From: a virus
DNA: 64,000 nucleotides
Direction: 5' to 3' (one strand)
Virus record (IMG/VR): IMGVR_UViG_3300021959_006017
Span: 124,001-188,000 of that record
The position numbers and the translations under genes are program-made. Each line of letters opens with the position of its first letter. The first letter of the stretch is position 1. The notes below the pieces were generated by a model, which searched no databases, was not told the DNA's origin, and worked only from the letters and a program-made list of their open reading frames with translations. This document shows positions 1 through 64,000 of the stretch, piece by piece.

Positions 1-71
1 CAGACGAAGCAAAACTATGCTTTGACTTTGCTACAAGATTATTTCAAGAGATGGCAGGATTAACAGAATGA
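1..71 (+). CDS. C-terminal end of a probable heme oxygenase (partial)
   Basis: The open frame that begins at base 3 runs into the window and stops at TGA 69-71. Only 22 residues are visible. They have the pattern of the last helix of heme oxygenases (EA...F......LF.EM). The stop overlaps the ATG of the bilin reductase in an ATGA junction, which implies translational coupling. Heme oxygenase opens heme to biliverdin, the substrate of bilin reductases, and such pairs occur in marine phages. The identity rests mainly on context and a short tail, so it is tentative. Confidence 0.45.
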   Translation, partial: DEAKLCFDFATRLFQEMAGLTE

Positions 72-760
72 GTGTTATCTGGGATAGACTTATAGAATGT
101 CAAAATGAAATCATAAATATTTTTAATGAAAAGGCAAAAGAAGTACAAGAAGACGGTCTTGATTATTTTAACCGTCCAGATAGCGGTTGGATTAATCGTG
201 TTTGGTCCAACGATAGTATCAGACGTGCTCACATCGATGTAGTTGACGCTAGAGATACAAAGGGTTTATGGATGATGCATGTATGCATATTTCCAACACT
301 TGACAATCCTGCACCTATATACGGTTTCGATGTAATCGCAGGCAAGAACAAGATGACTGGTGCGTTCCATGACTTTTCACCAAGTGCTGATCCTGACCAC
401 CCTATGATACAAGGTTACTACGAAAGCGTAGAAGACTTTATTCCTAAGAAGCAACGTGAACTGCCTGAGTGGGCTCGCAACATCTTTACAGATAAAATGC
501 TTGCCGCAGGAAATGTAACCACAGAAGAAGAAGCAGTTGCTATTATTGAGATTGCTCTAAACAATCTTCATGCTTATTTTGATGAAGTAGGTCTTACTGA
601 TAAAGAAGGTGATCCGACTATTGTCGCTGCATGTCAAGACTATTACTGTCACAATCAGCAACAGAATCCACACACTCCTAATGTTATGAAAAGTCTAGGG
701 CTTCCTGAAGAAGATGTAGACAAGTTCTGCACAGACATGCTGTTTCCTAAACTAGCATAA
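68..760 (+). CDS. pcyX: Ferredoxin-dependent bilin reductase (PcyA/PcyX type)
   Basis: This 230-residue protein has the length and core pattern of ferredoxin-dependent bilin reductases, which reduce biliverdin IXalpha to phycobilins using ferredoxin electrons. Visible motifs are MMHVCIFP (His71), PAPIYGFD (Asp88) and FHDFSP. His71 and Asp88 are 17 residues apart, like the catalytic His88/Asp105 pair of PcyA. The position that would match PcyA Glu76 is not Glu, which fits the phage PcyX subgroup (described as forming phycoerythrobilin) better than true PcyA. It overlaps the probable heme oxygenase stop by ATGA. The family call is firm; the PcyX subgroup and its product are inference. Confidence 0.85.
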   Translation: MSVIWDRLIECQNEIINIFNEKAKEVQEDGLDYFNRPDSGWINRVWSNDSIRRAHIDVVDARDTKGLWMMHVCIFPTLDNPAPIYGFDVIAGKNKMTGAFHDFSPSADPDHPMIQGYYESVEDFIPKKQRELPEWARNIFTDKMLAAGNVTTEEEAVAIIEIALNNLHAYFDEVGLTDKEGDPTIVAACQDYYCHNQQQNPHTPNVMKSLGLPEEDVDKFCTDMLFPKLA

Positions 761-764
761 ATAC
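757..764 (+). promoter_or_regulatory. Late promoter, T4 type
   Basis: ATAAATAC lies 20 bases before the ATG at 784, overlapping the stop of the bilin reductase. The same box recurs before most virion and envelope genes in this window and matches the core of the T4 late promoter (TATAAATA). It would drive the nuclease-like gene at 784. Confidence 0.6.
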
Positions 765-783
765 AACATAATAGGAAACCCAC

Positions 784-2418
784 ATGAGATTTGCTGACTT
801 TAAACTTGTAGAAACAAAAATGCTCAAAGAAGAAGCACTGCCTAGTAATGTTATGGCTGCTAAAGAAATGGGCAAAACAAACCCAGCAGGCGATAGAAAA
901 TATGTTATTGCTATCGCAAAAAGCATGAGAGCTAATAAGCCTTTTGCATTTGTTCCACAAGGTAAAACAGTAAAAGCCAAAGAAGGTACTTTTGGTATTA
1001 TTGATAAGATCACTTACAATGGCGCAGAAATGAGTAGCGAAGAATGGGAAACATGGGCAAACAATCCTAAGACAGATGTAGCAGAGATTGTTAAAACTAC
1101 TTTTACTGTTGACGGCGAAGAATATGCTCTTAACAAAATGTGGAAAACAGAAGCAGCAACAGGTGCTATGAGCATTAACAAAGGTGATGCTGCTGAGGCT
1201 ATTCTTGGCGCAAGTATTACAGCAAAGTTTGACAAAGGCGGAAAGCCTATTAAGCCAGTTGACATTGTAAACGTTCTTAAGAACGTTGTTTCACAAGGCA
1301 CAATAGATGGTGAAACTAACTATGAAACCGCAGGCATTGAAGATGATAATTATTTGTTCAAACTAACACTTAATGCTACTTCAATGAAATCATTGAGAAT
1401 GTGGATTGAAGAAGACGATCCAATGGCTGCTCCAAAAGGATTTAAGATTGTTGATGAAGGTGTTGAAGCACAAACTATCAAAGACCTGCAGATGCAAATC
1501 AAAGCAGCAGTAGAATATGCTAATAGAAATGAACGTTGTATTACAGCAGTTGAAAAAGCAAAAGCAGATCCTAAAAAGAACCAAGTTCAAATCCTAAGTG
1601 ACGGCGGCGATGCTACACAGCAAAGTGTAACTAAAGTTGACCTTAAGATCACATATGACGGACAAGTAACTAGACTACTGAGTCTTAAAGCAGGAAGTGT
1701 TAAGCAGTTTGGACAACTAAGTGGTGCTGAATATGAAACCGCAGCAGGCTTCTTTGAAAGTGTTCTTAAGTTTAGATTGCCCGACAAACTAGCAACTACA
1801 TTTGGATTTAAGCCTAGCACAGATCCTGACTACAAAGACTACAACTACGGTAAAGGACCTTTTGAAAAACTATACAGTGAAATGGCTAAACAAGCCACGG
1901 AGTATACAAAGGGTGACAATACGAAAAAAGAATACAAACTAGTACAAAATGTTTATGATGGTATTAACTATCATGCTACTAGAGAAGAAGAAGGTGTAAC
2001 AATGGTTATTCTTTCTCCTAGTGCAAAAGTTGCATACAAAGAACTTGCATTTGACTCAAGATTACTAGCAGCACTAGAACTTTACGATCTACAGGTTATT
2101 AACGAACCTGGACTATCTAATCACAGAATCAGTATTGTAGGAACTTTACTAGGTGAAAAAGCAGAATATGCTCTTGGCAAAGATGGCAAGATGAAAATAC
2201 CTAGCAAGAACGTTCTTGTCCAGCTAAGAACTGCAAAGTCGGGCGGCGCTATTCGTAACCTAGTTGAGATGGGTCCACTATTAAAAGATCTAGCTGACAT
2301 TGAAAAACTAGACAAAGCAGAAGCAGAGCGTAAAAAAGTACAGCAAGAACAGCCTAAAGAAAAGCCAGCTGCTACAGAAAAACCACAACCTGCTAACGAT
2401 CCAAACGCTACCATTTAA
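784..2418 (+). CDS. Conserved phage protein with a PD-(D/E)XK nuclease-like core
   Basis: A 544-residue soluble protein with no signal peptide. I do not recognise it as a named T4 protein. Residues about 131-148 (INKGDAAEAILGASITAK) form a helix typical of the start of restriction-nuclease folds. Residues 281-312 contain KVDLKI (Asp286), then a strand with SLK (Lys302) and KQFGQ, an order resembling a PD-(D/E)XK active site in which Ser replaces the usual acidic residue before X-K. The C-terminal 40 residues are Lys/Glu/Gln/Pro-rich and probably disordered. It sits between a bilin reductase and the curli-like cassette behind its own late promoter. Nuclease activity is inference. Confidence 0.45.
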   Translation: MRFADFKLVETKMLKEEALPSNVMAAKEMGKTNPAGDRKYVIAIAKSMRANKPFAFVPQGKTVKAKEGTFGIIDKITYNGAEMSSEEWETWANNPKTDVAEIVKTTFTVDGEEYALNKMWKTEAATGAMSINKGDAAEAILGASITAKFDKGGKPIKPVDIVNVLKNVVSQGTIDGETNYETAGIEDDNYLFKLTLNATSMKSLRMWIEEDDPMAAPKGFKIVDEGVEAQTIKDLQMQIKAAVEYANRNERCITAVEKAKADPKKNQVQILSDGGDATQQSVTKVDLKITYDGQVTRLLSLKAGSVKQFGQLSGAEYETAAGFFESVLKFRLPDKLATTFGFKPSTDPDYKDYNYGKGPFEKLYSEMAKQATEYTKGDNTKKEYKLVQNVYDGINYHATREEEGVTMVILSPSAKVAYKELAFDSRLLAALELYDLQVINEPGLSNHRISIVGTLLGEKAEYALGKDGKMKIPSKNVLVQLRTAKSGGAIRNLVEMGPLLKDLADIEKLDKAEAERKKVQQEQPKEKPAATEKPQPANDPNATI

Positions 2419-2445
2419 CTAGCACAAAATTCACACATTAATCAC

Positions 2446-2453
2446 ATAAATAC
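2446..2453 (+). promoter_or_regulatory. Late promoter of the curli-like cassette
   Basis: ATAAATAC lies 18 bases before the csgF start. By T4 spacing the RNA would begin near 2458, inside the 5' arm of the hairpin at 2453-2473. Confidence 0.65.
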
Positions 2454-2473
2454 ATGTGGAGGGCATCCACATG
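2453..2473 (+). promoter_or_regulatory. Hairpin over the csgF ribosome-binding site and start codon
   Basis: CATGTGGA (2453-2460) and TCCACATG (2466-2473) are perfect inverted repeats around GGGCA. The Shine-Dalgarno GGAGGG spans the 5' arm and loop, and the start ATG (2471) is in the 3' arm. RNA read through from upstream would hide the start. RNA started at the late promoter would lack most of the 5' arm. Confidence 0.6.
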
Positions 2474-2953
2474 AAAAATAGAATAATACTTGCTACAGCT
2501 CTAGCAATCGCTGCAATGAGTGGTGCAGCAGCCGGTGACTTGACTTGGGGCTTTAAAAACCCAGCATTTCATTATGGCAACGGATACAGTACCCATGTGT
2601 TATCCGTTGAGCAATTACAGTATAATCGTAAAAAAGAAATACAAGAAAACGCAGATGCAGAAGCTGCACGACTAGAGCGCGAACTAGAAAACACAACACT
2701 CAACAAGTTTATAAAGAACGTAGAATCTCGTATATATGCACAGCTATCAAAACAGATGGTCGACAGTATGTTTGCAGATTGTACAGATGATACAGGTGCA
2801 ACATGTGCAAGCGCAGGTACAGCAGAAATAGAAGGGTCACAGATTACTTGGCTCAAAGATACTACAACTGGTGAAATTACACTTGAAGTAATAGAAAGCG
2901 ATGGTAGTGTAACAACTATTACAATCCCAGGCGGCGGGGAGTTTAACTTCTAA
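2471..2953 (+). CDS. csgF: Curli assembly protein CsgF
   Basis: A 160-residue secreted protein with a Sec signal peptide (about residues 1-21, ending GAAAG). The mature N-terminus has the CsgF hallmark F.NP.F...NG, here GFKNPAFHYGNGY, followed by L...Q. In Escherichia coli this part of CsgF plugs into the CsgG pore and links it to the nucleating curlin. A charged helix follows, then a beta-rich tail. I chose ATG 2471 over ATG 2456 because GGAGGG lies 7 bases before it and the signal peptide starts there. It overlaps csgG by TAATG, as expected for a coupled export pair. Confidence 0.88.
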   Translation: MKNRIILATALAIAAMSGAAAGDLTWGFKNPAFHYGNGYSTHVLSVEQLQYNRKKEIQENADAEAARLERELENTTLNKFIKNVESRIYAQLSKQMVDSMFADCTDDTGATCASAGTAEIEGSQITWLKDTTTGEITLEVIESDGSVTTITIPGGGEFNF

Positions 2954-3747
2954 TGAAACTATTAGCAGTATTATTATCTCTAGCACTAATGACAGGTTGC
3001 ACAAGTATTCCTAGTTCAGTAGAAATAGGCAATCCGCCTAGTGTACAATCATCACCTATACCTATGATGATGAGTGCAGTGCCACCTATTGATGGCAAAA
3101 AGATTACAATCGCAGTTTATCAGTTTATGGATAAAACTGGACAGCGTAAACCAGCAGACAACATTGCTAACTTGAGCAGTGCAGTAACCCAAGGCAGTGA
3201 AGTATGGGTTATTAAAGCACTACAAGAAGTAGGCAACGGAACTTGGTTTGAAGTTGTTGAACGTGTTGGAATGGATCACCTTATTAAAGAACGTCAGTTG
3301 ATTCGCAACACAAGAGAAGTATATGAAAAAGAATTACCGAATGGGCCTACACCTCTTAAACCTATGACATTTGCCGGACTAATCCTCGAGGGCGGAATAG
3401 TCGGGTATGATTCAAACATAGCGGTTGGAGGTGTAGGCGCACGTTATTTGGGAATAGGCGCACAAACAGAGTACAGAGTAGACACAGTTACTATTGTTAT
3501 GCGCTTAGTGAGCGTTAGTACAGGGAAAGTGCTAATGAGTATAGCAACCGAAAAGACAATCGCAAGCTATAGGTCCGGAGCGGACATCTTCAAGTTCTTG
3601 GACTTGGGGACAAAACTCGTTGAATCTGAAGCAGGATACAGCGTAAACGAACCAGTAAACTATGCTGTGAGGGCAGCTATTGAAGCAGGTATAGTTGAAT
3701 TGGTGTACGAAGGAGAAAGGAAGGATCTCTGGGACTTTAAAGAATGA
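2953..3747 (+). CDS. csgG: Curli secretion channel lipoprotein CsgG
   Basis: A 264-residue lipoprotein with a type II signal and lipobox LMTGC (Cys16). The body matches CsgG: ITIAVYQFMDKTGQ near residue 50, ERVGMDHLIKERQLIR near 103-118, then the beta-hairpins that build the outer-membrane nonamer barrel (residues about 140-205). CsgG exports curlin subunits from the periplasm. It is of normal CsgG length and directly follows csgF. No csgE or csgD is visible in the window, so it may rely on the host or on other small cassette proteins for gating. Confidence 0.93.
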   Translation: MKLLAVLLSLALMTGCTSIPSSVEIGNPPSVQSSPIPMMMSAVPPIDGKKITIAVYQFMDKTGQRKPADNIANLSSAVTQGSEVWVIKALQEVGNGTWFEVVERVGMDHLIKERQLIRNTREVYEKELPNGPTPLKPMTFAGLILEGGIVGYDSNIAVGGVGARYLGIGAQTEYRVDTVTIVMRLVSVSTGKVLMSIATEKTIASYRSGADIFKFLDLGTKLVESEAGYSVNEPVNYAVRAAIEAGIVELVYEGERKDLWDFKE

Positions 3748-3757
3748 GGGCAAATAA

Positions 3758-4504
3758 ATGTTTAAAAGACTACTTTATATAGTCTTGTTCTCCTTTGCGA
3801 TATCTCCAGCTCTGGCTAATGACATTTACATTGAACAAGTAGGTGATACACTAGACTTAGATATTGTACAAGACGGGCAAGGCAACGTCATAGGTACTTC
3901 CACACAGGCAGCAGTGCTTGAAGGAAGTGGTATGACTTTTTCTATCACACAGACAGGAAACTTTAACACAATCGCAGCACAAATCAAAGGTGTAAACTAC
4001 ACTGGTACTTGGGACTTCTCAGGTGACTCGAACACAGTGGACATGCTTTGTGACAGTGTCGGAGGTGTAAACTGTGACGATGTACAAGTTGATATTACTG
4101 TAGGCGGAACAAACCTAAGTGATTCAAATGAGTTTAAGGTTTATGTTGGCGAATCTGCTGACGCTGAAAACTTAGTTGCAAACTTTACAGTTGACGGTGA
4201 CGGCAACGTGTTTGATGTAGATGTAGACGGTACTAATGCAGCTATTACTGTAACCGTTGACAATACAGCAAGCCTTGCATCAGGACCAGGCACAGATAAC
4301 ACACTCACAGGTGCTACAGGTACAACTGGTAATGTTATTGACATTGACGTAGATGGCAACGGATCAGCAGGTCACAGTATTACACTTGACATAACTGGCG
4401 GCGGAAGCAACTATGCAATAACACAAAGTGGCATCAATGACAATACTGTAGATGCTACATTTGATGGTGACGATCAGTCAGTGAATATTACACAAAGCGA
4501 TTGA
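3758..4504 (+). CDS. Curlin-like repeat protein (amyloid subunit candidate)
   Basis: A 248-residue secreted protein; the signal peptide ends at ALA (about residue 20). The mature part begins NDIYIEQVGD and ends in N.VNITQSD. It carries degenerate repeats of the curlin type (I.Q.G..N) separated by Asp/Thr/Gly-rich strands. Curlin repeats of CsgA/CsgB stack into amyloid fibres exported through CsgG. Repeats are less regular than in enterobacterial CsgA, and two Cys are present (around residues 92 and 99). GAGGGC lies ahead of the ATG. A role as the exported substrate of the adjacent CsgG is inference from repeats and context. Confidence 0.72.
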   Translation: MFKRLLYIVLFSFAISPALANDIYIEQVGDTLDLDIVQDGQGNVIGTSTQAAVLEGSGMTFSITQTGNFNTIAAQIKGVNYTGTWDFSGDSNTVDMLCDSVGGVNCDDVQVDITVGGTNLSDSNEFKVYVGESADAENLVANFTVDGDGNVFDVDVDGTNAAITVTVDNTASLASGPGTDNTLTGATGTTGNVIDIDVDGNGSAGHSITLDITGGGSNYAITQSGINDNTVDATFDGDDQSVNITQSD

Positions 4505-4505
4505 T

Positions 4506-5633
4506 ATGTTAAAACATTTAGTTATTTTATTATCTTTACTCACACTGCCTTCTGGAGCATTTGCTTCTGCAGGGGCCATTGGCGAACTTAAAGGTTCTGG
4601 TGTACTAGAGAGAGATAATGAAGTAATTGAGGGCAACAAAGGCGTCAGTGTCCAAAGTATGGATACTGCCGTCACAGCCAACGGAAGGATGAGGATTGAT
4701 TTTGTTGATGAAACGAGGGTAGATTTAACAGAGCATTCTCGCTTGTTGATTGACGAGTTTGTATACGATCCTGCAAATGATGTTGGCACACTTTCGATCA
4801 AGGCAAGTCTGGGAGGAGTGCGTTATGCTTCAGGGCAAATAGCAAAACGTTATCGCCAGAATGTTAAGATCAAAACACCATCTGCTACAATCGGAGTTAG
4901 AGGAACCGATTTTATTATGTTAGTAGATGAGGCGGGGGGAACAATGGTTACACTACTTCCTTCTTGTGACGTAGATGGGTACTGTTACACAGGAGAAATA
5001 GAAGTAGAAACCGACGCTGGTTTCGTTATCATGAACCAAGCCTTCCAATCAACCATGGTCACACACGGCATGCGACCTCCGTCTCCTCCTCTTGTATTAC
5101 CGCTTAGTGAAAGCGACATCAACAACTTGCTAATACTACGTAAGAAAACTCCTTATGATGAGGAAGAAGATGAAATACGTAGGAAGGCAAAACAGATGTT
5201 TGATTTCTTAGCTATAGACGCACTAGAGTTTGACGAACTAGATAAAGATACACTCGCAGATTCGATCAAAGATATTTGGGTAACAGACTTAGATAGAGGA
5301 GCAGACTATTATTTAGGCGAACTACTACACGATATGATTGATTTGCTTAATCTAGCTCTTGCAGATTTATTTAGAGATCAACTCGACACAGAAAACGAAG
5401 AACTATTTAGACAAAGAGAATACGGATACGATGAAACTACACGTATTACCCTTAACTATTCACAACCTATATTCCACGTACAGCGTAATGACGTAGGAAT
5501 GTATCATACTATTGATCTTAAACTAAACGATCAATACGGCTACACTATTAACATGGAGCAACAGGATGGCGCAGTATACGACTATATGCTGGGCGTTGGT
5601 AGCAACACTATCGATATTACCCAACGTCAGTAA
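4506..5633 (+). CDS. Secreted FecR-domain protein with a curlin-like tail
   Basis: A 375-residue protein with a signal peptide (about residues 1-20, SGAFA). Residues about 22-180 form a FecR domain, seen in KTPSATIGVRGTDF at 123-136, the signature of periplasmic FecR proteins. The middle is acidic and helical (about 195-310). The last 55 residues become beta-rich and end NTIDITQRQ, resembling a curlin repeat. This couples a FecR domain to the amyloid system next to it. Its 3' end overlaps the next gene by 68 bases in another frame. FecR proteins usually transmit envelope signals; here a scaffold or sensor role is inference. Confidence 0.75.
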   Translation: MLKHLVILLSLLTLPSGAFASAGAIGELKGSGVLERDNEVIEGNKGVSVQSMDTAVTANGRMRIDFVDETRVDLTEHSRLLIDEFVYDPANDVGTLSIKASLGGVRYASGQIAKRYRQNVKIKTPSATIGVRGTDFIMLVDEAGGTMVTLLPSCDVDGYCYTGEIEVETDAGFVIMNQAFQSTMVTHGMRPPSPPLVLPLSESDINNLLILRKKTPYDEEEDEIRRKAKQMFDFLAIDALEFDELDKDTLADSIKDIWVTDLDRGADYYLGELLHDMIDLLNLALADLFRDQLDTENEELFRQREYGYDETTRITLNYSQPIFHVQRNDVGMYHTIDLKLNDQYGYTINMEQQDGAVYDYMLGVGSNTIDITQRQ

Positions 5634-6252
5634 TGCTAATGACTTATACATCGACCAAGTTGGCGACGATTTCACTTTGGAAATACAACAGCGCAGCCAA
5701 AACAACTATATTAACTTAAACAGTACAGGCGACGGCAACAACGTTACTGTACGCCAAGGTATGCACGATGACGGTACAATAGATGATGACGAAACAGGCG
5801 GGCACGAAGCATACTGGACTGTAACAGGAAATAACAATACAGTTGGCAGTTATCAAACTGACACTAACAGAGGCGGAGGAGGAGGCAATCCGCATCATCT
5901 TGCTAATATTATTGACGGGGATGGCAATACAGTAGAACACATACAAATGGGCAAGGCAGGACACGATGGCTTTATAGAAATAACAGGCGATTCTAACACA
6001 GTAGATTTATATCAAAGAGGCAATGGCGGTGTCAAATGGGCAGACATTGTATTAACAGGCGACGGGCACACAGTAGATGTTGATCAGAGAGGAAGCAACT
6101 CAGCAAGTGCTGAATTAAATTTAACAAACTCAGGGGGTGCATACAACTACACCCTATCTCAAAATGTTACCACAAGCGCAGATAGTATTAGTGTATTCGG
6201 TTCTTGTGCTAACACATCTGGTTGTACGGTTACAGTTAATCGCAACAACTAA
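5566..6252 (+). CDS. Second curlin-like repeat protein
   Basis: A 228-residue secreted protein; the signal peptide ends VSNA (about residue 24). The mature N-terminus NDLYIDQVGDDFTLEIQQ closely parallels the curlin-like protein at 3758. At least six repeats follow of the form G..N.V...Q (for example GDGNNVTVRQ, GDSNTVDLYQ, GDGHTVDVDQ), which is the stacking pattern of curli major and minor subunits. The ATG at 5566 lies inside the FecR gene, so its signal peptide is encoded over the FecR curlin-like tail; GGAG lies 7 bases upstream of it. Two Cys sit near the C-terminus. It may be the major or the nucleating subunit. Confidence 0.78.
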   Translation: MAQYTTICWALVATLSILPNVSNANDLYIDQVGDDFTLEIQQRSQNNYINLNSTGDGNNVTVRQGMHDDGTIDDDETGGHEAYWTVTGNNNTVGSYQTDTNRGGGGGNPHHLANIIDGDGNTVEHIQMGKAGHDGFIEITGDSNTVDLYQRGNGGVKWADIVLTGDGHTVDVDQRGSNSASAELNLTNSGGAYNYTLSQNVTTSADSISVFGSCANTSGCTVTVNRNN

Positions 6253-6278
6253 AAAATATATTTTTGGAGGGCAAAAAA

Positions 6279-6683
6279 ATGAAATATATTCTTACAGTCA
6301 TAGCTCTGATGGTGGCAAGCACCGCATGGGCAAACCCAAACAACGAAGCGATGAAGTCTTGTTTGGCAGAATACAAATACACATCAGATCAGTTTGACAC
6401 ATTTGATTGGAACAAAGCAGCAGCTTGCCATTCAGATTATCGTGTAGGCGTTACCCAAGCAAAGAATGCAGAACTACGTGATTTCCTAAAGCACAACCCA
6501 CGCTATAGAGTGCCAGGACAAAGTCAGAATCGTTGTTGGGGCAAGCCACGTGAAATGCCGTTTGAAAGTGCATACATCAAACAAACACAAGGCGGCTTTG
6601 AAGCAGGTGTAAGTTACAAAGATAAACTACCAGCAGGTTGTTATGAAAATGGACCATGGGATAATCGCGATGTGGAAAACTAG
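6279..6683 (+). CDS. Small secreted four-cysteine protein
   Basis: A 134-residue protein with a clear signal peptide ending AWA (about residue 19) and four or five Cys in the mature part, suggesting disulfide bonds in the periplasm. ATG 6279 is preceded by GGAGGG at 6266-6271. A TTG further upstream lies before that ribosome-binding site and is not used. AT-rich inverted repeats (AATATATTT and AAATATATT) flank the Shine-Dalgarno. I do not recognise the family. Its place between curlin-like genes and a barrel protein suggests an accessory role in the same envelope system. Confidence 0.65.
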   Translation: MKYILTVIALMVASTAWANPNNEAMKSCLAEYKYTSDQFDTFDWNKAAACHSDYRVGVTQAKNAELRDFLKHNPRYRVPGQSQNRCWGKPREMPFESAYIKQTQGGFEAGVSYKDKLPAGCYENGPWDNRDVEN

Positions 6684-6828
6684 TATTGTAATGGTGACTT
6701 TCCTTTTCCTAATGCTTTATGGCATGTTTGCATATAGCGGCTCAAGTCAGAGGTATTGGGAAAATGTTGGTCCGACATGGGATAAAATGCTAAATCCTTG
6801 TAGTTACGAAGCATGTAACGGCGATTAA
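6643..6828 (+). CDS. Small single-span membrane protein
   Basis: A frame of 61 codons that overlaps the four-cysteine protein by 41 bases. It has one hydrophobic segment (TSIVMVTFLFLMLYGMFAY) followed by a short Trp/Tyr-rich outer part with two Cys. The start may be ATG 6643 (AGCAGG upstream) or ATG 6670, which would leave a 52-residue protein beginning directly at the membrane segment. Function is unknown; position and topology place it with the curli-like cassette. Confidence 0.55.
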   Translation: MKMDHGIIAMWKTSIVMVTFLFLMLYGMFAYSGSSQRYWENVGPTWDKMLNPCSYEACNGD

Positions 6829-6853
6829 CACATACTATAATCTGTACAAAAAT

Positions 6854-6872
6854 TACATTAAATATTAATGTA
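6854..6872 (+). promoter_or_regulatory. Inverted repeat with a late-promoter-like core before the barrel gene
   Basis: TACATTAA and TTAATGTA form a perfect 8-bp inverted repeat around ATA, and the TTAAATAT inside it resembles the late box. The barrel protein gene starts 42 bases downstream behind the Shine-Dalgarno GAGGG at 6902-6906. Promoter activity is uncertain because the box deviates from ATAAATAC. Confidence 0.35.
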
Positions 6873-6913
6873 GCAGAGCGTGAGGGCGTTCTATTACAAG
6901 CGAGGGTAACAAC

Positions 6914-8812
6914 ATGAAAAGAAAACTTCTAGCAGGGGCCGTTCTGGCCGCTCTACTTTCTACAACGGCACTAGCCGACACATCAAGTATGAACGGCAGT
7001 GTAGCCGGAATGGGCATACTTGAAAACGATTATGTTCGTGCAGGAGTAAATGGCACAGCAGGTACATTTGGTAGCGGAGGCGGAACACGCCCGGGACTAC
7101 AATACGATAGCACAGGCACAGGGACATTTCCAGCAGATAGCGCACAAGGTGATTATCTAACACCAGGATCACCATTTGATGGATTCAGTGTTATGGTAGA
7201 TGGCACTAACTACGCAAACAACAACAGCAGCGGAAATGCTATTGATTATGATTCCAGCGGACTAACAGATGGCACAAACAGTTTAACGTGGCGCGGCAAT
7301 GTGCGAGGTATATTTGATATTACAAACACATACACGCTAGGAACTACAAGCGAGTACATTGATATTACATCAGCTATTACAATGGGTACAGCCGCTGATG
7401 ATGTTTGGTTCTCAAGACACATTGACCCAGATGCTATGCCAGAACCAGGGGACACAAGTGCCACAGACAACGTACTAGGCTACGGTGCTATTCCAGATTC
7501 AAATGTTGCGTTTTCAGAAGCAACTACAAGTCGTTATGCTCTAGGACTATATTCAACAGACTCAAACGTAGATGCTGGTATTACAGGATGGACGCAAGAT
7601 GCTGACAGTTATACTGAAAATGATTTTGATCCTTCATCAAATACAAACACAGGCGACAACACCATTGGACTAAGTTGGCACTGGACAAGTGTAGGTGTTG
7701 GTGATATTCTAACAGCAAGTTATGCATACATCTTTGGACCAAGTGCTTTTGATGCTGCTGACACTGCCGTCACAGGCGGAGCTGGAGGCGGAGCTGACAT
7801 TCTTACAGGCGACTTAGAAGATGTTGGTTCAGCTACTGATGCGGCAGAAGGTACATCTACACCTGTGATTACATACAGCGATCCTGTTGTAGACGCAGAC
7901 TTGCCAGTTCTTACACAAACACAAACAACACACGATGCAAGTGAGACTGCAACTGTACAAACTATTGACAGGGAAACTACAACTATTGTTACAACACCAA
8001 TGGAAATCATTACATACACAGACGGTGTTGAAACAGCAAGAACACCTACAGATAGTGTAGCAGTAACAACTGTAACAGATCCAGGTTCGTTCACAGGACG
8101 CATTGATCAAGTAGCAACTGCACAAGACGTTACAAGTTCTGCACTACGCACACTAAACTTTGATACAGTAAGTGGTGTAGGCATGAACAGCAAAATGAAC
8201 AATGGCATGGGCGGAAGTACAAAAGGTTTCCAAGCAGGTGCTAAGAAAGAACTAGAGAACGGTGCAACTGTTGGACTAGGTGGTGCAAGACTAACTAGCT
8301 CACTTGAAGGCAACGGCGATTCAATCGGTACAGACACAACTGCGGTTGCAGTTAGTGTTGAGCGTAACAATGTTGAACTAAGTGTTCGTCATGCAATGAG
8401 CGACTATGACATTTCACGTACAATCGGTGACTTTGCTAACACAGGCAAAACAAGTGGCACAGACACAGCAGTTAGCCTAATGTACTCACCAGAAGGCGAC
8501 AAAGTACGTCCAGTCATTGGTTACACAAGAGGCAAGCGTACAATGGATGGTTACACTGAAGAAGGTTCGATCCAAAGTGCAAGAACTGTTGCTGACTCAA
8601 GTGAAATGTACGGGTACGCAACTATAGGCGGAACTATTGATCTAGGTGCGCTAAATATTACAGCACTACATCACACAGATGGAGTTAATGATGTTATCGT
8701 AGGCGTTGAAAAAGAAACTGGTAAAGTTACATACAATCTTTCAGCACAGCGTTCAATGACAGACCTCGGAAACACTAACTCAGTGTTTGCTGGCATACAG
8801 ATAAAGTTCTAA
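6914..8812 (+). CDS. Outer-membrane protein with autotransporter-like C-terminal barrel
   Basis: A 632-residue exported protein; the signal peptide ends TALA (about residue 21). Residues about 25-300 are Asp/Thr/Gly/Ser-rich and beta-prone. A Thr-rich linker (about 310-400) leads to a C-terminal third with alternating strands and the terminal aromatic GIQIKF, the signature of outer-membrane barrels inserted by BAM. The layout resembles a small autotransporter, though the N-terminal passenger is not one I recognise. It is the largest secreted product of the cassette and may display a surface domain on the infected cell. The ribosome-binding region 6896-6910 is perfectly complementary to 9182-9196. 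Confidence 0.65.
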   Translation: MKRKLLAGAVLAALLSTTALADTSSMNGSVAGMGILENDYVRAGVNGTAGTFGSGGGTRPGLQYDSTGTGTFPADSAQGDYLTPGSPFDGFSVMVDGTNYANNNSSGNAIDYDSSGLTDGTNSLTWRGNVRGIFDITNTYTLGTTSEYIDITSAITMGTAADDVWFSRHIDPDAMPEPGDTSATDNVLGYGAIPDSNVAFSEATTSRYALGLYSTDSNVDAGITGWTQDADSYTENDFDPSSNTNTGDNTIGLSWHWTSVGVGDILTASYAYIFGPSAFDAADTAVTGGAGGGADILTGDLEDVGSATDAAEGTSTPVITYSDPVVDADLPVLTQTQTTHDASETATVQTIDRETTTIVTTPMEIITYTDGVETARTPTDSVAVTTVTDPGSFTGRIDQVATAQDVTSSALRTLNFDTVSGVGMNSKMNNGMGGSTKGFQAGAKKELENGATVGLGGARLTSSLEGNGDSIGTDTTAVAVSVERNNVELSVRHAMSDYDISRTIGDFANTGKTSGTDTAVSLMYSPEGDKVRPVIGYTRGKRTMDGYTEEGSIQSARTVADSSEMYGYATIGGTIDLGALNITALHHTDGVNDVIVGVEKETGKVTYNLSAQRSMTDLGNTNSVFAGIQIKF

Positions 8813-8813
8813 T

Positions 8814-9143
8814 ATGGACGGAATAATAAGTCTAGGCCTTGCACTATCTTTACACCTCGGCTTCGAGGGTGAGTACAATAGTATTCACCCTCATTTGCGT
8901 TATACAACTGATAGTTATATAGCAGGGGCATACTACAACTCAGAAAGCAAAATAAGCCCATATGTAGGCAAACGATTTGAATATAACGACTTTGGTGTAG
9001 AACTAGGAGCAGTAGGCAACTATTCAGATGCTGATGTTGCACCATATATACGTGGTACTTACAAGCAGTTTTTTGTAGCACCAGGCATAGAAGGCGATAA
9101 CGTAGGAATCGTTTTAGGTATTGAGCTACCAATCGGCAACTAA
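8814..9143 (+). CDS. Small beta-rich protein, probable membrane barrel or periplasmic
   Basis: A 109-residue protein beginning one base after the barrel gene stop. It shows alternating strands with aromatic residues (for example YNSESKISPYVGKRFEY, APYIRGTYKQFFVAPGI) and ends GIVLGIELPIGN. The hydrophobic N-terminus (ISLGLALSLHLG) may be a weak signal. The pattern fits a short four- to six-stranded membrane barrel, but no family is recognised. Tight coupling to the upstream gene suggests that the two act together. Confidence 0.55.
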   Translation: MDGIISLGLALSLHLGFEGEYNSIHPHLRYTTDSYIAGAYYNSESKISPYVGKRFEYNDFGVELGAVGNYSDADVAPYIRGTYKQFFVAPGIEGDNVGIVLGIELPIGN

Positions 9144-9150
9144 ATATTAC

Positions 9151-9220
9151 TGAGGGCGGATGCTGATTGAGATATCATTGCGTTACCCTCGCTTGTTTCA
9201 AAAGTTAGCATTCGCTCTCA
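9151..9220 (+). ncRNA. Long structured RNA element with anti-Shine-Dalgarno sequence (candidate)
   Basis: TGAGGGCGGATGCTGA (9151-9166) can pair along its full length with TTAGCATTCGCTCTCA (9205-9220), using three G-U pairs. An inner TTGAGA/TTTCAA stem continues it. The loop side carries GTTACCCTCGCTTGT (9182-9196), the exact complement of the ribosome-binding region of the barrel gene (6896-6910). A late-box variant CTAAATAT at 9140-9147 would start RNA at the base of this hairpin. No U-run follows, so the 3' end is unknown. A 24-codon ORF (9160-9234) also fits here. Confidence 0.35.
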
Positions 9221-9230
9221 ACTTTCCCAG

Positions 9231-9238
9231 CTAAATAC
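9231..9238 (+). promoter_or_regulatory. Late-promoter-like box next to the cyclase start
   Basis: CTAAATAC ends four bases before the ATG at 9242. By T4 spacing RNA would start at or just after the ATG, giving a leaderless message, so the box may be fortuitous or may serve a later start. Confidence 0.35.
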
Positions 9239-9241
9239 ATT

Positions 9242-11299
9242 ATGACTAAGTGGATCACACATTGGACAGTAGCCTTTGTTACGGCTGTAATCATGTTACT
9301 AGTGCATTACGGGGATAGCACCATTGTCCAAACAGCTAGGCTCAAGCAATTTGATCTACTACAAAACACAGATGAGCAGATAGTATCCCAGGATATTGCG
9401 GTAGTCGCTATCGATGAAACAGCTATTGAGAAGTACGGTCAATGGCCCTGGAAGCGAGATGTTATAGCAGACATAGTTTGGAAACTTCGAGAAGCAGGTG
9501 CTGGTATCATTGTGATGCCTATATTGTTTTCCGAGCCAGATCGATTGGGCGGAGATATGCAGTTAGCCGAAGCACTTGTAGGGAACGGCGTAGTTATCGC
9601 CCAAACGGGGACTACATCCGGAGTAAACCGCAATGCTGTACCAAGAGGTGTTGCGAAGATAGGAGATCCATTACCGTTCATGTTTGAATGGCCGGGAATG
9701 TTAGGTCCTATACCTCTGCTAGGGGAGAACGTTGATGGTGTGGGTGTGTTGAACACATTCCCTGAAATCGACGGTGTGGTAAGACGTGTACCTCTTCTTA
9801 TGCGTGTTCGGGATGAAACGTATCCGGCTATAGCAGTGGAAGTAATAAGAGTTGCAACAGCAGCACCTTCATATCAAGTTAAGGCTAACGAAGGTGGTAT
9901 TGAAGCTGTAAGAGTTCCTGGATATCCTACTGTGCGAACAGATCCAAATGCACAGATATGGTTGCGTTGGAACAAACAGTTTGAAACTGTAAGTGTTGCA
10001 AATGACGATCTTAACATTGTAGAAGGCAAGACAGTTATACTTGGTATAACAGCAGAAGGTATTGGTGCAACTGTTGGTACACCACAAGGCACACAATACA
10101 GTTATGTTCCTGCCGCGATTACACTACAAACTGTTATAGACGGTGATCAAATAGAACGTCCTTACTGGGCATTACTAGCAGAACTAGCAGCTACGGCAGC
10201 ACTTGGTTTATTATTAGTATTGCTTGCACGTTTCACTCCATATTATGTTGTTGGCGCAGCTATTGTGTTGTTGGGTGGAGGATTAGTATATGGTGCTTTA
10301 TATGCTTGGCAAAACTATTTGTATTTGCTAGACATAACAATGCCAATAGCAACTGTGTTACTTGTAGGTTTACATGCAGTATTCAATAGATTTGTTGCAG
10401 AGTTCTTTGAAAAGCAAAAGATTAAAAAGCAGTTCGAAGGATATGCATCTCCAGCAGTGGTTAAGATACTACAAGAAAATCCAGCACTAATCAAGAACGG
10501 TACTGAGCGTGATATTAGTATTGTGTTTTCAGACTTGCGTGGCTTTACTCCGCTAGGTGAATCGTTTGGCAAAGATGTACAAGGCTTAACACGTATTATG
10601 AACGGTTATATGGATGCTATTACAGAACCTGTGCTTGATGCAGACGGAATGATTATTAAGTATATTGGCGATGCAAGTATGCACATACACAATGCACCAG
10701 TTGATGACGACGATCATCCTAATACCGCAGTTCGTGTAGGGTTACAAATGCTACGAGCAGTGGAGAAGTTTAATGAAGATATTATCATTCCTGAAGGAAG
10801 ACCTCCCGTGGGTATGGGGGCTGGCATCAATACTGGACTTGGATTCTTGGGAGAGATGGGAAGCACCAAAAGACACTCATACGATGTCCTCGGAGATGCA
10901 GTCAGCACAGCCGCACGTATCGAATCAAAATGTAAAGAGTACGGGTGCTTGTTGCTCGTTGGAGGAGACACGGTAGAGCAATGTGATCAAACAGAGTTTT
11001 TCTTTGTTAAAATAGATAGTCTTGTTGCTAAAGGTAAGACAGATGCAGTTGACATTTATACAGTACTAGATAAACCTAAACCACACTATAAATCAAGCAG
11101 ACGTAGACACGACGGCATGCACAAGATGTATCAAGAACGTAGATGGGATGATGCAATAGAAGAGTGCCACAAACTTACTGGACAGTTTGAAGGACGTTTA
11201 GATGGTTACTACGAAATGTGGATTGATCGTTGTAATGAAATGCGCCACAAAGACTTACCAGATGATTGGGATGGCCGTTATATCGCAACTACCAAGTAG
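9242..11299 (+). CDS. CHASE2-domain receptor adenylate cyclase (class III)
   Basis: A 685-residue inner-membrane receptor. The order is a membrane helix (9-24), a periplasmic CHASE2 sensor (about 30-300, with AIDETAIEKYGQWPWKR), three helices (about 309-381), a class III nucleotide cyclase (about 422-590) and a short helical tail. Metal-binding Asp431 (FSDLRGF) and Asp477 (KYIGD) are present, and Lys473 and Asp548 suit ATP rather than GTP. The transition-state Asn of the usual VN...R motif is Ser555 (AVSTAAR), with Arg559 retained, so activity may be altered. It follows the curli/FecR cassette. It would make cAMP in response to an envelope signal; the ligand is unknown. Confidence 0.9.
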   Translation: MTKWITHWTVAFVTAVIMLLVHYGDSTIVQTARLKQFDLLQNTDEQIVSQDIAVVAIDETAIEKYGQWPWKRDVIADIVWKLREAGAGIIVMPILFSEPDRLGGDMQLAEALVGNGVVIAQTGTTSGVNRNAVPRGVAKIGDPLPFMFEWPGMLGPIPLLGENVDGVGVLNTFPEIDGVVRRVPLLMRVRDETYPAIAVEVIRVATAAPSYQVKANEGGIEAVRVPGYPTVRTDPNAQIWLRWNKQFETVSVANDDLNIVEGKTVILGITAEGIGATVGTPQGTQYSYVPAAITLQTVIDGDQIERPYWALLAELAATAALGLLLVLLARFTPYYVVGAAIVLLGGGLVYGALYAWQNYLYLLDITMPIATVLLVGLHAVFNRFVAEFFEKQKIKKQFEGYASPAVVKILQENPALIKNGTERDISIVFSDLRGFTPLGESFGKDVQGLTRIMNGYMDAITEPVLDADGMIIKYIGDASMHIHNAPVDDDDHPNTAVRVGLQMLRAVEKFNEDIIIPEGRPPVGMGAGINTGLGFLGEMGSTKRHSYDVLGDAVSTAARIESKCKEYGCLLLVGGDTVEQCDQTEFFFVKIDSLVAKGKTDAVDIYTVLDKPKPHYKSSRRRHDGMHKMYQERRWDDAIEECHKLTGQFEGRLDGYYEMWIDRCNEMRHKDLPDDWDGRYIATTK

Positions 11300-11632
11300 T
11301 TACTTGTTACCTCCGGTGCTATCAAAACCTTGACTAAAACTTTTATACTTATGCAGTAGATCGTCTAAATCGTCTAGATCTTTTTGATCTGCAACTTTCT
11401 TAATATCGCCCTGATATTCTAGTACCATAGATAGTTTGGTGTTTAGTCGTATCATGTCGTTATCTAACATACGTATACGATCAACAAGTTTAATAAGTGT
11501 GCTACTTGCTTCGCCTATCTTAGGATTGATTTCTGTGGTTACCCATTTCCACACATAGAAAATAAAGTATCCCATTCCCATCGCTGCGATGATAGGAAAT
11601 CCATAATCACTAATCGCTGCTGCTATGTCCAT
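11300..11632 (-). CDS. Membrane-anchored coiled-coil protein, holin-like
   Basis: A 110-residue protein with one N-terminal membrane helix (about FPIIAAMGMGYFIFYVWKW) followed by a charged coiled coil. It is a diverged paralogue of the protein at 11858, sharing the GFPI-AA-G-YF-F pattern and similar coil spacing. It overlaps the 82-residue gene upstream. Topology resembles small holin-like proteins with an N-terminal helix and a cytoplasmic coil. The position opposite an endolysin gene supports a lysis role, which remains inference. Confidence 0.5.
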   Translation of the reverse strand: MDIAAAISDYGFPIIAAMGMGYFIFYVWKWVTTEINPKIGEASSTLIKLVDRIRMLDNDMIRLNTKLSMVLEYQGDIKKVADQKDLDDLDDLLHKYKSFSQGFDSTGGNK

Positions 11633-11858
11633 TCTTTTTGCCCTCTTCGTATTTCATTAATAATGCATTTACTTGATCAGTTTTACGTAACCAACCACTT
11701 TCGTCTACAATAAAAACATCACCCGGTTTGTATAACCAATGATCTTTGGGCGAACCATCTTTTTGTTTGCCCATTACTTCGCCTTCCCATTCACCTGTTA
11801 CACGAAATGCTTGTCCGTGTAAGCCTGCACTTTCTACTGTATAATCTAACCAAAACAT
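11610..11858 (-). CDS. Small soluble protein of the lysis-side operon
   Basis: An 82-residue protein, beta-rich in the first half (EWEGEVMGK, KPGDVFIVDESG) with a charged helical tail. Its start overlaps the stop of the upstream membrane gene, and its end overlaps the next one, so the three genes form one coupled minus-strand operon. I do not recognise the family; the first part could be a small SH3-like barrel. Confidence 0.55.
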   Translation of the reverse strand: MFWLDYTVESAGLHGQAFRVTGEWEGEVMGKQKDGSPKDHWLYKPGDVFIVDESGWLRKTDQVNALLMKYEEGKKNGHSSSD

Positions 11859-12136
11859 TAGTCTCTCCTTGCATCTTCTTTGCCCTCATTTGCCGCTATC
11901 CTGTCGATATTCGGTCTTACACTAAGAACATAACTAAGCAAAGCATCAATCTTGACTAGGTCATTGTTCATTGTTTGCACTCTATTATCAAGTGCGCCTA
12001 TTATATTCTTGAGGCCGTTTACGCCGCCCGTTACACCTGCAAGAATAAACTTTAGAGTAAGGAAAACAAAGTAACCTGCGGCCAAACTGCCCGCAATCGG
12101 AAACCCTACTTCACCTACTAGTGTTAAAAAATCCAT
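11858..12136 (-). CDS. Membrane-anchored coiled-coil protein, holin-like (paralogue)
   Basis: A 92-residue protein with an N-terminal hydrophobic stretch (GFPIAGSLAAGYFVFLTLKF) and an amphipathic coil. I place the start at the ATG with GGAGGGC in front (complement of 12134-12136), not at the upstream ATG that lies before this ribosome-binding site. It is paralogous to the product at 11300. A minus-strand late box lies 25 bases upstream, back to back with the box of the endolysin gene. Holin function is inferred from topology and neighbourhood. Confidence 0.52.
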   Translation of the reverse strand: MDFLTLVGEVGFPIAGSLAAGYFVFLTLKFILAGVTGGVNGLKNIIGALDNRVQTMNNDLVKIDALLSYVLSVRPNIDRIAANEGKEDARRD

Positions 12137-12160
12137 TGTTTGCCCTCCAATGCTTATACT

Positions 12161-12168
12161 GTATTTAT
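12161..12168 (-). promoter_or_regulatory. Late promoter, minus strand
   Basis: The complement reads ATAAATAC, 25 bases upstream of the holin-like start. It is divergent from the plus-strand box at 12172-12179, so both halves of the lysis region would switch on together late. Confidence 0.6.
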
Positions 12169-12171
12169 TCA

Positions 12172-12179
12172 CTAAATAC
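12172..12179 (+). promoter_or_regulatory. Late promoter of the endolysin gene
   Basis: CTAAATAC followed by TCT. RNA would begin near 12184, just at the Shine-Dalgarno AAGGGA. It lies 3 bases from the oppositely oriented late box. Confidence 0.55.
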
Positions 12180-12197
12180 TCTGAAGGGACTCATTAC

Positions 12198-12725
12198 ATG
12201 TTAAAAACTATAGCACTACTTCTTAGTATAGCCACCATTTCTGCTTGCACAGCAAACACTATTCCTTTTAGTGACGATACTACATTACGTTTACCAGAAA
12301 ACAATCCTGTACTTGTAGCATACGAATATTATGGTATGCACGAGTCGACTAACAGAACAGAACTGAGAGAGTTTACAGGAGTAGATCCTAAACGTATAGA
12401 ATGGTGTGCAGCATTTGTTAACAGTGTGCTAAACGAAAGTGGTATTGCAGGATCAGAGAGTATAAGCCAAACACCTCTAATGGCACGTAGTTTTTTACAA
12501 TGGGGAACACCTGTTGCAAAGGAAGATATACGGCCAGGAGATGTAGTTGTATTTCCTCGAGGCAATCAAGGTTGGCAAGGACATGTAGGATTCTTTATAA
12601 AAAAGCATATGGTAGGAAACACTGAGTATTGGCTAATACTTGGTGGCAATCAAAGCAATCGTGTAAGTATTGCTCCTTATGCTGCAAGACGCTCATTAGG
12701 TATTCGCCGTCCAGAATCGACATAA
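12198..12725 (+). CDS. Lipoprotein cell-wall peptidase (CHAP-like, TIGR02594 family), probable endolysin
   Basis: A 175-residue protein with a lipoprotein signal (lipobox ISAC, Cys17 from this start). The body has the pattern of CHAP/NlpC-type amidase-peptidases: AYEYYGMHE, then EWCAAFVNSVL with the likely catalytic Cys, RPGDVVVFPRG, GHVGFF with the likely His, and ILGGNQSN. These enzymes cut peptidoglycan peptides. ATG 12198 is preferred over the upstream ATG 12150, which lies before the late promoter. An envelope-tethered lipoprotein endolysin placed across from holin-like genes suggests a lysis cassette. Confidence 0.75.
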   Translation: MLKTIALLLSIATISACTANTIPFSDDTTLRLPENNPVLVAYEYYGMHESTNRTELREFTGVDPKRIEWCAAFVNSVLNESGIAGSESISQTPLMARSFLQWGTPVAKEDIRPGDVVVFPRGNQGWQGHVGFFIKKHMVGNTEYWLILGGNQSNRVSIAPYAARRSLGIRRPEST

Positions 12726-12776
12726 AACTTTGTTCAACTATTTTAAATATGTTTACTATTTTGTTTAGGAGACATT

Positions 12777-13115
12777 ATGCCAAAATATGAATACAAGTGT
12801 ATTGATTGTGAAGAACATCATGATCAATGGCACAGTTTTGAGGATGAGCCTCAACCATGTGAACATTGTGGTAGTAGTAACATTAAAAAAGTGATAGGTG
12901 CTCCTGCGATTAGAATGGGTGGTAGACAGTCTATGAGCGTAAGACACACAACTGAAGAAACTTTTGGTCCAGGACCAAAAGGGGGAAGTGCTGCTAAGAT
13001 AGGGCACAGAGAATATTTTCCTGAAGAAGTTTCAGCAAAAAGAAAAGAAGAACAAAAAAAGAGAGATGGCAAAGGAGCAACGGTTATTATGCCAAAAGCC
13101 ATTAAGAAGAAATAG
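12777..13115 (+). CDS. FmdB-type zinc-ribbon protein
   Basis: A 112-residue protein starting MPKYEYKCIDC with a second CEHC pair at residues 32-35, the two-Cys-pair zinc ribbon of the FmdB family. The C-terminal half is Lys/Glu-rich and probably disordered. FmdB-like proteins are small putative regulators found in many bacteria and phages; the target here is unknown. An intrinsic terminator follows at 13157-13197. Confidence 0.8.
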   Translation: MPKYEYKCIDCEEHHDQWHSFEDEPQPCEHCGSSNIKKVIGAPAIRMGGRQSMSVRHTTEETFGPGPKGGSAAKIGHREYFPEEVSAKRKEEQKKRDGKGATVIMPKAIKKK

Positions 13116-13146
13116 CACAAAACTATTATAACTATCTAAATAAAGG

Positions 13147-13175
13147 TTGACAAATCAAGTCCAGTCTGTTATTAT
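13147..13175 (+). promoter_or_regulatory. Sigma70-like promoter nested in a terminator
   Basis: TTGACA (13147-13152), 17-base spacer, TATTAT (13170-13175), which is part of TATTATAAT. The -10 lies in the loop of the terminator hairpin, so RNA started here contains only the 3' arm and cannot fold it. It drives the oxygenase gene at 13211. Confidence 0.65.
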
Positions 13176-13197
13176 AATAATAGAGCTGGACTTTTTT
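13157..13197 (+). terminator. Intrinsic terminator after the FmdB gene
   Basis: AAGTCCAG (13157-13164) pairs with CTGGACTT (13186-13193), with extra TCT/AGA pairing, followed by a T run to 13197. It would stop transcripts from upstream. Confidence 0.65.
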
Positions 13198-13210
13198 ATG
13201 AAGGAAATAA

Positions 13211-13780
13211 ATGTTTCAACAACACGAATATTATGATTGGAATGCCCTTATAGACGAACATTCTCGACAAAGAGTTTGTCAGTTTATTAAGCGTGGTATA
13301 GACGAAGGCAACTGGTTTGAAAATAGTCCTAAGTATCAAACAAACTGGAATGTGTTTGGTTCTCCAGGTCCTGACTTTTTGAATCTTAAAATGAGCTTTA
13401 TCTGGAGTGCGTTTGCTTTTATGGGCAAAGAAGTACAAATCAAAAATATTCAAAGTTGGAGTTATATGACTTCATTAAAGGCACCTGAAGATAGAAATAC
13501 ATTATGGCACAACCACAACCACGATGTTACTACAACTACTGTAAGTGGAGTGTACTATCTTCATCTTCCTGATGATGTGGAAGATTTAGAAAGTGCTGGT
13601 ACAGAACTAGCACCGGGTGGTGTAGTCAACACTATGGATGGCCCTAAAGGCGTTGACACATATTTTGCACCGTGGCGTACCGGGCAGTGGATGATTTTTC
13701 CGGGAAAGATTTATCATAGACCCGGCGTCCTACAATCACACAACAATCGGTTTATTATTGCAGCCGACATGGAGTTTTAA
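13211..13780 (+). CDS. 2-oxoglutarate/Fe(II)-dependent oxygenase
   Basis: A 189-residue protein with the double-stranded beta-helix pattern of phage 2OG-Fe(II) oxygenases. WHNHNHD (near residue 99-105) supplies the first iron ligands, SGVYYLHLP is the core strand, and PWRTGQWMIFPGKIYHRPG gives the second His. A terminal Arg-bearing strand (NNRFIIAADM) would bind 2-oxoglutarate. Family length and the order of motifs are normal. These enzymes hydroxylate or demethylate proteins or nucleic acids; the substrate is unknown. It has its own promoter and AAGGA ribosome site. Confidence 0.83.
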   Translation: MFQQHEYYDWNALIDEHSRQRVCQFIKRGIDEGNWFENSPKYQTNWNVFGSPGPDFLNLKMSFIWSAFAFMGKEVQIKNIQSWSYMTSLKAPEDRNTLWHNHNHDVTTTTVSGVYYLHLPDDVEDLESAGTELAPGGVVNTMDGPKGVDTYFAPWRTGQWMIFPGKIYHRPGVLQSHNNRFIIAADMEF

Positions 13781-14512
13781 ATGAACGAATACACTACTGA
13801 AGAAAATCAAGAACTTATTGAAACACTCAAAGGTCCACGTTATTATCGTATTCAACTTTGGGGATATGGTGGCGAAGCAGAGTACATGGATCTTACAAAA
13901 GAACAGTACGAGTTTTGGCATGCACACCTTGAAGAACACGGTGACGGTGATGCTGTTAACTATTGTGTAAATGCAGAAGATGGTGAGTTTGAATTTGATA
14001 ACCTTAAAGAAGTACCAGAGTTTGCACAGTTTCTAAAAGTAGAAGGTGAAGACTACAGCACAAGTTGGTATGAGTCGGCTACAGGGTTTACACATCAATG
14101 GGGTGTTGATTATAACAATGCTCGACTTACTATTGAAGAAGTTGACAGTGAAGAATACAATGCGAATGTTATTGCAGAAATTGTAGATGGTGAAGACTTA
14201 GCAGATTACATCAATACACTTGACGAAGCAAATAACTATGAACTAGAGCTAACAGAAATGGGCGTAGACGAAGGTGAAGACACACAAGGCGATTATGTAG
14301 CCCAAATGTATAGTGCTGAGAAAGGCACGTTCTTTGACGGCATTATTGAAACTGTAGGTAGTTTTGATCCTAAGAAATTAAAAATCTATACACTTGAGTA
14401 TTTGAACGGTGATGACACTGTGCAAACCATTGATTACGACGGCAAAGAAATTGACAACGGCGGCGGCGACACTAACGGAAAAGGTTATAGTTTTCACGTT
14501 TGGAAGAACTGA
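13781..14512 (+). CDS. Acidic protein of unknown function
   Basis: A 243-residue, strongly acidic cytoplasmic protein with no signal peptide or membrane segment. The N-terminal part (about 20-60) has a beta-strand pattern RYYRIQLWGYGGEAEYMDL, which is repeated in character near the C-terminus (KKLKIYTLEYLNGDDTVQTIDYDG), suggesting two related beta domains. It starts right after the oxygenase stop and its stop overlaps the next ATG, so it is translationally coupled on both sides. I do not recognise the family. Confidence 0.65.
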   Translation: MNEYTTEENQELIETLKGPRYYRIQLWGYGGEAEYMDLTKEQYEFWHAHLEEHGDGDAVNYCVNAEDGEFEFDNLKEVPEFAQFLKVEGEDYSTSWYESATGFTHQWGVDYNNARLTIEEVDSEEYNANVIAEIVDGEDLADYINTLDEANNYELELTEMGVDEGEDTQGDYVAQMYSAEKGTFFDGIIETVGSFDPKKLKIYTLEYLNGDDTVQTIDYDGKEIDNGGGDTNGKGYSFHVWKN

Positions 14513-14910
14513 TGATAGAAGCAGAAGAACACGCAGTTAAAGAAGGATATCATCAAGAACGTACTATGAGCAAGGCAGCAAGTCTTGCCATGGAACTTTC
14601 TAAGGAAAAGAAAAGACTTCAAACTGAACTTGAAGAACTGCAAGAAGAATTTGACATAGTAAAGCCTACTACTCCTACAGGTACGCCTGACTGGTATGTA
14701 AAGTGGACTGCAACTATTCTAGCTGTAACAGGAGTTTTTCTTATCAGTGCAAACTTCATACTATATGGACAGATAGCATACATAGCAAGTTCTATTGGCT
14801 GGGTGTTTGTAGGAATGGTATGGGGTGATAGAGCTATTATGATTGGTTCGAGTATAAGTGGAACCGCAGTAGCAATGAACCTAGTAGCAGGGTTGGTAAA
14901 TACGATATGA
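14512..14910 (+). CDS. Coiled-coil membrane protein
   Basis: A 132-residue protein: an N-terminal charged coiled coil (about residues 15-50, KEKKRLQTELEELQEEF) followed by about three hydrophobic segments from residue 65 on. ATG 14512 overlaps the previous stop (TGATG), which decides it over an in-frame TTG upstream. Function is unknown. It overlaps the AbrB-like gene by four bases. Confidence 0.62.
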   Translation: MIEAEEHAVKEGYHQERTMSKAASLAMELSKEKKRLQTELEELQEEFDIVKPTTPTGTPDWYVKWTATILAVTGVFLISANFILYGQIAYIASSIGWVFVGMVWGDRAIMIGSSISGTAVAMNLVAGLVNTI

Positions 14911-15116
14911 CAGAAAAAGTAAACATTACATCAATATACAAAGTAGAAGATATTTTCCAAGACGATCCAGATGACGAAAATATGACTATTATGACAATCC
15001 CAGAAGAGGTACTACGTGCCAAAGGCTGGGGAGAAGGTACCCGCATCAAAGTAGAAGTTGGTGATCAAGGAACTTTAATCATTACCGAAATAAAGGACAC
15101 AGATGGCCAAGAATGA
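14907..15116 (+). CDS. AbrB/MazE-like swapped-hairpin protein
   Basis: A 69-residue protein. Residues about 28-62 ([22 protein letters not shown]...GTLIITEI) show the AbrB/SpoVT swapped-hairpin pattern used for DNA binding in transition regulators and in MazE-type antitoxins. No toxin gene is adjacent; instead its 3' end overlaps the IF-1 gene by 14 bases. A transcriptional regulator of the small-gene operon is a plausible but unproven role. Confidence 0.68.
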
Positions 15117-15321
15117 TGACCTTATAGAGCTTGAGGGCACTATTAATGATGTTCTTCCAAATCAAATGTTTAAAGTAGAACTTGACAATGGTCATTTAGT
15201 AACCTGTTATACAGGCGGAAAAATGCGTCAATTTCGCATAAGATTAGTCCAAGGAGACAGGGTAAGAGTTGAAATGACACCCTATGATCTCGAAAAAGGC
15301 CGTATTATCTTTAGATTATAG
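15103..15321 (+). CDS. infA: Translation initiation factor IF-1
   Basis: A 72-residue OB-fold protein of exactly bacterial IF-1 length. Conserved segments are [42 protein letters not shown] and [10 protein letters not shown]-1 binds the 30S A site and helps choose the start codon. A phage copy could bias initiation in the infected cell or replace host IF-1 as it turns over. It begins inside the AbrB-like gene, so the two are coupled. A strong promoter follows at 15337, so this gene probably ends its transcription unit. Confidence 0.93.
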
Positions 15322-15336
15322 TACTAAAGTTTACGG

Positions 15337-15365
15337 TTGACAAACCCTCTTTTAGACACTATACT
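15337..15365 (+). promoter_or_regulatory. Sigma70-like promoter
   Basis: TTGACA (15337-15342), 17-base spacer, TATACT (15360-15365), 28 bases before the ATG at 15393. Confidence 0.75.
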
Positions 15366-15392
15366 ATATGTATAGACAATGAGGAGAGGGTT
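15343..15392 (+). promoter_or_regulatory. Inverted repeat that could mask the ribosome-binding site on read-through RNA
   Basis: AACCCTCT (15343-15350) and AGAGGGTT (15385-15392) are perfect inverted repeats. The 3' arm is part of the Shine-Dalgarno GAGGAGAGGG and ends at the ATG. The promoter -10 and start point lie between the arms, so its own RNA lacks the 5' arm. Confidence 0.45.
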
Positions 15393-15692
15393 ATGAAACT
15401 CGCAGACTTTGAAAAGATATCAACTACAGTGCCTAATGGCATTCAAGTTGTACTTGACTTTGACAAATACCATTTAAGCATTGTACAGAGTGATTTCTCC
15501 TACGGAGGCACAAGAGGACTTTATGAAATCGGTGTCTTTGCCGCACAAGACGGTGTTGCATCAGATATGGTTAAACTACCAGGCATTACAGCAGAGTACG
15601 ATACTATTAAAGGCTTCTTGACAGAAGCTGATGTTGATGCTATTATTAAAAAAATGTACACAATCACTAAGAAAGATCCTGTTCAAGTATGA
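15393..15692 (+). CDS. Conserved small phage protein of unknown function
   Basis: A 99-residue soluble protein with mixed beta-strands (NGIQVVLDFDKYHLSIVQSDFSYGG) and a C-terminal helix ending in Lys-rich KKMYTITKKDP. It has a strong promoter and a long Shine-Dalgarno, so it is likely an abundant early product. It overlaps the SprT-like gene by four bases (ATGA). I do not recognise the family. Confidence 0.65.
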   Translation: MKLADFEKISTTVPNGIQVVLDFDKYHLSIVQSDFSYGGTRGLYEIGVFAAQDGVASDMVKLPGITAEYDTIKGFLTEADVDAIIKKMYTITKKDPVQV

Positions 15693-16120
15693 TCACAGTA
15701 AGCGGCGGCAGCGCAAGACAACGTCAGTATGTTGAAAGCATGATTGAGTTTGCATGGCGTACTCTTATGCCACGTAAGAAGAATCTTAACATCGAAGTAA
15801 AGCTCAAAGACCTTAAAGGCGATGCATATGGTTATTGTCTAGCAGAAACTTATAACGACTTTGAACTTGAGATTCACAGTAAAATGCGTCTTCGTCGCTT
15901 GCTAGAAACTGTTGCACATGAAATGGTACATGTTAAGCAGTATGCTCGCAAAGAACTTATGAACGATCATGATTGGTTAGGTAAAACATACAATCCTAAA
16001 AAGGTATCCTATTGGGATTTGCCTTGGGAAATAGAAGCACACGGTCGTGAAGTAGGATTGTTTGTTCGTTGGTGCGAAGAAAATAAACTTGGCGGCAAGA
16101 GCTGGACACAAGATTCATAA
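15689..16120 (+). CDS. SprT-like zinc metallopeptidase domain protein
   Basis: A 143-residue protein with HEMVH (His77 to His81), the HExxH zinc motif, inside ETVAHEMVHVKQYARKEL. A downstream YWDLPWEIEAHGRE segment would supply a further ligand, as in SprT/WSS1-like peptidases. Such proteins cut DNA-crosslinked or other proteins near DNA. It lies between an unknown protein and Dam, in a nucleic-acid context. The active-site motif is clear; the substrate is unknown. Confidence 0.75.
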   Translation: MITVSGGSARQRQYVESMIEFAWRTLMPRKKNLNIEVKLKDLKGDAYGYCLAETYNDFELEIHSKMRLRRLLETVAHEMVHVKQYARKELMNDHDWLGKTYNPKKVSYWDLPWEIEAHGREVGLFVRWCEENKLGGKSWTQDS

Positions 16121-16128
16121 GGAACGCT

Positions 16129-17034
16129 ATGAAACCTCTGTATATATGGGCAGGCGGAAAAAATAAAATGATACCTAAGTACTTGGAAAGTCCAAGTATT
16201 CCTACTTCTGGATATGATACATATGTAGAACCGTTCTTCGGCGGTGGCGCTATGATGATTTGGGTAAAAGAAAACTGTCCAGACGTAAAGCGTTTTGTAC
16301 TTAATGATGTTAAAGAAGAAATAGTAGGCATCTATACTGCTATTAAAAACGACTTAGATCCATTCTTAGTTAGACTTGATGCATTATCTAAACAATATTT
16401 GCCTTTAGAAAAAGATGATCGTAAAAAAATGTATTATGATTTACGAGATGAATATACACAAAACTGGACACAGTGGACACGAACACAAGAAGCGGCTACA
16501 TTATATTTCTTAATGAAGACAGCCTTTAATGGCATTTGGCAAGAAACAAAAACTAGTAATGGCAGATTTGCTACACCTTCAGGATTGTTAAATCATACTA
16601 CTAAGGTATATGACAAAGATAATGTATTAGAATGGCACAACTTTTTACAAAGTGTTGACATATATTGCGGTGATTGGAAAGATGCTTGCAAGAATGTTGA
16701 AGAACGTGCTTTTTATTTTATGGATCCTCCGTACCGTGACAGCTTTACAAGTTATGGAGAAGGATTTACAGATCAAGATCACGCAGATCTTATAAAGTTT
16801 TGTTGCGATAAAGATAGACAAGGCGATTATGTGTTTTATTGTAATAGAGACGATGCAGATGATGGGTTCTTTGATACTCATCAACAACAGTTAAGCAAAC
16901 AAAACTACAGTATAAAATATACAGCAGGACGTAGAGCAACCGAAAAAGACGGTGAAAGAACTGCAAAATCTGCTAAAGAAATCCTTTTATATAGCCCTAA
17001 AATACAGCCGATTTTTAATAAACTTTTTGATTGA
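16129..17034 (+). CDS. dam: DNA adenine methyltransferase (Dam family)
   Basis: A 301-residue N6-adenine methyltransferase. The N-terminal YIWAGGKNKM and FFGGGAM motifs bind S-adenosylmethionine, and DPPY (Asp199-Tyr202) is the catalytic motif, in the alpha-class order of Dam and T4 Dam. Recognition of GATC is likely by family but not proven. It may protect phage DNA or time its expression. The TGA stop is part of the next promoter -35 box. Confidence 0.92.
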   Translation: MKPLYIWAGGKNKMIPKYLESPSIPTSGYDTYVEPFFGGGAMMIWVKENCPDVKRFVLNDVKEEIVGIYTAIKNDLDPFLVRLDALSKQYLPLEKDDRKKMYYDLRDEYTQNWTQWTRTQEAATLYFLMKTAFNGIWQETKTSNGRFATPSGLLNHTTKVYDKDNVLEWHNFLQSVDIYCGDWKDACKNVEERAFYFMDPPYRDSFTSYGEGFTDQDHADLIKFCCDKDRQGDYVFYCNRDDADDGFFDTHQQQLSKQNYSIKYTAGRRATEKDGERTAKSAKEILLYSPKIQPIFNKLFD

Positions 17035-17058
17035 CAAATGATTAAATGATGCTATACT
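17031..17058 (+). promoter_or_regulatory. Sigma70-like promoter
   Basis: TTGACA (17031-17036), 16-base spacer, TATACT (17053-17058). The -35 overlaps the dam stop codon. It drives the gene at 17093. Confidence 0.7.
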
Positions 17059-17092
17059 ATTATTAATAGTTAGGCAAAAAGAGAGGCACAAA

Positions 17093-17809
17093 ATGATGGC
17101 ATTTCAAACCAAAGACGTACTACCGCTTAAGACTGTAAAACTTACAGATGCACTTGCTGTTGCATATGCGGCTTATCGTATTAACAAAGAAACTTATATC
17201 AAAGATATTCGTCGTTTTGAAGAGTCTCCTCCACAGTTTCCTAACAAAGATTTAGTTCGTCATTACTATGACACTAAAAAAGGTGTCGAATGGGTTCCTA
17301 CAGATTTTGAAATGTTTGAGCCTATTGAAGAAGATTATGCTAAGGTAACAGAAGCACTTAAATGGATGAAGCGTTATGTAATGCTTGGCTTAGGTGATCT
17401 TGACGACTTTAAACGTCAAATGGTTGAAGAACTAACACAAAGCGAAGTGCCTGTAAAGGGTATGGGTCGTATTGCCTTTGCTCCAGAGTTCGTTAAACGT
17501 GATATGCACGAAAACGGTCTTAAGAAAGAGATTCGTATCGAATACCGTGATAGCCAACATATTGGAAAAGAAAAAGATCCTGTAGATTGTGTTGTTAAGA
17601 TCCTTGACAAGCGTTACAGCGTACAGTGGGAGTCATACAACTTCACTGCTGTTACTACAGATGGTAATCTTGTTTCATACATGAACAAGTTTGATCAAGA
17701 GATTGGTAGCATGAAGCGCATCAAAGCCAAAGTAAAATCACAAACTAAGAATCGTTTGTTTGATGCAAACGAAACACGTCTTAACTACGTTAAACTTTAT
17801 AAGGTATAA
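17093..17809 (+). CDS. Conserved phage protein of unknown function
   Basis: A 238-residue basic-to-neutral soluble protein with helices in the first half (KLTDALAVAYAAYRINKETY) and beta-strands in the second (RYSVQWESYNFTAVTTDGNLVSY). No catalytic motif is visible. It has its own promoter and a GAGAGGCA ribosome site, and is followed three bases later by a SWIM zinc-finger protein, so the two may act together. The two ATG codons at 17093 and 17096 are both possible starts. Confidence 0.65.
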   Translation: MMAFQTKDVLPLKTVKLTDALAVAYAAYRINKETYIKDIRRFEESPPQFPNKDLVRHYYDTKKGVEWVPTDFEMFEPIEEDYAKVTEALKWMKRYVMLGLGDLDDFKRQMVEELTQSEVPVKGMGRIAFAPEFVKRDMHENGLKKEIRIEYRDSQHIGKEKDPVDCVVKILDKRYSVQWESYNFTAVTTDGNLVSYMNKFDQEIGSMKRIKAKVKSQTKNRLFDANETRLNYVKLYKV

Positions 17810-17811
17810 CA

Positions 17812-18066
17812 ATGGCACGTAAATACACAAAGCGTTATTTGAAACCTACAGCGTTTGAACCTAAAGACTCTATCTTTGAAGGTATTGTTTGGACGGTAGA
17901 AGGTAGCAAAAAAGGCTCTAGTTATAATGTAACACTGCACGACAAAGGCTTTGAGTGTGACTGCACAGGATTTACATTTCATGGAAAGTGCAAACATTCT
18001 AAGTCTGTACTAGAACGTGTAGAACAAGCAGTTAATAATAATGTACCAAAATATAGGATGATTTAA
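17812..18066 (+). CDS. SWIM zinc-finger protein
   Basis: An 84-residue protein with the SWIM pattern CDC...C.H (CDCTGFTFHGKCKH, about residues 48-61). SWIM domains bind DNA or proteins. The N-terminus is Lys/Arg-rich. Two bases separate it from the small membrane protein downstream. Its target is unknown. Confidence 0.78.
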   Translation: MARKYTKRYLKPTAFEPKDSIFEGIVWTVEGSKKGSSYNVTLHDKGFECDCTGFTFHGKCKHSKSVLERVEQAVNNNVPKYRMI

Positions 18067-18067
18067 A

Positions 18068-18280
18068 ATGGAACTTTGGATAAATGAACTTTGGCTACTA
18101 GGCACTGCGATAGTGTTTACTTGGGTAGGTATATTTATGAGTAAGTGGAGAGCTGTCAGCGGCACCGAAATAGTGATTGATAGTTTGATTGATCAAGGAT
18201 TTTTGAAAACTAAAGGCTCTGGCGAGAATATGGAAATCATCAAATGGCGTGATTGGTGCGATGATCAAAATTCAGGGTAA
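18068..18280 (+). CDS. Small membrane-anchored protein
   Basis: A 70-residue protein with one N-terminal membrane helix (ELWLLGTAIVFTWVGIFM) and a soluble tail of 45 residues that ends in a Trp/Asp-rich segment. It overlaps the TilS-like gene by 20 bases. No family recognised. Confidence 0.58.
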   Translation: MELWINELWLLGTAIVFTWVGIFMSKWRAVSGTEIVIDSLIDQGFLKTKGSGENMEIIKWRDWCDDQNSG

Positions 18281-18869
18281 TATCCCAAGAGAAGTTATTG
18301 TTGCATGTAGCGGAGGAGTTGACAGCATGGCAGTTGTTGACTTTCTCCGCCGCAACCACGATGTAACTGCTTTTTATTTCGACCATGGTACAGAACATGG
18401 CTTCAAAGCCTTAAGATTTTTAGAAGAATACTATTCTGGATCAGATGTACAACTTCTTACACGTAGAATACAAAACAAAGAAGTCCCCAAAGGTATTAGT
18501 CAAGAAGAACACTGGCGAAACGAGAGGTACGAATGGCTACATTTTTTAGCTAAAGACGGACAGGTGATTACATGTCATCATCTAGACGATTGTGTAGAAA
18601 CTTGGGTATGGTCAAGTATGCACGGATCTAGTTCTACTATTCCATATCGTAATACAGATGTTATCCGACCGTTTAGATTAAATAGAAAAAGAGAGTTTGA
18701 AATGTGGTGTCATCTGCATAATGTACCTTACGTAGAGGATGACAGCAACAAAGATTTACGTTATACTAGAAACTATATTAGACATGAGATGATGCCTCAT
18801 GTACTTAAAGTAAATCCAGGCATTCATAAGATGCTTAAGAAAAAGATGATAGCTGAGGTTATTGAATGA
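18261..18869 (+). CDS. TilS/MesJ-like PP-loop ATPase (tRNA-Ile lysidine synthase-like)
   Basis: A 202-residue N-type ATP pyrophosphatase. SGGVDSMA is the PP-loop. CHHLDDCVETW and DDSNKDLRYTRNYIRHEM are TilS signatures. TilS converts C34 of tRNA-Ile(CAU) to lysidine so it reads AUA. Only the catalytic half is present; the substrate-binding C-terminal domains of bacterial TilS are missing, so it may be a minimal form or act on another tRNA. ATG 18261 is preferred to the in-frame GTG 18249. No tRNA-Ile(CAU) is found among the tRNAs in this window. Confidence 0.82.
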   Translation: MIKIQGNIPREVIVACSGGVDSMAVVDFLRRNHDVTAFYFDHGTEHGFKALRFLEEYYSGSDVQLLTRRIQNKEVPKGISQEEHWRNERYEWLHFLAKDGQVITCHHLDDCVETWVWSSMHGSSSTIPYRNTDVIRPFRLNRKREFEMWCHLHNVPYVEDDSNKDLRYTRNYIRHEMMPHVLKVNPGIHKMLKKKMIAEVIE

Positions 18870-19246
18870 AGATCGGACTTAGTCTATCTCGTTGTATGCG
18901 AGATATTTTAGAAGAGCGTGTAGACATAAATGATGTGCTGGTTATTATTGCCCGCACAGATATCGACCCACACAATGACAATCACTGGAGTCAAATCTGG
19001 GAAGGTTATTTGTATGGCGGACTTAGCCATCCTGAATGGGCAGGACTAGAAGATAGACAAAAGGCTATGCATGACATACTAATAGAGTTATATGACTCGG
19101 GCAAACTACATCAACCGCGACAGTTTAAAGCACACCCGCAACGTATGCCTTACTATTGGTTAGAGTGTTTTGTGCCCCCAGAAGAAATGAATCCTGCACA
19201 GCAGAAAGCGTGGGATAACTATAAACTTATAACGGATTTAGCATAA
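18866..19246 (+). CDS. Conserved small phage protein of unknown function
   Basis: A 126-residue soluble protein; the first half is helical with charged residues (LSRCMRDILEERVDINDV) and the second rich in Pro/Trp/Tyr. It overlaps the TilS-like gene by ATGA and the next gene by one base. No family recognised; gene order suggests one co-transcribed block from 17093 onward. Confidence 0.62.
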   Translation: MKIGLSLSRCMRDILEERVDINDVLVIIARTDIDPHNDNHWSQIWEGYLYGGLSHPEWAGLEDRQKAMHDILIELYDSGKLHQPRQFKAHPQRMPYYWLECFVPPEEMNPAQQKAWDNYKLITDLA

Positions 19247-19434
19247 TGTACGCTATAATGGTATGCCTTGATGGCAAGGACGATTGGATTTATATTACTA
19301 AGCAAACAGAACACTGTTGGGACTTGCAACCTGAACTGTTTGAAGATGCAGAGGAAGCAATGGAGTTTGCAAAAAAGTTTCAACTCCCTGACAAACCTGA
19401 AAACGTAATGGTGGTAGATTATTATGAAGACTGA
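19246..19434 (+). CDS. Small unknown protein
   Basis: A 62-residue acidic protein with two beta-strands and a helix (EDAEEAMEFAKKFQL). It overlaps neighbours on both sides in the coupled small-gene block. No family recognised. Confidence 0.55.
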   Translation: MYAIMVCLDGKDDWIYITKQTEHCWDLQPELFEDAEEAMEFAKKFQLPDKPENVMVVDYYED

Positions 19435-19582
19435 TAAAGTCACTCGTGTTGAAGTAATAGACGAAACGGGTCGTGCATATGTAAAGTATCTTGAGGATGA
19501 TCAAGAAGTTGTATGTGGTTTACAAGATGATGAAAGAACGCTGAAAGTGTTTATCAATAGGAAACAGGACAATGAAGATTAA
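19424..19582 (+). CDS. Small unknown protein (52 residues)
   Basis: ATG 19424 to TAA 19580-19582 gives a 52-residue acidic protein (begins MKTDKVTRVEVIDETGRAYV) that looks like a small beta-barrel. It overlaps the gene before it by 11 bases and the gene after it by 11 bases, the same spacing style as the rest of the block, which supports it being real. Confidence 0.55.
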   Translation: MKTDKVTRVEVIDETGRAYVKYLEDDQEVVCGLQDDERTLKVFINRKQDNED

Positions 19583-20147
19583 AATTTCAAACTATCCCAA
19601 TAGACTTATGTCTCGATTCCATACTCGTTATATGGACAAGAAGTATGGCTATGTAGACTGGCCTAAAGAACAAACACAATTCGAACGCAGTCTTGAATGG
19701 CTGGAAGATCGTGTACAAAGCGTGTACAACGTGTTTAACTGGCTATGGTTTGATAGACGCACAGGACAGAAAGAAAAGATACATATTGATCCGTGGGACA
19801 CTTGGAGCATGGATCATACCCTTGCTCCTATCATCTTACCTATGCTTGTACAACTAAAGGAAACTAAGCACGGTGCTCCTAATGTAGATCCAAAGGATGT
19901 TCCTAAAGAACTACGCCCAAAGAAACAAGATGTTCTTAAGTATAAAGAGATTGGTGAAACTGACGACAAGTTCTTTGAACGTTGGGATTGGGTAATGGAC
20001 GAAATGATATACGCATTTGACTGTAAAGCAAACAAAGACGATGTGTTTATGCGTATCAAAGATGAAGACGAGATGCAAAAAGAACAAGAAAGAATATCTA
20101 ACGGCTTCCGTTTGTTTGGCAAATACTATGAAGCATTATGGGACTAA
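19572..20147 (+). CDS. Conserved phage protein of unknown function
   Basis: A 191-residue protein rich in Trp, Asp and Lys. The N-terminus (YPNRLMSRFHTRYMDKKYG) and the central segment with HIDPWDTWSMDHTLAPIILP look like conserved cores I associate with unnamed proteins of marine T4-like phages, though I cannot name a function. Acidic/charged helices follow. No signal peptide or membrane segment. Confidence 0.65.
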   Translation: MKIKISNYPNRLMSRFHTRYMDKKYGYVDWPKEQTQFERSLEWLEDRVQSVYNVFNWLWFDRRTGQKEKIHIDPWDTWSMDHTLAPIILPMLVQLKETKHGAPNVDPKDVPKELRPKKQDVLKYKEIGETDDKFFERWDWVMDEMIYAFDCKANKDDVFMRIKDEDEMQKEQERISNGFRLFGKYYEALWD

Positions 20148-20150
20148 CTT

Positions 20151-20597
20151 ATGAAGATTGAACATAATCCACACTTTGATGTAGGTATTATTACAGAGCA
20201 TTATTCAAAAAAAGACGGTGAGCCTGTACACTATGTTTGCACTACAGACTTGAATGCAAGTGATGTGCCTGTAGACGTTTACTATAGAGCTACACCTCAT
20301 CCACAGTTTGGCAATCGTTACTTTGGCTTATACCACGATCATGTGCGTGGACACATGATGATTACAAACGCTGACATTGTAGAGTCACTTGAGTTTGGTA
20401 TGATTCGTGTAGACGGTAAGTACTATTACAGCCAATCACACCATGACTACAAAGTAGTAGGTGATAAAATGATTGATGGCGGCCGGGCATATATTAGAAG
20501 TAGTCATGGGTGTGACGTTGTAATGCGAATAATCAAAGGAAAGTTCATTGCTAAGGATGTTGATGACTTCATAGAAATAGGAGGATGTTGTCAATAA
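20151..20597 (+). CDS. Small His-rich unknown protein
   Basis: A 148-residue beta-rich protein with many His and Tyr residues (YHDHVRGHMM, SQSHHDY) and Cys at the C-terminus (GGCCQ), which could bind metal. Its stop overlaps the start of the next small ORF. No family recognised. Confidence 0.6.
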   Translation: MKIEHNPHFDVGIITEHYSKKDGEPVHYVCTTDLNASDVPVDVYYRATPHPQFGNRYFGLYHDHVRGHMMITNADIVESLEFGMIRVDGKYYYSQSHHDYKVVGDKMIDGGRAYIRSSHGCDVVMRIIKGKFIAKDVDDFIEIGGCCQ

Positions 20598-20683
20598 TGA
20601 CTTGGGAAGAACTTGTATATGGAACTGCTTTTATAGCATTAGGAATGTTATGGATTTATGTGAAAGGACAAGAAGATGAGTAA
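20597..20683 (+). CDS. Very small membrane peptide (28 residues)
   Basis: ATG 20597 overlaps the previous stop (TAATG). The product is one hydrophobic helix (YGTAFIALGMLWIYV) with an acidic tail. Its end overlaps the next ATG (ATGAGTAA). Gene-like packing on both sides supports it. Confidence 0.45.
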   Translation: MTWEELVYGTAFIALGMLWIYVKGQEDE

Positions 20684-20882
20684 TCATGAAAAAACTGGGC
20701 TCGAGTTTGAAGATGCTTTAGGCGAAAGCGATTTTGGGCTTATCATTTGCAGCAAAACAGGTAGATTAAAAGGACTTTGGATTCCGGAAGGACAAGTCGA
20801 AGATAATGTACCACAGACTATTGTAGATGTGTGTGTGGATTACTTCGGTGTTGATCCGAATGAAAAAGAAATGTTACACTAA
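20676..20882 (+). CDS. Small acidic unknown protein
   Basis: A 68-residue acidic protein with the pattern GLIICSKTGRLKGLWIPEG and a helix after it. It is joined to the next gene by a TAATG overlap. No family recognised. Confidence 0.55.
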   Translation: MSNHEKTGLEFEDALGESDFGLIICSKTGRLKGLWIPEGQVEDNVPQTIVDVCVDYFGVDPNEKEMLH

Positions 20883-21124
20883 TGACACCGCAGGAAATAT
20901 TTGAATATAAGCAAAGATGGAAAACTAGTGCATACATAGTACATGTACACAGTGATTTAGATATTCAATGCAAAGATTGGTGTCGCAGACATCTGCAAAG
21001 ACACGAATGGAGTATGGACACGTATACGGATGTCTACAGTCATACTTTTTATTTTGAACATGACATCCACGGAAAAGAGTTTGCCCAAGAATTTTTTGAA
21101 TGGGTAGATAAGGGAAGGTCATGA
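20882..21124 (+). CDS. Small unknown protein
   Basis: An 80-residue protein with an aromatic, His-rich core (DWCRRHLQRHEWSMDTYTDVYSH). It overlaps the next gene by ATGA. No family recognised. Confidence 0.55.
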   Translation: MTPQEIFEYKQRWKTSAYIVHVHSDLDIQCKDWCRRHLQRHEWSMDTYTDVYSHTFYFEHDIHGKEFAQEFFEWVDKGRS

Positions 21125-21369
21125 CACCAGAAGAAAGAACAAATCTTATAAACCAGTTAGTTGCACTATCAAAAGAAAATATGGAACAATCTGTAAAATC
21201 CTTGATAGAACCAGCAGAAATGGAACATGCTCTAAGACAAATGGCAGAGAATGTAGTAGAACAAATAGTTAACCTACAAGATAATGAAAGACTTATTGTT
21301 TGTATGGCTACTATGACAAAGTTATTAGTTGAAAACTATATTTTAAATGCGAGGCTAAATGCAAAATGA
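21121..21369 (+). CDS. Small helical protein, paralogue 1
   Basis: An 82-residue helical protein. Its C-terminal part (MTKLLVENYILNARL) matches that of the next gene, and both share the length and helix layout, so they are tandem duplicates. It overlaps the second copy by 11 bases. Function unknown. Confidence 0.58.
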   Translation: MTPEERTNLINQLVALSKENMEQSVKSLIEPAEMEHALRQMAENVVEQIVNLQDNERLIVCMATMTKLLVENYILNARLNAK

Positions 21370-21604
21370 CATGTTTGAAGTGGACGATGAAGCACTTCGT
21401 AATCTTGTAATACTAGCAAAAGAATGTGAAGCAGTTGATCCTATTAATTGGGACGAGTTAAACATCACTGAAGAACAAGCCTATATAATGATGGCAGCCC
21501 ATGTCCTTGAAATGGAAAGAAATCACTTGACAGATGGCGCAATCATTGTTAAACTATTAGTTGAGAACTTTGTATTAAACCTTAAACTGTTAGGAAAAAA
21601 ATGA
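21359..21604 (+). CDS. Small helical protein, paralogue 2
   Basis: An 81-residue acidic helical protein ending IVKLLVENFVLNLKLLGKK, similar to paralogue 1. It overlaps the next gene by ATGA. Function unknown. Confidence 0.58.
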   Translation: MQNDMFEVDDEALRNLVILAKECEAVDPINWDELNITEEQAYIMMAAHVLEMERNHLTDGAIIVKLLVENFVLNLKLLGKK

Positions 21605-21825
21605 GAACTATTGTAGACAATAAAGCAATGCTTACAAACACAAAGAGTGATGTAAGTGTTGAAGCAGAAGTTGATAACTTTCGCGAAGGACAGAAGTTTG
21701 ATGCTTTTATAGCAACTAATAAGATTCCTATGAAATGGAATGGTAAGATTTATGTAGGAAATATGCACGGCATGGAGTTTATTTCGGAAGGTCCTGTCGT
21801 GCGTCAAATCAAGGAAGGAAGATAA
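21601..21825 (+). CDS. Small unknown protein
   Basis: A 74-residue beta-rich protein (KFDAFIATNKIPMKWNGKIY) with no membrane segment, joined to the following gene by a TAATG overlap. No family recognised. Confidence 0.55.
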   Translation: MRTIVDNKAMLTNTKSDVSVEAEVDNFREGQKFDAFIATNKIPMKWNGKIYVGNMHGMEFISEGPVVRQIKEGR

Positions 21826-22019
21826 TGGTAGAACCAGTTGATGTAAGTAAAAAACATTTTTACATAAGTCTAGTAAAAAGTTTTATTAGGTTCGGCGCCG
21901 GCGGCGCATTAATATGGGGAGGTATGGTTAGTGCATGGGCATATAATCCATATCCTTTAATGTTTGCAGGCGGACTTTTGATTATAGCTGAAATATTAGG
22001 AATTGCGGAGGAACTTTAA
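21825..22019 (+). CDS. Small membrane protein
   Basis: A 64-residue protein with two hydrophobic segments ([18 protein letters not shown] and [17 protein letters not shown]). It is joined to clpP by a TAATG overlap. Function unknown. Confidence 0.58.
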
Positions 22020-22633
22020 TGCCACTAATACCAATGGTAGTCGAGCAAGAATCTCGAGGAGAACGTTCATACGACATTTATAGTCGTTTGATGAAAGATC
22101 GTATTGTAATGCTTCAAGGAGTTGTTGAAGACTACAGTGCAAACCTTATTGTAGCACAGTTACTATACTTGAATAGTATTGCTGAAGATAAGCCTGTTAA
22201 AATGTTTATTAACTCTCCTGGTGGTAGTGTAACAGCAGGACTTGCTATCTACGACACTATGCAGTTTGTAAAATGTCCTGTTCATACTTATGTAATGGGT
22301 CAGGCAGCAAGTATGGGTAGTTTCTTAGCACAAGCAGGACAAGCAGGTAAGCGTTTTGTACTGCCAGAGTCACGTACAATGATTCATCGTGTAAGCTCAG
22401 GTACTCCTGGTACTAAAGGCAGTGTACATGTACAAGAACTAGAGTTTGAAGATGCTAAACGACACTTTGAAGAAAGCAAGCGTCTTAATGAACGCTTGAC
22501 TGAACTTTATGTTAAACACAATACAAAAGGCAAAACATACGAAGAACTGTTTGAAACTATGAAGTTTGACACGTTCTTATCAGCACAAGAAGCAGTAGAC
22601 AACGGATTTGCAGATAAAGTTGTTGAAAAATGA
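22019..22633 (+). CDS. clpP: ClpP-family serine protease
   Basis: A 204-residue protein aligned over nearly its whole length with bacterial ClpP ([50 protein letters not shown]). Ser98 and His123 occupy the usual catalytic positions and an Asp precedes TFLSAQEA. The handle region between His123 and that Asp is about 12 residues longer than in Escherichia coli ClpP. ClpP forms a tetradecamer fed by ClpA/ClpX-type unfoldases; none is seen here, so it would borrow a host partner or act in virion maturation. It overlaps the next gene by ATGA. Confidence 0.92.
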
Positions 22634-22971
22634 CGGATGGGACAGAATCTTCGGTCAGCGGCACAGTAGCAGCACTCAAGGGGATACCTCTGAAAGCAGA
22701 ACTAAAGACTCTGCTAGAACAAAACGTTCTAGTAGTTGACTTTACTAAGCTCAATGGTGACAAACGTGTTATGACGTGTACACTTAGAGAAGATATGAAG
22801 CCCCGTGCTACTAAAGATGATGCTATGAGTCAAAAGAAAGTTCGTGAAATATCAGATGCTGTAGTAAGTGTTTGGGACGTAAACGCAAAAGGCTGGCGCA
22901 GTTTTCGTTATGAACGTGTTAATACAGTAAACATCGTTGACGAATATGAGCAAGAATGGTATAACGTATGA
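22630..22971 (+). CDS. WYL_2/DUF2693-like small beta-barrel protein
   Basis: A 113-residue protein with the pattern [28 protein letters not shown] and a terminal [17 protein letters not shown]. This resembles the SH3-like WYL_2 (DUF2693) proteins common in phages, which are thought to bind nucleic acid or protein. It overlaps its neighbours by four bases on each side. Function unproven. Confidence 0.7.
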
Positions 22972-23660
22972 GTACTCTTTGGTTATATGGTGATAGTTTT
23001 ACAGAGCCGTCAGGATTAGATTATGATCACGATTTATGGTGGGAACAACTTGCAGATAAGTTAGGAGTGACTAAGGTAGTTAATCAGGCACGAAGTGGGT
23101 TGCCTAATAGTTTCATTGCACTAAAACTAGGAGAAGACCTGCCTAAAATAAAACCTGATGATCATGTGTTTTTACAACTTACAGATCAAGACAGAGTATG
23201 GTTGTTTGAAAAAGAACCTCGCTTGAGCAACTTTAGAAACTTGTCAGAAAAAGATAATCATCTTACCAAAGCACAACAAAAAGCATTGAAAGAATATACA
23301 GTTCATTTCTTTAATCCAACACAAAACCAGGTTATTAGAGAACTAACAAAGTTTTTTGCTTTAGGAGCAACACGAGCTAACACAAGAGTATTAGATGCAT
23401 TTGACTTTATGGCAGGTGTTGACGGTACACTTGTAGAAGTTAGTATCAACGAATATGTGGGTGATACTGTTGCAGAACGACAACGTAATATGGACAAAGA
23501 TTGGCGGTTAGGTGAAGGCGAAAAACGGCCTAACCATTTATCCCCAAACAATCATGCTATATTAGCAGATAAAGTTTACAACTGGTTTACTAAGTCGAAC
23601 TATATGCTAGACTTAACCACAGATTTTGAAAAAAAGTTCTTGACAATACCAGCTAAGTAG
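22968..23660 (+). CDS. SGNH/GDSL-like hydrolase
   Basis: A 230-residue protein beginning LWLYGDSFTEPSG, the block I GDS motif with catalytic Ser, then an oxyanion Asn (SGLPNSF) and the C-terminal NHLSPNNHAILA that can supply the His of the dyad. These folds act as esterases or acyl hydrolases. There is no signal peptide, so it acts in the cytoplasm or the virion. The substrate is unknown. Its final codons overlap a promoter for the next gene. Confidence 0.75.
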   Translation: MSTLWLYGDSFTEPSGLDYDHDLWWEQLADKLGVTKVVNQARSGLPNSFIALKLGEDLPKIKPDDHVFLQLTDQDRVWLFEKEPRLSNFRNLSEKDNHLTKAQQKALKEYTVHFFNPTQNQVIRELTKFFALGATRANTRVLDAFDFMAGVDGTLVEVSINEYVGDTVAERQRNMDKDWRLGEGEKRPNHLSPNNHAILADKVYNWFTKSNYMLDLTTDFEKKFLTIPAK

Positions 23661-23668
23661 TATATTAT
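23640..23668 (+). promoter_or_regulatory. Sigma70-like promoter
   Basis: TTGACA (23640-23645), 17-base spacer, TATTAT (23663-23668), 28 bases before the ATG at 23696. The -35 lies inside the 3' end of the hydrolase gene. Confidence 0.7.
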
Positions 23669-23695
23669 AGTAAAACAACAGGTAAGGAGTATGAA

Positions 23696-24148
23696 ATGAA
23701 GAATTTATTGTTAGCAGGAGTTGCCGCCTTAACTTTGGTCGCTGCACCTGCATACGCTAATAGCGTAGATGCGAGGATTACAGACAAGTATGAAACTGTC
23801 ACAAAACGTATTCCTCATACGGAACAGATTTGTCGTACTGTAGACGTACCTATCTACGGCAATGTAGGCGGCGGTGCTAGTGGCGCTGACGTACTAGGTG
23901 GTATGATCCTTGGCGGACTTATTGGTAAGGGTGCTACAGGTAAAGACAACGGCGCGGCGGCTGGCGCAGTTATTGGTGGTATGATTGCTGCTGATAAAGG
24001 CCAGAAGCAAGGTGTAGTTGGCTACCGTCAGGAAACACGTTGTGAGAATCAAACAACATACACAACTAAAACACAGGAAGTGTACAGTCATAGTGTTATT
24101 ACTTGGACTGAAAATGGTGAAACTTACAGCTTGCGTTTCCAAAGATGA
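23696..24148 (+). CDS. Secreted glycine-zipper protein
   Basis: A 150-residue exported protein; the signal peptide ends AYA (about residue 21). Two glycine-zipper helices follow (GADVLGGMILGGLIGKG and GAAAGAVIGGMIAADKG), like the 2TM glycine-zipper outer-envelope proteins of Proteobacteria. Two Cys flank them. It could insert in or associate with the outer membrane. It has a strong promoter of its own, so it may change the envelope early in infection. Function unknown. Confidence 0.7.
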   Translation: MKNLLLAGVAALTLVAAPAYANSVDARITDKYETVTKRIPHTEQICRTVDVPIYGNVGGGASGADVLGGMILGGLIGKGATGKDNGAAAGAVIGGMIAADKGQKQGVVGYRQETRCENQTTYTTKTQEVYSHSVITWTENGETYSLRFQR

Positions 24149-24348
24149 ACGATAAAAAATGGTCCTCAGGAACATACAGAATAGTATATAAAAACTATCC
24201 TACATATTCCTGGGGGCTAACCCCCCAACAATCAATATACGAAAACGATTCAATGATGGAAGCAATAGAACGTGCTATAGACGGAATGGATCGTTATCCA
24301 GATGCAGAAGCAATAATCAAAAAGGTTATGAATGGAACAGCCGAATGA
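24145..24348 (+). CDS. Small unknown protein
   Basis: A 67-residue protein overlapping the glycine-zipper gene by ATGA. It has an N-terminal strand region (TYRIVYKNYPTYSW) and a C-terminal helix. No family recognised. Confidence 0.55.
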   Translation: MNDKKWSSGTYRIVYKNYPTYSWGLTPQQSIYENDSMMEAIERAIDGMDRYPDAEAIIKKVMNGTAE

Positions 24349-24523
24349 ACTCGAACTGCTCATTTTAGAAGATTTAAAAGAATGGGTTGAAACAAACTTA
24401 TTAGAAGGAAAAAGTTGGGAAGAACATTTTGATGTTCTAAAACCTAAAGAATATAGCAAACGTTTAGACGAAGTCATGGAAGTATATTGGAAGGATCACA
24501 TCTTTCCTATTGGCAAGTACTAA
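24332..24523 (+). CDS. Small acidic helical protein
   Basis: A 63-residue acidic protein that overlaps the previous gene by 17 bases. It is mostly helical (LELLILEDLKEWVETNLL) with several Trp. No family recognised. It is the last coding gene before the first tRNA. Confidence 0.55.
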   Translation: MEQPNELELLILEDLKEWVETNLLEGKSWEEHFDVLKPKEYSKRLDEVMEVYWKDHIFPIGKY

Positions 24524-24598
24524 ATAGAGATTAAAGCACACTCTGCTCACTGTATAACAGAAGCAACAGATCTGATAAACTGGGAGTGTGTTTTATTA

Positions 24599-24687
24599 GG
24601 AGGATGGGCAGGACGGTAATGCAGCGGATTGCTAATCCGTACTACGTGAATAGCGTAGAGTGGGTTCGACTCCCACATCCTCCGCCA
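24599..24687 (+). tRNA. tRNA-Ser (anticodon GCT)
   Basis: Acceptor GGAGGAT pairs with ATCCTCC, then G and encoded CCA. The anticodon loop TTGCTAA gives GCT. A long variable arm (CTACG...CGTAG) marks a type II serine tRNA. Reads AGC/AGU. Confidence 0.93.
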
Positions 24688-24690
24688 CTT

Positions 24691-24764
24691 GCGGCATTGG
24701 TGTAGTGGTAACATGCGAGCCTTCCAAGCTCTTGTCACCGGTTCGAATCCGGTATGCCGCTCCA
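24691..24764 (+). tRNA. tRNA-Gly (anticodon TCC)
   Basis: Acceptor GCGGCAT pairs with ATGCCGC, then T and CCA. The anticodon loop CTTCCAA gives TCC, reading GGA/GGG. T arm CCGGTTCGAATCCGG is intact. Confidence 0.93.
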
Positions 24765-24776
24765 TAAGGAGAAGAT

Positions 24777-24971
24777 ATGTTTTTTGGAATAGCTCTTATC
24801 GCAGGATTGTTCGTCTACGATAATCAAGAGTTTTTTAATACAGTAGAACAAAACATTGAGGATGGTTTTACTTGGGAGTATGTTGGTAAACAAGATCCAG
24901 CAGGACAACCAGCTGTAACCGTCCTTGACGGCCAAAACAACGAAGTCATTTATTTCAAAATGACTAAGTAA
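24777..24971 (+). CDS. Small protein encoded between tRNA genes
   Basis: A 64-residue protein with a hydrophobic start (FFGIALIAGLFVYDNQ) and a beta-rich soluble tail. AAGGAGA lies 5-6 bases before the ATG, a strong ribosome site. It sits between tRNA-Gly and tRNA-Thr and so shares their transcript. No family recognised. Confidence 0.6.
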   Translation: MFFGIALIAGLFVYDNQEFFNTVEQNIEDGFTWEYVGKQDPAGQPAVTVLDGQNNEVIYFKMTK

Positions 24972-24976
24972 AATAC

Positions 24977-25052
24977 GCTGGTTTAGCTCAGTTGGTAGAG
25001 CAGGGGTTTTGTAAACCTCAGGTCGGGAGTTCGAGTCTCTCAACCAGCACCA
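24977..25052 (+). tRNA. tRNA-Thr (anticodon TGT)
   Basis: Acceptor GCTGGTT pairs with AACCAGC, then A and CCA. The anticodon loop TTTGTAA gives TGT, reading ACA. D and T arms are canonical. Confidence 0.94.
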
Positions 25053-25056
25053 TAAT

Positions 25057-25141
<85 letters not shown>

Positions 25142-25164
25142 ACATCGAGTACACACCACAAACC

Positions 25165-25192
25165 AAATAGGGCCATAAGGCCCTATTTTTTT
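25165..25192 (+). terminator. Intrinsic terminator of the first tRNA group
   Basis: AAATAGGGCC (25165-25174) pairs perfectly with GGCCCTATTT (25179-25188) around ATAA, followed by more T residues. It ends the transcript carrying Ser, Gly, Thr and Leu tRNAs. Confidence 0.88.
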
Positions 25193-25194
25193 GA

Positions 25195-25202
25195 CTAAAT
25201 AC
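25195..25202 (+). promoter_or_regulatory. Late-type promoter before the cold-shock gene
   Basis: CTAAATAC directly after the terminator. RNA would start near 25208, giving a leader of about 100 bases before the cold-shock gene; I see no other gene in that leader. Confidence 0.45.
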
Positions 25203-25309
25203 ATATGAGACAAGACAGTAATAAGAACAAGACGCAGTAGAAATAACAACCCTCCCGCCCTAATATTAGATACAAACTTCCTCAAATATAAACACTAACA
25301 AGGAAAAAC

Positions 25310-25510
25310 ATGAGTAATCAAGGAAAAGTAAAATGGTTCGATGCCACTAAAGGTTTTGGATTTATCGCTACCGAAGACAAAGATATCTTCGTACACATTT
25401 CAGCAGTAGAAGCCGCAGGCTTACGACAGTTGAATGAAGGCGATACTGTACGGTTTGAAACACAGGATGGTCCAAAAGGTCCTTCTGCTATAAACTTAAC
25501 AGTCAACTAG
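25310..25510 (+). CDS. Cold-shock-domain RNA/DNA-binding protein
   Basis: A 66-residue CspA-family protein. RNP-1 KGFGFI (about 14-19) and RNP-2 DIFVHIS (about 25-31) are intact, and length is normal. Such proteins bind single-stranded RNA and melt structure, acting as RNA chaperones or antiterminators. It sits directly upstream of the leader ORF and terminator of the second tRNA group, where an RNA-melting protein could matter. That link is inference from position only. Confidence 0.93.
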   Translation: MSNQGKVKWFDATKGFGFIATEDKDIFVHISAVEAAGLRQLNEGDTVRFETQDGPKGPSAINLTVN

Positions 25511-25539
25511 TAGAAATACAAATAATTGTTAAAAAGTGG

Positions 25540-25568
25540 TTGACAAACCGGAATAAATAAAGTATAGT
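25540..25568 (+). promoter_or_regulatory. Sigma70-like promoter of the second tRNA group
   Basis: TTGACA (25540-25545), 17-base spacer, TATAGT (25563-25568). RNA would start near 25575 and run through the leader ORF, the terminator and the Trp-Pro-Ser-Cys tRNAs. TGTTAAAA (25527-25534) and TTTTAACA (25592-25599) form an inverted repeat around it, the 3' arm touching the leader start codon. Confidence 0.75.
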
Positions 25569-25598
25569 ATATACATACTAAGAAATAAGGATTTTAAC

Positions 25599-25661
25599 AT
25601 GTTCAAGACTAACACAACAAATATTACTTGTTGGCCATCACGAAAGTGGGGTATGTCTTGA
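25599..25661 (+). CDS. Leader peptide with Cys-Trp-Pro-Ser codons (attenuator candidate)
   Basis: A 20-codon ORF (ATG 25599, TGA 25659-25661) with AAGG about 10 bases upstream. Codons 11-14 (25629-25640) are TGT TGG CCA TCA, that is Cys-Trp-Pro-Ser. These are exactly the four codons read by the four downstream tRNAs: tRNA-Cys(GCA), tRNA-Trp(CCA), tRNA-Pro(TGG) and tRNA-Ser(TGA). A further Trp codon is at position 17. The ORF is followed by an intrinsic terminator and no other gene before the tRNAs except a 15-codon ORF. The likely role is to sense charged tRNA by ribosome stalling rather than to make a functional peptide. Confidence 0.6.
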   Translation: MFKTNTTNITCWPSRKWGMS

Positions 25662-25699
25662 CGTGACTTTTTAAAAAGTTATTTTAGACAAAGCCCCCA
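25629..25699 (+). promoter_or_regulatory. Alternative RNA folds of a putative attenuator
   Basis: Three mutually exclusive pairings are visible. Fold 1:2 is a GAAA-capped hairpin of CAC/GTG with flanking pairs (25635-25651). Fold 2:3 pairs TGGGG (25647-25651) with CCCCA (25695-25699) and TGTCT (25654-25658) with AGACA (25686-25690), which uses up the terminator 5' arm. Fold 3:4 is the terminator. A ribosome stalled at the Cys-Trp-Pro-Ser codons would cover the 1 segment and favour 2:3. Confidence 0.45.
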
Positions 25700-25726
25700 A
25701 GCAGCAATGTAAGGGGGCTTTTTTTT
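25690..25726 (+). terminator. Intrinsic terminator between leader ORF and tRNA-Trp
   Basis: AAAGCCCCC (25690-25698) pairs perfectly with GGGGGCTTT (25713-25721), with a 14-base loop and a T run to 25726. It stands inside the unit, before the tRNAs, as in attenuators. Confidence 0.85.
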
Positions 25727-25741
25727 ATGGAGAAAGGAAAA

Positions 25742-25789
25742 ATGACTGATAGTGAATATTGGCGATGGATGAAATCGCAAGTTGAATAA
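25742..25789 (+). CDS. 15-codon ORF just before tRNA-Trp
   Basis: ATG 25742 with a strong GGAGAAAGG ribosome site; the peptide is MTDSEYWRWMKSQVE. It holds two Trp codons one residue apart and ends 7 bases before tRNA-Trp. It may be a true micropeptide or a second sensing ORF. Confidence 0.4.
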   Translation: MTDSEYWRWMKSQVE

Positions 25790-25796
25790 AGTTTTT

Positions 25797-25870
25797 GTCG
25801 GTGAAGTGTTATGGTAGCACGGCGGTCTCCAAAACCGCAAGCCGGGGTTCGACTCCCTGCACCGATGCCA
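25797..25870 (+). tRNA. tRNA-Trp (anticodon CCA)
   Basis: Acceptor GTCGGTG pairs with CACCGAT (one G-U), then G and CCA. The anticodon loop CTCCAAA gives CCA. Confidence 0.93.
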
Positions 25871-25948
25871 CGGAGTGTAGCTTAGTCTGGCTAAAGCGCC
25901 TGGTTTGGGACCAGGAGATCGTAGGTTCGAATCCTACCATTCCGACCA
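25871..25948 (+). tRNA. tRNA-Pro (anticodon TGG)
   Basis: Acceptor CGGAGTG pairs with CATTCCG, then A and CCA. The anticodon loop TTTGGGA gives TGG, reading CCA. Starts directly after tRNA-Trp. Confidence 0.94.
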
Positions 25949-25950
25949 AT

Positions 25951-26040
25951 GGAGAGTTGGCAGAGCGGTTTAATGCACTGGTCTTGAAAACCAGCGAAGG
26001 TGAAAGCCTTCCGAGAGTTCGAATCTCTCACTCTCCGCCA
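25951..26040 (+). tRNA. tRNA-Ser (anticodon TGA)
   Basis: Acceptor GGAGAGT pairs with ACTCTCC, then G and CCA. The anticodon loop CTTGAAA gives TGA, and the long variable arm (GAAGG...CCTTC) fits serine. Confidence 0.94.
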
Positions 26041-26044
26041 TTAT

Positions 26045-26119
26045 GTGAGCGTGGCAGAAAGGTTATGCAACGGATTGCAAATCCGTTTTATGCAAGTTCG
26101 AATCTTGTCGCTCACTCCA
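26045..26119 (+). tRNA. tRNA-Cys (anticodon GCA)
   Basis: Acceptor GTGAGCG pairs with CGCTCAC, then T and CCA. The anticodon loop TTGCAAA gives GCA. Last tRNA of the second group. Confidence 0.93.
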
Positions 26120-26126
26120 TTTTCGG

Positions 26127-26156
26127 TTGACATTTTCAAAATAGATGTTATATTAT
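26127..26156 (+). promoter_or_regulatory. Sigma70-like promoter
   Basis: TTGACA (26127-26132) with a -10 region TATATTAT (26149-26156), 26 bases before the phosphoesterase ATG. It starts just after tRNA-Cys. Confidence 0.65.
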
Positions 26157-26181
26157 ATGTATAGTAACAAACGAGGGCGTT

Positions 26182-26700
26182 ATGTCAGATATTTGGTTAA
26201 TCAGCGACACACACTTCAACCACAAAGGTATCCTTACATTTAACGATTATGCAGGTAAGCCGACTAGACAGTTTTCTAGTGTAGACGAAATGAACCAATG
26301 CATGTTAGATAACTGGAACGACACAGTTAAAGACGGTGATACAGTTATCCACTGTGGCGATGTTCTTTTTGGTGAAAACAAAGTTACTTGGTTAGAAAAC
26401 AACTTTATGAAGTTGCCAGGCAAGAAAAGACTTGTATTAGGCAACCACGATAATGTAAAGTTTTTAGCACCGTTCTTTAAGGACATCCAGTTATGGTTAG
26501 AACTGCCTGGTAGTGTTATTGCAACTCACACTCCGTTGCACCCTACTACACTTGCAGAAAAGCATAGATGGGGTGATGCACCGATACTGAACGTACACGG
26601 ACATATTCACAGTAATCCTTCACCAGAAGGACCTTACAAGTGTGTTTGTGTAGAGCAAATAGGGTTTAAGCCCATAAACATTGATGAAGTTAGGGGTTGA
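26182..26700 (+). CDS. Calcineurin-like metallophosphoesterase
   Basis: A 172-residue protein with the full metallophosphoesterase motif set in order: SDTHFNH (about 8-14), GD (HCGDVL, about 58), GNHDN (about 86-90), THTPLH and HGHIH (about 141-145). These bind two metals and hydrolyse phosphomonoesters or diesters. Substrate not evident. The GAGGGC ribosome site precedes the ATG. The stop codon lies in a terminator that also holds the next promoter -35. Confidence 0.88.
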   Translation: MSDIWLISDTHFNHKGILTFNDYAGKPTRQFSSVDEMNQCMLDNWNDTVKDGDTVIHCGDVLFGENKVTWLENNFMKLPGKKRLVLGNHDNVKFLAPFFKDIQLWLELPGSVIATHTPLHPTTLAEKHRWGDAPILNVHGHIHSNPSPEGPYKCVCVEQIGFKPINIDEVRG

Positions 26701-26717
26701 CAAATCCCTAACTTTTT
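26688..26717 (+). terminator. Intrinsic terminator overlapping the ligase promoter
   Basis: AGTTAGGG (26688-26695) pairs with CCCTAACT (26706-26713), then a T run to 26717. The loop contains the -35 box of the next promoter. Confidence 0.75.
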
Positions 26718-26725
26718 AGTATAAT
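26697..26725 (+). promoter_or_regulatory. Consensus sigma70-like promoter
   Basis: TTGACA (26697-26702), 17-base spacer, TATAAT (26720-26725): a perfect consensus. Its -35 is in the loop of the upstream terminator. Confidence 0.82.
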
Positions 26726-26758
26726 ATATACATAATGAGGCATTAGAAAGAGGCACAC

Positions 26759-28066
26759 ATGAGAACACAACCGGACGCAATCATTAGACAGTTAGAGATT
26801 CATCCTAGTCGTCTAAACAAAGAAGCAATCATCCAATCAGCATATGACGAAGGCTTGCCAGAGTTTTTTGAAGGTGTTGCTATGGCACTGGACGCACTTG
26901 TTACGTTTGGTGTTAAGCAAGTACCAGAGCGTTCAGATGTATTGAGTGGACAAGGGCTTGATTGGAAAGTGTTTGTTGAGCTTGCCGAAAAACTACAAAA
27001 CCGTGAACTAACAGGACATGCGGCACGTGATGCTATTGAACTAGCAATGAGTGTTGCTACTACTTGGCAGTGGAACGATTGGTATCGCCGTATCCTTATT
27101 AAAGATTTACGTTGCGGTGTAAGTGAAAAAACTGTAAACAAAGTAGTACCGGGTACTGTTCCTGTGTTCACTTGTAGTCTTGCACATGACAGTGCCAAGC
27201 ACGAAAAGAAGATGACTGGCAAGAAGCAGATTGAAATCAAACTTGATGGTGTTCGTGTTATCACAATCATCCAAGGTAACAAAGTAGAGATGTTTAGCCG
27301 CAACGGGAAACAGTTTCACAACTTTGGACACATCATTGAAGAACTAGAAGCAGTAATCAAAGATTACCCTGTACCATATCCGCTAGTACTAGACGGCGAA
27401 GTGATGAGTTCAGACTTCCAAGACCTTATGAAGCAGGTACATCGCAAAGATGGAAAGCAAAGCACTGACGCTGTACTACATTTGTTTGACACAATTCCAC
27501 TAGATTGTTTCAAAGCAGGTTCGTGGGATAAGCCACAGAGCTTCCGTAGTGCTATTACCAAGCATTGGGTAGAGGAGCATAAGAGCGTTTTAAAGCATGT
27601 ACAAGCGTTGGATTGGGAAACAGTAGACTTAGACACTGCTGAAGGACAAAAACGCTTTGTAGAGCTTAATAAAGCGGCTGTAGACGGTGGTTACGAAGGA
27701 GTTATGATTAAGGACGTTGATGCTCCTTATGAATGCAAACGAACTCATGCATGGCTTAAAGCAAAGCCGTTCATTGAGGTAACATTAGAGGTTAAAGATG
27801 TTGAAGAAGGAACAGGAAGAAACGAAGGACGCCTTGGCGCATTGGTATGCGTTGGAAACGACGATGGAAGAATGGTCCAAGTCAATTGCGGGAGCGGGTT
27901 TAGTGACAGCGATCGCGATAGTTTTTGGAATAGTCGTAGCGATCTTATTGGGCAACTTGTAGAGGTTAGAGCAGATGCTATTACACAAAATCAAGACGGT
28001 ACTTATTCGCTTCGTTTCCCAAGGTTCAAAACCTTCCGCGGATTCGAAGTTGGCGAAAAACTCTAA
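26759..28066 (+). CDS. ATP-dependent DNA ligase
   Basis: A 435-residue ligase. The adenylated Lys161 is in EIKLDGVRV (motif I, KxDG). Further motifs are FSRNGK (III), LDGEVM (IIIa), GGYEGVMIK (IV) and CKRTHAWLKAKPF (V). An N-terminal helical DNA-binding region of about 130 residues precedes the catalytic core, and an OB-fold follows, as in T4 gp30. It seals nicks in replicated and repaired phage DNA. A perfect-consensus promoter precedes it, fitting early expression. Confidence 0.95.
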   Translation: MRTQPDAIIRQLEIHPSRLNKEAIIQSAYDEGLPEFFEGVAMALDALVTFGVKQVPERSDVLSGQGLDWKVFVELAEKLQNRELTGHAARDAIELAMSVATTWQWNDWYRRILIKDLRCGVSEKTVNKVVPGTVPVFTCSLAHDSAKHEKKMTGKKQIEIKLDGVRVITIIQGNKVEMFSRNGKQFHNFGHIIEELEAVIKDYPVPYPLVLDGEVMSSDFQDLMKQVHRKDGKQSTDAVLHLFDTIPLDCFKAGSWDKPQSFRSAITKHWVEEHKSVLKHVQALDWETVDLDTAEGQKRFVELNKAAVDGGYEGVMIKDVDAPYECKRTHAWLKAKPFIEVTLEVKDVEEGTGRNEGRLGALVCVGNDDGRMVQVNCGSGFSDSDRDSFWNSRSDLIGQLVEVRADAITQNQDGTYSLRFPRFKTFRGFEVGEKL

Positions 28067-28089
28067 CATAGTACGTTGGGACTTAGAAC

Positions 28090-28329
28090 GTGAAGGCTAA
28101 GTATATTCTTCATGAGTTTACAATGGGCGATGTAGAAGATCCTGAGATCTATCTAGCAGAACCTGTGTACCAATGGCAGCAAACTAAAGAAGGTAAGTGG
28201 TGTATGGAAAATGCAGAAGATCCTACTTACCACATCAACCCAGATTATGCAGGAATGGGATACCGTATAACTATTACTGGGTTACTATCAGATAAGCATG
28301 CTACGTTTTGGGCACTCAAAAAGGCTTGA
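28090..28329 (+). CDS. Small unknown protein
   Basis: A 79-residue protein starting with GTG, 23 bases after the ligase stop. It is beta-rich with many aromatic residues (AEPVYQWQQTKEGKWCMENAE). No family recognised. Its last codons contain the -35 box of the next promoter. Confidence 0.5.
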   Translation: MKAKYILHEFTMGDVEDPEIYLAEPVYQWQQTKEGKWCMENAEDPTYHINPDYAGMGYRITITGLLSDKHATFWALKKA

Positions 28330-28354
28330 CTTTATTCATTAACGACTATATACT
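28326..28354 (+). promoter_or_regulatory. Sigma70-like promoter
   Basis: TTGACT (28326-28331), 17-base spacer, TATACT (28349-28354), 27 bases before the ATG at 28381. Confidence 0.65.
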
Positions 28355-28370
28355 AACAAAACATTGTTAG
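28353..28370 (+). promoter_or_regulatory. Inverted repeat at the ribosome-binding site
   Basis: CTAACAA (28353-28359) and TTGTTAG (28364-28370) around AACA. The 3' arm touches the Shine-Dalgarno AGGAG. RNA starting from the promoter would lack the 5' arm. Confidence 0.35.
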
Positions 28371-28380
28371 GAGAACATAC

Positions 28381-29673
28381 ATGGCACTTCCAAGAGCAAA
28401 GAAAAAAGCACCAAGAGCAGCCCCTCGTGTAAAGCGTGGCGGCAAACTAACGTCACCCGGTTGGGAAGGCTGGGAACAATGGGAAGGTGATCAAATACAT
28501 CGCCATAGAGAAACCTGCCGTCAGTTCTACTACGATAACTTTAAACCTGCTGACTTACATGCTTTCACCTTTAAGTGGATGGCACAGTCGGGCGAATACA
28601 CAAAAGAACAGATTAAACATGCAAAAGCCGCTCCTAGTTATATTCTAAGTATTACTGCTGGTATTAGTTCTGCACAACTGCTTGATGGTGCTCCTGACTA
28701 TGTAGAAAAAGAAAATGCTTATTGGGAAAGTCTTCCAGGCACAATGGGAAGTAAACGCCCTGTCAGTGATTTTATCAAAGACCGACTTGAAAAGGCTATT
28801 GAAGCGGGATCAAAAGTTGTTGAAGTTAAGAAAGAAGAAGAAAAAGAAAAAGCAAATGTATATGTTCCTAGCATCCAAGAACGACTACGAGAACAAGCTC
28901 TAATACAAAGCGAAGCAATTGATGATTGGCTAGAAGGATATATTGCAGATCCTGACACGTTTGATCCTAAAGGATTTGACTTTAAAAAACATTTCAGCGA
29001 CAAAGGTGTAACACAAGCACACGCTCGCAAACTAAAAGGTTTTTATGAAAACTTACTCGACGACTATGACGAACTCGAACGTATGCCGACTGCTGGTCAG
29101 CTCAAAAAAATGGACGAAACTACAGCAGACCTATGGATGCAACTCAAAGAAGGCTATGTTCACGTTAAGAAAGCCGACATCAAAAAGTATCGCTCGGCTA
29201 TTTCAGAACTACGAACAGCACTAGACTTTGTTATCGAAAGTGCTAAAGCAACACGTAAACCACGTAAAGCAAAACCTAAGAGTGCTACTAAACTTGTTGA
29301 GAAGTTGAAGTTCCTAAAAGTTGATGAAAAATACAAACTTGCAAGTGTTGATCCCGCTCAGATTTTAGGCGCAAATGAACTTTGGGTATTCAATGTTAAA
29401 ACACGCAAACTAGGCAAGTATGTTGCTAGTAACATTGATCCTAAGGGTATGAACAGAGATGGTAGTGGTTTACAAGTAAAAGGTACAACTATTATAGGTT
29501 ATGATGAAGCACAAAGTATACAAAAGACATTGCGTAAGCCAGATGTACAGCTCAAAGAGTTTAAAGATGCAGGCAAGGTTAAACTACGCAAGTTCTTAGA
29601 AGAAATCCCAACAACTGATACAAAATTAAACGGAAGATGCAACCCTGATACTGTGTTACTGAAGATATCTTAA
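28381..29673 (+). CDS. Conserved phage protein, basic, unknown function
   Basis: A 430-residue protein with a very basic N-terminus (RAKKKAPRAAPRVKR), a Trp-rich segment (WEGWEQWEGDQIHRHRE), a charged coiled region in the middle and a basic Pro/Lys-rich hinge (about 295-308). The C-terminal domain (about 310-430) is beta-rich. The basic tail suggests nucleic-acid contact. No enzymatic motif is visible. I do not recognise the family. Its stop overlaps a late box. Confidence 0.65.
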   Translation: MALPRAKKKAPRAAPRVKRGGKLTSPGWEGWEQWEGDQIHRHRETCRQFYYDNFKPADLHAFTFKWMAQSGEYTKEQIKHAKAAPSYILSITAGISSAQLLDGAPDYVEKENAYWESLPGTMGSKRPVSDFIKDRLEKAIEAGSKVVEVKKEEEKEKANVYVPSIQERLREQALIQSEAIDDWLEGYIADPDTFDPKGFDFKKHFSDKGVTQAHARKLKGFYENLLDDYDELERMPTAGQLKKMDETTADLWMQLKEGYVHVKKADIKKYRSAISELRTALDFVIESAKATRKPRKAKPKSATKLVEKLKFLKVDEKYKLASVDPAQILGANELWVFNVKTRKLGKYVASNIDPKGMNRDGSGLQVKGTTIIGYDEAQSIQKTLRKPDVQLKEFKDAGKVKLRKFLEEIPTTDTKLNGRCNPDTVLLKIS

Positions 29674-29680
29674 TAAATAC
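29673..29680 (+). promoter_or_regulatory. Late-promoter box at the start of the first fibre gene
   Basis: ATAAATAC ends 3 bases before ATG 29684, so the RNA would be leaderless or the true start is later. The box matches those of other virion genes. Confidence 0.45.
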
Positions 29681-29683
29681 AGT

Positions 29684-30565
29684 ATGACACAAATTAATAC
29701 ATCTGACCTTGACCGTGCAATCCAAGATTTGGGCAAATCCATTGGCGATATAGTTAATCGCGCCCTTACTGTAGACGACATGCGTATGCAGTCTTTAACT
29801 TCTGTAGAGTTTAATGCAGAAGGTGAAAACAGTATATATGGCAAAGGACTACAATGGAGAGGCGCAGGTCCTACAAAGCAACTTGTTTATAGAGCAAATC
29901 CAGATCGAATTTGGTCTAGCGAAAGCATAGACATAAACGCAGGTGCTAGTTATATGATTGCTAATACTCCAGTTATTAGTCAGTCAGAACTAGGCAGTAG
30001 TATTAGAAGTTCAAGTCTTGTTAAAGTTGGAACACTTGATAACTTAAAAACAAGCGGCAACTTATCTATAGACGGATATATTCATTATAATAGCAATAGT
30101 GAAGCACTAGGTATTGGAACAGATGCACCAAATGGTAAACTTAGTATTGCAACACTAGACAGTGAGTTTATTGTTGATACAGAATCGAGAGCAGTTAAAC
30201 TTGGAACTTGGACAACCGACGATCTAAAAATTGTAACAGACGATACAACTAGACTTACTATTCGTGCAAACGGAAATATTGATTTAGGTGATTCTGAAGG
30301 AACAGATTCTAAAGTAAGTGTACACGGACGTTTGGGCGTTGGCGTAAACAATATAGAAGAAGGTGTAAGTATAAGCACTAGTGGACCAGTTAAGTTTGAA
30401 AACAAAAAGTTTATGAACGGAACAGGAATACCAGACTCTGGATCTTTTAGACAAGGTGATATTGTCTGGAACGAGAATCCTATTCCAACTGGGTATGTAG
30501 GATGGATTTGTGTTAGAACAGGAACTCCTGGAGAGTGGAAGCCATTTGGACAAATAGGAAAGTAA
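29684..30565 (+). CDS. Tail-fibre or baseplate-associated protein, paralogue A
   Basis: A 293-residue protein with an N-terminal helix and then a beta-rich fibre-like body. From about residue 40 it parallels the next gene almost block by block: YGKGLQWRGAGPTKQLVYRANPDRIWSSESI..., TLDNLKTSGNLSIDG, APNGKLSI, TTDDLKIVTDDTTRL, LGVGVNN and the ending YVGWICVRTGTPGEWKPFG. The repeated structure and late promoter mark a virion protein. The exact part is unknown. Confidence 0.72.
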   Translation: MTQINTSDLDRAIQDLGKSIGDIVNRALTVDDMRMQSLTSVEFNAEGENSIYGKGLQWRGAGPTKQLVYRANPDRIWSSESIDINAGASYMIANTPVISQSELGSSIRSSSLVKVGTLDNLKTSGNLSIDGYIHYNSNSEALGIGTDAPNGKLSIATLDSEFIVDTESRAVKLGTWTTDDLKIVTDDTTRLTIRANGNIDLGDSEGTDSKVSVHGRLGVGVNNIEEGVSISTSGPVKFENKKFMNGTGIPDSGSFRQGDIVWNENPIPTGYVGWICVRTGTPGEWKPFGQIGK

Positions 30566-30566
30566 T

Positions 30567-31694
30567 ATGGAACACGTAAACGATACACTTGCAAAACTTA
30601 AAGAGTCGTTAGACGGTGTTCATAGTGCAGTAGAAAAGATTGCACTAAAACCTGCTGAGAAGCCAGAGTTTAAAAATAATGAAATAAGCGGCGATAAGAT
30701 ACACGGCGGACGCATCACACAGTTTAGTAGTGTAGGTATTAAAGATGAAGCTACAAAACAAGTAGTAGCAATAAAAGACGACGGCTTAATCACAGACCAT
30801 ATCTACCTTAGAACACTAAGAAACAAAGATGGTGTACAAGTACTGGGCGGTCTTAAAGTACAAGGTGATATCACAGCAAAAAGTTTACACGTTGATGAAC
30901 TAACTGCTGATATACGCAACGAACGTTCTAGCCCACTAGAGTTTACAGCAGATGATTCAGGCCTGTATGGCAAAGGTCTTGTATGGAAGGGCGATGGTCC
31001 GTCTAAATCTTTTGTATATCGTGCTAATCCGGATCGTATTTGGTCAAGTGAAAGCATTGACTTAAACAGAGGCAATGCGTATAAGATTGATAACATTGAT
31101 GTGCTAACTGTTGATACACTAGGCACAAGCATACGTAAAAGTAGCCTAACACAAGTAGGAACACTCAACAATCTACGCACAACAGGCAACCTTAGCATTG
31201 ATGAGTTTATTATCTATGACGCAGACAGTCAGCGCATAGGTTTTGGTACTGATGCTCCGAATGGAAATATCAGTGTAACAAGTTACGAAACAGAGTTTGT
31301 TATTGATGTTGAATCAGAAGCAACTAAGATTGGTAACTGGACAACAGATGATCTACAGATTGTTACAGACAACACAACTAGACTTACAGTTAAAGCAAAC
31401 GGTAAGATAGACTTCGGACGCAGTGGACGTAACGATGCACGAGTAAGTGTGTTTGGTAAACTGGGCGTAGGTGTAAACAACGTAGGAGAAGGCGTTACAT
31501 TCTCAAGTGCAGGCACCATTGAAATAGCCGGCACAAAAATCATGACAGGAACAGAAGTTCCGACAAACAGTACATTTAGACAAGGTGATGTTATGTACAA
31601 TACAAACGCAGTAGCAACAGGTTATGTTGGTTGGGTTTGTGTGCGTGACGGAACACCAGGTGAATGGAAGCCTTTCGGCGCAATATCTGCTTAA
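30567..31694 (+). CDS. Tail-fibre or baseplate-associated protein, paralogue B
   Basis: A 375-residue paralogue of the gene before it, one base downstream of its stop. It has about 80 extra N-terminal residues with a coiled helix (NDTLAKLKESLDGVHSAVEKI) and a short strand module before the shared body. It ends YVGWVCVRDGTPGEWKPFG like paralogue A. Likely a trimeric virion fibre or baseplate protein that arose by tandem duplication. Confidence 0.72.
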   Translation: MEHVNDTLAKLKESLDGVHSAVEKIALKPAEKPEFKNNEISGDKIHGGRITQFSSVGIKDEATKQVVAIKDDGLITDHIYLRTLRNKDGVQVLGGLKVQGDITAKSLHVDELTADIRNERSSPLEFTADDSGLYGKGLVWKGDGPSKSFVYRANPDRIWSSESIDLNRGNAYKIDNIDVLTVDTLGTSIRKSSLTQVGTLNNLRTTGNLSIDEFIIYDADSQRIGFGTDAPNGNISVTSYETEFVIDVESEATKIGNWTTDDLQIVTDNTTRLTVKANGKIDFGRSGRNDARVSVFGKLGVGVNNVGEGVTFSSAGTIEIAGTKIMTGTEVPTNSTFRQGDVMYNTNAVATGYVGWVCVRDGTPGEWKPFGAISA

Positions 31695-31718
31695 AGCTCT
31701 AGTATAATAATATTACAA

Positions 31719-31745
31719 CTGCCTATAAATATTTTGTACAGGCAG
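31719..31745 (+). promoter_or_regulatory. Late promoter (TATAAATA) inside an inverted repeat
   Basis: TATAAATA (31724-31731) is the full T4 late consensus. CTGCCT (31719-31724) and AGGCAG (31740-31745) flank it, the 3' arm lying next to the Shine-Dalgarno GGAG. RNA would start near 31737 without the 5' arm. Confidence 0.6.
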
Positions 31746-31756
31746 GAGAAAGGCAT

Positions 31757-32038
31757 ATGAACAAAACAAAAAAAGAAGTAAACCGTTGGCGACAAGCAGC
31801 CACCGTATTGGCTTTTACAGCACTAGGCTTAATAGCATTTTCATATTGGATAGGCACAGACACTTGGATAAAGTGTGTTATGGTATTAGTTACATCTGTA
31901 TTTTTTGCGACAGGCATAATATGGTGGTATTGGGTACTTAATCAAATATCACAGTTCGCAAAATATATCGCAAGTCTTAAAGACGTTATCCGCGAACTCA
32001 AAGAAGATCTCAAAAATATTAGAAAAGGTTTAGACTGA
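31757..32038 (+). CDS. Small two-helix membrane protein
   Basis: A 93-residue protein with two membrane segments (ATVLAFTALGLIAFSYWIG and CVMVLVTSVFFATGIIWWYWVL) and a basic, amphipathic C-terminal helix. It is convergent with the fibre gene on the other strand and overlaps its end by 9 bases. With a late promoter and this topology a lysis or envelope role is possible, but not shown. Confidence 0.6.
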   Translation: MNKTKKEVNRWRQAATVLAFTALGLIAFSYWIGTDTWIKCVMVLVTSVFFATGIIWWYWVLNQISQFAKYIASLKDVIRELKEDLKNIRKGLD

Positions 32039-34057
32039 AGTTAAGTCAACTGGCACAGCATAGAACGTGCAACCTGTTATTGAGAAGGTTGCATTGCCGT
32101 CGGTGTTTTCTGCATTACTAAAACTAAAACTTTTAGTAGATCCTGAAGTAGTAATCAACCAAGAGTGTTCACCTCTAGATGTTCCACTAACAGAAATACC
32201 ACCAGTGCTATTAAAAGCAAACAAACTATCTTTTGATGCAGTACCGTCTACACTCCAAGTAGAGCTAAAGGTGCCGCCACTTGAGTTATGTGAGTAGTTA
32301 AAACTAGATGTTTCATGGAATATTTGCATATGTGTTCCTGGAGTATCTAGTGTAACACTAAAACTACCCGAAGTTCTAGTTATAAGAGAACCTTCTGGTA
32401 CAGCACTAATACCAGTAAGTGCTGATCCGTCAATAGCAGGAAGTGCTCCTGATAAGTTAGCCGCAGGTATTACACTGTTTACGCCATCAACAAGAAGTGT
32501 ACTATCATCGCCGTACACGCTACCTTCTACATCACCATCAAGATTAGCATCTATAACACCTAACTCTTTTATAACCATAGTTCCCGACTCGTTAGGTATT
32601 TCGATTGTAGCATCTTGTATTGGTTCAATAGCGAACAGTGTCGTTTCAAAACTGTCATTATTAGTACCTTCAAATCTAATAACATCAGAGAATGTTGTAG
32701 GCACACTCACGGTTGCAAAAGTATTGTATACACTTAGTTGTGGTGAGCCTGATCCTACCATAACTTGCAAGTTAGGCGATCCAGTGTCCGAGTTAACAGC
32801 CAGTTCGTATCCTGATGTTAGATATTTTTTAACTTCAAATCTTGGTGTGTTACCAGTATCTTGTATTAAAAAAGGATCTGCACTAGTTAGTGTTAAAGAT
32901 GTTGTGTCAACATCGCCAACAATTTTTCCAGTTACACTGTCGACTAATAGTCCGCTGTCATCTGCAAACACACTACCATTAATGTCACCATCTACATTAC
33001 CAGTAACGTTGCCTGTTAGTGCAGCATTAAATGTTCCGTTAATTGTAGTTGTGTTGCCAACTTTACCAATAGTAACATTGCCAGTAGTTGCACCTGTGCC
33101 AATTTCTACTGTGCCAGTTGCAGCGCCATTAATGCCAACGCCAGCAGTTGAAGTAATATTAATACCACTATCACTTACTGTTACATCACCTGATGATGCG
33201 TCACCTAATGATACTGTGCCGCTTGTGCCTCTGTAGATATTTAAGTTAGCACTGTCTCTACCTTGTACTGTAGTAGTAACCACTTCTATGTTGTCAACAT
33301 CGCCGACAACTTTGCCATTTACACTGTCTACTAATACTGTACTATCGTCTGCAAATACTGACCCTATTATATCAACTGTTGCTGTGCCCGATGGTCTCCA
33401 AATACCTGATTGATAAGTTAAAACTCGGCCTTCGGCAGCACCGTCTGTTTCTACATCTAGTAGTTCTGCAAGTTGTGTTCTTGGAAAATATTCACCTGTA
33501 GCAACACCGCCACTTGAGTATGAGCTAAATCCTGTTCCGTCTACACTTGCTGTAAGTTCGTCATCGCTATAAAGTGCAAAAGTAGTACTAGTAAGAATAT
33601 CTGCATAGTATTCGTTACCATTAAGTTGTGTCATTCCTACAACATCTGTAATAGTTACAGGTGTACCTTCAGAGAATGAATGTGCTGCACTAGTTGTGAT
33701 TACAACTGGATTTGTTTGTGTAGCATTTAATATTGCTTTGCTAGAACCACCAACGGTAGCCGTAATAATTAGTTCTGAATCACTGTTTCTTACAACACTA
33801 ATGTTTGAACCAGCTCGTATTTCAATGCCAGTATAGTTTGAGTTTACATCATTTAAACGTAACTCGGTTGTTCCAACTGGAACAGATAGTTGATAATCAA
33901 CATCTATTTCAAAACTATCTCCTCCTTCACTAGGATTAAACGCTACACCGTCACTTCTAGTAATAGTTAGTGTATCGCCTATATCGTCAGCAGTAAGTGT
34001 TACTCCGTCTGGTTGGAGAAGTATTTTTCGAAATGTATCTACGTATGCTACGCCCAT
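32030..34057 (-). CDS. Tail-fibre-like protein on the minus strand
   Basis: A 675-residue beta-rich protein. It contains three copies of the motif (F/Y)(A/G)DDS..LVD.V (for example FADDSTVLVDSVNG), also found five times in the fibre protein at 47917 and once at 47255. Short GNVTG-type repeats occur as well. The C-terminus is Ser/Gly-rich with aromatic strands. I start at ATG 34057 because an in-frame TTG 12 bases upstream has no advantage over it. It is the only large structural gene on this strand, with its own late box, so it may be an alternative host-recognition fibre. Confidence 0.72.
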   Translation of the reverse strand: MGVAYVDTFRKILLQPDGVTLTADDIGDTLTITRSDGVAFNPSEGGDSFEIDVDYQLSVPVGTTELRLNDVNSNYTGIEIRAGSNISVVRNSDSELIITATVGGSSKAILNATQTNPVVITTSAAHSFSEGTPVTITDVVGMTQLNGNEYYADILTSTTFALYSDDELTASVDGTGFSSYSSGGVATGEYFPRTQLAELLDVETDGAAEGRVLTYQSGIWRPSGTATVDIIGSVFADDSTVLVDSVNGKVVGDVDNIEVVTTTVQGRDSANLNIYRGTSGTVSLGDASSGDVTVSDSGINITSTAGVGINGAATGTVEIGTGATTGNVTIGKVGNTTTINGTFNAALTGNVTGNVDGDINGSVFADDSGLLVDSVTGKIVGDVDTTSLTLTSADPFLIQDTGNTPRFEVKKYLTSGYELAVNSDTGSPNLQVMVGSGSPQLSVYNTFATVSVPTTFSDVIRFEGTNNDSFETTLFAIEPIQDATIEIPNESGTMVIKELGVIDANLDGDVEGSVYGDDSTLLVDGVNSVIPAANLSGALPAIDGSALTGISAVPEGSLITRTSGSFSVTLDTPGTHMQIFHETSSFNYSHNSSGGTFSSTWSVDGTASKDSLFAFNSTGGISVSGTSRGEHSWLITTSGSTKSFSFSNAENTDGNATFSITGCTFYAVPVDLTSV

Positions 34058-34087
34058 CAAGTTTTCCAATAAAAATGTTTTCTTAAC

Positions 34088-34095
34088 GTATTTAT
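34088..34095 (-). promoter_or_regulatory. Late promoter, minus strand
   Basis: The complement reads ATAAATAC, about 30 bases upstream of the minus-strand fibre gene start. Confidence 0.58.
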
Positions 34096-34107
34096 TTAAA
34101 TATAGCT

Positions 34108-34698
34108 ATGTTAGTTATCGGCAATGGCGAAAGCCGCAGTAAAGTAGACCTGGAAAAAATTCAAGATAAAAAGATCGGATGTAATGCTATCCTTAGAGAT
34201 ACTAAGGTAGATCATTTAGTATGTGTAGATAAACGTATGCTAAAAGAAGCACTTAACAGCTCTTACCATAAAAATACAAAAGTATATACACGCAAAGATT
34301 GGTGGGTACAACATAGACTTGAAAAGAACATAAAACCAGTTCCAGAACTGCCTTATGTGAGTAATGACCGTTGGGATTTGCCTTGGCATTGGGGAGCAGG
34401 ACCATACGCTGTATTATTGGCATGTAACCTAGCAGAAGACATAAAACTTGTAGGTTTCGATTTGTACAGTAAAGACGGTAAACTAAACAACATGTATAAA
34501 GATACAGAAAACTATGGTATGTCACATAAACGTGCAATAGATCCCAGGTATTGGATACATCAAATAGGAGTACTAGTTGACCTTTATAGCGATAAAAACT
34601 TTACTGTATATGCTGAAGAAGATTGGAAGTTGCCTACATTCTGGAATAAACCTAATCTAAAGGTTGACAAGATAAGTAACATATACTATAATACATAG
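34108..34698 (+). CDS. Putative nucleotide-binding/glycan enzyme of unknown type
   Basis: A 196-residue protein beginning MLVIGNGESRSKVDLEKI, a Rossmann-like glycine loop, then IGCNAILRD and DHLVCVDKRM. The pattern resembles DUF115/MptE-like and sialyltransferase-like folds in which a GNGxS loop binds a nucleotide. A later VGFDLYSKDGKLNNMY segment fits that class. Two neighbours (35185 and the sulfotransferase at 63219) are also transferase-like. The function is tentative. Confidence 0.5.
   Translation: MLVIGNGESRSKVDLEKIQDKKIGCNAILRDTKVDHLVCVDKRMLKEALNSSYHKNTKVYTRKDWWVQHRLEKNIKPVPELPYVSNDRWDLPWHWGAGPYAVLLACNLAEDIKLVGFDLYSKDGKLNNMYKDTENYGMSHKRAIDPRYWIHQIGVLVDLYSDKNFTVYAEEDWKLPTFWNKPNLKVDKISNIYYNT
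34664..34692 (+). promoter_or_regulatory. Consensus sigma70-like promoter
   Basis: TTGACA (34664-34669), 17-base spacer, TATAAT (34687-34692): a perfect consensus, within the 3' end of the previous gene. RNA would start near 34699, next to the 27-codon ORF at 34700. Confidence 0.78.
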
Positions 34699-34699
34699 T

Positions 34700-34783
34700 A
34701 TGAATACAGTGGTCTTATATGCTCATCCCACTTTAAATACTCTGCGCATCAAACTTACTCACGAGGAGGCAAGAGATGGGTAA
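34700..34783 (+). CDS. 27-codon ORF before queD
   Basis: ATG 34700 to TAA, overlapping the queD start by 8 bases. The ATG is at the expected RNA start, so it would be leaderless. It may be a leader ORF that couples to queD or a chance frame; peptide begins MNTVVLYAHPTLNTL. Confidence 0.3.
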   Translation: MNTVVLYAHPTLNTLRIKLTHEEARDG

Positions 34784-35225
34784 ACATTACAGTACTAAAC
34801 ACTACGGACACAACATTGGCTTATCAGCAGTGTTCCGTCAACCTAACGCAGATCATTCACACTGTCATCTGCTACACGGATACAGTCTAGCATTTACATT
34901 TACATTTGGATGCGATCATCTAGACAATAAAAACTGGGCAGTAGACTTTGGTGGACTAAAACCTTTGAAGGCATGGCTTGAAGATAGTTTTGATCACAAG
35001 GTAGCAGTTGATATTGCGGATCCTCACAAGCAAGATCTTTATGAATTGCAAGATAAAGGACTTTGTGAAATTAGGGAGTTTGATGGTGTTGGTGCAGAAA
35101 AGTTTGCAGAACACGCATTTAACTATGCAAATGGTCTAATTCGACAGACAACAAACAATCGTTGCTACTGTGTACGAGTAGAGTGTGCAGAGCACGGAGC
35201 AAACTCAGCTATCTACGAGGCATGA
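34776..35225 (+). CDS. queD: 6-pyruvoyl/6-carboxy-tetrahydropterin synthase (QueD family)
   Basis: A 149-residue protein with the zinc-binding His set: GHNIGLSAVF near the N-terminus and SHCHLLHGYSL (about 28-38). The catalytic Asp/His segment is DSFDHKVA, and CVRVECAEHGANSA gives the C-terminal Glu. QueD makes 6-carboxy-tetrahydropterin from 7,8-dihydroneopterin triphosphate, the second step to 7-deazaguanines of queuosine and of deazaguanine-modified phage DNA. No queC, queE or transglycosylase gene is in the window, so its pathway cannot be completed here. GAGGAGGC precedes the ATG. Confidence 0.87.
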   Translation: MGKHYSTKHYGHNIGLSAVFRQPNADHSHCHLLHGYSLAFTFTFGCDHLDNKNWAVDFGGLKPLKAWLEDSFDHKVAVDIADPHKQDLYELQDKGLCEIREFDGVGAEKFAEHAFNYANGLIRQTTNNRCYCVRVECAEHGANSAIYEA

Positions 35226-36078
35226 CTTGGTTAAAAAGTATTATTCCGGAGAAACTAAAGAGCATCGTAAAGCACGAAAAGCTCTAGAAAAAGCGCAGAA
35301 AAGTGCGGAAACTCACGAAAATTTGCCGCAAGAAAGTGTGGCTCCGGTCATGAAACCTCATGGACATAAAGACAAATATATTGTTTGTTTAAAATGGGGT
35401 AACAAATATGATGCATCTTATGTAAACAATCTCTACAATATGGTCAAGCGTAACTGTACGCTTGACTACGAGTTTGTTTGCTTTACTGATAATACCTCAG
35501 GCATTAATGAAGAAATAAGAACAGAACCTATCCCCCAAATACCTGGTATGAAAGGAGCAATAGGTTGGTGGTATAAACCTATGTTCTTTAACAGTAAGTT
35601 TCCATTACGGGGAACTTTGCTATATTTTGACTTAGATGTTATTATCTTTAGAAACATAAACAACCTGTTTACATATAAGCCGGGTGAGTTTATTATATGT
35701 AGAGATTTTAATAGATTTGTTATTAAAAACTACCAAAAGTTTAACTCAAGTGTATTTCGTATCGATAGCGGGCAACACAGAAATGTCTATGACGATTTTG
35801 TAAGAAACCCAAGCGATCCTATTAGACGCTGGCATGGAGATCAAGACTGGATACGGGCACAGATTAAAAAAGATTTTAATTTTTGGCCAGAAGAATGGAT
35901 ACAAAGTTATAAATGGGAAATGCGTGGAAAACCTAGAATGGTTGGTGCAAAAGGTAAAAGAGATTTTGAAAAACCAGGTGATCCTAAAATATTAGATGAT
36001 ACAAATGTAGCAGTATTCCATGGAGATCCTAATCCGCATTATTGTAAAGATTTATGGGTAAGGGAAAACTGGAAATGA
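35185..36078 (+). CDS. Putative glycosyltransferase
   Basis: A soluble protein of up to 297 residues. After a basic, probably disordered N-terminus, the core (about residue 60 on) begins YIVCLKWGNKYDASYVNNLY and has a DxD-type motif LYFDLDVI (near 147-154), GDQDW and a final AVFHGDPNPHYC, a pattern of family 8/34-like glycosyltransferases with nucleotide-sugar donors. The start is uncertain: GTG 35185 overlaps queD, while TTG 35227 directly follows its stop. It may modify virion proteins, DNA or host glycans. Confidence 0.65.
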   Translation: MQSTEQTQLSTRHDLVKKYYSGETKEHRKARKALEKAQKSAETHENLPQESVAPVMKPHGHKDKYIVCLKWGNKYDASYVNNLYNMVKRNCTLDYEFVCFTDNTSGINEEIRTEPIPQIPGMKGAIGWWYKPMFFNSKFPLRGTLLYFDLDVIIFRNINNLFTYKPGEFIICRDFNRFVIKNYQKFNSSVFRIDSGQHRNVYDDFVRNPSDPIRRWHGDQDWIRAQIKKDFNFWPEEWIQSYKWEMRGKPRMVGAKGKRDFEKPGDPKILDDTNVAVFHGDPNPHYCKDLWVRENWK

Positions 36079-36107
36079 TTGACACAATACAACAAAGGCA
36101 GTATAAT
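36079..36107 (+). promoter_or_regulatory. Consensus sigma70-like promoter
   Basis: TTGACA (36079-36084), 17-base spacer, TATAAT (36102-36107). The -10 ends 5 bases before ATG 36113, so RNA begins at or near that ATG. Confidence 0.78.
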
Positions 36108-36112
36108 AAACT

Positions 36113-37240
36113 ATGGACTTAAAATTTACAACAGCAGGTGATTTCTTGAAGGCACAACAAAAACGCATAGGCTTTGCATGCAAGTACATGCATCCAGATC
36201 AAACACAAAAGAAAAAGTTGCTAGAAGAAATTCAGCGACCACTAAATACTCGCAGTACAACAGTACAGTGGCTGAATCGACAGACACGTGATGTTGCTGA
36301 AGAACGCTTGTGGGATATTATGGTACATAATATCGCAAGCTATGGGAGATTGATTGAGTATGTTGGAAGCCTTCCTGAAGAGTTACGTATGGTACGATTG
36401 GGCTCTGATGTTCTTCCTGTTTATACCGAGCCTACTTGGTGCTATTTTTGGCAGCGTCAAGATGTACGTGCATATGCGGAAAGAGAGTTTGCCAAAGTCG
36501 GAGACACAGCCAGACGCTTGGATGTTAGACTCTCCATGCACCCAGGACAATTTACAGTCCTTGCTTCGGATAATGAGGAAATAGTTGAGAGGAGCATAGA
36601 AGAATTTGAATATCACACCGATGTCTTGCGCTGGATGGGATACGGCCGTACCTTCCAAGACTTTAAATGCAATGTACACATATCGGGTCGAAAAGGTCCA
36701 CAAGGCATCAAAGACGCCCTCAAGAGACTCTCGCCCGAAGCACGAAACACTATCACGATCGAGAACGACGAAAACAAGTGGGGACTTGAACACAGCCTCG
36801 AACTTGCAGACGATGTCGCACTCGTACTTGACATACACCATCACTGGTGCCGTGAAGGAGAATACATTCAACCCACCGACGATAGATTTGCTCGCGTGAT
36901 TGACAGCTGGCGTGGTGTGCGTCCTGTTATTCATTACAGTGTCTCACGTGAAGATTGTTTGGTAAACTTCCCCAAAGGCAAACGTCCTAACATGACAAAT
37001 TTGCTAGAACAAGGATACAAGAAAGCAAAACTACGAGCGCACAGTGATTATATGTGGAATCGTGCAGTCAACAACTGGGCACTTGAATTCCTTGATTATG
37101 CAGATATCATGGTAGAGTCTAAATGTAAGAATCTTGCAAGTATCGAGCTATATAAATACTATACGGAGAGTAAGCACTATGAGTTACCTAAACAAAATGT
37201 ACAGCAGAAAGTCACAGGACCAGACCCAATCATCATCTAA
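36113..37240 (+). CDS. uvsE: UV-damage endonuclease (UvsE/UVDE family)
   Basis: A 375-residue TIM-barrel repair enzyme. Visible family blocks are RIGFACKY at the start, VRLSMHPGQFTVL with metal-binding His, NVHISGRKG, ITIENDENKWG with Glu, LVLDIHHHWCREGEY and VIHYSVS. UVDE nicks DNA 5' to UV dimers and other lesions. The ATG at 36113 coincides with the expected RNA start, implying a leaderless message; a TTG at 36146 with AGG upstream (protein then begins MKAQQKRIGFAC) is an alternative. The N-terminal extra residues are not needed for the fold. Confidence 0.9.
   Translation: MDLKFTTAGDFLKAQQKRIGFACKYMHPDQTQKKKLLEEIQRPLNTRSTTVQWLNRQTRDVAEERLWDIMVHNIASYGRLIEYVGSLPEELRMVRLGSDVLPVYTEPTWCYFWQRQDVRAYAEREFAKVGDTARRLDVRLSMHPGQFTVLASDNEEIVERSIEEFEYHTDVLRWMGYGRTFQDFKCNVHISGRKGPQGIKDALKRLSPEARNTITIENDENKWGLEHSLELADDVALVLDIHHHWCREGEYIQPTDDRFARVIDSWRGVRPVIHYSVSREDCLVNFPKGKRPNMTNLLEQGYKKAKLRAHSDYMWNRAVNNWALEFLDYADIMVESKCKNLASIELYKYYTESKHYELPKQNVQQKVTGPDPIII
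37151..37158 (+). promoter_or_regulatory. Late promoter (TATAAATA)
   Basis: TATAAATA followed by CTATAC, nearly the full T4 late consensus, inside the 3' end of the UVDE gene and 28 bases before ATG 37179. Confidence 0.68.
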
Positions 37241-37445
37241 TAAAAATCCTAATAGAGTATTAGGTGGGTTGCGTGGACAAGGTGCAGACATGATGACTGT
37301 ACTGGGAGAAGACGGTACACAGCATACTATTCCGTCACAAAAATATGTACAAGGCCTAGAAGAAAAGATTCGCACACAAGATGCACGCCTTACTAGACTT
37401 GAACAACAACTAAGGAGAGTAAACCGTGATACAAAAATGGATTAA
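37179..37445 (+). CDS. Small coiled-coil protein
   Basis: An 88-residue protein: Ser/Gln/Asn-rich N-terminus, then GGLRGQGADMMTVLGEDG and a C-terminal coiled coil (LEEKIRTQDARLTRLEQQ). ATG 37179 is chosen because it lies after the late promoter with GGAGAG upstream. It overlaps the UVDE stop by 62 bases. Late timing suggests a virion or lysis role; not recognised. Confidence 0.55.
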   Translation: MSYLNKMYSRKSQDQTQSSSNKNPNRVLGGLRGQGADMMTVLGEDGTQHTIPSQKYVQGLEEKIRTQDARLTRLEQQLRRVNRDTKMD

Positions 37446-37590
37446 TGCTCGTATTAAAGAACGTACTACACTAGACGGAGTTATTCTAGTAGTAGCAGGA
37501 GTATCCTTTTTAATCTTCAAGCCTATTGCAGCATTAGCAGCATATGCAGCTATTCTGTATGGTGCTTGGACTATTTGGAAAAGCGAATAA
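37426..37590 (+). CDS. Small membrane protein with GTG start
   Basis: A 54-residue protein starting at GTG 37426 behind AAGGAGA. It has a long hydrophobic region (GVILVVAGVSFLIF and AALAAYAAILYGAW). It overlaps the coiled-coil gene by 20 bases and meets the minus-strand gene end to end. Function unknown. Confidence 0.52.
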   Translation: MIQKWINARIKERTTLDGVILVVAGVSFLIFKPIAALAAYAAILYGAWTIWKSE

Positions 37591-37878
37591 CTATAGTTTA
37601 CCAATAGGAAGGTTTGAACTAGCAGGCATATCCCACATTTGCTTCTTTTCAACACCCTTCTTTTGTGCAAACTTTTTACTATCGCAATCTTTACAAACGT
37701 GGAAGTAGTTATTGGATATCCGTTTAGGATCCATACTTCCACGTTCTCTTATAAACTCTGTACCACAACTATCGCATAGCATCGCTACATAGGTTTTATA
37801 GCGGTAATATGCATGTTCTGTGCCTAGTTTACTAGTACGCACATGCCGGGTTTGCTTTTTAAATTCTTTTAAGAACAT
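37591..37878 (-). CDS. Small zinc-binding-type protein
   Basis: A 95-residue protein with two CxxC pairs, CDSC and CKDC, about 31 residues apart, a zinc-ribbon or HNH-like arrangement, with basic residues around them. I start it at the Met of MFLKEFKKQ; the open frame continues upstream but enters the opposite-strand late promoter and a poor Cys-rich stretch. Function unknown; it is the only minus-strand gene in this part. Confidence 0.55.
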   Translation of the reverse strand: MFLKEFKKQTRHVRTSKLGTEHAYYRYKTYVAMLCDSCGTEFIRERGSMDPKRISNNYFHVCKDCDSKKFAQKKGVEKKQMWDMPASSNLPIGKL

Positions 37879-37912
37879 ACATATATTTACATTAAGATTA
37901 TAAAACTGTTCG

Positions 37913-37920
37913 ATAAATAC
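37913..37920 (+). promoter_or_regulatory. Late promoter before the Fe-S carrier gene
   Basis: ATAAATAC, 18 bases before ATG 37939, with AAGGAG between them. Confidence 0.6.
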
Positions 37921-37938
37921 ATTGATGAAGGAGCAAAA

Positions 37939-38304
37939 ATGAGCATTTGTACACTTACAGAAGCCGCAAAAACACAAATCAACACTATATGTGAAGAAAA
38001 TGATTGCTTTGCTGTAACACTAAACCTAAAAGGTGGCGGTTGCGCAGGGTTTGAATACGAATGGGGAACTATTGGTAGCCCAACAGAAGTACAACCTAAT
38101 GATATTCATATGCAAACCGGTGGTAGCGGCAACTTTGTAATAGGCGCACATAGCATAATGTTCCTAATGGGCACTGAAATAGATTATAAAAAAGATATTA
38201 TAGGTGCAATGTTTGAGATTAAAAACCCTAACGCACAGTCTAGCTGCGGTTGCGGCGTTAGTGTAAACTTTGATATGGATAAACTAAGCCAGCCAGCGAT
38301 ATAA
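37939..38304 (+). CDS. A-type iron-sulfur carrier (HesB/IscA family)
   Basis: A 121-residue protein with the three family cysteines: Cys35 in GGGCAGFEYEW and Cys103 and Cys105 in SSCGCG. The length and fold pattern match IscA/HesB/ErpA. These deliver Fe-S clusters to target enzymes. HesB-like genes are known in marine T4-like phages. Expression from a late box just ahead of virion genes suggests use in assembly or late metabolism, which is inference. Confidence 0.9.
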   Translation: MSICTLTEAAKTQINTICEENDCFAVTLNLKGGGCAGFEYEWGTIGSPTEVQPNDIHMQTGGSGNFVIGAHSIMFLMGTEIDYKKDIIGAMFEIKNPNAQSSCGCGVSVNFDMDKLSQPAI

Positions 38305-38317
38305 TTTGGAGTAAAAT

Positions 38318-41300
38318 ATGGCAAGACAAGATATTGATATTGGTGTATCAGGTAACGACGGAACCGGTGATAGTATTCGTGAATCCTTTCGTAAGGTAAA
38401 CGAAAACTTTCAAGAAATATATGCGGTTTTTGGGATCGGTGGACAGATTAGTTTTACTGATCTAAGTGACACTCCAGACACATATGAAGGTAACGAAAAT
38501 AAAGTTCCTTTAGTTAAGTCAGACGGTAGTGGTCTTAACTTACTTGAACTAGCATCTGACAACAGCCTAGACGGCTCACCTGATACTATTGGATTTGATT
38601 TTAGTGTAGATGGTAAAGTTATTCTTAAACAGCTTGTTTCAAGAGTTGCAAACGATCCGGAACCAACACTAGCTGGTCCACTAGACGCTGCTACACAGCC
38701 TATTGCAAACGTTACAGTTAGTCAAGCAGCAATTGATACTTTTAACTCTGTGCATGGTACAGACTTAACTATTAGTGACCTTGTTATTAACAAGAGTTTT
38801 GCAGACAGAAACTACCAAGAAAAGAAAGTTGCAGGCGGCGGATTACGTCTAGGTGATGAGCCTACAGATACTAGCGAGTATGTATTATCAACTGACTCTA
38901 TAAGTTTAGGAAACCTACAAGTTCCTGGTCATGGATTAAGTGATGCATATATTGGTGCTCCATTTTTCTTTAATAGTACAGGTACTGATCCATTTGGTGT
39001 TACTAGCGGAGGTACATATTACTTAGGTATTCCAGACGGTGACGAACTTTCATTATACGAAAGTGAAGAAGATGCACTTACAGGCACAGGCAGAATACTT
39101 CTAGCCGGTGGCTCAGGAACATTCACTATTACAGACGGTGCATATGACGACGAACTAGAAGGTTTTTGGTTATCAAACGTTGCTGTTCCACGAAAAAGCC
39201 TTGTAAGACGTCAAGGGGACTCAATGACAGGTCCTTTAAATCTATCAGATCATCCAGGCGAACTTGCTGGTAAAGGCTTGCCAAATGGTCCTGATGATTT
39301 ACAAGCAGCAACAAAACTTTATGTAGATAATGCTGCCGCTTCAAGTACAGTTAACTTGTATGTAAGTACAGCAGGTAGCGACAGTCAAGAGTTTACGCCA
39401 GACGGAAAAGAAGGACGTAACCCAGCATATGCATATAGAACTGTTAATGCTGCATGTCAAAAAGCAGAAGAAATAATTTTATCAGCTCCGCCTGAACCAG
39501 GTCCATATCAGCAAACAATGACTTTTGCCAATGGCGAAGACAATGGTACAGTTTTAACATCAGGTATTACTAGCACTATTGTCGGTCGTGCAGCAGCAAG
39601 AGCACTTATTTTAGAAAATAAAGAATGGGTAGCAAAAGAAGTTACCGGTTATATTGATGCTACATATCCAGAGTTTAGTGAAAGTTATGACACTGCTATA
39701 TGCGAAAGAGATGTTCAGCTTATTCTTGAAGCAGTAAGTTTAGATATTTTACTAGGTAATAACGCAAACTATCTATCACGTTACTCAGGACTACAATATT
39801 ATTCTAACGCAAGTGGACAGGTTGCTATTGGTGTTCAAAAAGCATACACTATTGCAGGTATTGAATATGCAAAAACACTAGTTAGAGATTATGTTCTTAC
39901 AAACACAGCACCTCCTACATCATATCAAAGTCGTGTAGAACAGTACATTGAGCCTGCTATTATTCCAGATAGCGCAGCAGACTCAGCTGCTGAAGCAAAG
40001 TTTGACATTGTTATAGATGTTATTAATAATGGTCCTCTTAATGCTCCTAGCATTGTTGACGGTTCAACAACTTATAAAATTAATATCTCTAATGGTAACA
40101 ACGGTTTTATAGATCAAGCTAATCCAGAAAATACAGACATTATTCCAGGTAAAGTTATTAGAGGTAAAAACTCTGGTGCTATTGGACGTATCATTGACTA
40201 CAAGCACGAGTCAGGTGATAGGGCTGTTAGTGTGCCAGAGACGGACGAAACTGAAGTTCAACTTCTTATTCCAAGAGAGTTTGAAGTAGGTGAAGAATTA
40301 GAATATGGAAACTATGTTGTAAGTACACAGATTAGTGTTAGAATCGAAAGCGGTATCTACGAAGAAGATTTACCTATTAGAGTTCCAGCTAACGTGTCTA
40401 TCAAAGGCGACGAGTTTAGACGAGTTATTATACGTCCGAAGGATCGTGTATCGCAATCACGTTGGGCAAATACATTCTTCTATCGTGATGCAGAGTTTGA
40501 TGGACTAGTATTAGGAAAGTCATCAATAGAAACGTTAAACTATGAACCTTCTATTGATCCACTAAGAACCGCAGGTACTTATACTATTTCTAATAATGAT
40601 TATACGTCTAGCGAACTTGGTAAAGATGCTGAGTTTGAAATAACAGTAAGTGCAAGTGGTGCTATTAACGATATTACTATAACAAATGAAGGTCAAGATT
40701 GGCAAGCAGGCGAAGTTATAACTGTTACTGATGCTGTGCTAGGCGGTGGCGGCGGTGCCGAATATGTATTCCGGGTCGCAACAGTACCAAATGGTATTAA
40801 GTACATTAACCCATTAACTGACGAAGTAGATGGTTACTTTGGTTATCATTACTTGCTTAAACCAGATAATGTAAAAAACATAGGCGCTGGTTATACAAAC
40901 GTTGGCAACTGGGATACAGCAGCTTTAGTCTTAGATGATAACAGAGAGTTTATACAAGAACAAGTTGTAAACTATGTAGAAACAACTTATCCTGCACTCA
41001 TCGGTTCTCCAAACTACAGCAGAACAAAATGTTCTCGAGATACAGGACTTATTGTTGATGCACTAGTTAAGGATCTACGCACCGGCGGCAACGAGTTTGC
41101 ACTAGAAGCACAAGGTGAATACTATGCAGGTGCAGTGAAAGCTGGTACAGAAACAGAAACTGTTGCAGGTATAGATCATATCTATACTATTGCAAATAAA
41201 CTTATTCTAGGTGAAGCACCGACTACACTTTATGGTCCAAGTGGAGCATCACCTATACGCCCAGGTAATAGTGGTGAAAACTTAGAATATGATTATGATT

Positions 41301-44300
41301 TATTCAATGGAAGTGCAGAACCCGATGAATGGGTTGCTGATAACGTATATCGTGTTGGTAATGTTGTCTACTATACATTTGCTGGCGTTGACAGATATTA
41401 TCAATGTAAGATCGAAAACCGCTCAGGCAATACTTTTGACTCAGCAGAAATCAATGCTTACTGGAGTGAAATCGACGGTATAGATACTGTTATTGATAAT
41501 CTAATAGATACTATTACTTTTGCATTTGATTCGAACTATAACCCACCGTTGAGAAACGACGAGATGGATGTGTTCTTAATGAATGATGCTACTATCTTAC
41601 GTAACATTACAGGACAAGGACACGGCGGCTTCCAAATGGTGCTTGACCCAGAAGGACAAATTCTAACTAAATCACCATACTGTCAGACTGGTACAGGTTT
41701 TGCAAAGAGTCTTAACAAACAAGTATTCCATGGAGGATTGTTTGTTGACGCATTTGTTGGTAACTCCGCAGTACAAGTTACAGAACGTGTAGATGGAGAT
41801 CCGTTTAGACTTAGAGTACAAAGTTTGGGTAGCCAATCTGATCCTCAAGGATTGTTTGTAAGACGTCCGCAAACACCTTGTGCGTTCTATATAGACGGCA
41901 GACGTTTCCAAGTTAATGCTGTAACACTTTATGATCCAGACTTTGGTACAGCAGAACTTATACTTGATAGAAGTTCTAATGATAGTAATGGATTCCAAGG
42001 TTTAACATCAGAACTTGCAACAGGGGTTGATTTAGATTCAATCGGCGATTTTAGTTTTAATGAAGAAAAATGCGAAAGAGATTCTAACTACATTGTTGAA
42101 GGTGTTGCACTTGACACAGTATTAGGTACTAACTACTTTGCTGTATACAATGGTCTTGCATATCATAGAGGAAATATAGCAGAAGTAGTTATTGATGACC
42201 AGCTTGCACAAACTACAGGTGCTTATGAAGCAGGTAGAGACAGAACACTACTTATTACAGAAGTTGCAGCAGACACTGATGTAGTTAACAGAGTTACAGC
42301 AGCTTATAATGAAGTAAATGATATAATCACTAACGGTCCTACATCTGCAGATGCAGTAACATTTACTGATACTGGTGTTACTGATAAAACCTATGCTAGA
42401 ACACTATTGCAAGCAAACCGAGATTTTATTGCAAGTGAAATCACAGACTTTATTACTGCAAACTATCCAAGTTTAACATACGACAGTGCAAAATGCGAAA
42501 GAGATGTAAAATACATTGTAGACGCTGTAAGTTTTGACATCCAATATCAAACTAACTTAGGTTCTAAACTAGCAGCAAGATCTTATTTTGACGATGGTGT
42601 TGCTGTAAAACCAACAGAACAAAGAGCTCCAACAGTTGCAGCATATCAAGAACTTGCAACTATAATGCAGCAGGTCGTCCAAGAAACATATGCAGGACAA
42701 ACTCTAACAGGTAATCCTGCAACAGCAACAGAAGGACTAGAAGCAGCAGGCTTAGTAGAAGTTATTTATGATGTTATTGATGAAGATTCATTAGTTAACT
42801 TACCTGCAGATATTACACCTGACAACACTTGGACAGATGTAAAGTATATTTCTGCTTATGAAGCTATATTAACTACACAAGCAACTATAGTAAATAAGAT
42901 AATCCAAAGCATAGATGCTCCATTACCTATTACACTACAAACAGCAGGTAACAGATCAATCCTAGGTAACGACTTTACACAGATTAACGACCAAGGATAC
43001 GGACTCGTTGCAGTCAACGGTGCTCTATCAGAAATGGTTAGTATGTTTACATACTATTGCTGGACATCATACTATGCTAAGAATGGTTCAGAGATTAGAT
43101 CACTGACAGGTTCTTCATGTTATGGTGAATACGGGCTTGTTGCTGAAGGTTCAGATCCAAATGAAATTCCAGACAGTGTATTACTTGCACAAGATATGGT
43201 TGAAAGTGCAAGAGTATTTGATGCTGATGTTGTACTTTATCTAACAGATAGGGTTAGACTACAAGCAGGAGATCAAATCGAACAGGTAACTTCTCTAGCA
43301 ACAGGTACGATTGCTGTAACTACAGCAGACTTAGATGATAGTACAGTTGAAGACGGTCCACAGACACCAGGAAGTAAAATAATATATCTAACTGGTGTAG
43401 AAGGAGCGTTTGATACAACAGGAGAACTACAGATTACAGGTCCTATAACAGGAGACTCAACTGTTACTGCACTCGGACCAAACAGTGTCCCTACAGATGT
43501 TGATTCAACAGGTTATGGTAATAACAAAGAAAACTTGTTCTGCTATGCATACGACTTTAAAGTAAATCCATCAAATAGATCAGAGTTTGATGTATATCAT
43601 CCAAGTGTTCCTACTCTTGCTAGATACGAAGCAGCAAGTTCTAACCTTGCAGGTCACACTGTAGGTGAGTACAAAGATGTTGGTGTAGGTGGTAATATTA
43701 CTCCGTTATCGAGCACATTTGCAGACGTAGGTGCTCTTGATGGATTGTTTGACGTACAAAAAACTATTGCTTATGGATATACTGCTACTATTTCAAACGG
43801 TGGCGAGGCATACACTGTAGGTGACCAATGGGTAGTAAGTGGTGCAGACTTAGGAGGTGTATCTCCTGATAATGATTGTACTATTACTGTTACTGAAGTA
43901 GACGAAGGAACTGGCTCAGGGCTTGGTGTTATATCAGAAGTTAGGCTGAGCGGCGATATTTGGCAAGAAACAAGCACTCCTATGTATGACGGTAGAGTTT
44001 TTAAACTTAACTTTAGTACAAGTGATGCACAGTTTAGTACAAGCGGGTTACTTGCAGATGTACCATGGGGTACACTTATCCAATATAGAAGAAACCAAGC
44101 ACATATTATAAGCGACTTAGCAAGACCAGATGTGTTAAGTATTCGTCCATCAACTGCTGTTGTATTTGATGAAAACCCAACACAGATTTATCGTTCAATC
44201 AGCTTCCTAAACAGTGATAGTATAGGAGTTGAACTACCACAAGGTACACTGCAAGCAGGATTTGATGAAGGTTATGATTATATCAGGATGCTTGTTAATA

Positions 44301-47122
44301 CTGCAAAAGCTCAAGAAACTGCACTTGCAGGATTAGGTACAACAAAAGGTAATACACCAGGCGATGTTGTAATAGCTGTTCAAGCAACACTAGATTCAAA
44401 CGAAATATTCCGTCTAAACAACAATGCTAGAACACCCGAAGCAAATAGACCTGTAGGCTGGACTCAATCATCTCTTCAGGAAGCTCCAATCTTTGTGTGG
44501 CAAGGTAAAAAACACTTCGTTTATAATGCTAGAGGTGTAGATGCTACAGATACAATCGTACCAATAGCAGAAGATAACGAATACATTATTGTTGATATTT
44601 CAGATATTGATACTATTAACCAAACAGATGCAACAGGCATTTACTCAACTCTTGTATTAGGTTCGGTTACAACTACATTACGTGCAGGTTTGAGAGCAGG
44701 AGCACCTGGTGATGTTACAGTTAATATCTCAACATGTCGTGCTACATCACATGACTTCCTTGATGTTGGAACTGGAGGTTTTAACGATTCAAACTATCCA
44801 AACGTAATCTTTGGTGAACCTGCAGATAAAAACTCTGCTAATGAAGTCGATGAACGTGGTAAAGGGCGTGTGTTCTATGTAAGTACAGACCAAAACGGTA
44901 TCTTTAGAGTTGGTAGATTCTTTAGCGTTGACCAAGGTACTGGTACAGTTACATTTGCTGCGAGTATTGCGCTGTCAGATGTTGACGGTCTAGGCTTTAA
45001 ACGTGGTGTTGTTGTTACTGAGTTTTCAACTGATACAGCAATGACAGATAACGCTGCTGATACAGTTCCAACAGAACTTGCTGTACGTGGGTACATTAAC
45101 AGACGTTTAGGATATGATGTAAACGGTAATCCTGTTTCCAATAAACTAGGACCAGGTGTGCTTGCTCCAAACGGTGCTGTTCCGATGACAGACGATTTGA
45201 ATGCGGCAGGTAATCAAGTTACAAACTTAGGAACACCTACTTCAGACTCTGATGCAGCAACTAAATCTTATGTAGATGACTTCTTAGGAAATCAAGATGA
45301 GATAAAAGATTTACGTTCAGTAACATATAATAGCGACCAGGTTGTTGAAGGACAACTTCTAGTTAAAACAGAGTATAAAAAACTTATTGTAGATGCAGGA
45401 TCAGTTACAGGCCCAGGAACATTTACAAGAGGACAAAGTATAAGTGGTTCAATAACAGGTGCTACAGGTACTATTGTTGACGTAATAGAAAGACAGGGTG
45501 TAGAAGGTGATATTCTTGAAATTATCTTTACTCCAGTAACAGGAGAGTTTAGTGATGGTAAGCCGATAGGATCATCACCAGATCCAGACGTTATTATTGT
45601 AACTGGTATTTGTCAAGCATTATGTATAGACGGTCCAGTTGATGAATGGGCAAATGGTGTATTTGATGCTGACAGTGATATTACTATAGGTACTAATAGA
45701 GAATCAAGTGATGGATTTGTAAGCGATCGATATACAACACTCAACTTCCAACTAAGCTCTGATAGTATTGTAAACAGTGATATTTCAGCTACAGCAGCTA
45801 TTGCACAAAGTAAGTTGAATATGAATGCTGCATCAACTAGAAATAGCCCTACTGGAATAAGTCAAAGTGATCTAGGCTTAGCAGCATTTGATAGTGATAT
45901 ATTTACTAATACAACTGGTTGGGTGACTATTGAAGACGGACAACTTTCTTTGAATAAGATACAGCGTATTCAAGACGGATATGTATTAGGTAACTGGAGC
46001 GGTGATAGTTCAGATAATGATATCGACGAACTACCATTCAGCACAGTTATCCAAGAAGGTGGCGGGCTTGCAGATGCAGACTTTGAACCAGCAAGTTTAG
46101 TTGCTGTTTCAGCTGATCCAGGAGAAGCATTAATAAAAACAGCTCCGGGAATATATGGTATAACAAACGTAACTAAAACTGGTGAAGTTAATAGTATTGT
46201 TAAAACTGATAATGCTGGTAGTATTCAAGTTAACTCGCTAATACTTGGAGGTGACCCAACTTACGAAATCTTAGGATTGGATACAACAACTATTGTGTTC
46301 AAAACACCTGCACAAGGTGAAATACTAAGAGCAGTAGGTACAACTGGTGCAGTTGCAACAGGCCCTGATGTTGAAATACCAGGATCAGTTAATATTGGAT
46401 CAACTGGTGTTACTGAAAGTACACTTCAAAATACTTCAAACTTTAACGGTGAAGCAAGTTTAGCAGTTGATTGGATATACAGTAGTTTTATTGAAGCAGC
46501 AGGCGAAAAAGGTTCTGCTTCAACAGGTGTTGCAATAGGTGCAAATACTGGTAAAACTGTTGCAGGCGAAGTAGGTATTGTTACAGCAGATACAGCAACA
46601 AGCTCTAGCTTTGTACCGTTTACATTTAGTTCAACAGGTGTATTACCTGATGTTGATGATACTTATGATATCGGTAGTGCAACACTAAAATATAAAGATG
46701 TATACGCTACAAGATTCCGTGGTACTGCTACCGAATCATATTACGCTGACTTGGCAGAAAACTACACAGCTGATGCAGACTATGAGCCAGGTACTGTACT
46801 AGTATTTGGCGGTGATGCAGAAGTTACGGTATGTTCAAGCAAAGGCGATCACAGAGTTGCTGGAGTTGTTACAACTAATCCAGCGCACTTAATGAATGCA
46901 GAACTTGAAGGCGAAAACGTTACTGGCATTGCACTACAAGGTCGTGTGCCTTGTAAGGTAATCGGCACTGTTGTAAAAGGAGATTTGCTTGTGTCAAGTG
47001 CTGTTCCAGGATATGCGATTGTTAATAATAATCCAGCAGTAGGAACAGTAATAGGTAAAGCACTAGAATCTAAAGATACTGACGAACGTGGCATTATTGA
47101 AGTAGTAGTAGGAAAGCACTAA
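38318..47122 (+). CDS. Giant virion fibre/baseplate protein (2934 residues)
   Basis: The N-terminus has IDIGVSGNDGTGDSIRESFRKVNENF, a virion module shared with the genes at 47255 and 52442. Four diverged copies of a C.RD...IVD.V..D helix module occur near residues 457, 901, 1248 and 1388. Beta-rich and coiled segments fill the rest. The last 130 residues (from YYADLAENYTADADYEPGT) contain VAGVVTTNPAHLMN and GRVPCKVIG, a C-terminal domain I associate with cyanophage and other marine-phage fibre proteins, possibly an autocleaving or trimerising end. It is likely a long tail fibre or large baseplate element. Confidence 0.85.
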   Translation: MARQDIDIGVSGNDGTGDSIRESFRKVNENFQEIYAVFGIGGQISFTDLSDTPDTYEGNENKVPLVKSDGSGLNLLELASDNSLDGSPDTIGFDFSVDGKVILKQLVSRVANDPEPTLAGPLDAATQPIANVTVSQAAIDTFNSVHGTDLTISDLVINKSFADRNYQEKKVAGGGLRLGDEPTDTSEYVLSTDSISLGNLQVPGHGLSDAYIGAPFFFNSTGTDPFGVTSGGTYYLGIPDGDELSLYESEEDALTGTGRILLAGGSGTFTITDGAYDDELEGFWLSNVAVPRKSLVRRQGDSMTGPLNLSDHPGELAGKGLPNGPDDLQAATKLYVDNAAASSTVNLYVSTAGSDSQEFTPDGKEGRNPAYAYRTVNAACQKAEEIILSAPPEPGPYQQTMTFANGEDNGTVLTSGITSTIVGRAAARALILENKEWVAKEVTGYIDATYPEFSESYDTAICERDVQLILEAVSLDILLGNNANYLSRYSGLQYYSNASGQVAIGVQKAYTIAGIEYAKTLVRDYVLTNTAPPTSYQSRVEQYIEPAIIPDSAADSAAEAKFDIVIDVINNGPLNAPSIVDGSTTYKINISNGNNGFIDQANPENTDIIPGKVIRGKNSGAIGRIIDYKHESGDRAVSVPETDETEVQLLIPREFEVGEELEYGNYVVSTQISVRIESGIYEEDLPIRVPANVSIKGDEFRRVIIRPKDRVSQSRWANTFFYRDAEFDGLVLGKSSIETLNYEPSIDPLRTAGTYTISNNDYTSSELGKDAEFEITVSASGAINDITITNEGQDWQAGEVITVTDAVLGGGGGAEYVFRVATVPNGIKYINPLTDEVDGYFGYHYLLKPDNVKNIGAGYTNVGNWDTAALVLDDNREFIQEQVVNYVETTYPALIGSPNYSRTKCSRDTGLIVDALVKDLRTGGNEFALEAQGEYYAGAVKAGTETETVAGIDHIYTIANKLILGEAPTTLYGPSGASPIRPGNSGENLEYDYDLFNGSAEPDEWVADNVYRVGNVVYYTFAGVDRYYQCKIENRSGNTFDSAEINAYWSEIDGIDTVIDNLIDTITFAFDSNYNPPLRNDEMDVFLMNDATILRNITGQGHGGFQMVLDPEGQILTKSPYCQTGTGFAKSLNKQVFHGGLFVDAFVGNSAVQVTERVDGDPFRLRVQSLGSQSDPQGLFVRRPQTPCAFYIDGRRFQVNAVTLYDPDFGTAELILDRSSNDSNGFQGLTSELATGVDLDSIGDFSFNEEKCERDSNYIVEGVALDTVLGTNYFAVYNGLAYHRGNIAEVVIDDQLAQTTGAYEAGRDRTLLITEVAADTDVVNRVTAAYNEVNDIITNGPTSADAVTFTDTGVTDKTYARTLLQANRDFIASEITDFITANYPSLTYDSAKCERDVKYIVDAVSFDIQYQTNLGSKLAARSYFDDGVAVKPTEQRAPTVAAYQELATIMQQVVQETYAGQTLTGNPATATEGLEAAGLVEVIYDVIDEDSLVNLPADITPDNTWTDVKYISAYEAILTTQATIVNKIIQSIDAPLPITLQTAGNRSILGNDFTQINDQGYGLVAVNGALSEMVSMFTYYCWTSYYAKNGSEIRSLTGSSCYGEYGLVAEGSDPNEIPDSVLLAQDMVESARVFDADVVLYLTDRVRLQAGDQIEQVTSLATGTIAVTTADLDDSTVEDGPQTPGSKIIYLTGVEGAFDTTGELQITGPITGDSTVTALGPNSVPTDVDSTGYGNNKENLFCYAYDFKVNPSNRSEFDVYHPSVPTLARYEAASSNLAGHTVGEYKDVGVGGNITPLSSTFADVGALDGLFDVQKTIAYGYTATISNGGEAYTVGDQWVVSGADLGGVSPDNDCTITVTEVDEGTGSGLGVISEVRLSGDIWQETSTPMYDGRVFKLNFSTSDAQFSTSGLLADVPWGTLIQYRRNQAHIISDLARPDVLSIRPSTAVVFDENPTQIYRSISFLNSDSIGVELPQGTLQAGFDEGYDYIRMLVNTAKAQETALAGLGTTKGNTPGDVVIAVQATLDSNEIFRLNNNARTPEANRPVGWTQSSLQEAPIFVWQGKKHFVYNARGVDATDTIVPIAEDNEYIIVDISDIDTINQTDATGIYSTLVLGSVTTTLRAGLRAGAPGDVTVNISTCRATSHDFLDVGTGGFNDSNYPNVIFGEPADKNSANEVDERGKGRVFYVSTDQNGIFRVGRFFSVDQGTGTVTFAASIALSDVDGLGFKRGVVVTEFSTDTAMTDNAADTVPTELAVRGYINRRLGYDVNGNPVSNKLGPGVLAPNGAVPMTDDLNAAGNQVTNLGTPTSDSDAATKSYVDDFLGNQDEIKDLRSVTYNSDQVVEGQLLVKTEYKKLIVDAGSVTGPGTFTRGQSISGSITGATGTIVDVIERQGVEGDILEIIFTPVTGEFSDGKPIGSSPDPDVIIVTGICQALCIDGPVDEWANGVFDADSDITIGTNRESSDGFVSDRYTTLNFQLSSDSIVNSDISATAAIAQSKLNMNAASTRNSPTGISQSDLGLAAFDSDIFTNTTGWVTIEDGQLSLNKIQRIQDGYVLGNWSGDSSDNDIDELPFSTVIQEGGGLADADFEPASLVAVSADPGEALIKTAPGIYGITNVTKTGEVNSIVKTDNAGSIQVNSLILGGDPTYEILGLDTTTIVFKTPAQGEILRAVGTTGAVATGPDVEIPGSVNIGSTGVTESTLQNTSNFNGEASLAVDWIYSSFIEAAGEKGSASTGVAIGANTGKTVAGEVGIVTADTATSSSFVPFTFSSTGVLPDVDDTYDIGSATLKYKDVYATRFRGTATESYYADLAENYTADADYEPGTVLVFGGDAEVTVCSSKGDHRVAGVVTTNPAHLMNAELEGENVTGIALQGRVPCKVIGTVVKGDLLVSSAVPGYAIVNNNPAVGTVIGKALESKDTDERGIIEVVVGKH

Positions 47123-47274
47123 TGGATAAACCTAAAGTAGATAAACTAGTTAAGACAAACCAGATGAAAGCTAGTAACGATACAAAAAATCCGCAGGAGC
47201 GTCAAGCGGTCCTGCAAAATAACATTCTTAGAATAAGAGTACAAGGGGCACCAAATGGCAAGACAAACAATTAA
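47122..47274 (+). CDS. Small basic protein (50 residues)
   Basis: ATG 47122 overlaps the stop of the giant gene (TAATG) and the ORF ends inside the next fibre gene. The product is Lys/Gln/Asn-rich and helical, beginning MDKPKVDKLVKTNQ. Coupling on both sides suggests it is real, perhaps a fibre chaperone, which is only a guess. Confidence 0.5.
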   Translation: MDKPKVDKLVKTNQMKASNDTKNPQERQAVLQNNILRIRVQGAPNGKTNN

Positions 47275-47884
47275 TATTGGTACAAGTGCAAACAAAGGAG
47301 ATGGTGATCCGTTACGTACTGCATTTGATAAAATAAATGACAACTTTGCAGAACTGTATGCAGGTAACAATGTTGATCCTGCAAATACAGCTACTAACTT
47401 AGTTCCGGATACAGATGGCACAAGAGATTTAGGAAGTGTAACCCAACGTTGGGCAGACGCACACATTAAGGATTTCATTTATTTAAATGGTGCTAGGATT
47501 GAAGTTGATGGTAATGGTGTTTTACTTGTAAATGGTAGTGGAGCAAGTCAACGTGCAGATGTTGTAGGTGACATATTTGGACAAGATAGTTCAAAAACTT
47601 TCGATTCAAATACAAACACATTCTACGGTAACTTTATAGGAACAGTAGCAGCAGATGATAGTACAGTTATTGTGGACGGTGTTAACGGAGAACTATATGG
47701 TAACTTAAATGGTACTTTAGTAGGAAACGTTACAGGTAATGTTGTAGGAGATCTTACAGGAGATGTTAACTATGCACCTGCAAATGCAGCACAATGGGAT
47801 ACACCTCGTCCAACAACACTTGCAGAAGCAATAGATAAGTTAGCAACGGCGGTATATGCACTAAACGGTAACACTCCGATATAA
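47255..47884 (+). CDS. Short virion fibre protein
   Basis: A 209-residue protein with the shared N-terminal module INIGTSANKGDGDPLRTAFDKINDNFAELY, one ADDSTVIVDGVNG motif and GNVTG-like repeats (about 145-172). The C-terminus is helical (TTLAEAIDKLATAVYALNG). It looks like a compact relative of the large fibres on either side. Confidence 0.75.
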   Translation: MARQTINIGTSANKGDGDPLRTAFDKINDNFAELYAGNNVDPANTATNLVPDTDGTRDLGSVTQRWADAHIKDFIYLNGARIEVDGNGVLLVNGSGASQRADVVGDIFGQDSSKTFDSNTNTFYGNFIGTVAADDSTVIVDGVNGELYGNLNGTLVGNVTGNVVGDLTGDVNYAPANAAQWDTPRPTTLAEAIDKLATAVYALNGNTPI

Positions 47885-47886
47885 CG

Positions 47887-47894
47887 ATAAATAC
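47887..47894 (+). promoter_or_regulatory. Late promoter
   Basis: ATAAATAC, 22 bases before ATG 47917, overlapping nothing coding. Confidence 0.62.
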
Positions 47895-47916
47895 AGTAAG
47901 TAACAGGATTTAGAGA

Positions 47917-50547
47917 ATGGCAAATAGATTTCCACTGGTAATTGATACAACAGACGGTAATAAACTTAAAGAGTTACCGGCGGGAGACAATCTCGACCTA
48001 AGAGAAAACAGTATTGTAAGAGTACAAGATGTTAATGCACTTGGTACAATTAATGCTGCTGATATCACAGTAAATGGTAACAGACTAGTTGCCCAAAACT
48101 TTATTGATCTAACAGACACACCGGCAGATTATGTTGACTCTGCAGACAAGTTTGTAAAAGTAAATGCTACTGGTGATGGACTAGAGTTTAGACCGTTTAG
48201 TGATATTGGTAACATTGAAGTTGAAGAAATAGAAGTTGGTACTAGAATAGTTCCGGCTGCACCAAACATAGTTGATATAGGTACAACAGGTCTTTATTTT
48301 AATAGAGTTGTAGCAAACGAGTTTATGGGAGATTTAATCTCCGGTACTGAAGAGAGAGTTTTTAATGCTGCTACAGGTAAGATTAGTTATGCTGCACTAG
48401 AAGGTGCTCCTACACAAGTTTCAGAATTTGAAAACGATGTTGGTTACTTACTTGCAGAAGATTTAGATAGCAGTTTATCAGGGCTTTTTGATGAAGGTGC
48501 TACATTTGATACTGACATAAGAGGATCGGTATTCGGCGATGACTCTTCTATGATAGTAGATGGTGTTGCATCTGAAGTTGTAGGCGTTGTAAATAATACA
48601 ACTATAACTACAGTTAACCTTACAGCAACAACAGCAACGTTAACCACAAGTATATCAGATCAATATATAGGACCAATAGATAACGATGTTATTATAAATG
48701 CACAAAATAACTATGATATTGTTATAGGTGAAGAAAATACAGGCAACACTATTATACACAATGCTGAAGCAGATGACTTTACATTTGAAAGCGGATTAGG
48801 TATTGCAGAACTAAATGCTGTCGCAGACTTATTATTAAAAGCAGGCAACAGAATAAGGGTAGTAGACACTCCAGTACGCTTTGCTAGATTTACAGATGCA
48901 GAAGCAGCATTAGTAGTTGCACAAAACGGTGATGTTATTTACAACACTGATCAAAATAGATTGCAGATATATCAAAATGATGCATGGATAGATTTACACA
49001 AAGGCGAGTTTGACGGTAACGTAACAACAGCAACAGGTGAATCAAACTTTAATGACGTTGTTATTGCAGGCGACTTAACTGTACAAGGTACAACTACAAG
49101 CGTTGAAACAACAAATACAACTATAAGCGACAATGTAATCGTACTTAATAACGGTGAAACAGGCGCAGGTATTACTAACACAACTGCTGGTATTGAAATA
49201 GACAGAGGTTCTGCTGCAAACGTAACTTTCGTATATGATGACAGTATTGACAAGTGGACACTTGGAACAGAAAGATTAGTAGCAGCAACATTCGAAGGCG
49301 ATTTGATAGGTAACGTAACCGGTGATGTTACAGGAGATGTTACAGGCGACTTAACAGGTGATGTTACAGGTAACGTAACTGCTAGTTCTGGAACAAGTAC
49401 ATTTACAGATGTTTCAGTTACAGGATCAATCACAGTTGATGGCGCACTTGAAGCAGCAGCATACAAAGGTACTTTTGTAGGTGACGATAGTACAATACTT
49501 GTTGACGGTGTTAACAACCAAATAACAGGTGACTTGTACGGCTCTATTAGAGGCTATAACTGGATGTACGGTGGTGATGCTATATTGTCTATTGTACACG
49601 GCGGAGCACCAGATGATGGTATTATTAGAGTTCTTGCTACAGGCGATGTGCGTATAACTTCATCAAATAGAAATGTTGACATTGAAGCAACAACTGGTGT
49701 TATTAACTTAAACAGCAACGTAAATGCAAAAACAATTACAGGTGACTTAATAGGATCAGTCTTTGGTGATGATAGTACTCCTATTATAGATGCTGTTAAC
49801 GGAACACTAAGTGGTAACTTAACTGGCAACGTAACAGGAAACGTAACTGGTAACATTGATAATACTACATTAGATATAGGTGTAGACGATGCTACTGCAA
49901 TCACAATAGGCAACAGCGGAAGTACAACTACAGTAGAAGGTACTATCCAGTTTACAAATGCATTGATTGCAAACAACTTAAAAGCAGATGATAGTATTAG
50001 TATTACTACAAACGGACTTACATCAGGCGAAGCTATTAGTATTGGCCCAGGAGGCTCAAATACATTTATTAACTTAACTGCAACAAACATTAGATTCTTT
50101 GGGAACATAACAAATAATATTAATGCTACAGCAGGTATAACAGGTGATTTAAAAGGTAGTGTTGTTGCAGATGATAGCACAGTTATTATTGACGGTGTTA
50201 GCGGAACAGTATATAAAGCAAATATTGAAGGTGCAACAAACTGGGATACAGCATACAGTTGGGGCGATCACAGTACAGTTGGTTACTTACAAGACGGTGG
50301 ATCATTTACAGGTGATGTAAAAGGTAGTGTGTTTGCAGATGACTCAAGTGTAATGGTTAACGCTGTTGACTTTACAATGACGAGTGACTTGCTTACTCTA
50401 ACACCGCTGAATGCAGAACCTACAAATCCTGTAAATGGCATGATAGCAGTAGCAGATGGTACTGGTTGGGATCCGCATACTACAGGTGTAAACACAATGA
50501 CAGTATACTTAGGCGGCGCTTGGAGACAAATAGCAAGTGCTGTATAA
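47917..50547 (+). CDS. Tail-fibre protein with DDS repeats
   Basis: An 876-residue fibre. It has five (F/V)(G/A)DDS...VD.V motifs (for example VGDDSTILVDGVNN), each followed by short G-N-V-T-G or G-D-V-T-G runs, interspersed with LDIG..ATAITIGN-type strands. The C-terminal segment PTNPVNGMIAVADGTGWDP and TMTVYLGGAWRQIA is a common fibre end. The same motif family appears in the minus-strand fibre at 32030, so exchange between the two genes is possible. Confidence 0.8.
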   Translation: MANRFPLVIDTTDGNKLKELPAGDNLDLRENSIVRVQDVNALGTINAADITVNGNRLVAQNFIDLTDTPADYVDSADKFVKVNATGDGLEFRPFSDIGNIEVEEIEVGTRIVPAAPNIVDIGTTGLYFNRVVANEFMGDLISGTEERVFNAATGKISYAALEGAPTQVSEFENDVGYLLAEDLDSSLSGLFDEGATFDTDIRGSVFGDDSSMIVDGVASEVVGVVNNTTITTVNLTATTATLTTSISDQYIGPIDNDVIINAQNNYDIVIGEENTGNTIIHNAEADDFTFESGLGIAELNAVADLLLKAGNRIRVVDTPVRFARFTDAEAALVVAQNGDVIYNTDQNRLQIYQNDAWIDLHKGEFDGNVTTATGESNFNDVVIAGDLTVQGTTTSVETTNTTISDNVIVLNNGETGAGITNTTAGIEIDRGSAANVTFVYDDSIDKWTLGTERLVAATFEGDLIGNVTGDVTGDVTGDLTGDVTGNVTASSGTSTFTDVSVTGSITVDGALEAAAYKGTFVGDDSTILVDGVNNQITGDLYGSIRGYNWMYGGDAILSIVHGGAPDDGIIRVLATGDVRITSSNRNVDIEATTGVINLNSNVNAKTITGDLIGSVFGDDSTPIIDAVNGTLSGNLTGNVTGNVTGNIDNTTLDIGVDDATAITIGNSGSTTTVEGTIQFTNALIANNLKADDSISITTNGLTSGEAISIGPGGSNTFINLTATNIRFFGNITNNINATAGITGDLKGSVVADDSTVIIDGVSGTVYKANIEGATNWDTAYSWGDHSTVGYLQDGGSFTGDVKGSVFADDSSVMVNAVDFTMTSDLLTLTPLNAEPTNPVNGMIAVADGTGWDPHTTGVNTMTVYLGGAWRQIASAV
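49309..49380 (+). repeat. Six 12-base tandem units encoding G-(N/D)-(V/L)-T
   Basis: Units of the type GGTGATGTTACA repeat six times in frame (each four residues) with synonymous and small changes. The run could expand or contract by slippage or recombination and change fibre length. Confidence 0.8.
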
Positions 50548-50554
50548 TAAATAT
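50547..50554 (+). promoter_or_regulatory. Late-type promoter
   Basis: ATAAATAT at the end of the fibre gene, 18 bases before ATG 50573. Confidence 0.5.
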
Positions 50555-50572
50555 ATTAAATAGGAAAAACAA

Positions 50573-52432
50573 ATGAGCGAAAGAGAATATATTGTTACGT
50601 TAAAGAAAGGTGTAGACTACACTGCATTTAATGCAGAAATGATTGCTACAACTGGCGCAGGTGACATACCAGGTAGAAGTGTTACGGTTGCTAACGCTCG
50701 TCCAGCATCACAGCGTAATACACACTATATGCTTACTGATGCAGAAGCAACAGCACTTAACAATGATGCAAGAGTAGTTGCATGCGAGTTACGTCCAGAT
50801 CTAAGAGATGACATTGAACTAGTCCGTTTCGCTCAACAGACTGGTGATTTTAGTAAGACTGAAGATACACGTGGTGAATATGTTAACTGGGGATTGCGTA
50901 GAGTTAACGAAATAAACAATCCTTACTTTGGATATAGCATTTCAGGAGGATACAACTACACACTTGACGGTACAGGTGTAGACATTGTTATCCAAGACAG
51001 TGGTTTACAAATAGATCATCCTGAGTTCCAAGATAGTTCAGGTACTACACGAGTAGTACAACAAGACTGGTATAGCGGATTCAGTGGCGGCGGATCTATG
51101 CCAACAGAACACTACACTGATTATGACGGACACGGTACTCACTGTGCAGGGATTGCAGCAGGTAAAACATATGGTTGGGCTAAAAATGCACGTATCTATG
51201 CTGTAAAAGTTAATGGCTTACAAGGAGCGAGTGATCCTAACAGCGGTATTCCAATCACAAATGTTTTTGATGTTATTAAAGAATGGCATGCAGCTAAAGC
51301 AGTTGACCCTGTTACTGGCGCAAAACGTCCGACTATTGTTAATATGAGTTGGGGATACACGTCTGCTTTTGCAAACATCACTGGAGGAGAATATAGAGGA
51401 ACTCCTTGGACAGGCACTGCTAGAGATACTGCTAAAGGTATGGTAGGAAATTTAGTTAGCGGACTTTATAGATATCCTACAAGAGTTGCTTCTGTAGATA
51501 CAGATGTTGAAGAACTAATCGATGCAGGAGTACATGTTTGTATTGCCGCAGGTAACTACAAACAAAAGATTGATGTAGATGGTGGCGCTGACTATGACAA
51601 CTACTTTACAAGTAGCCTATACGGAACAAGATACTATCATAGAGGAGGATCACCGTATGGCCAAGAAGCATTTATTGTAGGCAATATTGATACTGATCTT
51701 GCAAGCAATGGTAGAGAACAAAAAGCAACTAGTTCAGAAACAGGCCCGGGTGTAAATGCATGGGCTCCGGGGACTAGAATCTTTAGTAGTTTAAGTACAA
51801 CTACAGCATATACTAGTGGACCATATCCACTAGACAGCGATTTTAATATTGGTAGCTTAGGTGGTACTTCAATGGCTTCTCCACAAGTAGCAGGTGTACT
51901 TGCATTATGGTTGCAAGTAAATCCAGGTGCAACTCCTGCACAAGCTCTTAGTTATTTTAAAAGTAGCTCTAAAACAGATAGAGTATATCAAACAGCAAAC
52001 AACGATACAGACTACACAGACAATAGAAGTTTATTAGGTTCTAGTAACAGATTTCTTTGGAATAAGTTTAACCGTAAAACTCAACTTTCTATCGGAAGTG
52101 TATTTACAGAAGCAGAAACAGATACTAGTATAATAAAAACTTACTCTTTGGCTTCGAGTGCAGCAAGTGTAAATGAAGGTGATAGTTTTACTATTACTTT
52201 AACTACAACAAATGTTCCAGATGATACTGTTATAAACTACGGTATTACTGGTGTTTCTAGCGGAGATATCGGCGTACCACTAGACGGAACATTTACTGTA
52301 TCATCTGACTCAGCAACAGCAGATTTTACAGTGTCAGCTGACACAACACTAGAAGGTGCAGAAACTTTTACTATGACATTAGAAGGCATAAATGTTTCAG
52401 TTAGTGTAACTATAAATGATACTAGTACATAA
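50573..52432 (+). CDS. Virion-cluster subtilisin-like serine protease (S8)
   Basis: A 619-residue protease. Residues 1-75 look like an I9-type prodomain. The catalytic domain has Asp142 (IQDSGLQIDHPEF), His187 (DGHGTHCAG), oxyanion Asn328 (CIAAGN) and Ser433 (GGTSMASPQVAG), so the triad is complete. Residues about 530-619 form a Calx-beta-like domain (VNEGDSFTITLTTTN). It has no signal peptide and lies between fibre genes behind a late box, so it may be packaged to cut host surface protein or to process fibres. Location in the virion is inference. Confidence 0.9.
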   Translation: MSEREYIVTLKKGVDYTAFNAEMIATTGAGDIPGRSVTVANARPASQRNTHYMLTDAEATALNNDARVVACELRPDLRDDIELVRFAQQTGDFSKTEDTRGEYVNWGLRRVNEINNPYFGYSISGGYNYTLDGTGVDIVIQDSGLQIDHPEFQDSSGTTRVVQQDWYSGFSGGGSMPTEHYTDYDGHGTHCAGIAAGKTYGWAKNARIYAVKVNGLQGASDPNSGIPITNVFDVIKEWHAAKAVDPVTGAKRPTIVNMSWGYTSAFANITGGEYRGTPWTGTARDTAKGMVGNLVSGLYRYPTRVASVDTDVEELIDAGVHVCIAAGNYKQKIDVDGGADYDNYFTSSLYGTRYYHRGGSPYGQEAFIVGNIDTDLASNGREQKATSSETGPGVNAWAPGTRIFSSLSTTTAYTSGPYPLDSDFNIGSLGGTSMASPQVAGVLALWLQVNPGATPAQALSYFKSSSKTDRVYQTANNDTDYTDNRSLLGSSNRFLWNKFNRKTQLSIGSVFTEAETDTSIIKTYSLASSAASVNEGDSFTITLTTTNVPDDTVINYGITGVSSGDIGVPLDGTFTVSSDSATADFTVSADTTLEGAETFTMTLEGINVSVSVTINDTST

Positions 52433-52441
52433 GGATTAATA

Positions 52442-53140
52442 ATGGCAGTACAACTAATAAACATAGGTAATGTTGCAAATGATGGTACAGGTGATGATCT
52501 AAGAGAAGCATTTATCAAAGTAAACCAAAACTTTGAAGAGCTTGATCTAAGAGATGACGAAAAAACTACAGGTAGTAATCTTGGGCCAGACGGCGAAGGT
52601 CTTTTTGCAAATAGAATCAACTATGATCTACAGTTTAAAAAAATCGTAGGCGGAGATAACATTACACTTACTGCTACAGATAATAATATTACTATAAGTA
52701 GTGAAAGCACACTTACAATAGCAAGTGATTCTGGAGATACTGACTTAGTTGGATCTACTACTTTGAATATTTTAGGCGGAGACGGAATAAGCACATCTGC
52801 TACAGATAATACTCTTACAATCACAAATGATTATAATGCAGAACTAGTAGAAGATCTTACACCCCAACTAGGTGGCAATCTAGATGCACAAGGGTTCAAC
52901 CTTACAAATGTTGGAAATATAGATGCAGCACAAGTATCTGGTTCGTTTGTAGGTAACTTAACAGGACTAGTACACGGTTACGATATGAGAGATTGGGCAA
53001 GCTGGAACGAAGGTTGGGACTTTGGTGCTGTTTCAGAAGATTATACTAGTGCTATACAGTTTATCGTTGCAAACACAGCCGTTGATTTCGGTAGCTTTAG
53101 TGCTCCAGCAGTAGGTAATGTAGATTTAGGAAGTATTTGA
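52442..53140 (+). CDS. Virion protein with the shared N-terminal module
   Basis: A 232-residue protein beginning INIGNVANDGTGDDLREAFIKVNQNFEELD, the module of the giant fibre and the 47255 protein. It is followed by short TLTATDNNITISSES-type strand repeats and a Trp-rich C-terminal part (DMRDWASWNEGWDFG). Likely an attachment or fibre adaptor protein. Confidence 0.72.
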   Translation: MAVQLINIGNVANDGTGDDLREAFIKVNQNFEELDLRDDEKTTGSNLGPDGEGLFANRINYDLQFKKIVGGDNITLTATDNNITISSESTLTIASDSGDTDLVGSTTLNILGGDGISTSATDNTLTITNDYNAELVEDLTPQLGGNLDAQGFNLTNVGNIDAAQVSGSFVGNLTGLVHGYDMRDWASWNEGWDFGAVSEDYTSAIQFIVANTAVDFGSFSAPAVGNVDLGSI

Positions 53141-53145
53141 TTCCG

Positions 53146-53153
53146 ATAAATAC
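53146..53153 (+). promoter_or_regulatory. Late promoter
   Basis: ATAAATAC followed by TACTG, 20 bases before ATG 53174 with GAAGGA between. Confidence 0.62.
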
Positions 53154-53173
53154 TACTGTAGAAGGAATCACGT

Positions 53174-56100
53174 ATGGCCAATCCCGATAGTTTATGGAGT
53201 ATCCAAACAGGTAAAAAGATTGCAACACTGATCGAAAGATCTAATGTTAATCTTTTACTCCCGTTAAATGTAAATATCCCAAGTACAGTTAAAATTATAA
53301 CAGGATCCTTGCCTGCCGGGTTAAGATTATCAGCAGACGGAAAGTTTATTGAAGGCACAGTTTACGAAGTAGCTTATAATACTACAAGTAAGTTTGTATT
53401 AAGGGCAGAATATCAAGGTCAGTTTGAAGATAGAACTGTACAGATAGATGTAAGCGGACCTGATGACCCTGTATGGCAAACAAACGAAGGGTTATTACCA
53501 GTAGGAAGTAATCAATCTTTGTTTATACTTGATAACGAGCAAGTTGACTTTCAACTACAAGCAACAGATACTGATCTAAGTGCAGGCGATATTTTAGAAT
53601 ATTTTATAGCAGAAGGAGACGGCGAGCTTCCTCCAGGCATTACGCTATCTTTAGATGGAAAACTTACAGGTATAGTAGAACCTCTATTAAGTTTAGATAA
53701 AAGGTATCAAGCAGGAGGCTATGACGGTGCGCCGTATGGAGCACTTCCTGCAGATTATGGCACAATATCTTCAAATGGTTATGGTAGTTTCTTTTACGAT
53801 ACTGTAGATTTTGATTACAACGAACCAGTTGTTAATCCTAGAAAACTTAATAGATTTTATCCTTTTAGAGTAACTGTTACAGACGGCGAAAACTTTGTTA
53901 AACGAGAGTTTAAAATATATCTTGTCGGCGATGATTATTTAAAAGCAGATAACACTATTATGCAAGCAGGAACAGGAGTGTTTACTGCTGATACAACTAA
54001 TGTTAGAACTCCAGTTTGGCTTACACCTAGAGACTTAGGATTTAAACGTGCTAATAACTATACTACAATCAACTTAGATATTATTGATAATCCAAACTTA
54101 GAAGGTGTAGTAACATATACATTAGATAGTACAAACGATGACGGTACTCCTAGCATATTACCTCCAGGGACTTCACTAGATAGTCAAAGCGGAGAAATAG
54201 TTGGTCGTATTCCGTACCAACCAGCAATAACAAAAGATTATAAGTTTACTGTTAGAGCAACAAGAATAACAACAGATTTAGATACTGTTTCTATTAATGC
54301 CAACTACTATGAAGATACTTTGTTAGGTAAAGATAACTTTAAAATTTATAAAATAGATTTAACTGGCGATATCGACGGTATAAACGATTTATTAGAGCTT
54401 ATTGGTAGAGACATACTTTTAGAAAATAGAACGTATAGAGTAACCAACGTTGATGCTAGAAATACTGATTATGACATTATTTTCTTAGATAGTACTTTAT
54501 CTCCTAGCATCAGTTTAATAACTAGCAGAACTGCACTTAAAAATCAAGATGCTGTTTTTGTTAATAGATTAAACGAATCTCAAAAAGAAAAGTACAGAGG
54601 ACGTACTATACGTCTTAGTGACAGTGAAGCATATGTTATAAATGATATTGTTCCTTATATAGAATGGGACATTCAACAAGTAACCCCGGGTAATGATCAA
54701 ATATATCCGAACGGATCTCCAAGAAGAATGGAAGCAGGAACAAACTATTTCTTAGGAGATCTTGTCATTTACGGAACAGAAGTAGGTGGCAATGATAGAG
54801 TTTACAGGGCAACATTTACTCATAACTTAGAAGCTCAAACTGATCCTGTAACAGAAGTTCCAATCACAGTAGATGGTGTTGTACAAGTTGTCTTTAATCC
54901 TGCTAACTGGACTGAAGTAGTTGAAAACCCAGATGATCTATCACTGTCTGATAGAGTTCTTGCACTTAAACAATCTTTAGAAGCAGCATACGGACACACA
55001 GCATATGTAGATGTATTTAATCAGCAAAACTGGAGATTACGCATTCCTAGTACAAGTTTAAGTAGAATCGCAAAAAATATTGAGCAGTTCTTCTTACTAG
55101 GCGATGATAGTACAAGAATGAAAATCACTACAGTTAGAGATAATGAAGACAGAATAAAGTTTGATGTAAATCTTTCTACACAATTTAACCAAGGACGAAA
55201 CATAGGTATTGCACTATTTAGAAATGAAGGATTTGTAGAAAATGTTATTGTTGCAGCAAATGACGAAGTAGATATTCCAAGCACATCTAAAACTTTTGAG
55301 ATTAAAGTTATAGGAGAAATAGACAGTAATATATCTTGGATAACAGCAGCAGATCTTGGAACTATACGTGCAAACTTCAACAGCTACTTAAAAGTAGTAG
55401 CAGAAACTACAGTTCCAGATAGTCCTATGATTTATACATTAAAGTCGGGTAAACTTCCTTTTGGTATGCAACTAAGTTATAACGGAGATATTACCGGTAA
55501 TCCTAGACAATACCAAACTAGCGAAGGACTTGGTCTTACAATATTTGATAATAAGGCAGTAACATTCGATGGCTTTATTCCGGGCGATACTTCCTTTGAC
55601 AGAAGATATAACTTTACTATTGAAGCTCGTGATAGATTTGGATATACAGCAATAGAAAGAGAGTTTACACTTTTAGTTGAAGATTTAGACAATACTGTGT
55701 ATACAGACATATATGCAAAACCGTTAATCCCTGCAGAACAAAGAACTGCATTTAGAAACTTTACTAGTAATCCGGACATATTTCCACCAAATAGCATTTA
55801 TCGTCCAAACGATCCTTCGTTCGGTGTTAAAACAAGTTTAGAAATGCTAGTATATGCAGGTATAGAAGCAAAAACTATTGAAAACTTTGTAGCGGCAGCA
55901 GCTAAAAACCATAAAAGAAAAACTTACGCAGTTGGTGAGATAAAAAGTGCTAAAGCTATTGAACCAGGAACTACCGACACTGTTTATGAAGTTGTATACT
56001 TAGAAGTTGTAGATCCTAGTCAGCCTACTACAGGAAAAACAAGAAAAAGTTTTAGCATAGAAAACAAAAAGAAACTTACTGTTGACAGTATACAGTATGC

Positions 56101-56704
56101 TCTTAAAGATGACGAAACTAGAACTGGTGCAGGTTATGAACTATTACCAGTGTATGGTAGAGCTCAAGTAAGATTTATTTACGCTGAAGACGGAAAGATA
56201 ATAGTAGAAACTAGAGATAGTGATGTACTACTCGATGTTGACAATGCAGATTTTGAACTTGATTTAAGAGTAGGCGAAGATGCAGTTATAAGATTACAAC
56301 AATCAGATTCAGAACCTTATAGATTCCGTCCAGATACTAATACAATAAAAACAGACAGTGATGCAATCAAAGTAAGTCAAAGCAATGATAATGTGAGATA
56401 TATATCTAACATAGACAATATGCGAGACAATATAAAAGCAATAGGAAAAAATGAAAGAAACTATTTACCACTATGGATGCGTACATCACAAGAAGGGTTT
56501 CAAGAGCTTGATTATGTAACTGCTATTCCTATTTGTTATGTTAAACCGGGTGAAGCAGAAAACGTAATAGATAATATAACCAATAGTGGATTTGATTTTA
56601 GACAGTTTAATATTGATATTGATCGTTATATTGTTAAAAGAACTGACGATTATGAAACTGAACAATACATTCTTTTTGCAAACTATGCATACAATGTAGG
56701 ATAA
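53174..56704 (+). CDS. Large virion protein with Ig/cadherin-like domains
   Basis: An 1176-residue structural protein. Several He_PIG/cadherin-like units are visible as G.LP.G(L/I/M)...G.(I/L).G patterns, for example GSLPAGLRLSADGKFIEG near residue 40, LPPGITLSLDGKLTG near 155, PPGTSLDSQSGEIVG near 333 and KLPFGMQLSYNGDITG near 760. Middle and C-terminal parts are mixed beta and Asp-rich. Such domains build phage baseplate or fibre shafts and bind carbohydrates. Function in the particle is not certain. Confidence 0.75.
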   Translation: MANPDSLWSIQTGKKIATLIERSNVNLLLPLNVNIPSTVKIITGSLPAGLRLSADGKFIEGTVYEVAYNTTSKFVLRAEYQGQFEDRTVQIDVSGPDDPVWQTNEGLLPVGSNQSLFILDNEQVDFQLQATDTDLSAGDILEYFIAEGDGELPPGITLSLDGKLTGIVEPLLSLDKRYQAGGYDGAPYGALPADYGTISSNGYGSFFYDTVDFDYNEPVVNPRKLNRFYPFRVTVTDGENFVKREFKIYLVGDDYLKADNTIMQAGTGVFTADTTNVRTPVWLTPRDLGFKRANNYTTINLDIIDNPNLEGVVTYTLDSTNDDGTPSILPPGTSLDSQSGEIVGRIPYQPAITKDYKFTVRATRITTDLDTVSINANYYEDTLLGKDNFKIYKIDLTGDIDGINDLLELIGRDILLENRTYRVTNVDARNTDYDIIFLDSTLSPSISLITSRTALKNQDAVFVNRLNESQKEKYRGRTIRLSDSEAYVINDIVPYIEWDIQQVTPGNDQIYPNGSPRRMEAGTNYFLGDLVIYGTEVGGNDRVYRATFTHNLEAQTDPVTEVPITVDGVVQVVFNPANWTEVVENPDDLSLSDRVLALKQSLEAAYGHTAYVDVFNQQNWRLRIPSTSLSRIAKNIEQFFLLGDDSTRMKITTVRDNEDRIKFDVNLSTQFNQGRNIGIALFRNEGFVENVIVAANDEVDIPSTSKTFEIKVIGEIDSNISWITAADLGTIRANFNSYLKVVAETTVPDSPMIYTLKSGKLPFGMQLSYNGDITGNPRQYQTSEGLGLTIFDNKAVTFDGFIPGDTSFDRRYNFTIEARDRFGYTAIEREFTLLVEDLDNTVYTDIYAKPLIPAEQRTAFRNFTSNPDIFPPNSIYRPNDPSFGVKTSLEMLVYAGIEAKTIENFVAAAAKNHKRKTYAVGEIKSAKAIEPGTTDTVYEVVYLEVVDPSQPTTGKTRKSFSIENKKKLTVDSIQYALKDDETRTGAGYELLPVYGRAQVRFIYAEDGKIIVETRDSDVLLDVDNADFELDLRVGEDAVIRLQQSDSEPYRFRPDTNTIKTDSDAIKVSQSNDNVRYISNIDNMRDNIKAIGKNERNYLPLWMRTSQEGFQELDYVTAIPICYVKPGEAENVIDNITNSGFDFRQFNIDIDRYIVKRTDDYETEQYILFANYAYNVG

Positions 56705-56708
56705 ATAT
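56701..56708 (+). promoter_or_regulatory. Late-type promoter
   Basis: ATAAATAT across the stop codon of the previous gene, 22 bases before ATG 56731 with AAGGA between. Confidence 0.5.
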
Positions 56709-56730
56709 GTGTAAGGATATGGAATAAACA

Positions 56731-58242
56731 ATGAGTGGTATATTAGGAACACACGATTTAACAGGCGGCGTTACACAGTCAATTTACGCTTGTGACACTG
56801 ATCAGTTTACAACTGCAAACATTAGTCTTTGTAATAGGCATAATGTTGCTGTTAAAGTAACACTTGCAATCACAGATGCAGAAAATGCATTTGATGATGC
56901 ACGTTATATAGAATACGAAACTGAACTAAAACCTAAAGGTGTTTTAGAACGCACAGCGGTTATTGTTCCAGTTGGAAAGTTTATTACAGTATTAAGTACA
57001 CACAATGCAGTTTCAGCAGCAGCATGGGGTATAAGAGCAGGTAATACTGTTTCAGTAAGTGCTATTACAGATGCAACAGATGCAGTAGCACCTACATTTA
57101 TTGTAAACACAGTGGCATTTTTACCGGGCGCATTAACAAATACCCAACTTGAAACTAACGAGATAGGTGCAGTAACTTTTGAACTGACAGCAGGAACACT
57201 TCCTACAGGACTATCACTTACTTCAGATGGAGTAGTCACAGGAACAACTGATGCAGCTGATTACGGAATATACGCTGTTACAATAACAGCGACTGATCAA
57301 AGTGGAAATAGCACAGCTAACACTGTTAGTATAGGACCTGGGTTGAAAGGTGTTGCAACTTCAGGAGATTTATCTCACATCTTTTTAGGATCTGGATCAA
57401 CTCCTGGTGTAATTTCAGCAGAGCATAATCCTACTCTTTCTGGTTACGGTTATGATGATATTACATGGATACCAGATACTAATATTACTTGTGATATTTA
57501 CTGTTGGGGCGCAGGCGGCGGCGGCACTAGAAGAACTGCTGCTATAACAGGAGGACCCGGTGGCTTTTCAAGTGGTAGATATACATTTACCAGCGGCACA
57601 ACTTATAAAATTGTTGTCGGGGGTGCAGGCGAAGCAGGAGACGAAACGCCTGCTACTAATACTATATATAATGGAGCAGCAACGGGCGGCGGAACAGCAG
57701 GCGGAAACTCTAGCGCCGATTCCGACGGCGGTGGTGGTGGAGGATATACAGGTATATTTGAAACTAGTGTAGCAGTTGGTAATGCTATTATTATTGCAGG
57801 AGCCGGAGGCGGCGGAACAGGAGACACCGCCTATGGTGGTGGTGGTGGTGGCAACACCGGCGGAGATGGTTCTAACGGAGCTAGAGGCGGCGACGGCGGC
57901 ACCCAAAGTGCTGGTGGTGCGCAAGGTACTGATGGTACAGCGGGCACAGCAGGCGCGGCACTATTAGGCGGCAATGGCGGATCTGGTGGCGGAACATCAG
58001 AAGGTGCTGGCGGTGGCGGTGGCTACTATGGCGGTGGTGGTGGCGGATCGACAGGTCCAGGCGCCGGCGGCGGTGGATCTGGATATATCGGCGGTACTGG
58101 GCTCACTAATGGTGTAACTACACAATCTGGAACCAACACAACACCTGCACAGTCAAGCAATGCCTTTTATATAGATGGTGTAGCAGTAGGCGGCAACCAA
58201 AACAGAGGCGGCGGCGGTCTTATAGTTCTTGTAGAAGTATAA
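56731..58242 (+). CDS. Glycine-rich adhesin, receptor-binding candidate
   Basis: A 503-residue protein. Residues about 1-110 form a beta domain and about 120-205 a He_PIG Ig-like unit (LTAGTLPTGLSLTSDGVVTG). From about residue 250 it is extremely Gly-rich with runs such as GAGGGG, YGGGGGG and GGSGGG between short variable segments. T-even gp38-type adhesins use glycine-rich motifs packed as polyglycine II helices, with variable loops that contact the receptor; this resembles that design without a clear sequence match. GC is locally high because of GGN codons. It is a likely host-range determinant. Confidence 0.72.
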   Translation: MSGILGTHDLTGGVTQSIYACDTDQFTTANISLCNRHNVAVKVTLAITDAENAFDDARYIEYETELKPKGVLERTAVIVPVGKFITVLSTHNAVSAAAWGIRAGNTVSVSAITDATDAVAPTFIVNTVAFLPGALTNTQLETNEIGAVTFELTAGTLPTGLSLTSDGVVTGTTDAADYGIYAVTITATDQSGNSTANTVSIGPGLKGVATSGDLSHIFLGSGSTPGVISAEHNPTLSGYGYDDITWIPDTNITCDIYCWGAGGGGTRRTAAITGGPGGFSSGRYTFTSGTTYKIVVGGAGEAGDETPATNTIYNGAATGGGTAGGNSSADSDGGGGGGYTGIFETSVAVGNAIIIAGAGGGGTGDTAYGGGGGGNTGGDGSNGARGGDGGTQSAGGAQGTDGTAGTAGAALLGGNGGSGGGTSEGAGGGGGYYGGGGGGSTGPGAGGGGSGYIGGTGLTNGVTTQSGTNTTPAQSSNAFYIDGVAVGGNQNRGGGGLIVLVEV

Positions 58243-58272
58243 TTTAACTAAATGAAAATGTAAGGATAAAAT

Positions 58273-58881
58273 ATGGCAAGTTCAATAATAAGCACAACAT
58301 TAGATGCGAACTATCCTGTAGCTGGTGTTGATAATGATACCCAAGGATTTCGTGATAACTTTCAAATCATTAAAGATGGTTTAACAACAGCAGCAAGTGA
58401 AATAACATCGTTGCAGAACAATACTGCAAAACTAAACGAATCAAACGATTTTAACGGTACAAATATTTCAGATGCTAATCTTGTAACAAATACCGAGCAA
58501 TATCATAACATCGGTACAGTTATTAGTGACCAAAACATTAGTTTCTTAAATGGTCATTATCAAGTAATGACTATTAATCCAGCAGATAATGATATTACAT
58601 TTACCCTAGCTGATTGGCCTGATAGAGATGGACTTGCAAAAATAACTGTCCAGATTAGTACACTATCAAAAGACCCAGAGCCAGAAGTAGATCAAACTAT
58701 TACATGGTTATCAGCAGGCGGCGGCACAATCAAGGCTAGCCAAAATTTTCCTAGCCCATTTGTTTTAAACACTGCTACAAACGATGTTGATGATGGTGGT
58801 CCAGCTATTATTGAGTTTTGGACTTACAATCAAGGAACAACTGTTTTTGCTAACTATTTAGGTAGATTTAACGCAATCTAA
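58273..58881 (+). CDS. Virion structural protein
   Basis: A 202-residue protein with an N-terminal NYPVAGVDNDTQGFRDNFQIIKDGL module, distantly like the N-termini of the other fibre genes, a helix (ASEITSLQNNTAKL) and a beta-rich C-terminal domain ending TTVFANYLGRFNAI. AAGGA precedes the ATG. It resembles unnamed structural proteins of marine T4-like phages. Confidence 0.68.
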   Translation: MASSIISTTLDANYPVAGVDNDTQGFRDNFQIIKDGLTTAASEITSLQNNTAKLNESNDFNGTNISDANLVTNTEQYHNIGTVISDQNISFLNGHYQVMTINPADNDITFTLADWPDRDGLAKITVQISTLSKDPEPEVDQTITWLSAGGGTIKASQNFPSPFVLNTATNDVDDGGPAIIEFWTYNQGTTVFANYLGRFNAI

Positions 58882-59117
58882 TGCATCCATTTATAAACAA
58901 CTTATCAGAACTAAGCGACAACGAAGTAGAAGAAAAAATATTTCTACTTCAACGCCGCTTTTTTCAAACTTCTAATCCAGATCTACAAGGGCAAATCCAA
59001 CTTGCTCTTGACACGTATAAACAAGAAATAAACACAAGAAGAGCTCTAGCAGCCCAACGTCAAAAAGATCAACAAGACGGTAATAAAGGTCTTGACAATC
59101 TTATAAATGTATCGTAA
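58881..59117 (+). CDS. Small helical protein
   Basis: A 78-residue, charged, coiled protein (LSDNEVEEKIFLLQRRFFQ) that overlaps the previous stop by one base. It may be a small structural or assembly factor. A promoter for the next gene lies in its 3' end. Confidence 0.6.
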   Translation: MHPFINNLSELSDNEVEEKIFLLQRRFFQTSNPDLQGQIQLALDTYKQEINTRRALAAQRQKDQQDGNKGLDNLINVS

Positions 59118-59120
59118 AAT
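59092..59120 (+). promoter_or_regulatory. Sigma70-like promoter
   Basis: TTGACA (59092-59097), 17-base spacer, TAAAAT (59115-59120). AATGTAT (59106-59112) and ATACATT (59119-59125) flank the -10. RNA would start near the ATG at 59127. Confidence 0.6.
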
Positions 59121-59126
59121 ACATTA

Positions 59127-59684
59127 ATGCTTATGAAAACAGACGAACTAGGTATACCACGATTCTCTAACCGCGATCTTATCGATATGATCTATAGCGG
59201 CAATGCTGACAAAGTACACGTTGTACTATGTAGCGAATCTGACGAAATTGACAAGTTCAATAGTGCAATGGAAGAACAAGGTATGAATCCATTGCAAAGG
59301 TATATTCCACTAGATGTAGATCAAAAGACATTTGACGGTGTATGTCAAGGTGAATGGTTTATGCCACAAGAGTATAAAGAACTTAATCCTAACAAATGGC
59401 TTGAAGCAAAACTAATGGAAAAACTACAAATAGAAGATCCTGTGGCGTTGCGTGATACACAAGAATGGATCCGTGTAACCGAAGAACTTACAGAATATTC
59501 TGCTCGTGGTATGTATCCATTATTACAATATATGATATATTTGGTAGACTTTATGCGTGAGAACGATATTGTATGGGGTGTAGGACGTGGATCAAGTGTG
59601 GCTAGTTATGTGTTATACTTAATAGGTGTACACAAAATAAACTCAATCCAATATGGCCTAGATTGGCGTGAGTTCCTTCGATAA
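59127..59684 (+). CDS. Stand-alone fragment like bacterial DNA polymerase III alpha (C family)
   Basis: A 185-residue protein. The N-terminus (KTDELGIPRFSNRDLIDMIYSG) and the C-terminus with YLVDFMRENDIVWGVGRGSSVASYVLYLIG and INSIQYGLDWREFL match the segment of DnaE that holds the GRGS motif before the catalytic palm. The PHP domain and the catalytic Asp residues of DnaE are absent. It may bind nucleotide or DNA, or interact with the replisome. Transcription starts near ATG 59127, with ATG 59133 as an alternative. Confidence 0.7.
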   Translation: MLMKTDELGIPRFSNRDLIDMIYSGNADKVHVVLCSESDEIDKFNSAMEEQGMNPLQRYIPLDVDQKTFDGVCQGEWFMPQEYKELNPNKWLEAKLMEKLQIEDPVALRDTQEWIRVTEELTEYSARGMYPLLQYMIYLVDFMRENDIVWGVGRGSSVASYVLYLIGVHKINSIQYGLDWREFLR

Positions 59685-59688
59685 ATAA
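59681..59688 (+). promoter_or_regulatory. Late-type promoter
   Basis: ATAAATAA over the stop codon of the previous gene, 23 bases before ATG 59712, with AAGGAG between. Confidence 0.42.
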
Positions 59689-59711
59689 GTACGTAGTTTA
59701 AGGAGTCTATA

Positions 59712-60095
59712 ATGGCGAAAAATAACCAAGTTAAAGCACAGCATAGAAGTATGCGTGGTAAAATAGTAGATATGGATCTACTAAGAAAAAGAAATGAGCT
59801 TACACCAGCAGTAGGTAATGCTCGTGTAAATGCACGTGGTGACGAACTAGGACCAGGCGGAAAGATTATCCGCAAAGCAGATGATCGTGTACGCGAACAT
59901 TATAAAGTAGCGGGTAAAGTTCGTAGCAGTTCGGGTCGTGCAAAAGCAAAAGCAGACGAAGTTGTTTCAACACCAGAAGAAACTGTTGCTATCACTGAAG
60001 AAGTTTCTGTAGAAGAACAAGCAGAACTTGAAGCAATGGATGAAGAATGGGTTGAAGACAAAGAAGGAAATTTTGTACCTAAGAGCGAGGCATAA
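59712..60095 (+). CDS. Conserved phage protein, possibly structural
   Basis: A 127-residue protein with a conserved-looking N-terminus (MRGKIVDMDLLRKRNELTP and GNARVNARGDELGPGGKI) and an acidic disordered C-terminal half. One base before the co-chaperonin gene. I do not have a function for it; the gene order with a gp31-like partner suggests capsid or assembly work. Confidence 0.62.
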   Translation: MAKNNQVKAQHRSMRGKIVDMDLLRKRNELTPAVGNARVNARGDELGPGGKIIRKADDRVREHYKVAGKVRSSSGRAKAKADEVVSTPEETVAITEEVSVEEQAELEAMDEEWVEDKEGNFVPKSEA

Positions 60096-60506
60096 ATGGC
60101 AGTACACTTACAAAAGTTCAAAGGAAATTTAAAAGCAATAGGGGACCGTGTGTTAGTTACCGATATGTATTTTGGTGAACAAAAAACAGCAAGCGGCCTT
60201 ATCATTAACAACGATGACGGGACCACACGTGGCATTTACCCACGTTGGGGCAGAGTATATTCAAAAGGTTCAAGAAACGAAGACATCTATGAAATCGGTG
60301 ATTGGATCTTAATCGAACACGGTCGTTGGACTCGTGCAATGGCATTAGAAACAGATGATGGCGAACTTGAAGTAAGAATGGTAGACAGTGAATGTGTACT
60401 AGCATATAGTAAAGAAAAGCCGGATGATGTACAGATTGGTGCAGAGTACAACGATGGTGCTCATGCAACTATTGATCCAACTAACTTTATGGGACAACAG
60501 CATTAA
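60096..60506 (+). CDS. GroES/gp31-like co-chaperonin
   Basis: A 136-residue protein. KAIGDRVLVTDMYFGEQKTASGLII is the GroES core with a mobile-loop region, then GRVYSKGSRNEDIYEIGDWILI and a longer C-terminal extension than GroES. T4 gp31 has a comparable role, replacing GroES on GroEL for capsid-protein folding. Overall identity is limited, so chaperone function is likely but not certain. It overlaps the next gene by one base. Confidence 0.72.
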   Translation: MAVHLQKFKGNLKAIGDRVLVTDMYFGEQKTASGLIINNDDGTTRGIYPRWGRVYSKGSRNEDIYEIGDWILIEHGRWTRAMALETDDGELEVRMVDSECVLAYSKEKPDDVQIGAEYNDGAHATIDPTNFMGQQH

Positions 60507-60865
60507 TGACAAATCCATTTAAAGATATTGACACGTTTGGTTCTGCGTGTGACCAAGAACCAAGTGAAGCAAACTATAAAATGTATCTTAGTTTGATCAA
60601 AGAAGAGTACGAAGAACTACAAGAAGCAGTCGAAGCAAATGACACTGTAGAACAACTTGATGCACTTGTTGATATTCTTGTTGTTACTATGGGTGCGATC
60701 CGTGCCGCAGGTTGGGACGGAGAAGGTGCTTGGAAAGAAGTAATGGACACAAACTTTGCTAAGATTGATCCAGACACAGGCAAAGTTCGCAAACGTGAAG
60801 ACGGCAAAGTGCTAAAGCCGGAAGGCTGGAAGGCTCCAGAACTTGCACAGTTTATAGGAGATTGA
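60506..60865 (+). CDS. MazG-like all-alpha NTP pyrophosphohydrolase
   Basis: A 119-residue helical protein with EEYEELQEAVE and the second metal motif DALVDILVVTMGAI, the EExxE...DxxxD pattern of the MazG/PRA-PH superfamily. These hydrolyse nucleoside triphosphates or related nucleotides to monophosphates. Phage MazG proteins have been suggested to affect (p)ppGpp or dNTP pools. The substrate is not evident here. Confidence 0.78.
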   Translation: MTNPFKDIDTFGSACDQEPSEANYKMYLSLIKEEYEELQEAVEANDTVEQLDALVDILVVTMGAIRAAGWDGEGAWKEVMDTNFAKIDPDTGKVRKREDGKVLKPEGWKAPELAQFIGD

Positions 60866-60866
60866 T

Positions 60867-61550
60867 ATGAATACAAGAACTATGACAGGTGCAGCATACG
60901 ATGAATATTTACGGCAGTTTATGCTGGCCCTTTATAACTATACAGCACTAGGCTTAGGTATTACTGGTGTTGTTGCATACCTTACATATGCAAGTGGATT
61001 AATGTTTGCTATGGGTGGGTTAATGTGGGTATTTGTTTTTGCACCTTTGGGGATGATCCTTTACTGGAGTTTTGCAGGACAAAACTGGTCGTTTGAAAGC
61101 ACACGGATGTTTTACTTGATCTTTACAGCAGTAATGGGTGTAAGTATGAGTACGATATTTGCTGTATATACAGCTATGAGTATTGCACAAGTATTTTTTA
61201 TTACTGCTGCAACATTTGCAAGTGCTAGTCTGTACGGATACACTACCAAGAAAGATCTTAGCGGTTGGGGTAGTTTCTTACTAGTAGGATTGATTGGTAT
61301 TATTATTGCAAGTATTGTAAACATCTTTATGCAAAGTAGTGCAATGATGTTTACTATTAGTGTATTAGGCGTCTTAATATTTACCGGCCTCACTGCATAC
61401 GATACACAAAGAGCAAAGACCACTTTTCTTAGTGGAATGCTAGGTACAGAAGAACTAGCAAAGTTTGCTATTTCAACAGCGTTAAGTTTATATCTAAACT
61501 TTGTCAATATGTTCCAAATGCTACTAAGTTTATTAGGCAATCGAGAATAA
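60867..61550 (+). CDS. Bax inhibitor-1/YccA-type membrane protein
   Basis: A 227-residue protein with seven hydrophobic segments and the BI-1 C-terminus (TGLTAYDTQ then LSLYLNFVNMFQMLLSLLG). The Asp in AYDTQ belongs to the Ca2+/pH-sensing site of this family. Bacterial members modulate the FtsH protease or leak Ca2+. A phage copy might protect phage membrane proteins from FtsH or affect lysis timing; this is inference. It starts one base after the MazG-like stop. Confidence 0.88.
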   Translation: MNTRTMTGAAYDEYLRQFMLALYNYTALGLGITGVVAYLTYASGLMFAMGGLMWVFVFAPLGMILYWSFAGQNWSFESTRMFYLIFTAVMGVSMSTIFAVYTAMSIAQVFFITAATFASASLYGYTTKKDLSGWGSFLLVGLIGIIIASIVNIFMQSSAMMFTISVLGVLIFTGLTAYDTQRAKTTFLSGMLGTEELAKFAISTALSLYLNFVNMFQMLLSLLGNRE

Positions 61551-61556
61551 AAACAC

Positions 61557-61585
61557 TTGACTCCTTAGCATTTATACGCTATAAT
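61557..61585 (+). promoter_or_regulatory. Sigma70-like promoter
   Basis: TTGACT (61557-61562), 17-base spacer, TATAAT (61580-61585), before the small gene at 61609. Confidence 0.75.
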
Positions 61586-61604
61586 ATGTATAAAGCTAAG
61601 GAGT
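61560..61604 (+). promoter_or_regulatory. Ten-base inverted repeat around the promoter -10 and over the ribosome-binding site
   Basis: ACTCCTTAGC (61560-61569) and GCTAAGGAGT (61595-61604) are perfect inverted repeats. The 3' arm holds the Shine-Dalgarno AAGGAG. RNA from this promoter (start near 61592) lacks the 5' arm; read-through RNA would fold and hide the site. Confidence 0.6.
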
Positions 61605-61608
61605 TTTC

Positions 61609-61767
61609 ATGAAAATAACAAATCAAACAGCAGGTATTGGTACTACGGGTGCTACAGGGTTAACACTCATGATACTACATACCACAGGATATCTCACAGG
61701 TTGGGCATGGCCTTTACTGTATGTATTCTTAATAATCGCAGGTATTGGACAAGAGAATAGGAAATAA
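61609..61767 (+). CDS. Small membrane protein (52 residues)
   Basis: ATG 61609 with AAGGAG upstream. The product has a Thr/Gly-rich start and two hydrophobic segments (LTLMILHTTGYL and WPLLYVFLIIAGIG). It ends one base before the exonuclease ATG. Unknown function. Confidence 0.58.
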   Translation: MKITNQTAGIGTTGATGLTLMILHTTGYLTGWAWPLLYVFLIIAGIGQENRK

Positions 61768-61768
61768 T

Positions 61769-62308
61769 ATGGCAACTCATGCAATGATCGACTTAGAAAC
61801 ACTAGACACAAAACCTAGTTGTACTATTCTAAGTTTAGGTGCAGTAAAGTTTGACCCTATGTCAGATTCAGAACCTCATAGTGAACTTTACTTTAAGATT
61901 AATATCGACGAACAGAGTCAACTAGGACGTACTGTTAGTGATGACACTATTAAATGGTGGAGTCAGCAAGATCCTAAAGCACAAGAAGAAGCATTTAGCG
62001 AACACGGCCGTGTTGGTGTAGAAACTGTAGCGAACGAACTAACCAAATGGATTCATAATACTGATGTTATTTGGGGACATGGATATGGATTTGACATTAC
62101 AATCTTAGAAGATTATTTCCGTATGTTAAAGCGTCCTATTCCGTGGCAGTTTTGGCAAGTGCGAGACAGTCGTACATTGTTTAGTGCAATGAAGAACGGA
62201 GATCCTCGCAAGGGTATGCAAACAGATCTTCACAATGCGCTTGCGGATGCATACTATCAGGCTAAATCAGTACAAATGGCATATAAAGAATTAGGAATAA
62301 CTCGATGA
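61769..62308 (+). CDS. 3'-5' exonuclease, DexA/RNase-T-like
   Basis: A 179-residue DEDD-type exonuclease. Exo I is MIDLETL (Asp and Glu), Exo II is GHGYGFDITILEDYF, RDSRTL follows, and Exo III is HNALADAYYQA with the terminal Asp. This resembles the T4 DexA and PF16473 family. Roles in DNA turnover or repair are usual. ATG 61769 is chosen over the in-frame TTG 61745 inside the previous gene. It overlaps the clamp-loader gene by ATGA. Confidence 0.85.
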   Translation: MATHAMIDLETLDTKPSCTILSLGAVKFDPMSDSEPHSELYFKINIDEQSQLGRTVSDDTIKWWSQQDPKAQEEAFSEHGRVGVETVANELTKWIHNTDVIWGHGYGFDITILEDYFRMLKRPIPWQFWQVRDSRTLFSAMKNGDPRKGMQTDLHNALADAYYQAKSVQMAYKELGITR

Positions 62309-63219
62309 AAGAACTATGGGTAGAAAAGTATCGTCCAAAGACAGTAGACGGTTATGTGTTTCGTGATGATGCACAACGCAATCAGGTAAAGACATGGATA
62401 AAAGACAAAACAATCCCGCACTTGCTGTTCTCAGGCAACGCAGGTATAGGAAAAACTACCCTGGCAAAGCTATTATTCAACGAGTTAGACGTGAACGATC
62501 TAGACGTCTTGGAAATCAACGCTAGTCGTACGAACAGTGTAGATGACGTTCGCGATAAGATTGTAAACTTTGTACAGATGATCCCATTTGGGGACTTCAA
62601 GGTGGTACTACTAGATGAGGCTGATTACTTATCTCCAAACGCACAAGCCGCACTTCGTGGAGTTATGGAAGAATATCATACTACTGCTCGTTTTATTCTT
62701 ACCTGTAATTATCCTAACAGGATTATTCCTGCTATTCACAGTCGTTGTCAAGGCTTCCATATTGCCAAAATCGATCAGACAGAGTTTACAGCAAGGGTTG
62801 CAGAGATTCTTATAACAGAAGGTGTTACTCCAGACTTAGATACATTAGACACATATGTGAAAGCAACTTATCCAGACTTGCGCAAATGTATCAATATGGT
62901 GCAAATGAACAGTACAAACGGACAGTTACTTGCACCAAACGAAGGTGATACAGGAGACAGTGACTGGAAACTAGAAATGGTTGAGCTGTTTAAAGCAGGT
63001 AAGATCCAAGATGCACGTAAACTACTGTGCGGTGCTATTCGTCCAGAAGAAATGGAAGAAGTTTATCGTTGGTTGTATGACAACATTGAACTGTTCGGAA
63101 CTGAGGAACAACAGGATCAAGCAGTACTAACTATTAAGCAGGGTATGGTTGATCATACCCTAGTAGTTGATCCGGAGATTAATCTAGCGGCAACATTGAT
63201 TAGATTAGCGAGACTTTAA
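62305..63219 (+). CDS. Sliding-clamp loader large subunit (T4 gp44-like)
   Basis: A 304-residue AAA+ ATPase of the RFC/gp44 type. The N-terminus is WVEKYRPKTVDGYV, Walker A is GNAGIGKTT (44-52), Walker B is LLDEAD (102-107), sensor 1 is TCNY, and SRC supplies the arginine finger. The rest is the helical lid and collar. It loads the gp45 clamp with gp62. This is the best T4-type replication marker in the window. gp62 is not visible downstream; a sulfotransferase gene follows instead. Confidence 0.93.
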   Translation: MKELWVEKYRPKTVDGYVFRDDAQRNQVKTWIKDKTIPHLLFSGNAGIGKTTLAKLLFNELDVNDLDVLEINASRTNSVDDVRDKIVNFVQMIPFGDFKVVLLDEADYLSPNAQAALRGVMEEYHTTARFILTCNYPNRIIPAIHSRCQGFHIAKIDQTEFTARVAEILITEGVTPDLDTLDTYVKATYPDLRKCINMVQMNSTNGQLLAPNEGDTGDSDWKLEMVELFKAGKIQDARKLLCGAIRPEEMEEVYRWLYDNIELFGTEEQQDQAVLTIKQGMVDHTLVVDPEINLAATLIRLARL

Positions 63220-64000
63220 TGATCAATCCTTTATTATACCTTTATCTTCATATACCTCGAACAGGTGGCACAACATTTCAGTGGAGTGTTGGACATCCGG
63301 GCGACAAAGAAAATGATAGACATTTAGCACACTATCTTTATGTAGACAGTTGGTCAGAAACAGCATACGAAGACTGGCTTGTTCCTACACTTAGCAAAAG
63401 AACAAAAGAACAACAGCAAAAACTTAAAATAATGAGTGGTCACAGTGTGTTTTGTAATAGCCATAGATGGCTTAGAGAAAAACGTGAGCCCAGATATATT
63501 ACAACTGTAAGACATCCTATTGAAAGACTGTTGAGCGACTTTAACTATAGATATGTAAAACAACACTATTGTCAAGATCCAGCACTTTTTAGTAGATGCG
63601 CACCAAGAAGTGACGAACACGCTATTAGACAAAAGAAAAACGTAGAAGATTATGACACACTTTATGAGTTTTATCAAGACAACAGTTTTCAACACAACAT
63701 TCAATGTAAATGGATAATTAAAAGTTTTCTAACATACGAAAACGACATATGGAAGGCACACAAAGATTATATATACGGTCCTGACACAGGTATAGCAAAC
63801 GACGAAGCAATACCTATGACATGGCCAGACTGGTGCAGATATGAAAGTGGCATTGATTGGCACGAGTTTTTACAAAGTTTAATGGATCGTATGTGGTGGA
63901 TTGGTACAACAGAAACACTAGCAAAAGATATTCCTGCGTTTTGTAAGCATTCAGGGCTTGAAAACACTTATGAGAAAACAAATGAAAGTAAGTTGCAGTA
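63219..64000 (+). CDS. Sulfotransferase-family protein (partial, runs off the end)
   Basis: Starts with ATG 63219 overlapping the clamp-loader stop (TAATG) and stays open to the window end, about 260 residues. HIPRTGGTTF near residue 10 is the 5'-phosphosulfate loop and TTVRHPIERLLSDFNY the 3'-phosphate loop of PAPS-dependent sulfotransferases. Later parts are less conserved. It would transfer sulfate to a sugar, protein or small molecule; target unknown. It may belong with the transferase-like genes at 34108 and 35185. Confidence 0.8.
   Translation, partial: MINPLLYLYLHIPRTGGTTFQWSVGHPGDKENDRHLAHYLYVDSWSETAYEDWLVPTLSKRTKEQQQKLKIMSGHSVFCNSHRWLREKREPRYITTVRHPIERLLSDFNYRYVKQHYCQDPALFSRCAPRSDEHAIRQKKNVEDYDTLYEFYQDNSFQHNIQCKWIIKSFLTYENDIWKAHKDYIYGPDTGIANDEAIPMTWPDWCRYESGIDWHEFLQSLMDRMWWIGTTETLAKDIPAFCKHSGLENTYEKTNESKLQ

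Follow-up and report, generated by a model that had tools for sequence, protein, structure and literature searches.

Transcription attenuators of the trp type, among them the trp leader (Rfam RF00513) and those of the his, thr, leu and ilv operons, have in common a short leader open reading frame (ORF), regulatory codons at about codons 10 to 13, and a choice between protector, antiterminator and terminator helices in which termination is the default when the leader is not translated. In the trp model, slow reading of the regulatory codons permits continued transcription (PMC1183508). T-box riboswitches are also cis-acting terminator/antiterminator switches that report on tRNA charging, but they bind uncharged tRNA directly, without translation. 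Why and when phages make tRNAs of their own has been an open question for decades. In infected cells, host anticodon nucleases and other tRNA-cleaving defences are among the known causes of tRNA loss, and phage tRNAs that compensate for such cleavage owe their value to the replacement of depleted host tRNAs; the reports on them deal with altered tRNA sequences or with a strong promoter of the phage, and mention neither attenuation nor a leader (PMC10264068, PMC11555353).

The phage locus described here appears, judging from its sequence and those of its relatives, to be a ribosome-mediated transcription attenuator of the trp type ahead of a tRNA operon, a reading to which we give a probability of about 0.85. 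It resembles the trp-type leaders in its short ORF, the position of its regulatory codons and its three-way choice of helices, the compensating phage tRNAs in the putative value of replacing depleted host tRNAs, and the T-boxes in being a cis-acting switch responsive to tRNA charging, although it would use a translated ORF for the purpose. It departs from the trp-type attenuators in controlling tRNAs rather than enzymes and in sensing several different codons at once, which track the tRNA set, and from the trp leader in that the start-codon region serves as segment 1 of the alternative pairings, with the stop codon falling within segment 2. While the class of mechanism is classical, we have not found described before the control of tRNA genes, a sensor of several codons, or its co-evolution with the operon. 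A preliminary description of the locus, made from the sequence alone, knew of no such feedback for phage tRNA genes, and no description of phage tRNA attenuation was found in the open-licence papers searched, Rfam, Pfam or NCBIfam, though an older account may have been missed. The Rfam family Trp_leader (RF00513) gave 25.1 bits (E = 0.04 over 3 kb), below its gathering cut-off of 41 bits, the T-box families gave no match at E ≤ 1, and Rfam matches in the region other than tRNAs were sub-threshold or due to tRNA similarity; three leader peptides had no profile match among the leader-peptide families of Pfam and NCBIfam.

The window analysed is a stretch of 64,000 nucleotides (positions 124,001 to 188,000) of the IMG/VR virus record IMGVR_UViG_3300021959_006017, which has 236,751 bases. 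The features of the locus, in window positions, are these:

25540-25568, + strand: sigma-70-type promoter TTGACA-17-TATAGT (sequence scan)
25587-25591, + strand: Shine-Dalgarno sequence AAGGA, start codon 7 nt downstream (read from the sequence)
25598-25609, + strand: segment 1, start-codon region CATGTTCAAGAC, pairing with segment 2 (swapped-arm test, pair counts)
25599-25661, + strand: leader ORF of 20 codons, MFKTNTTNITCWPSRKWGMS (covarying, conserved homologues in 68 distinct leader-operon pairs)
25629-25640, + strand: control codons 11-14, TGT TGG CCA TCA, for Cys Trp Pro Ser (sequence; codon-tRNA covariation)
25634-25651, + strand: small hairpin between the CC-rich control codons and TGGGG (RNAalifold on 60 leaders; fold of leader L001)
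25648-25665, + strand: segment 2, GGGGTATGTCTTGACGTG, overlapping the stop codon, partner of segment 1 or segment 3
25666-25683, + strand: ACTTTTTAAAAAGT, a local AT-rich hairpin that separates segment 2 from segment 3 (fold; sequence conserved)
25686-25698, + strand: segment 3, AGACAAAGCCCCC, 3' arm of the antiterminator and 5' arm of the terminator (folding)
25690-25726, + strand: intrinsic terminator AAAGCCCCC...GGGGGCTTTTTTTT, segments 3:4 and U tract (reading, folding, covariation)
25797-25870, + strand: tRNA-Trp(CCA), which opens every read-complete operon of the family (tRNA prediction)
25871-25948, + strand: tRNA-Pro(UGG)
25951-26040, + strand: tRNA-Ser(UGA)
26045-26119, + strand: tRNA-Cys(GCA)
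26127-26156, + strand: promoter of the next gene, for a metallophosphoesterase, which ends the attenuated unit

The preliminary description had placed the promoter, the 20-codon ORF with its Cys-Trp-Pro-Ser codons, the terminator and the four tRNAs at the same positions; the terminator, absent from the list of a simple terminator scan, was found and confirmed by reading and folding. A promoter with at least 9/12 matches stands upstream of the leader in 60/68 relatives, and the Shine-Dalgarno sequence is kept in 64/68. Under this phage's codon usage, 1.5e-5 of 20-codon ORFs should contain four adjacent codons cognate to the four tRNAs, in whatever order; this figure carries no correction for the number of loci that a reader scans, and the decision was therefore left to the relatives. 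Between the terminator and tRNA-Trp (25727-25789) there is a further small ORF, MEKGKMTDSEYWRWMKSQVE, which contains Tyr-Trp-Arg-Trp codons and was seen nowhere but in this genome and the near-identical contig. A gene for a cold-shock-domain (CSD) protein (25310-25510) lies directly upstream of the leader, a position not conserved in the relatives.

Related loci, designated here by L numbers, were gathered from IMG/VR by the neighbouring metallophosphoesterase gene and by DNA patterns drawn only from the part of the leader past the control codons, so that the codons to be tested played no part in the sampling. After parsing, the set comprised 84 leader contexts with 76 unique leader-operon pairs; the 68 to 69 that had complete operons entered the tests. 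An in-frame TGG occupies one of codons 10-13 in every leader, and in every read-complete operon tRNA-Trp comes first; among loci anchored on the phosphoesterase gene, a leader lies within 260 nt of 45/47 tRNA-Trp genes as against 0/89 other tRNAs that lead a cluster. The sequences are metagenomic and mutually related, and the counts are of sequences, not of independent events.

Each tRNA type was scored for a leader codon that it can read, the start codon and the last four codons being excluded. Taking all tRNAs, contiguous or not, 122/135 were matched, where 88 were expected from permuting tRNA sets among leaders (z = 8.9, 0/5000); this count stayed at the random level when either shifted frame was used, or when leaders were scored against the tRNA cluster that lies upstream in these genomes. 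The preliminary description had proposed that leader codons should co-vary with the tRNA set in relatives and had named as refutation the case in which relatives keep the tRNAs and not the codons. The proposal is borne out and that case is not met: of the non-Trp tRNAs in the contiguous run that tRNA-Trp opens, 113/115 have a codon in the leader that they can read (permuted mean 82, z = 8.5), and among near relatives with different tRNAs, taken as 33 disjoint pairs with nearness judged on non-coding sequence only, 33 codon changes were concordant and 1 discordant (p = 2e-9), the codon being unchanged in a further 42 tRNA differences. In shifted frames the paired test gave concordant-to-discordant ratios of 14:9 and 5:9. 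The tRNAs gained, lost or swapped with a matching codon change comprise Tyr, Cys, Gly, Ser(UGA), Gln, Ile(UAU)/CAU and Arg. The near-identical leaders L235 and L274, for example, read ..TTSIIGWPSRKWGMS (peptide ...SIIGWPS..) with tRNA-Gly and without tRNA-Cys, and ..TTSIICWPSRKWGMS (...SIICWPS..) with tRNA-Cys and without tRNA-Gly, respectively; from L022 to L023, CCA becomes TCA, and tRNA-Ser(UGA) is present only in L023; a Tyr codon is present whenever tRNA-Tyr is; and in L012 and L141 a CGT codon occurs together with Arg(ACG).

Some arrays resume after a gap of 42-50 nt with Arg, Glu or Ala tRNAs, and these gaps contain a consensus promoter, which frees the tRNAs behind it from control by the attenuator. 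Only 3/14 of the tRNAs with their own promoter in the same array are matched, against the 113/115 that are contiguous (Fisher p = 1e-11), so the rule covers tRNAs that the attenuator can control and not the neighbourhood at large. When codons were relabelled at random, the observed association was never reached (0/10000, z = 5.7). The problem of kinship is addressed in part by each of three controls: the paired comparison of near relatives, the tRNAs with their own promoter, and the relabelled codons.

The match holds at the level of the codon and not only of the amino acid. ATA occurs in 13/13 leaders with an Ile(UAU) or CAU tRNA, as against 8/55 without, and ATT/ATC show the opposite (4/13 versus 36/55); leaders of operons with Ser(UGA) have TCA in 12/13 cases and AGY never. 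This association is our ground for inferring that the CAU tRNAs, as lysidine-modified Ile2, read ATA. Reading of GGT by Gly(UCC) requires superwobble. The direction of the rule is from tRNA to codon, and its converse is loose, since Cys, Pro or Tyr codons stand in many leaders without that tRNA; this holds above all for Cys, with 21 leaders that have the codon and no tRNA-Cys, and for Pro, whose codons are in nearly all leaders whether or not tRNA-Pro lies downstream. Trp and Pro are nearly invariant and carry little covariation information.

At the RNA level the layout is one of four segments, as in trp, with a long helix joining the start-codon and stop-codon regions (1:2). This helix, which the preliminary description had not seen, is more stable with its own arms than with swapped ones (-12.4 versus -10.2 kcal/mol, 0/5000, z = -8). 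Leaders that start with GTG have CGCG or CACG past a TAA stop and those that start with ATG have CGTG or similar past TGA, and a double change of an A-U to a G-C pair is seen in 17 sequences, although the switch between GTG/TAA and ATG/TGA may reflect few events. The preliminary description had also proposed an antiterminator of GGGG with CCCC plus TGTCT with AGACA, and a check of covariation in terminator and antiterminator. For the terminator (3:4) covariation is clear, both sides of 5 pairs having changed (0/500); the antiterminator (2:3) is possible and conserved in the relatives, being 92% paired as against at most 66% when slid, but its covariation is not significant. The small hairpin said to overlap GGGG is likewise possible and conserved: in the RNAalifold consensus of 60 leaders the CCNCC columns pair with the GGGG columns, and it is because of this second role of CCNCC, likewise unseen before, that Pro codons are near-universal and persist without tRNA-Pro. 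The spacing from TGG to GGGG is mostly 13, 16 or 19 nt; the indels thus preserve the reading frame, for which a non-coding RNA would have no need.

Folding was modelled with and without a ribosome. With none, 1:2 and 3:4 form in 65/68 leaders; with a ribosome placed at TGG and the RNA transcribed as far as segment 3, 2:3 forms in 68/68; with a ribosome at the stop codon, 3:4 forms in 68/68. Once segment 4 is made in the stalled state, the terminator returns at equilibrium in 65/68, so the switch must be kinetic. From usual footprint sizes we infer that a ribosome with TGG in its A site covers the CC arm and has GGGG at its edge. What is expected of a ribosome-mediated attenuator is thus present: a short leader ORF with a Shine-Dalgarno sequence before an intrinsic terminator, in the window and 68 relatives (translation being inferred); regulatory codons cognate to the products of the operon; and mutually exclusive helices 1:2, 2:3 and 3:4 by folding, with covariation for 1:2 and 3:4 only.

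Trp-leader anatomy, the invariant Trp and the weak, sub-threshold match to Rfam Trp_leader would also suit an attenuator that senses starvation for amino acids (Trp, Cys or others) as in trp and his, the tRNA genes being mere cargo. We consider this unlikely, because the codons track the isoacceptor, with ATA and not ATT/ATC alongside AUA-reading tRNAs and TCA and never AGY alongside Ser(UGA), and extra tRNA is no cure for the lack of an amino acid; since the codon matters and not just the amino acid, the shortage is more probably of a tRNA species than of an amino acid. There is only a slim case for an arrest peptide, in which W-P-P or W-C-P would stall the ribosome through the nascent chain or for lack of EF-P, whatever the identity of the codons: P or CP nearly always comes right after the W, and ribosomes are known to be slowed by adjacent prolines (PMC8129111), but the residues near W are diverse (WPP, WCP, WPL, WCL, WCS, WYP, WCG) and vary with the tRNA set, and CCNCC has a pairing role.

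The leader adjoins the operon and the sequences share ancestry, so it might be argued that leader and operon types have simply been inherited together and that the codon match is a by-product of linkage. Linkage, however, would tie any codon to any tRNA, whereas the cognates exceed all 10,000 random relabellings, and the tRNAs of the same array that have their own promoter are mostly unmatched, which makes this account very improbable. Hardly any weight remains for an RNA-binding protein that overrides the terminator and renders translation irrelevant. Cold-shock proteins can act as antiterminators, and the CSD gene at 25310-25510 stands upstream in this genome, yet the other loci retrieved with the CSD gene have no tRNA operon, save the near-identical contig and a few distant ones, and the conserved ORF, the frame-keeping indels and the codon covariation would be left unexplained.

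Under the preferred reading, ribosome-mediated attenuation, polymerase would start at the promoter at 25540-25568 and a ribosome would translate the 20-codon leader. With the tRNAs for TGG and its neighbouring codons plentiful, the ribosome would reach the stop codon and cover segment 2, and the 3:4 terminator would form; were the leader untranslated, segment 1 would hold segment 2, again with termination. If a charged tRNA were scarce, the ribosome would halt at the control codons, disrupt the CC:GGGG hairpin and hinder 1:2, and segment 2, thus freed, would pair with segment 3 and let polymerase continue into the genes of the missing tRNAs. The leader would in this way be a multi-input sensor of the tRNA species encoded by the operon, evolving along with it. 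The attenuation proposed in the preliminary description is accordingly supported as an interpretation, with its response to charging still an inference. What sequence comparison can establish by itself is the anatomy, the codon-tRNA covariation and helices 1:2 and 3:4; the ribosome stall, the switch, the response of read-through to charging and any benefit are inferred in the absence of expression, ribosome or charging data.

The inferred benefit concerns tRNAs that disappear once the host is shut off or that are destroyed by host anticodon nucleases, and the link to these nucleases and other tRNA-cleaving defences is likewise an inference. We think it fairly probable, with less assurance than for the attenuator as such, that the operon senses shortage of its own tRNAs, that the leader is rewritten at each gain or loss of a tRNA, and that cleavage or decay of host tRNAs is answered as it occurs. 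If so, no tRNA genes would have been known before to be subject to feedback through ribosome-mediated attenuation, which would be extended from amino-acid enzymes to tRNA genes; the locus would reveal which tRNAs the phage treats as prone to shortage and tie their synthesis to it, and would provide a natural and modular means of sensing when single isoacceptors are depleted, bacterial anticodon nucleases being one cause of this.

At 53% identity, the terminase of the phage is closest to those of Pseudomonas jumbo phages, among them PA5oct, MIJ3 and Paride, the last of which is classified in the Arenbergviridae, and the genome encodes an ATP-dependent DNA ligase and a clamp-loader-like AAA ATPase. 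A marine habitat of the phage family is inferred from the type of metagenomes and from the relatives, not from the result of any tool. A search for the leader in isolated phages gave unrelated terminator fragments only, a tight pattern found none in GTDB genomes, and a covariance-model search of Paride, Atu_ph07 and Phosso gave nothing convincing, a tRNA region of Paride that was inspected having neither an annotated tRNA-Trp nor a leader match; hence no cultured host is known. In the whole 236,751-base record, model R1 detects the leader once, and no second leader precedes the upstream tRNA cluster of the window (24599-25141). Elsewhere in the window, 9242-11299 encodes a protein with CHASE2 and adenylate/guanylate cyclase domains (PF05226, PF00211), unusual cargo for a phage.

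Other elements were observed in and around the tRNA arrays. Complete sigma-70-like promoters lie within those of L012, L048, L050, L052, L141, L142, L143, L200, L228 and L262. An RNA of 60-70 nt that folds as a three-way junction, with a closing stem ACACTC/GAGTGT and a conserved CAGATCTGATAAACTGG, occurs at 24532-24603 of the window, at L141:4357-4428 and in L160, L163, L192, L200, L210, L213 and L229, standing before a Ser or Trp tRNA and no more than a few nt from the first tRNA of the cluster in 9/9 distinct copies; its hairpin arm varies in sequence with pairing maintained, and it has no Rfam match. A hairpin element of about 75 nt, ACTACACTACG...AGTGTAGT, lies between the attenuator terminator and tRNA-Trp in L041 (about 4680-4765), L049 and L143. 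Structured-looking, promoterless inserts of 93 nt and 120 nt occur in the arrays of L026 (4762-4854), L229 and L277, in the latter two between tRNA-Trp and the next tRNA, and the tRNAs past such inserts still follow the codon rule. Upstream of the leader in L041 (4035-4243) there is a near-threshold match to the manA RNA (RF01745, 49.6 bits versus 55.2).
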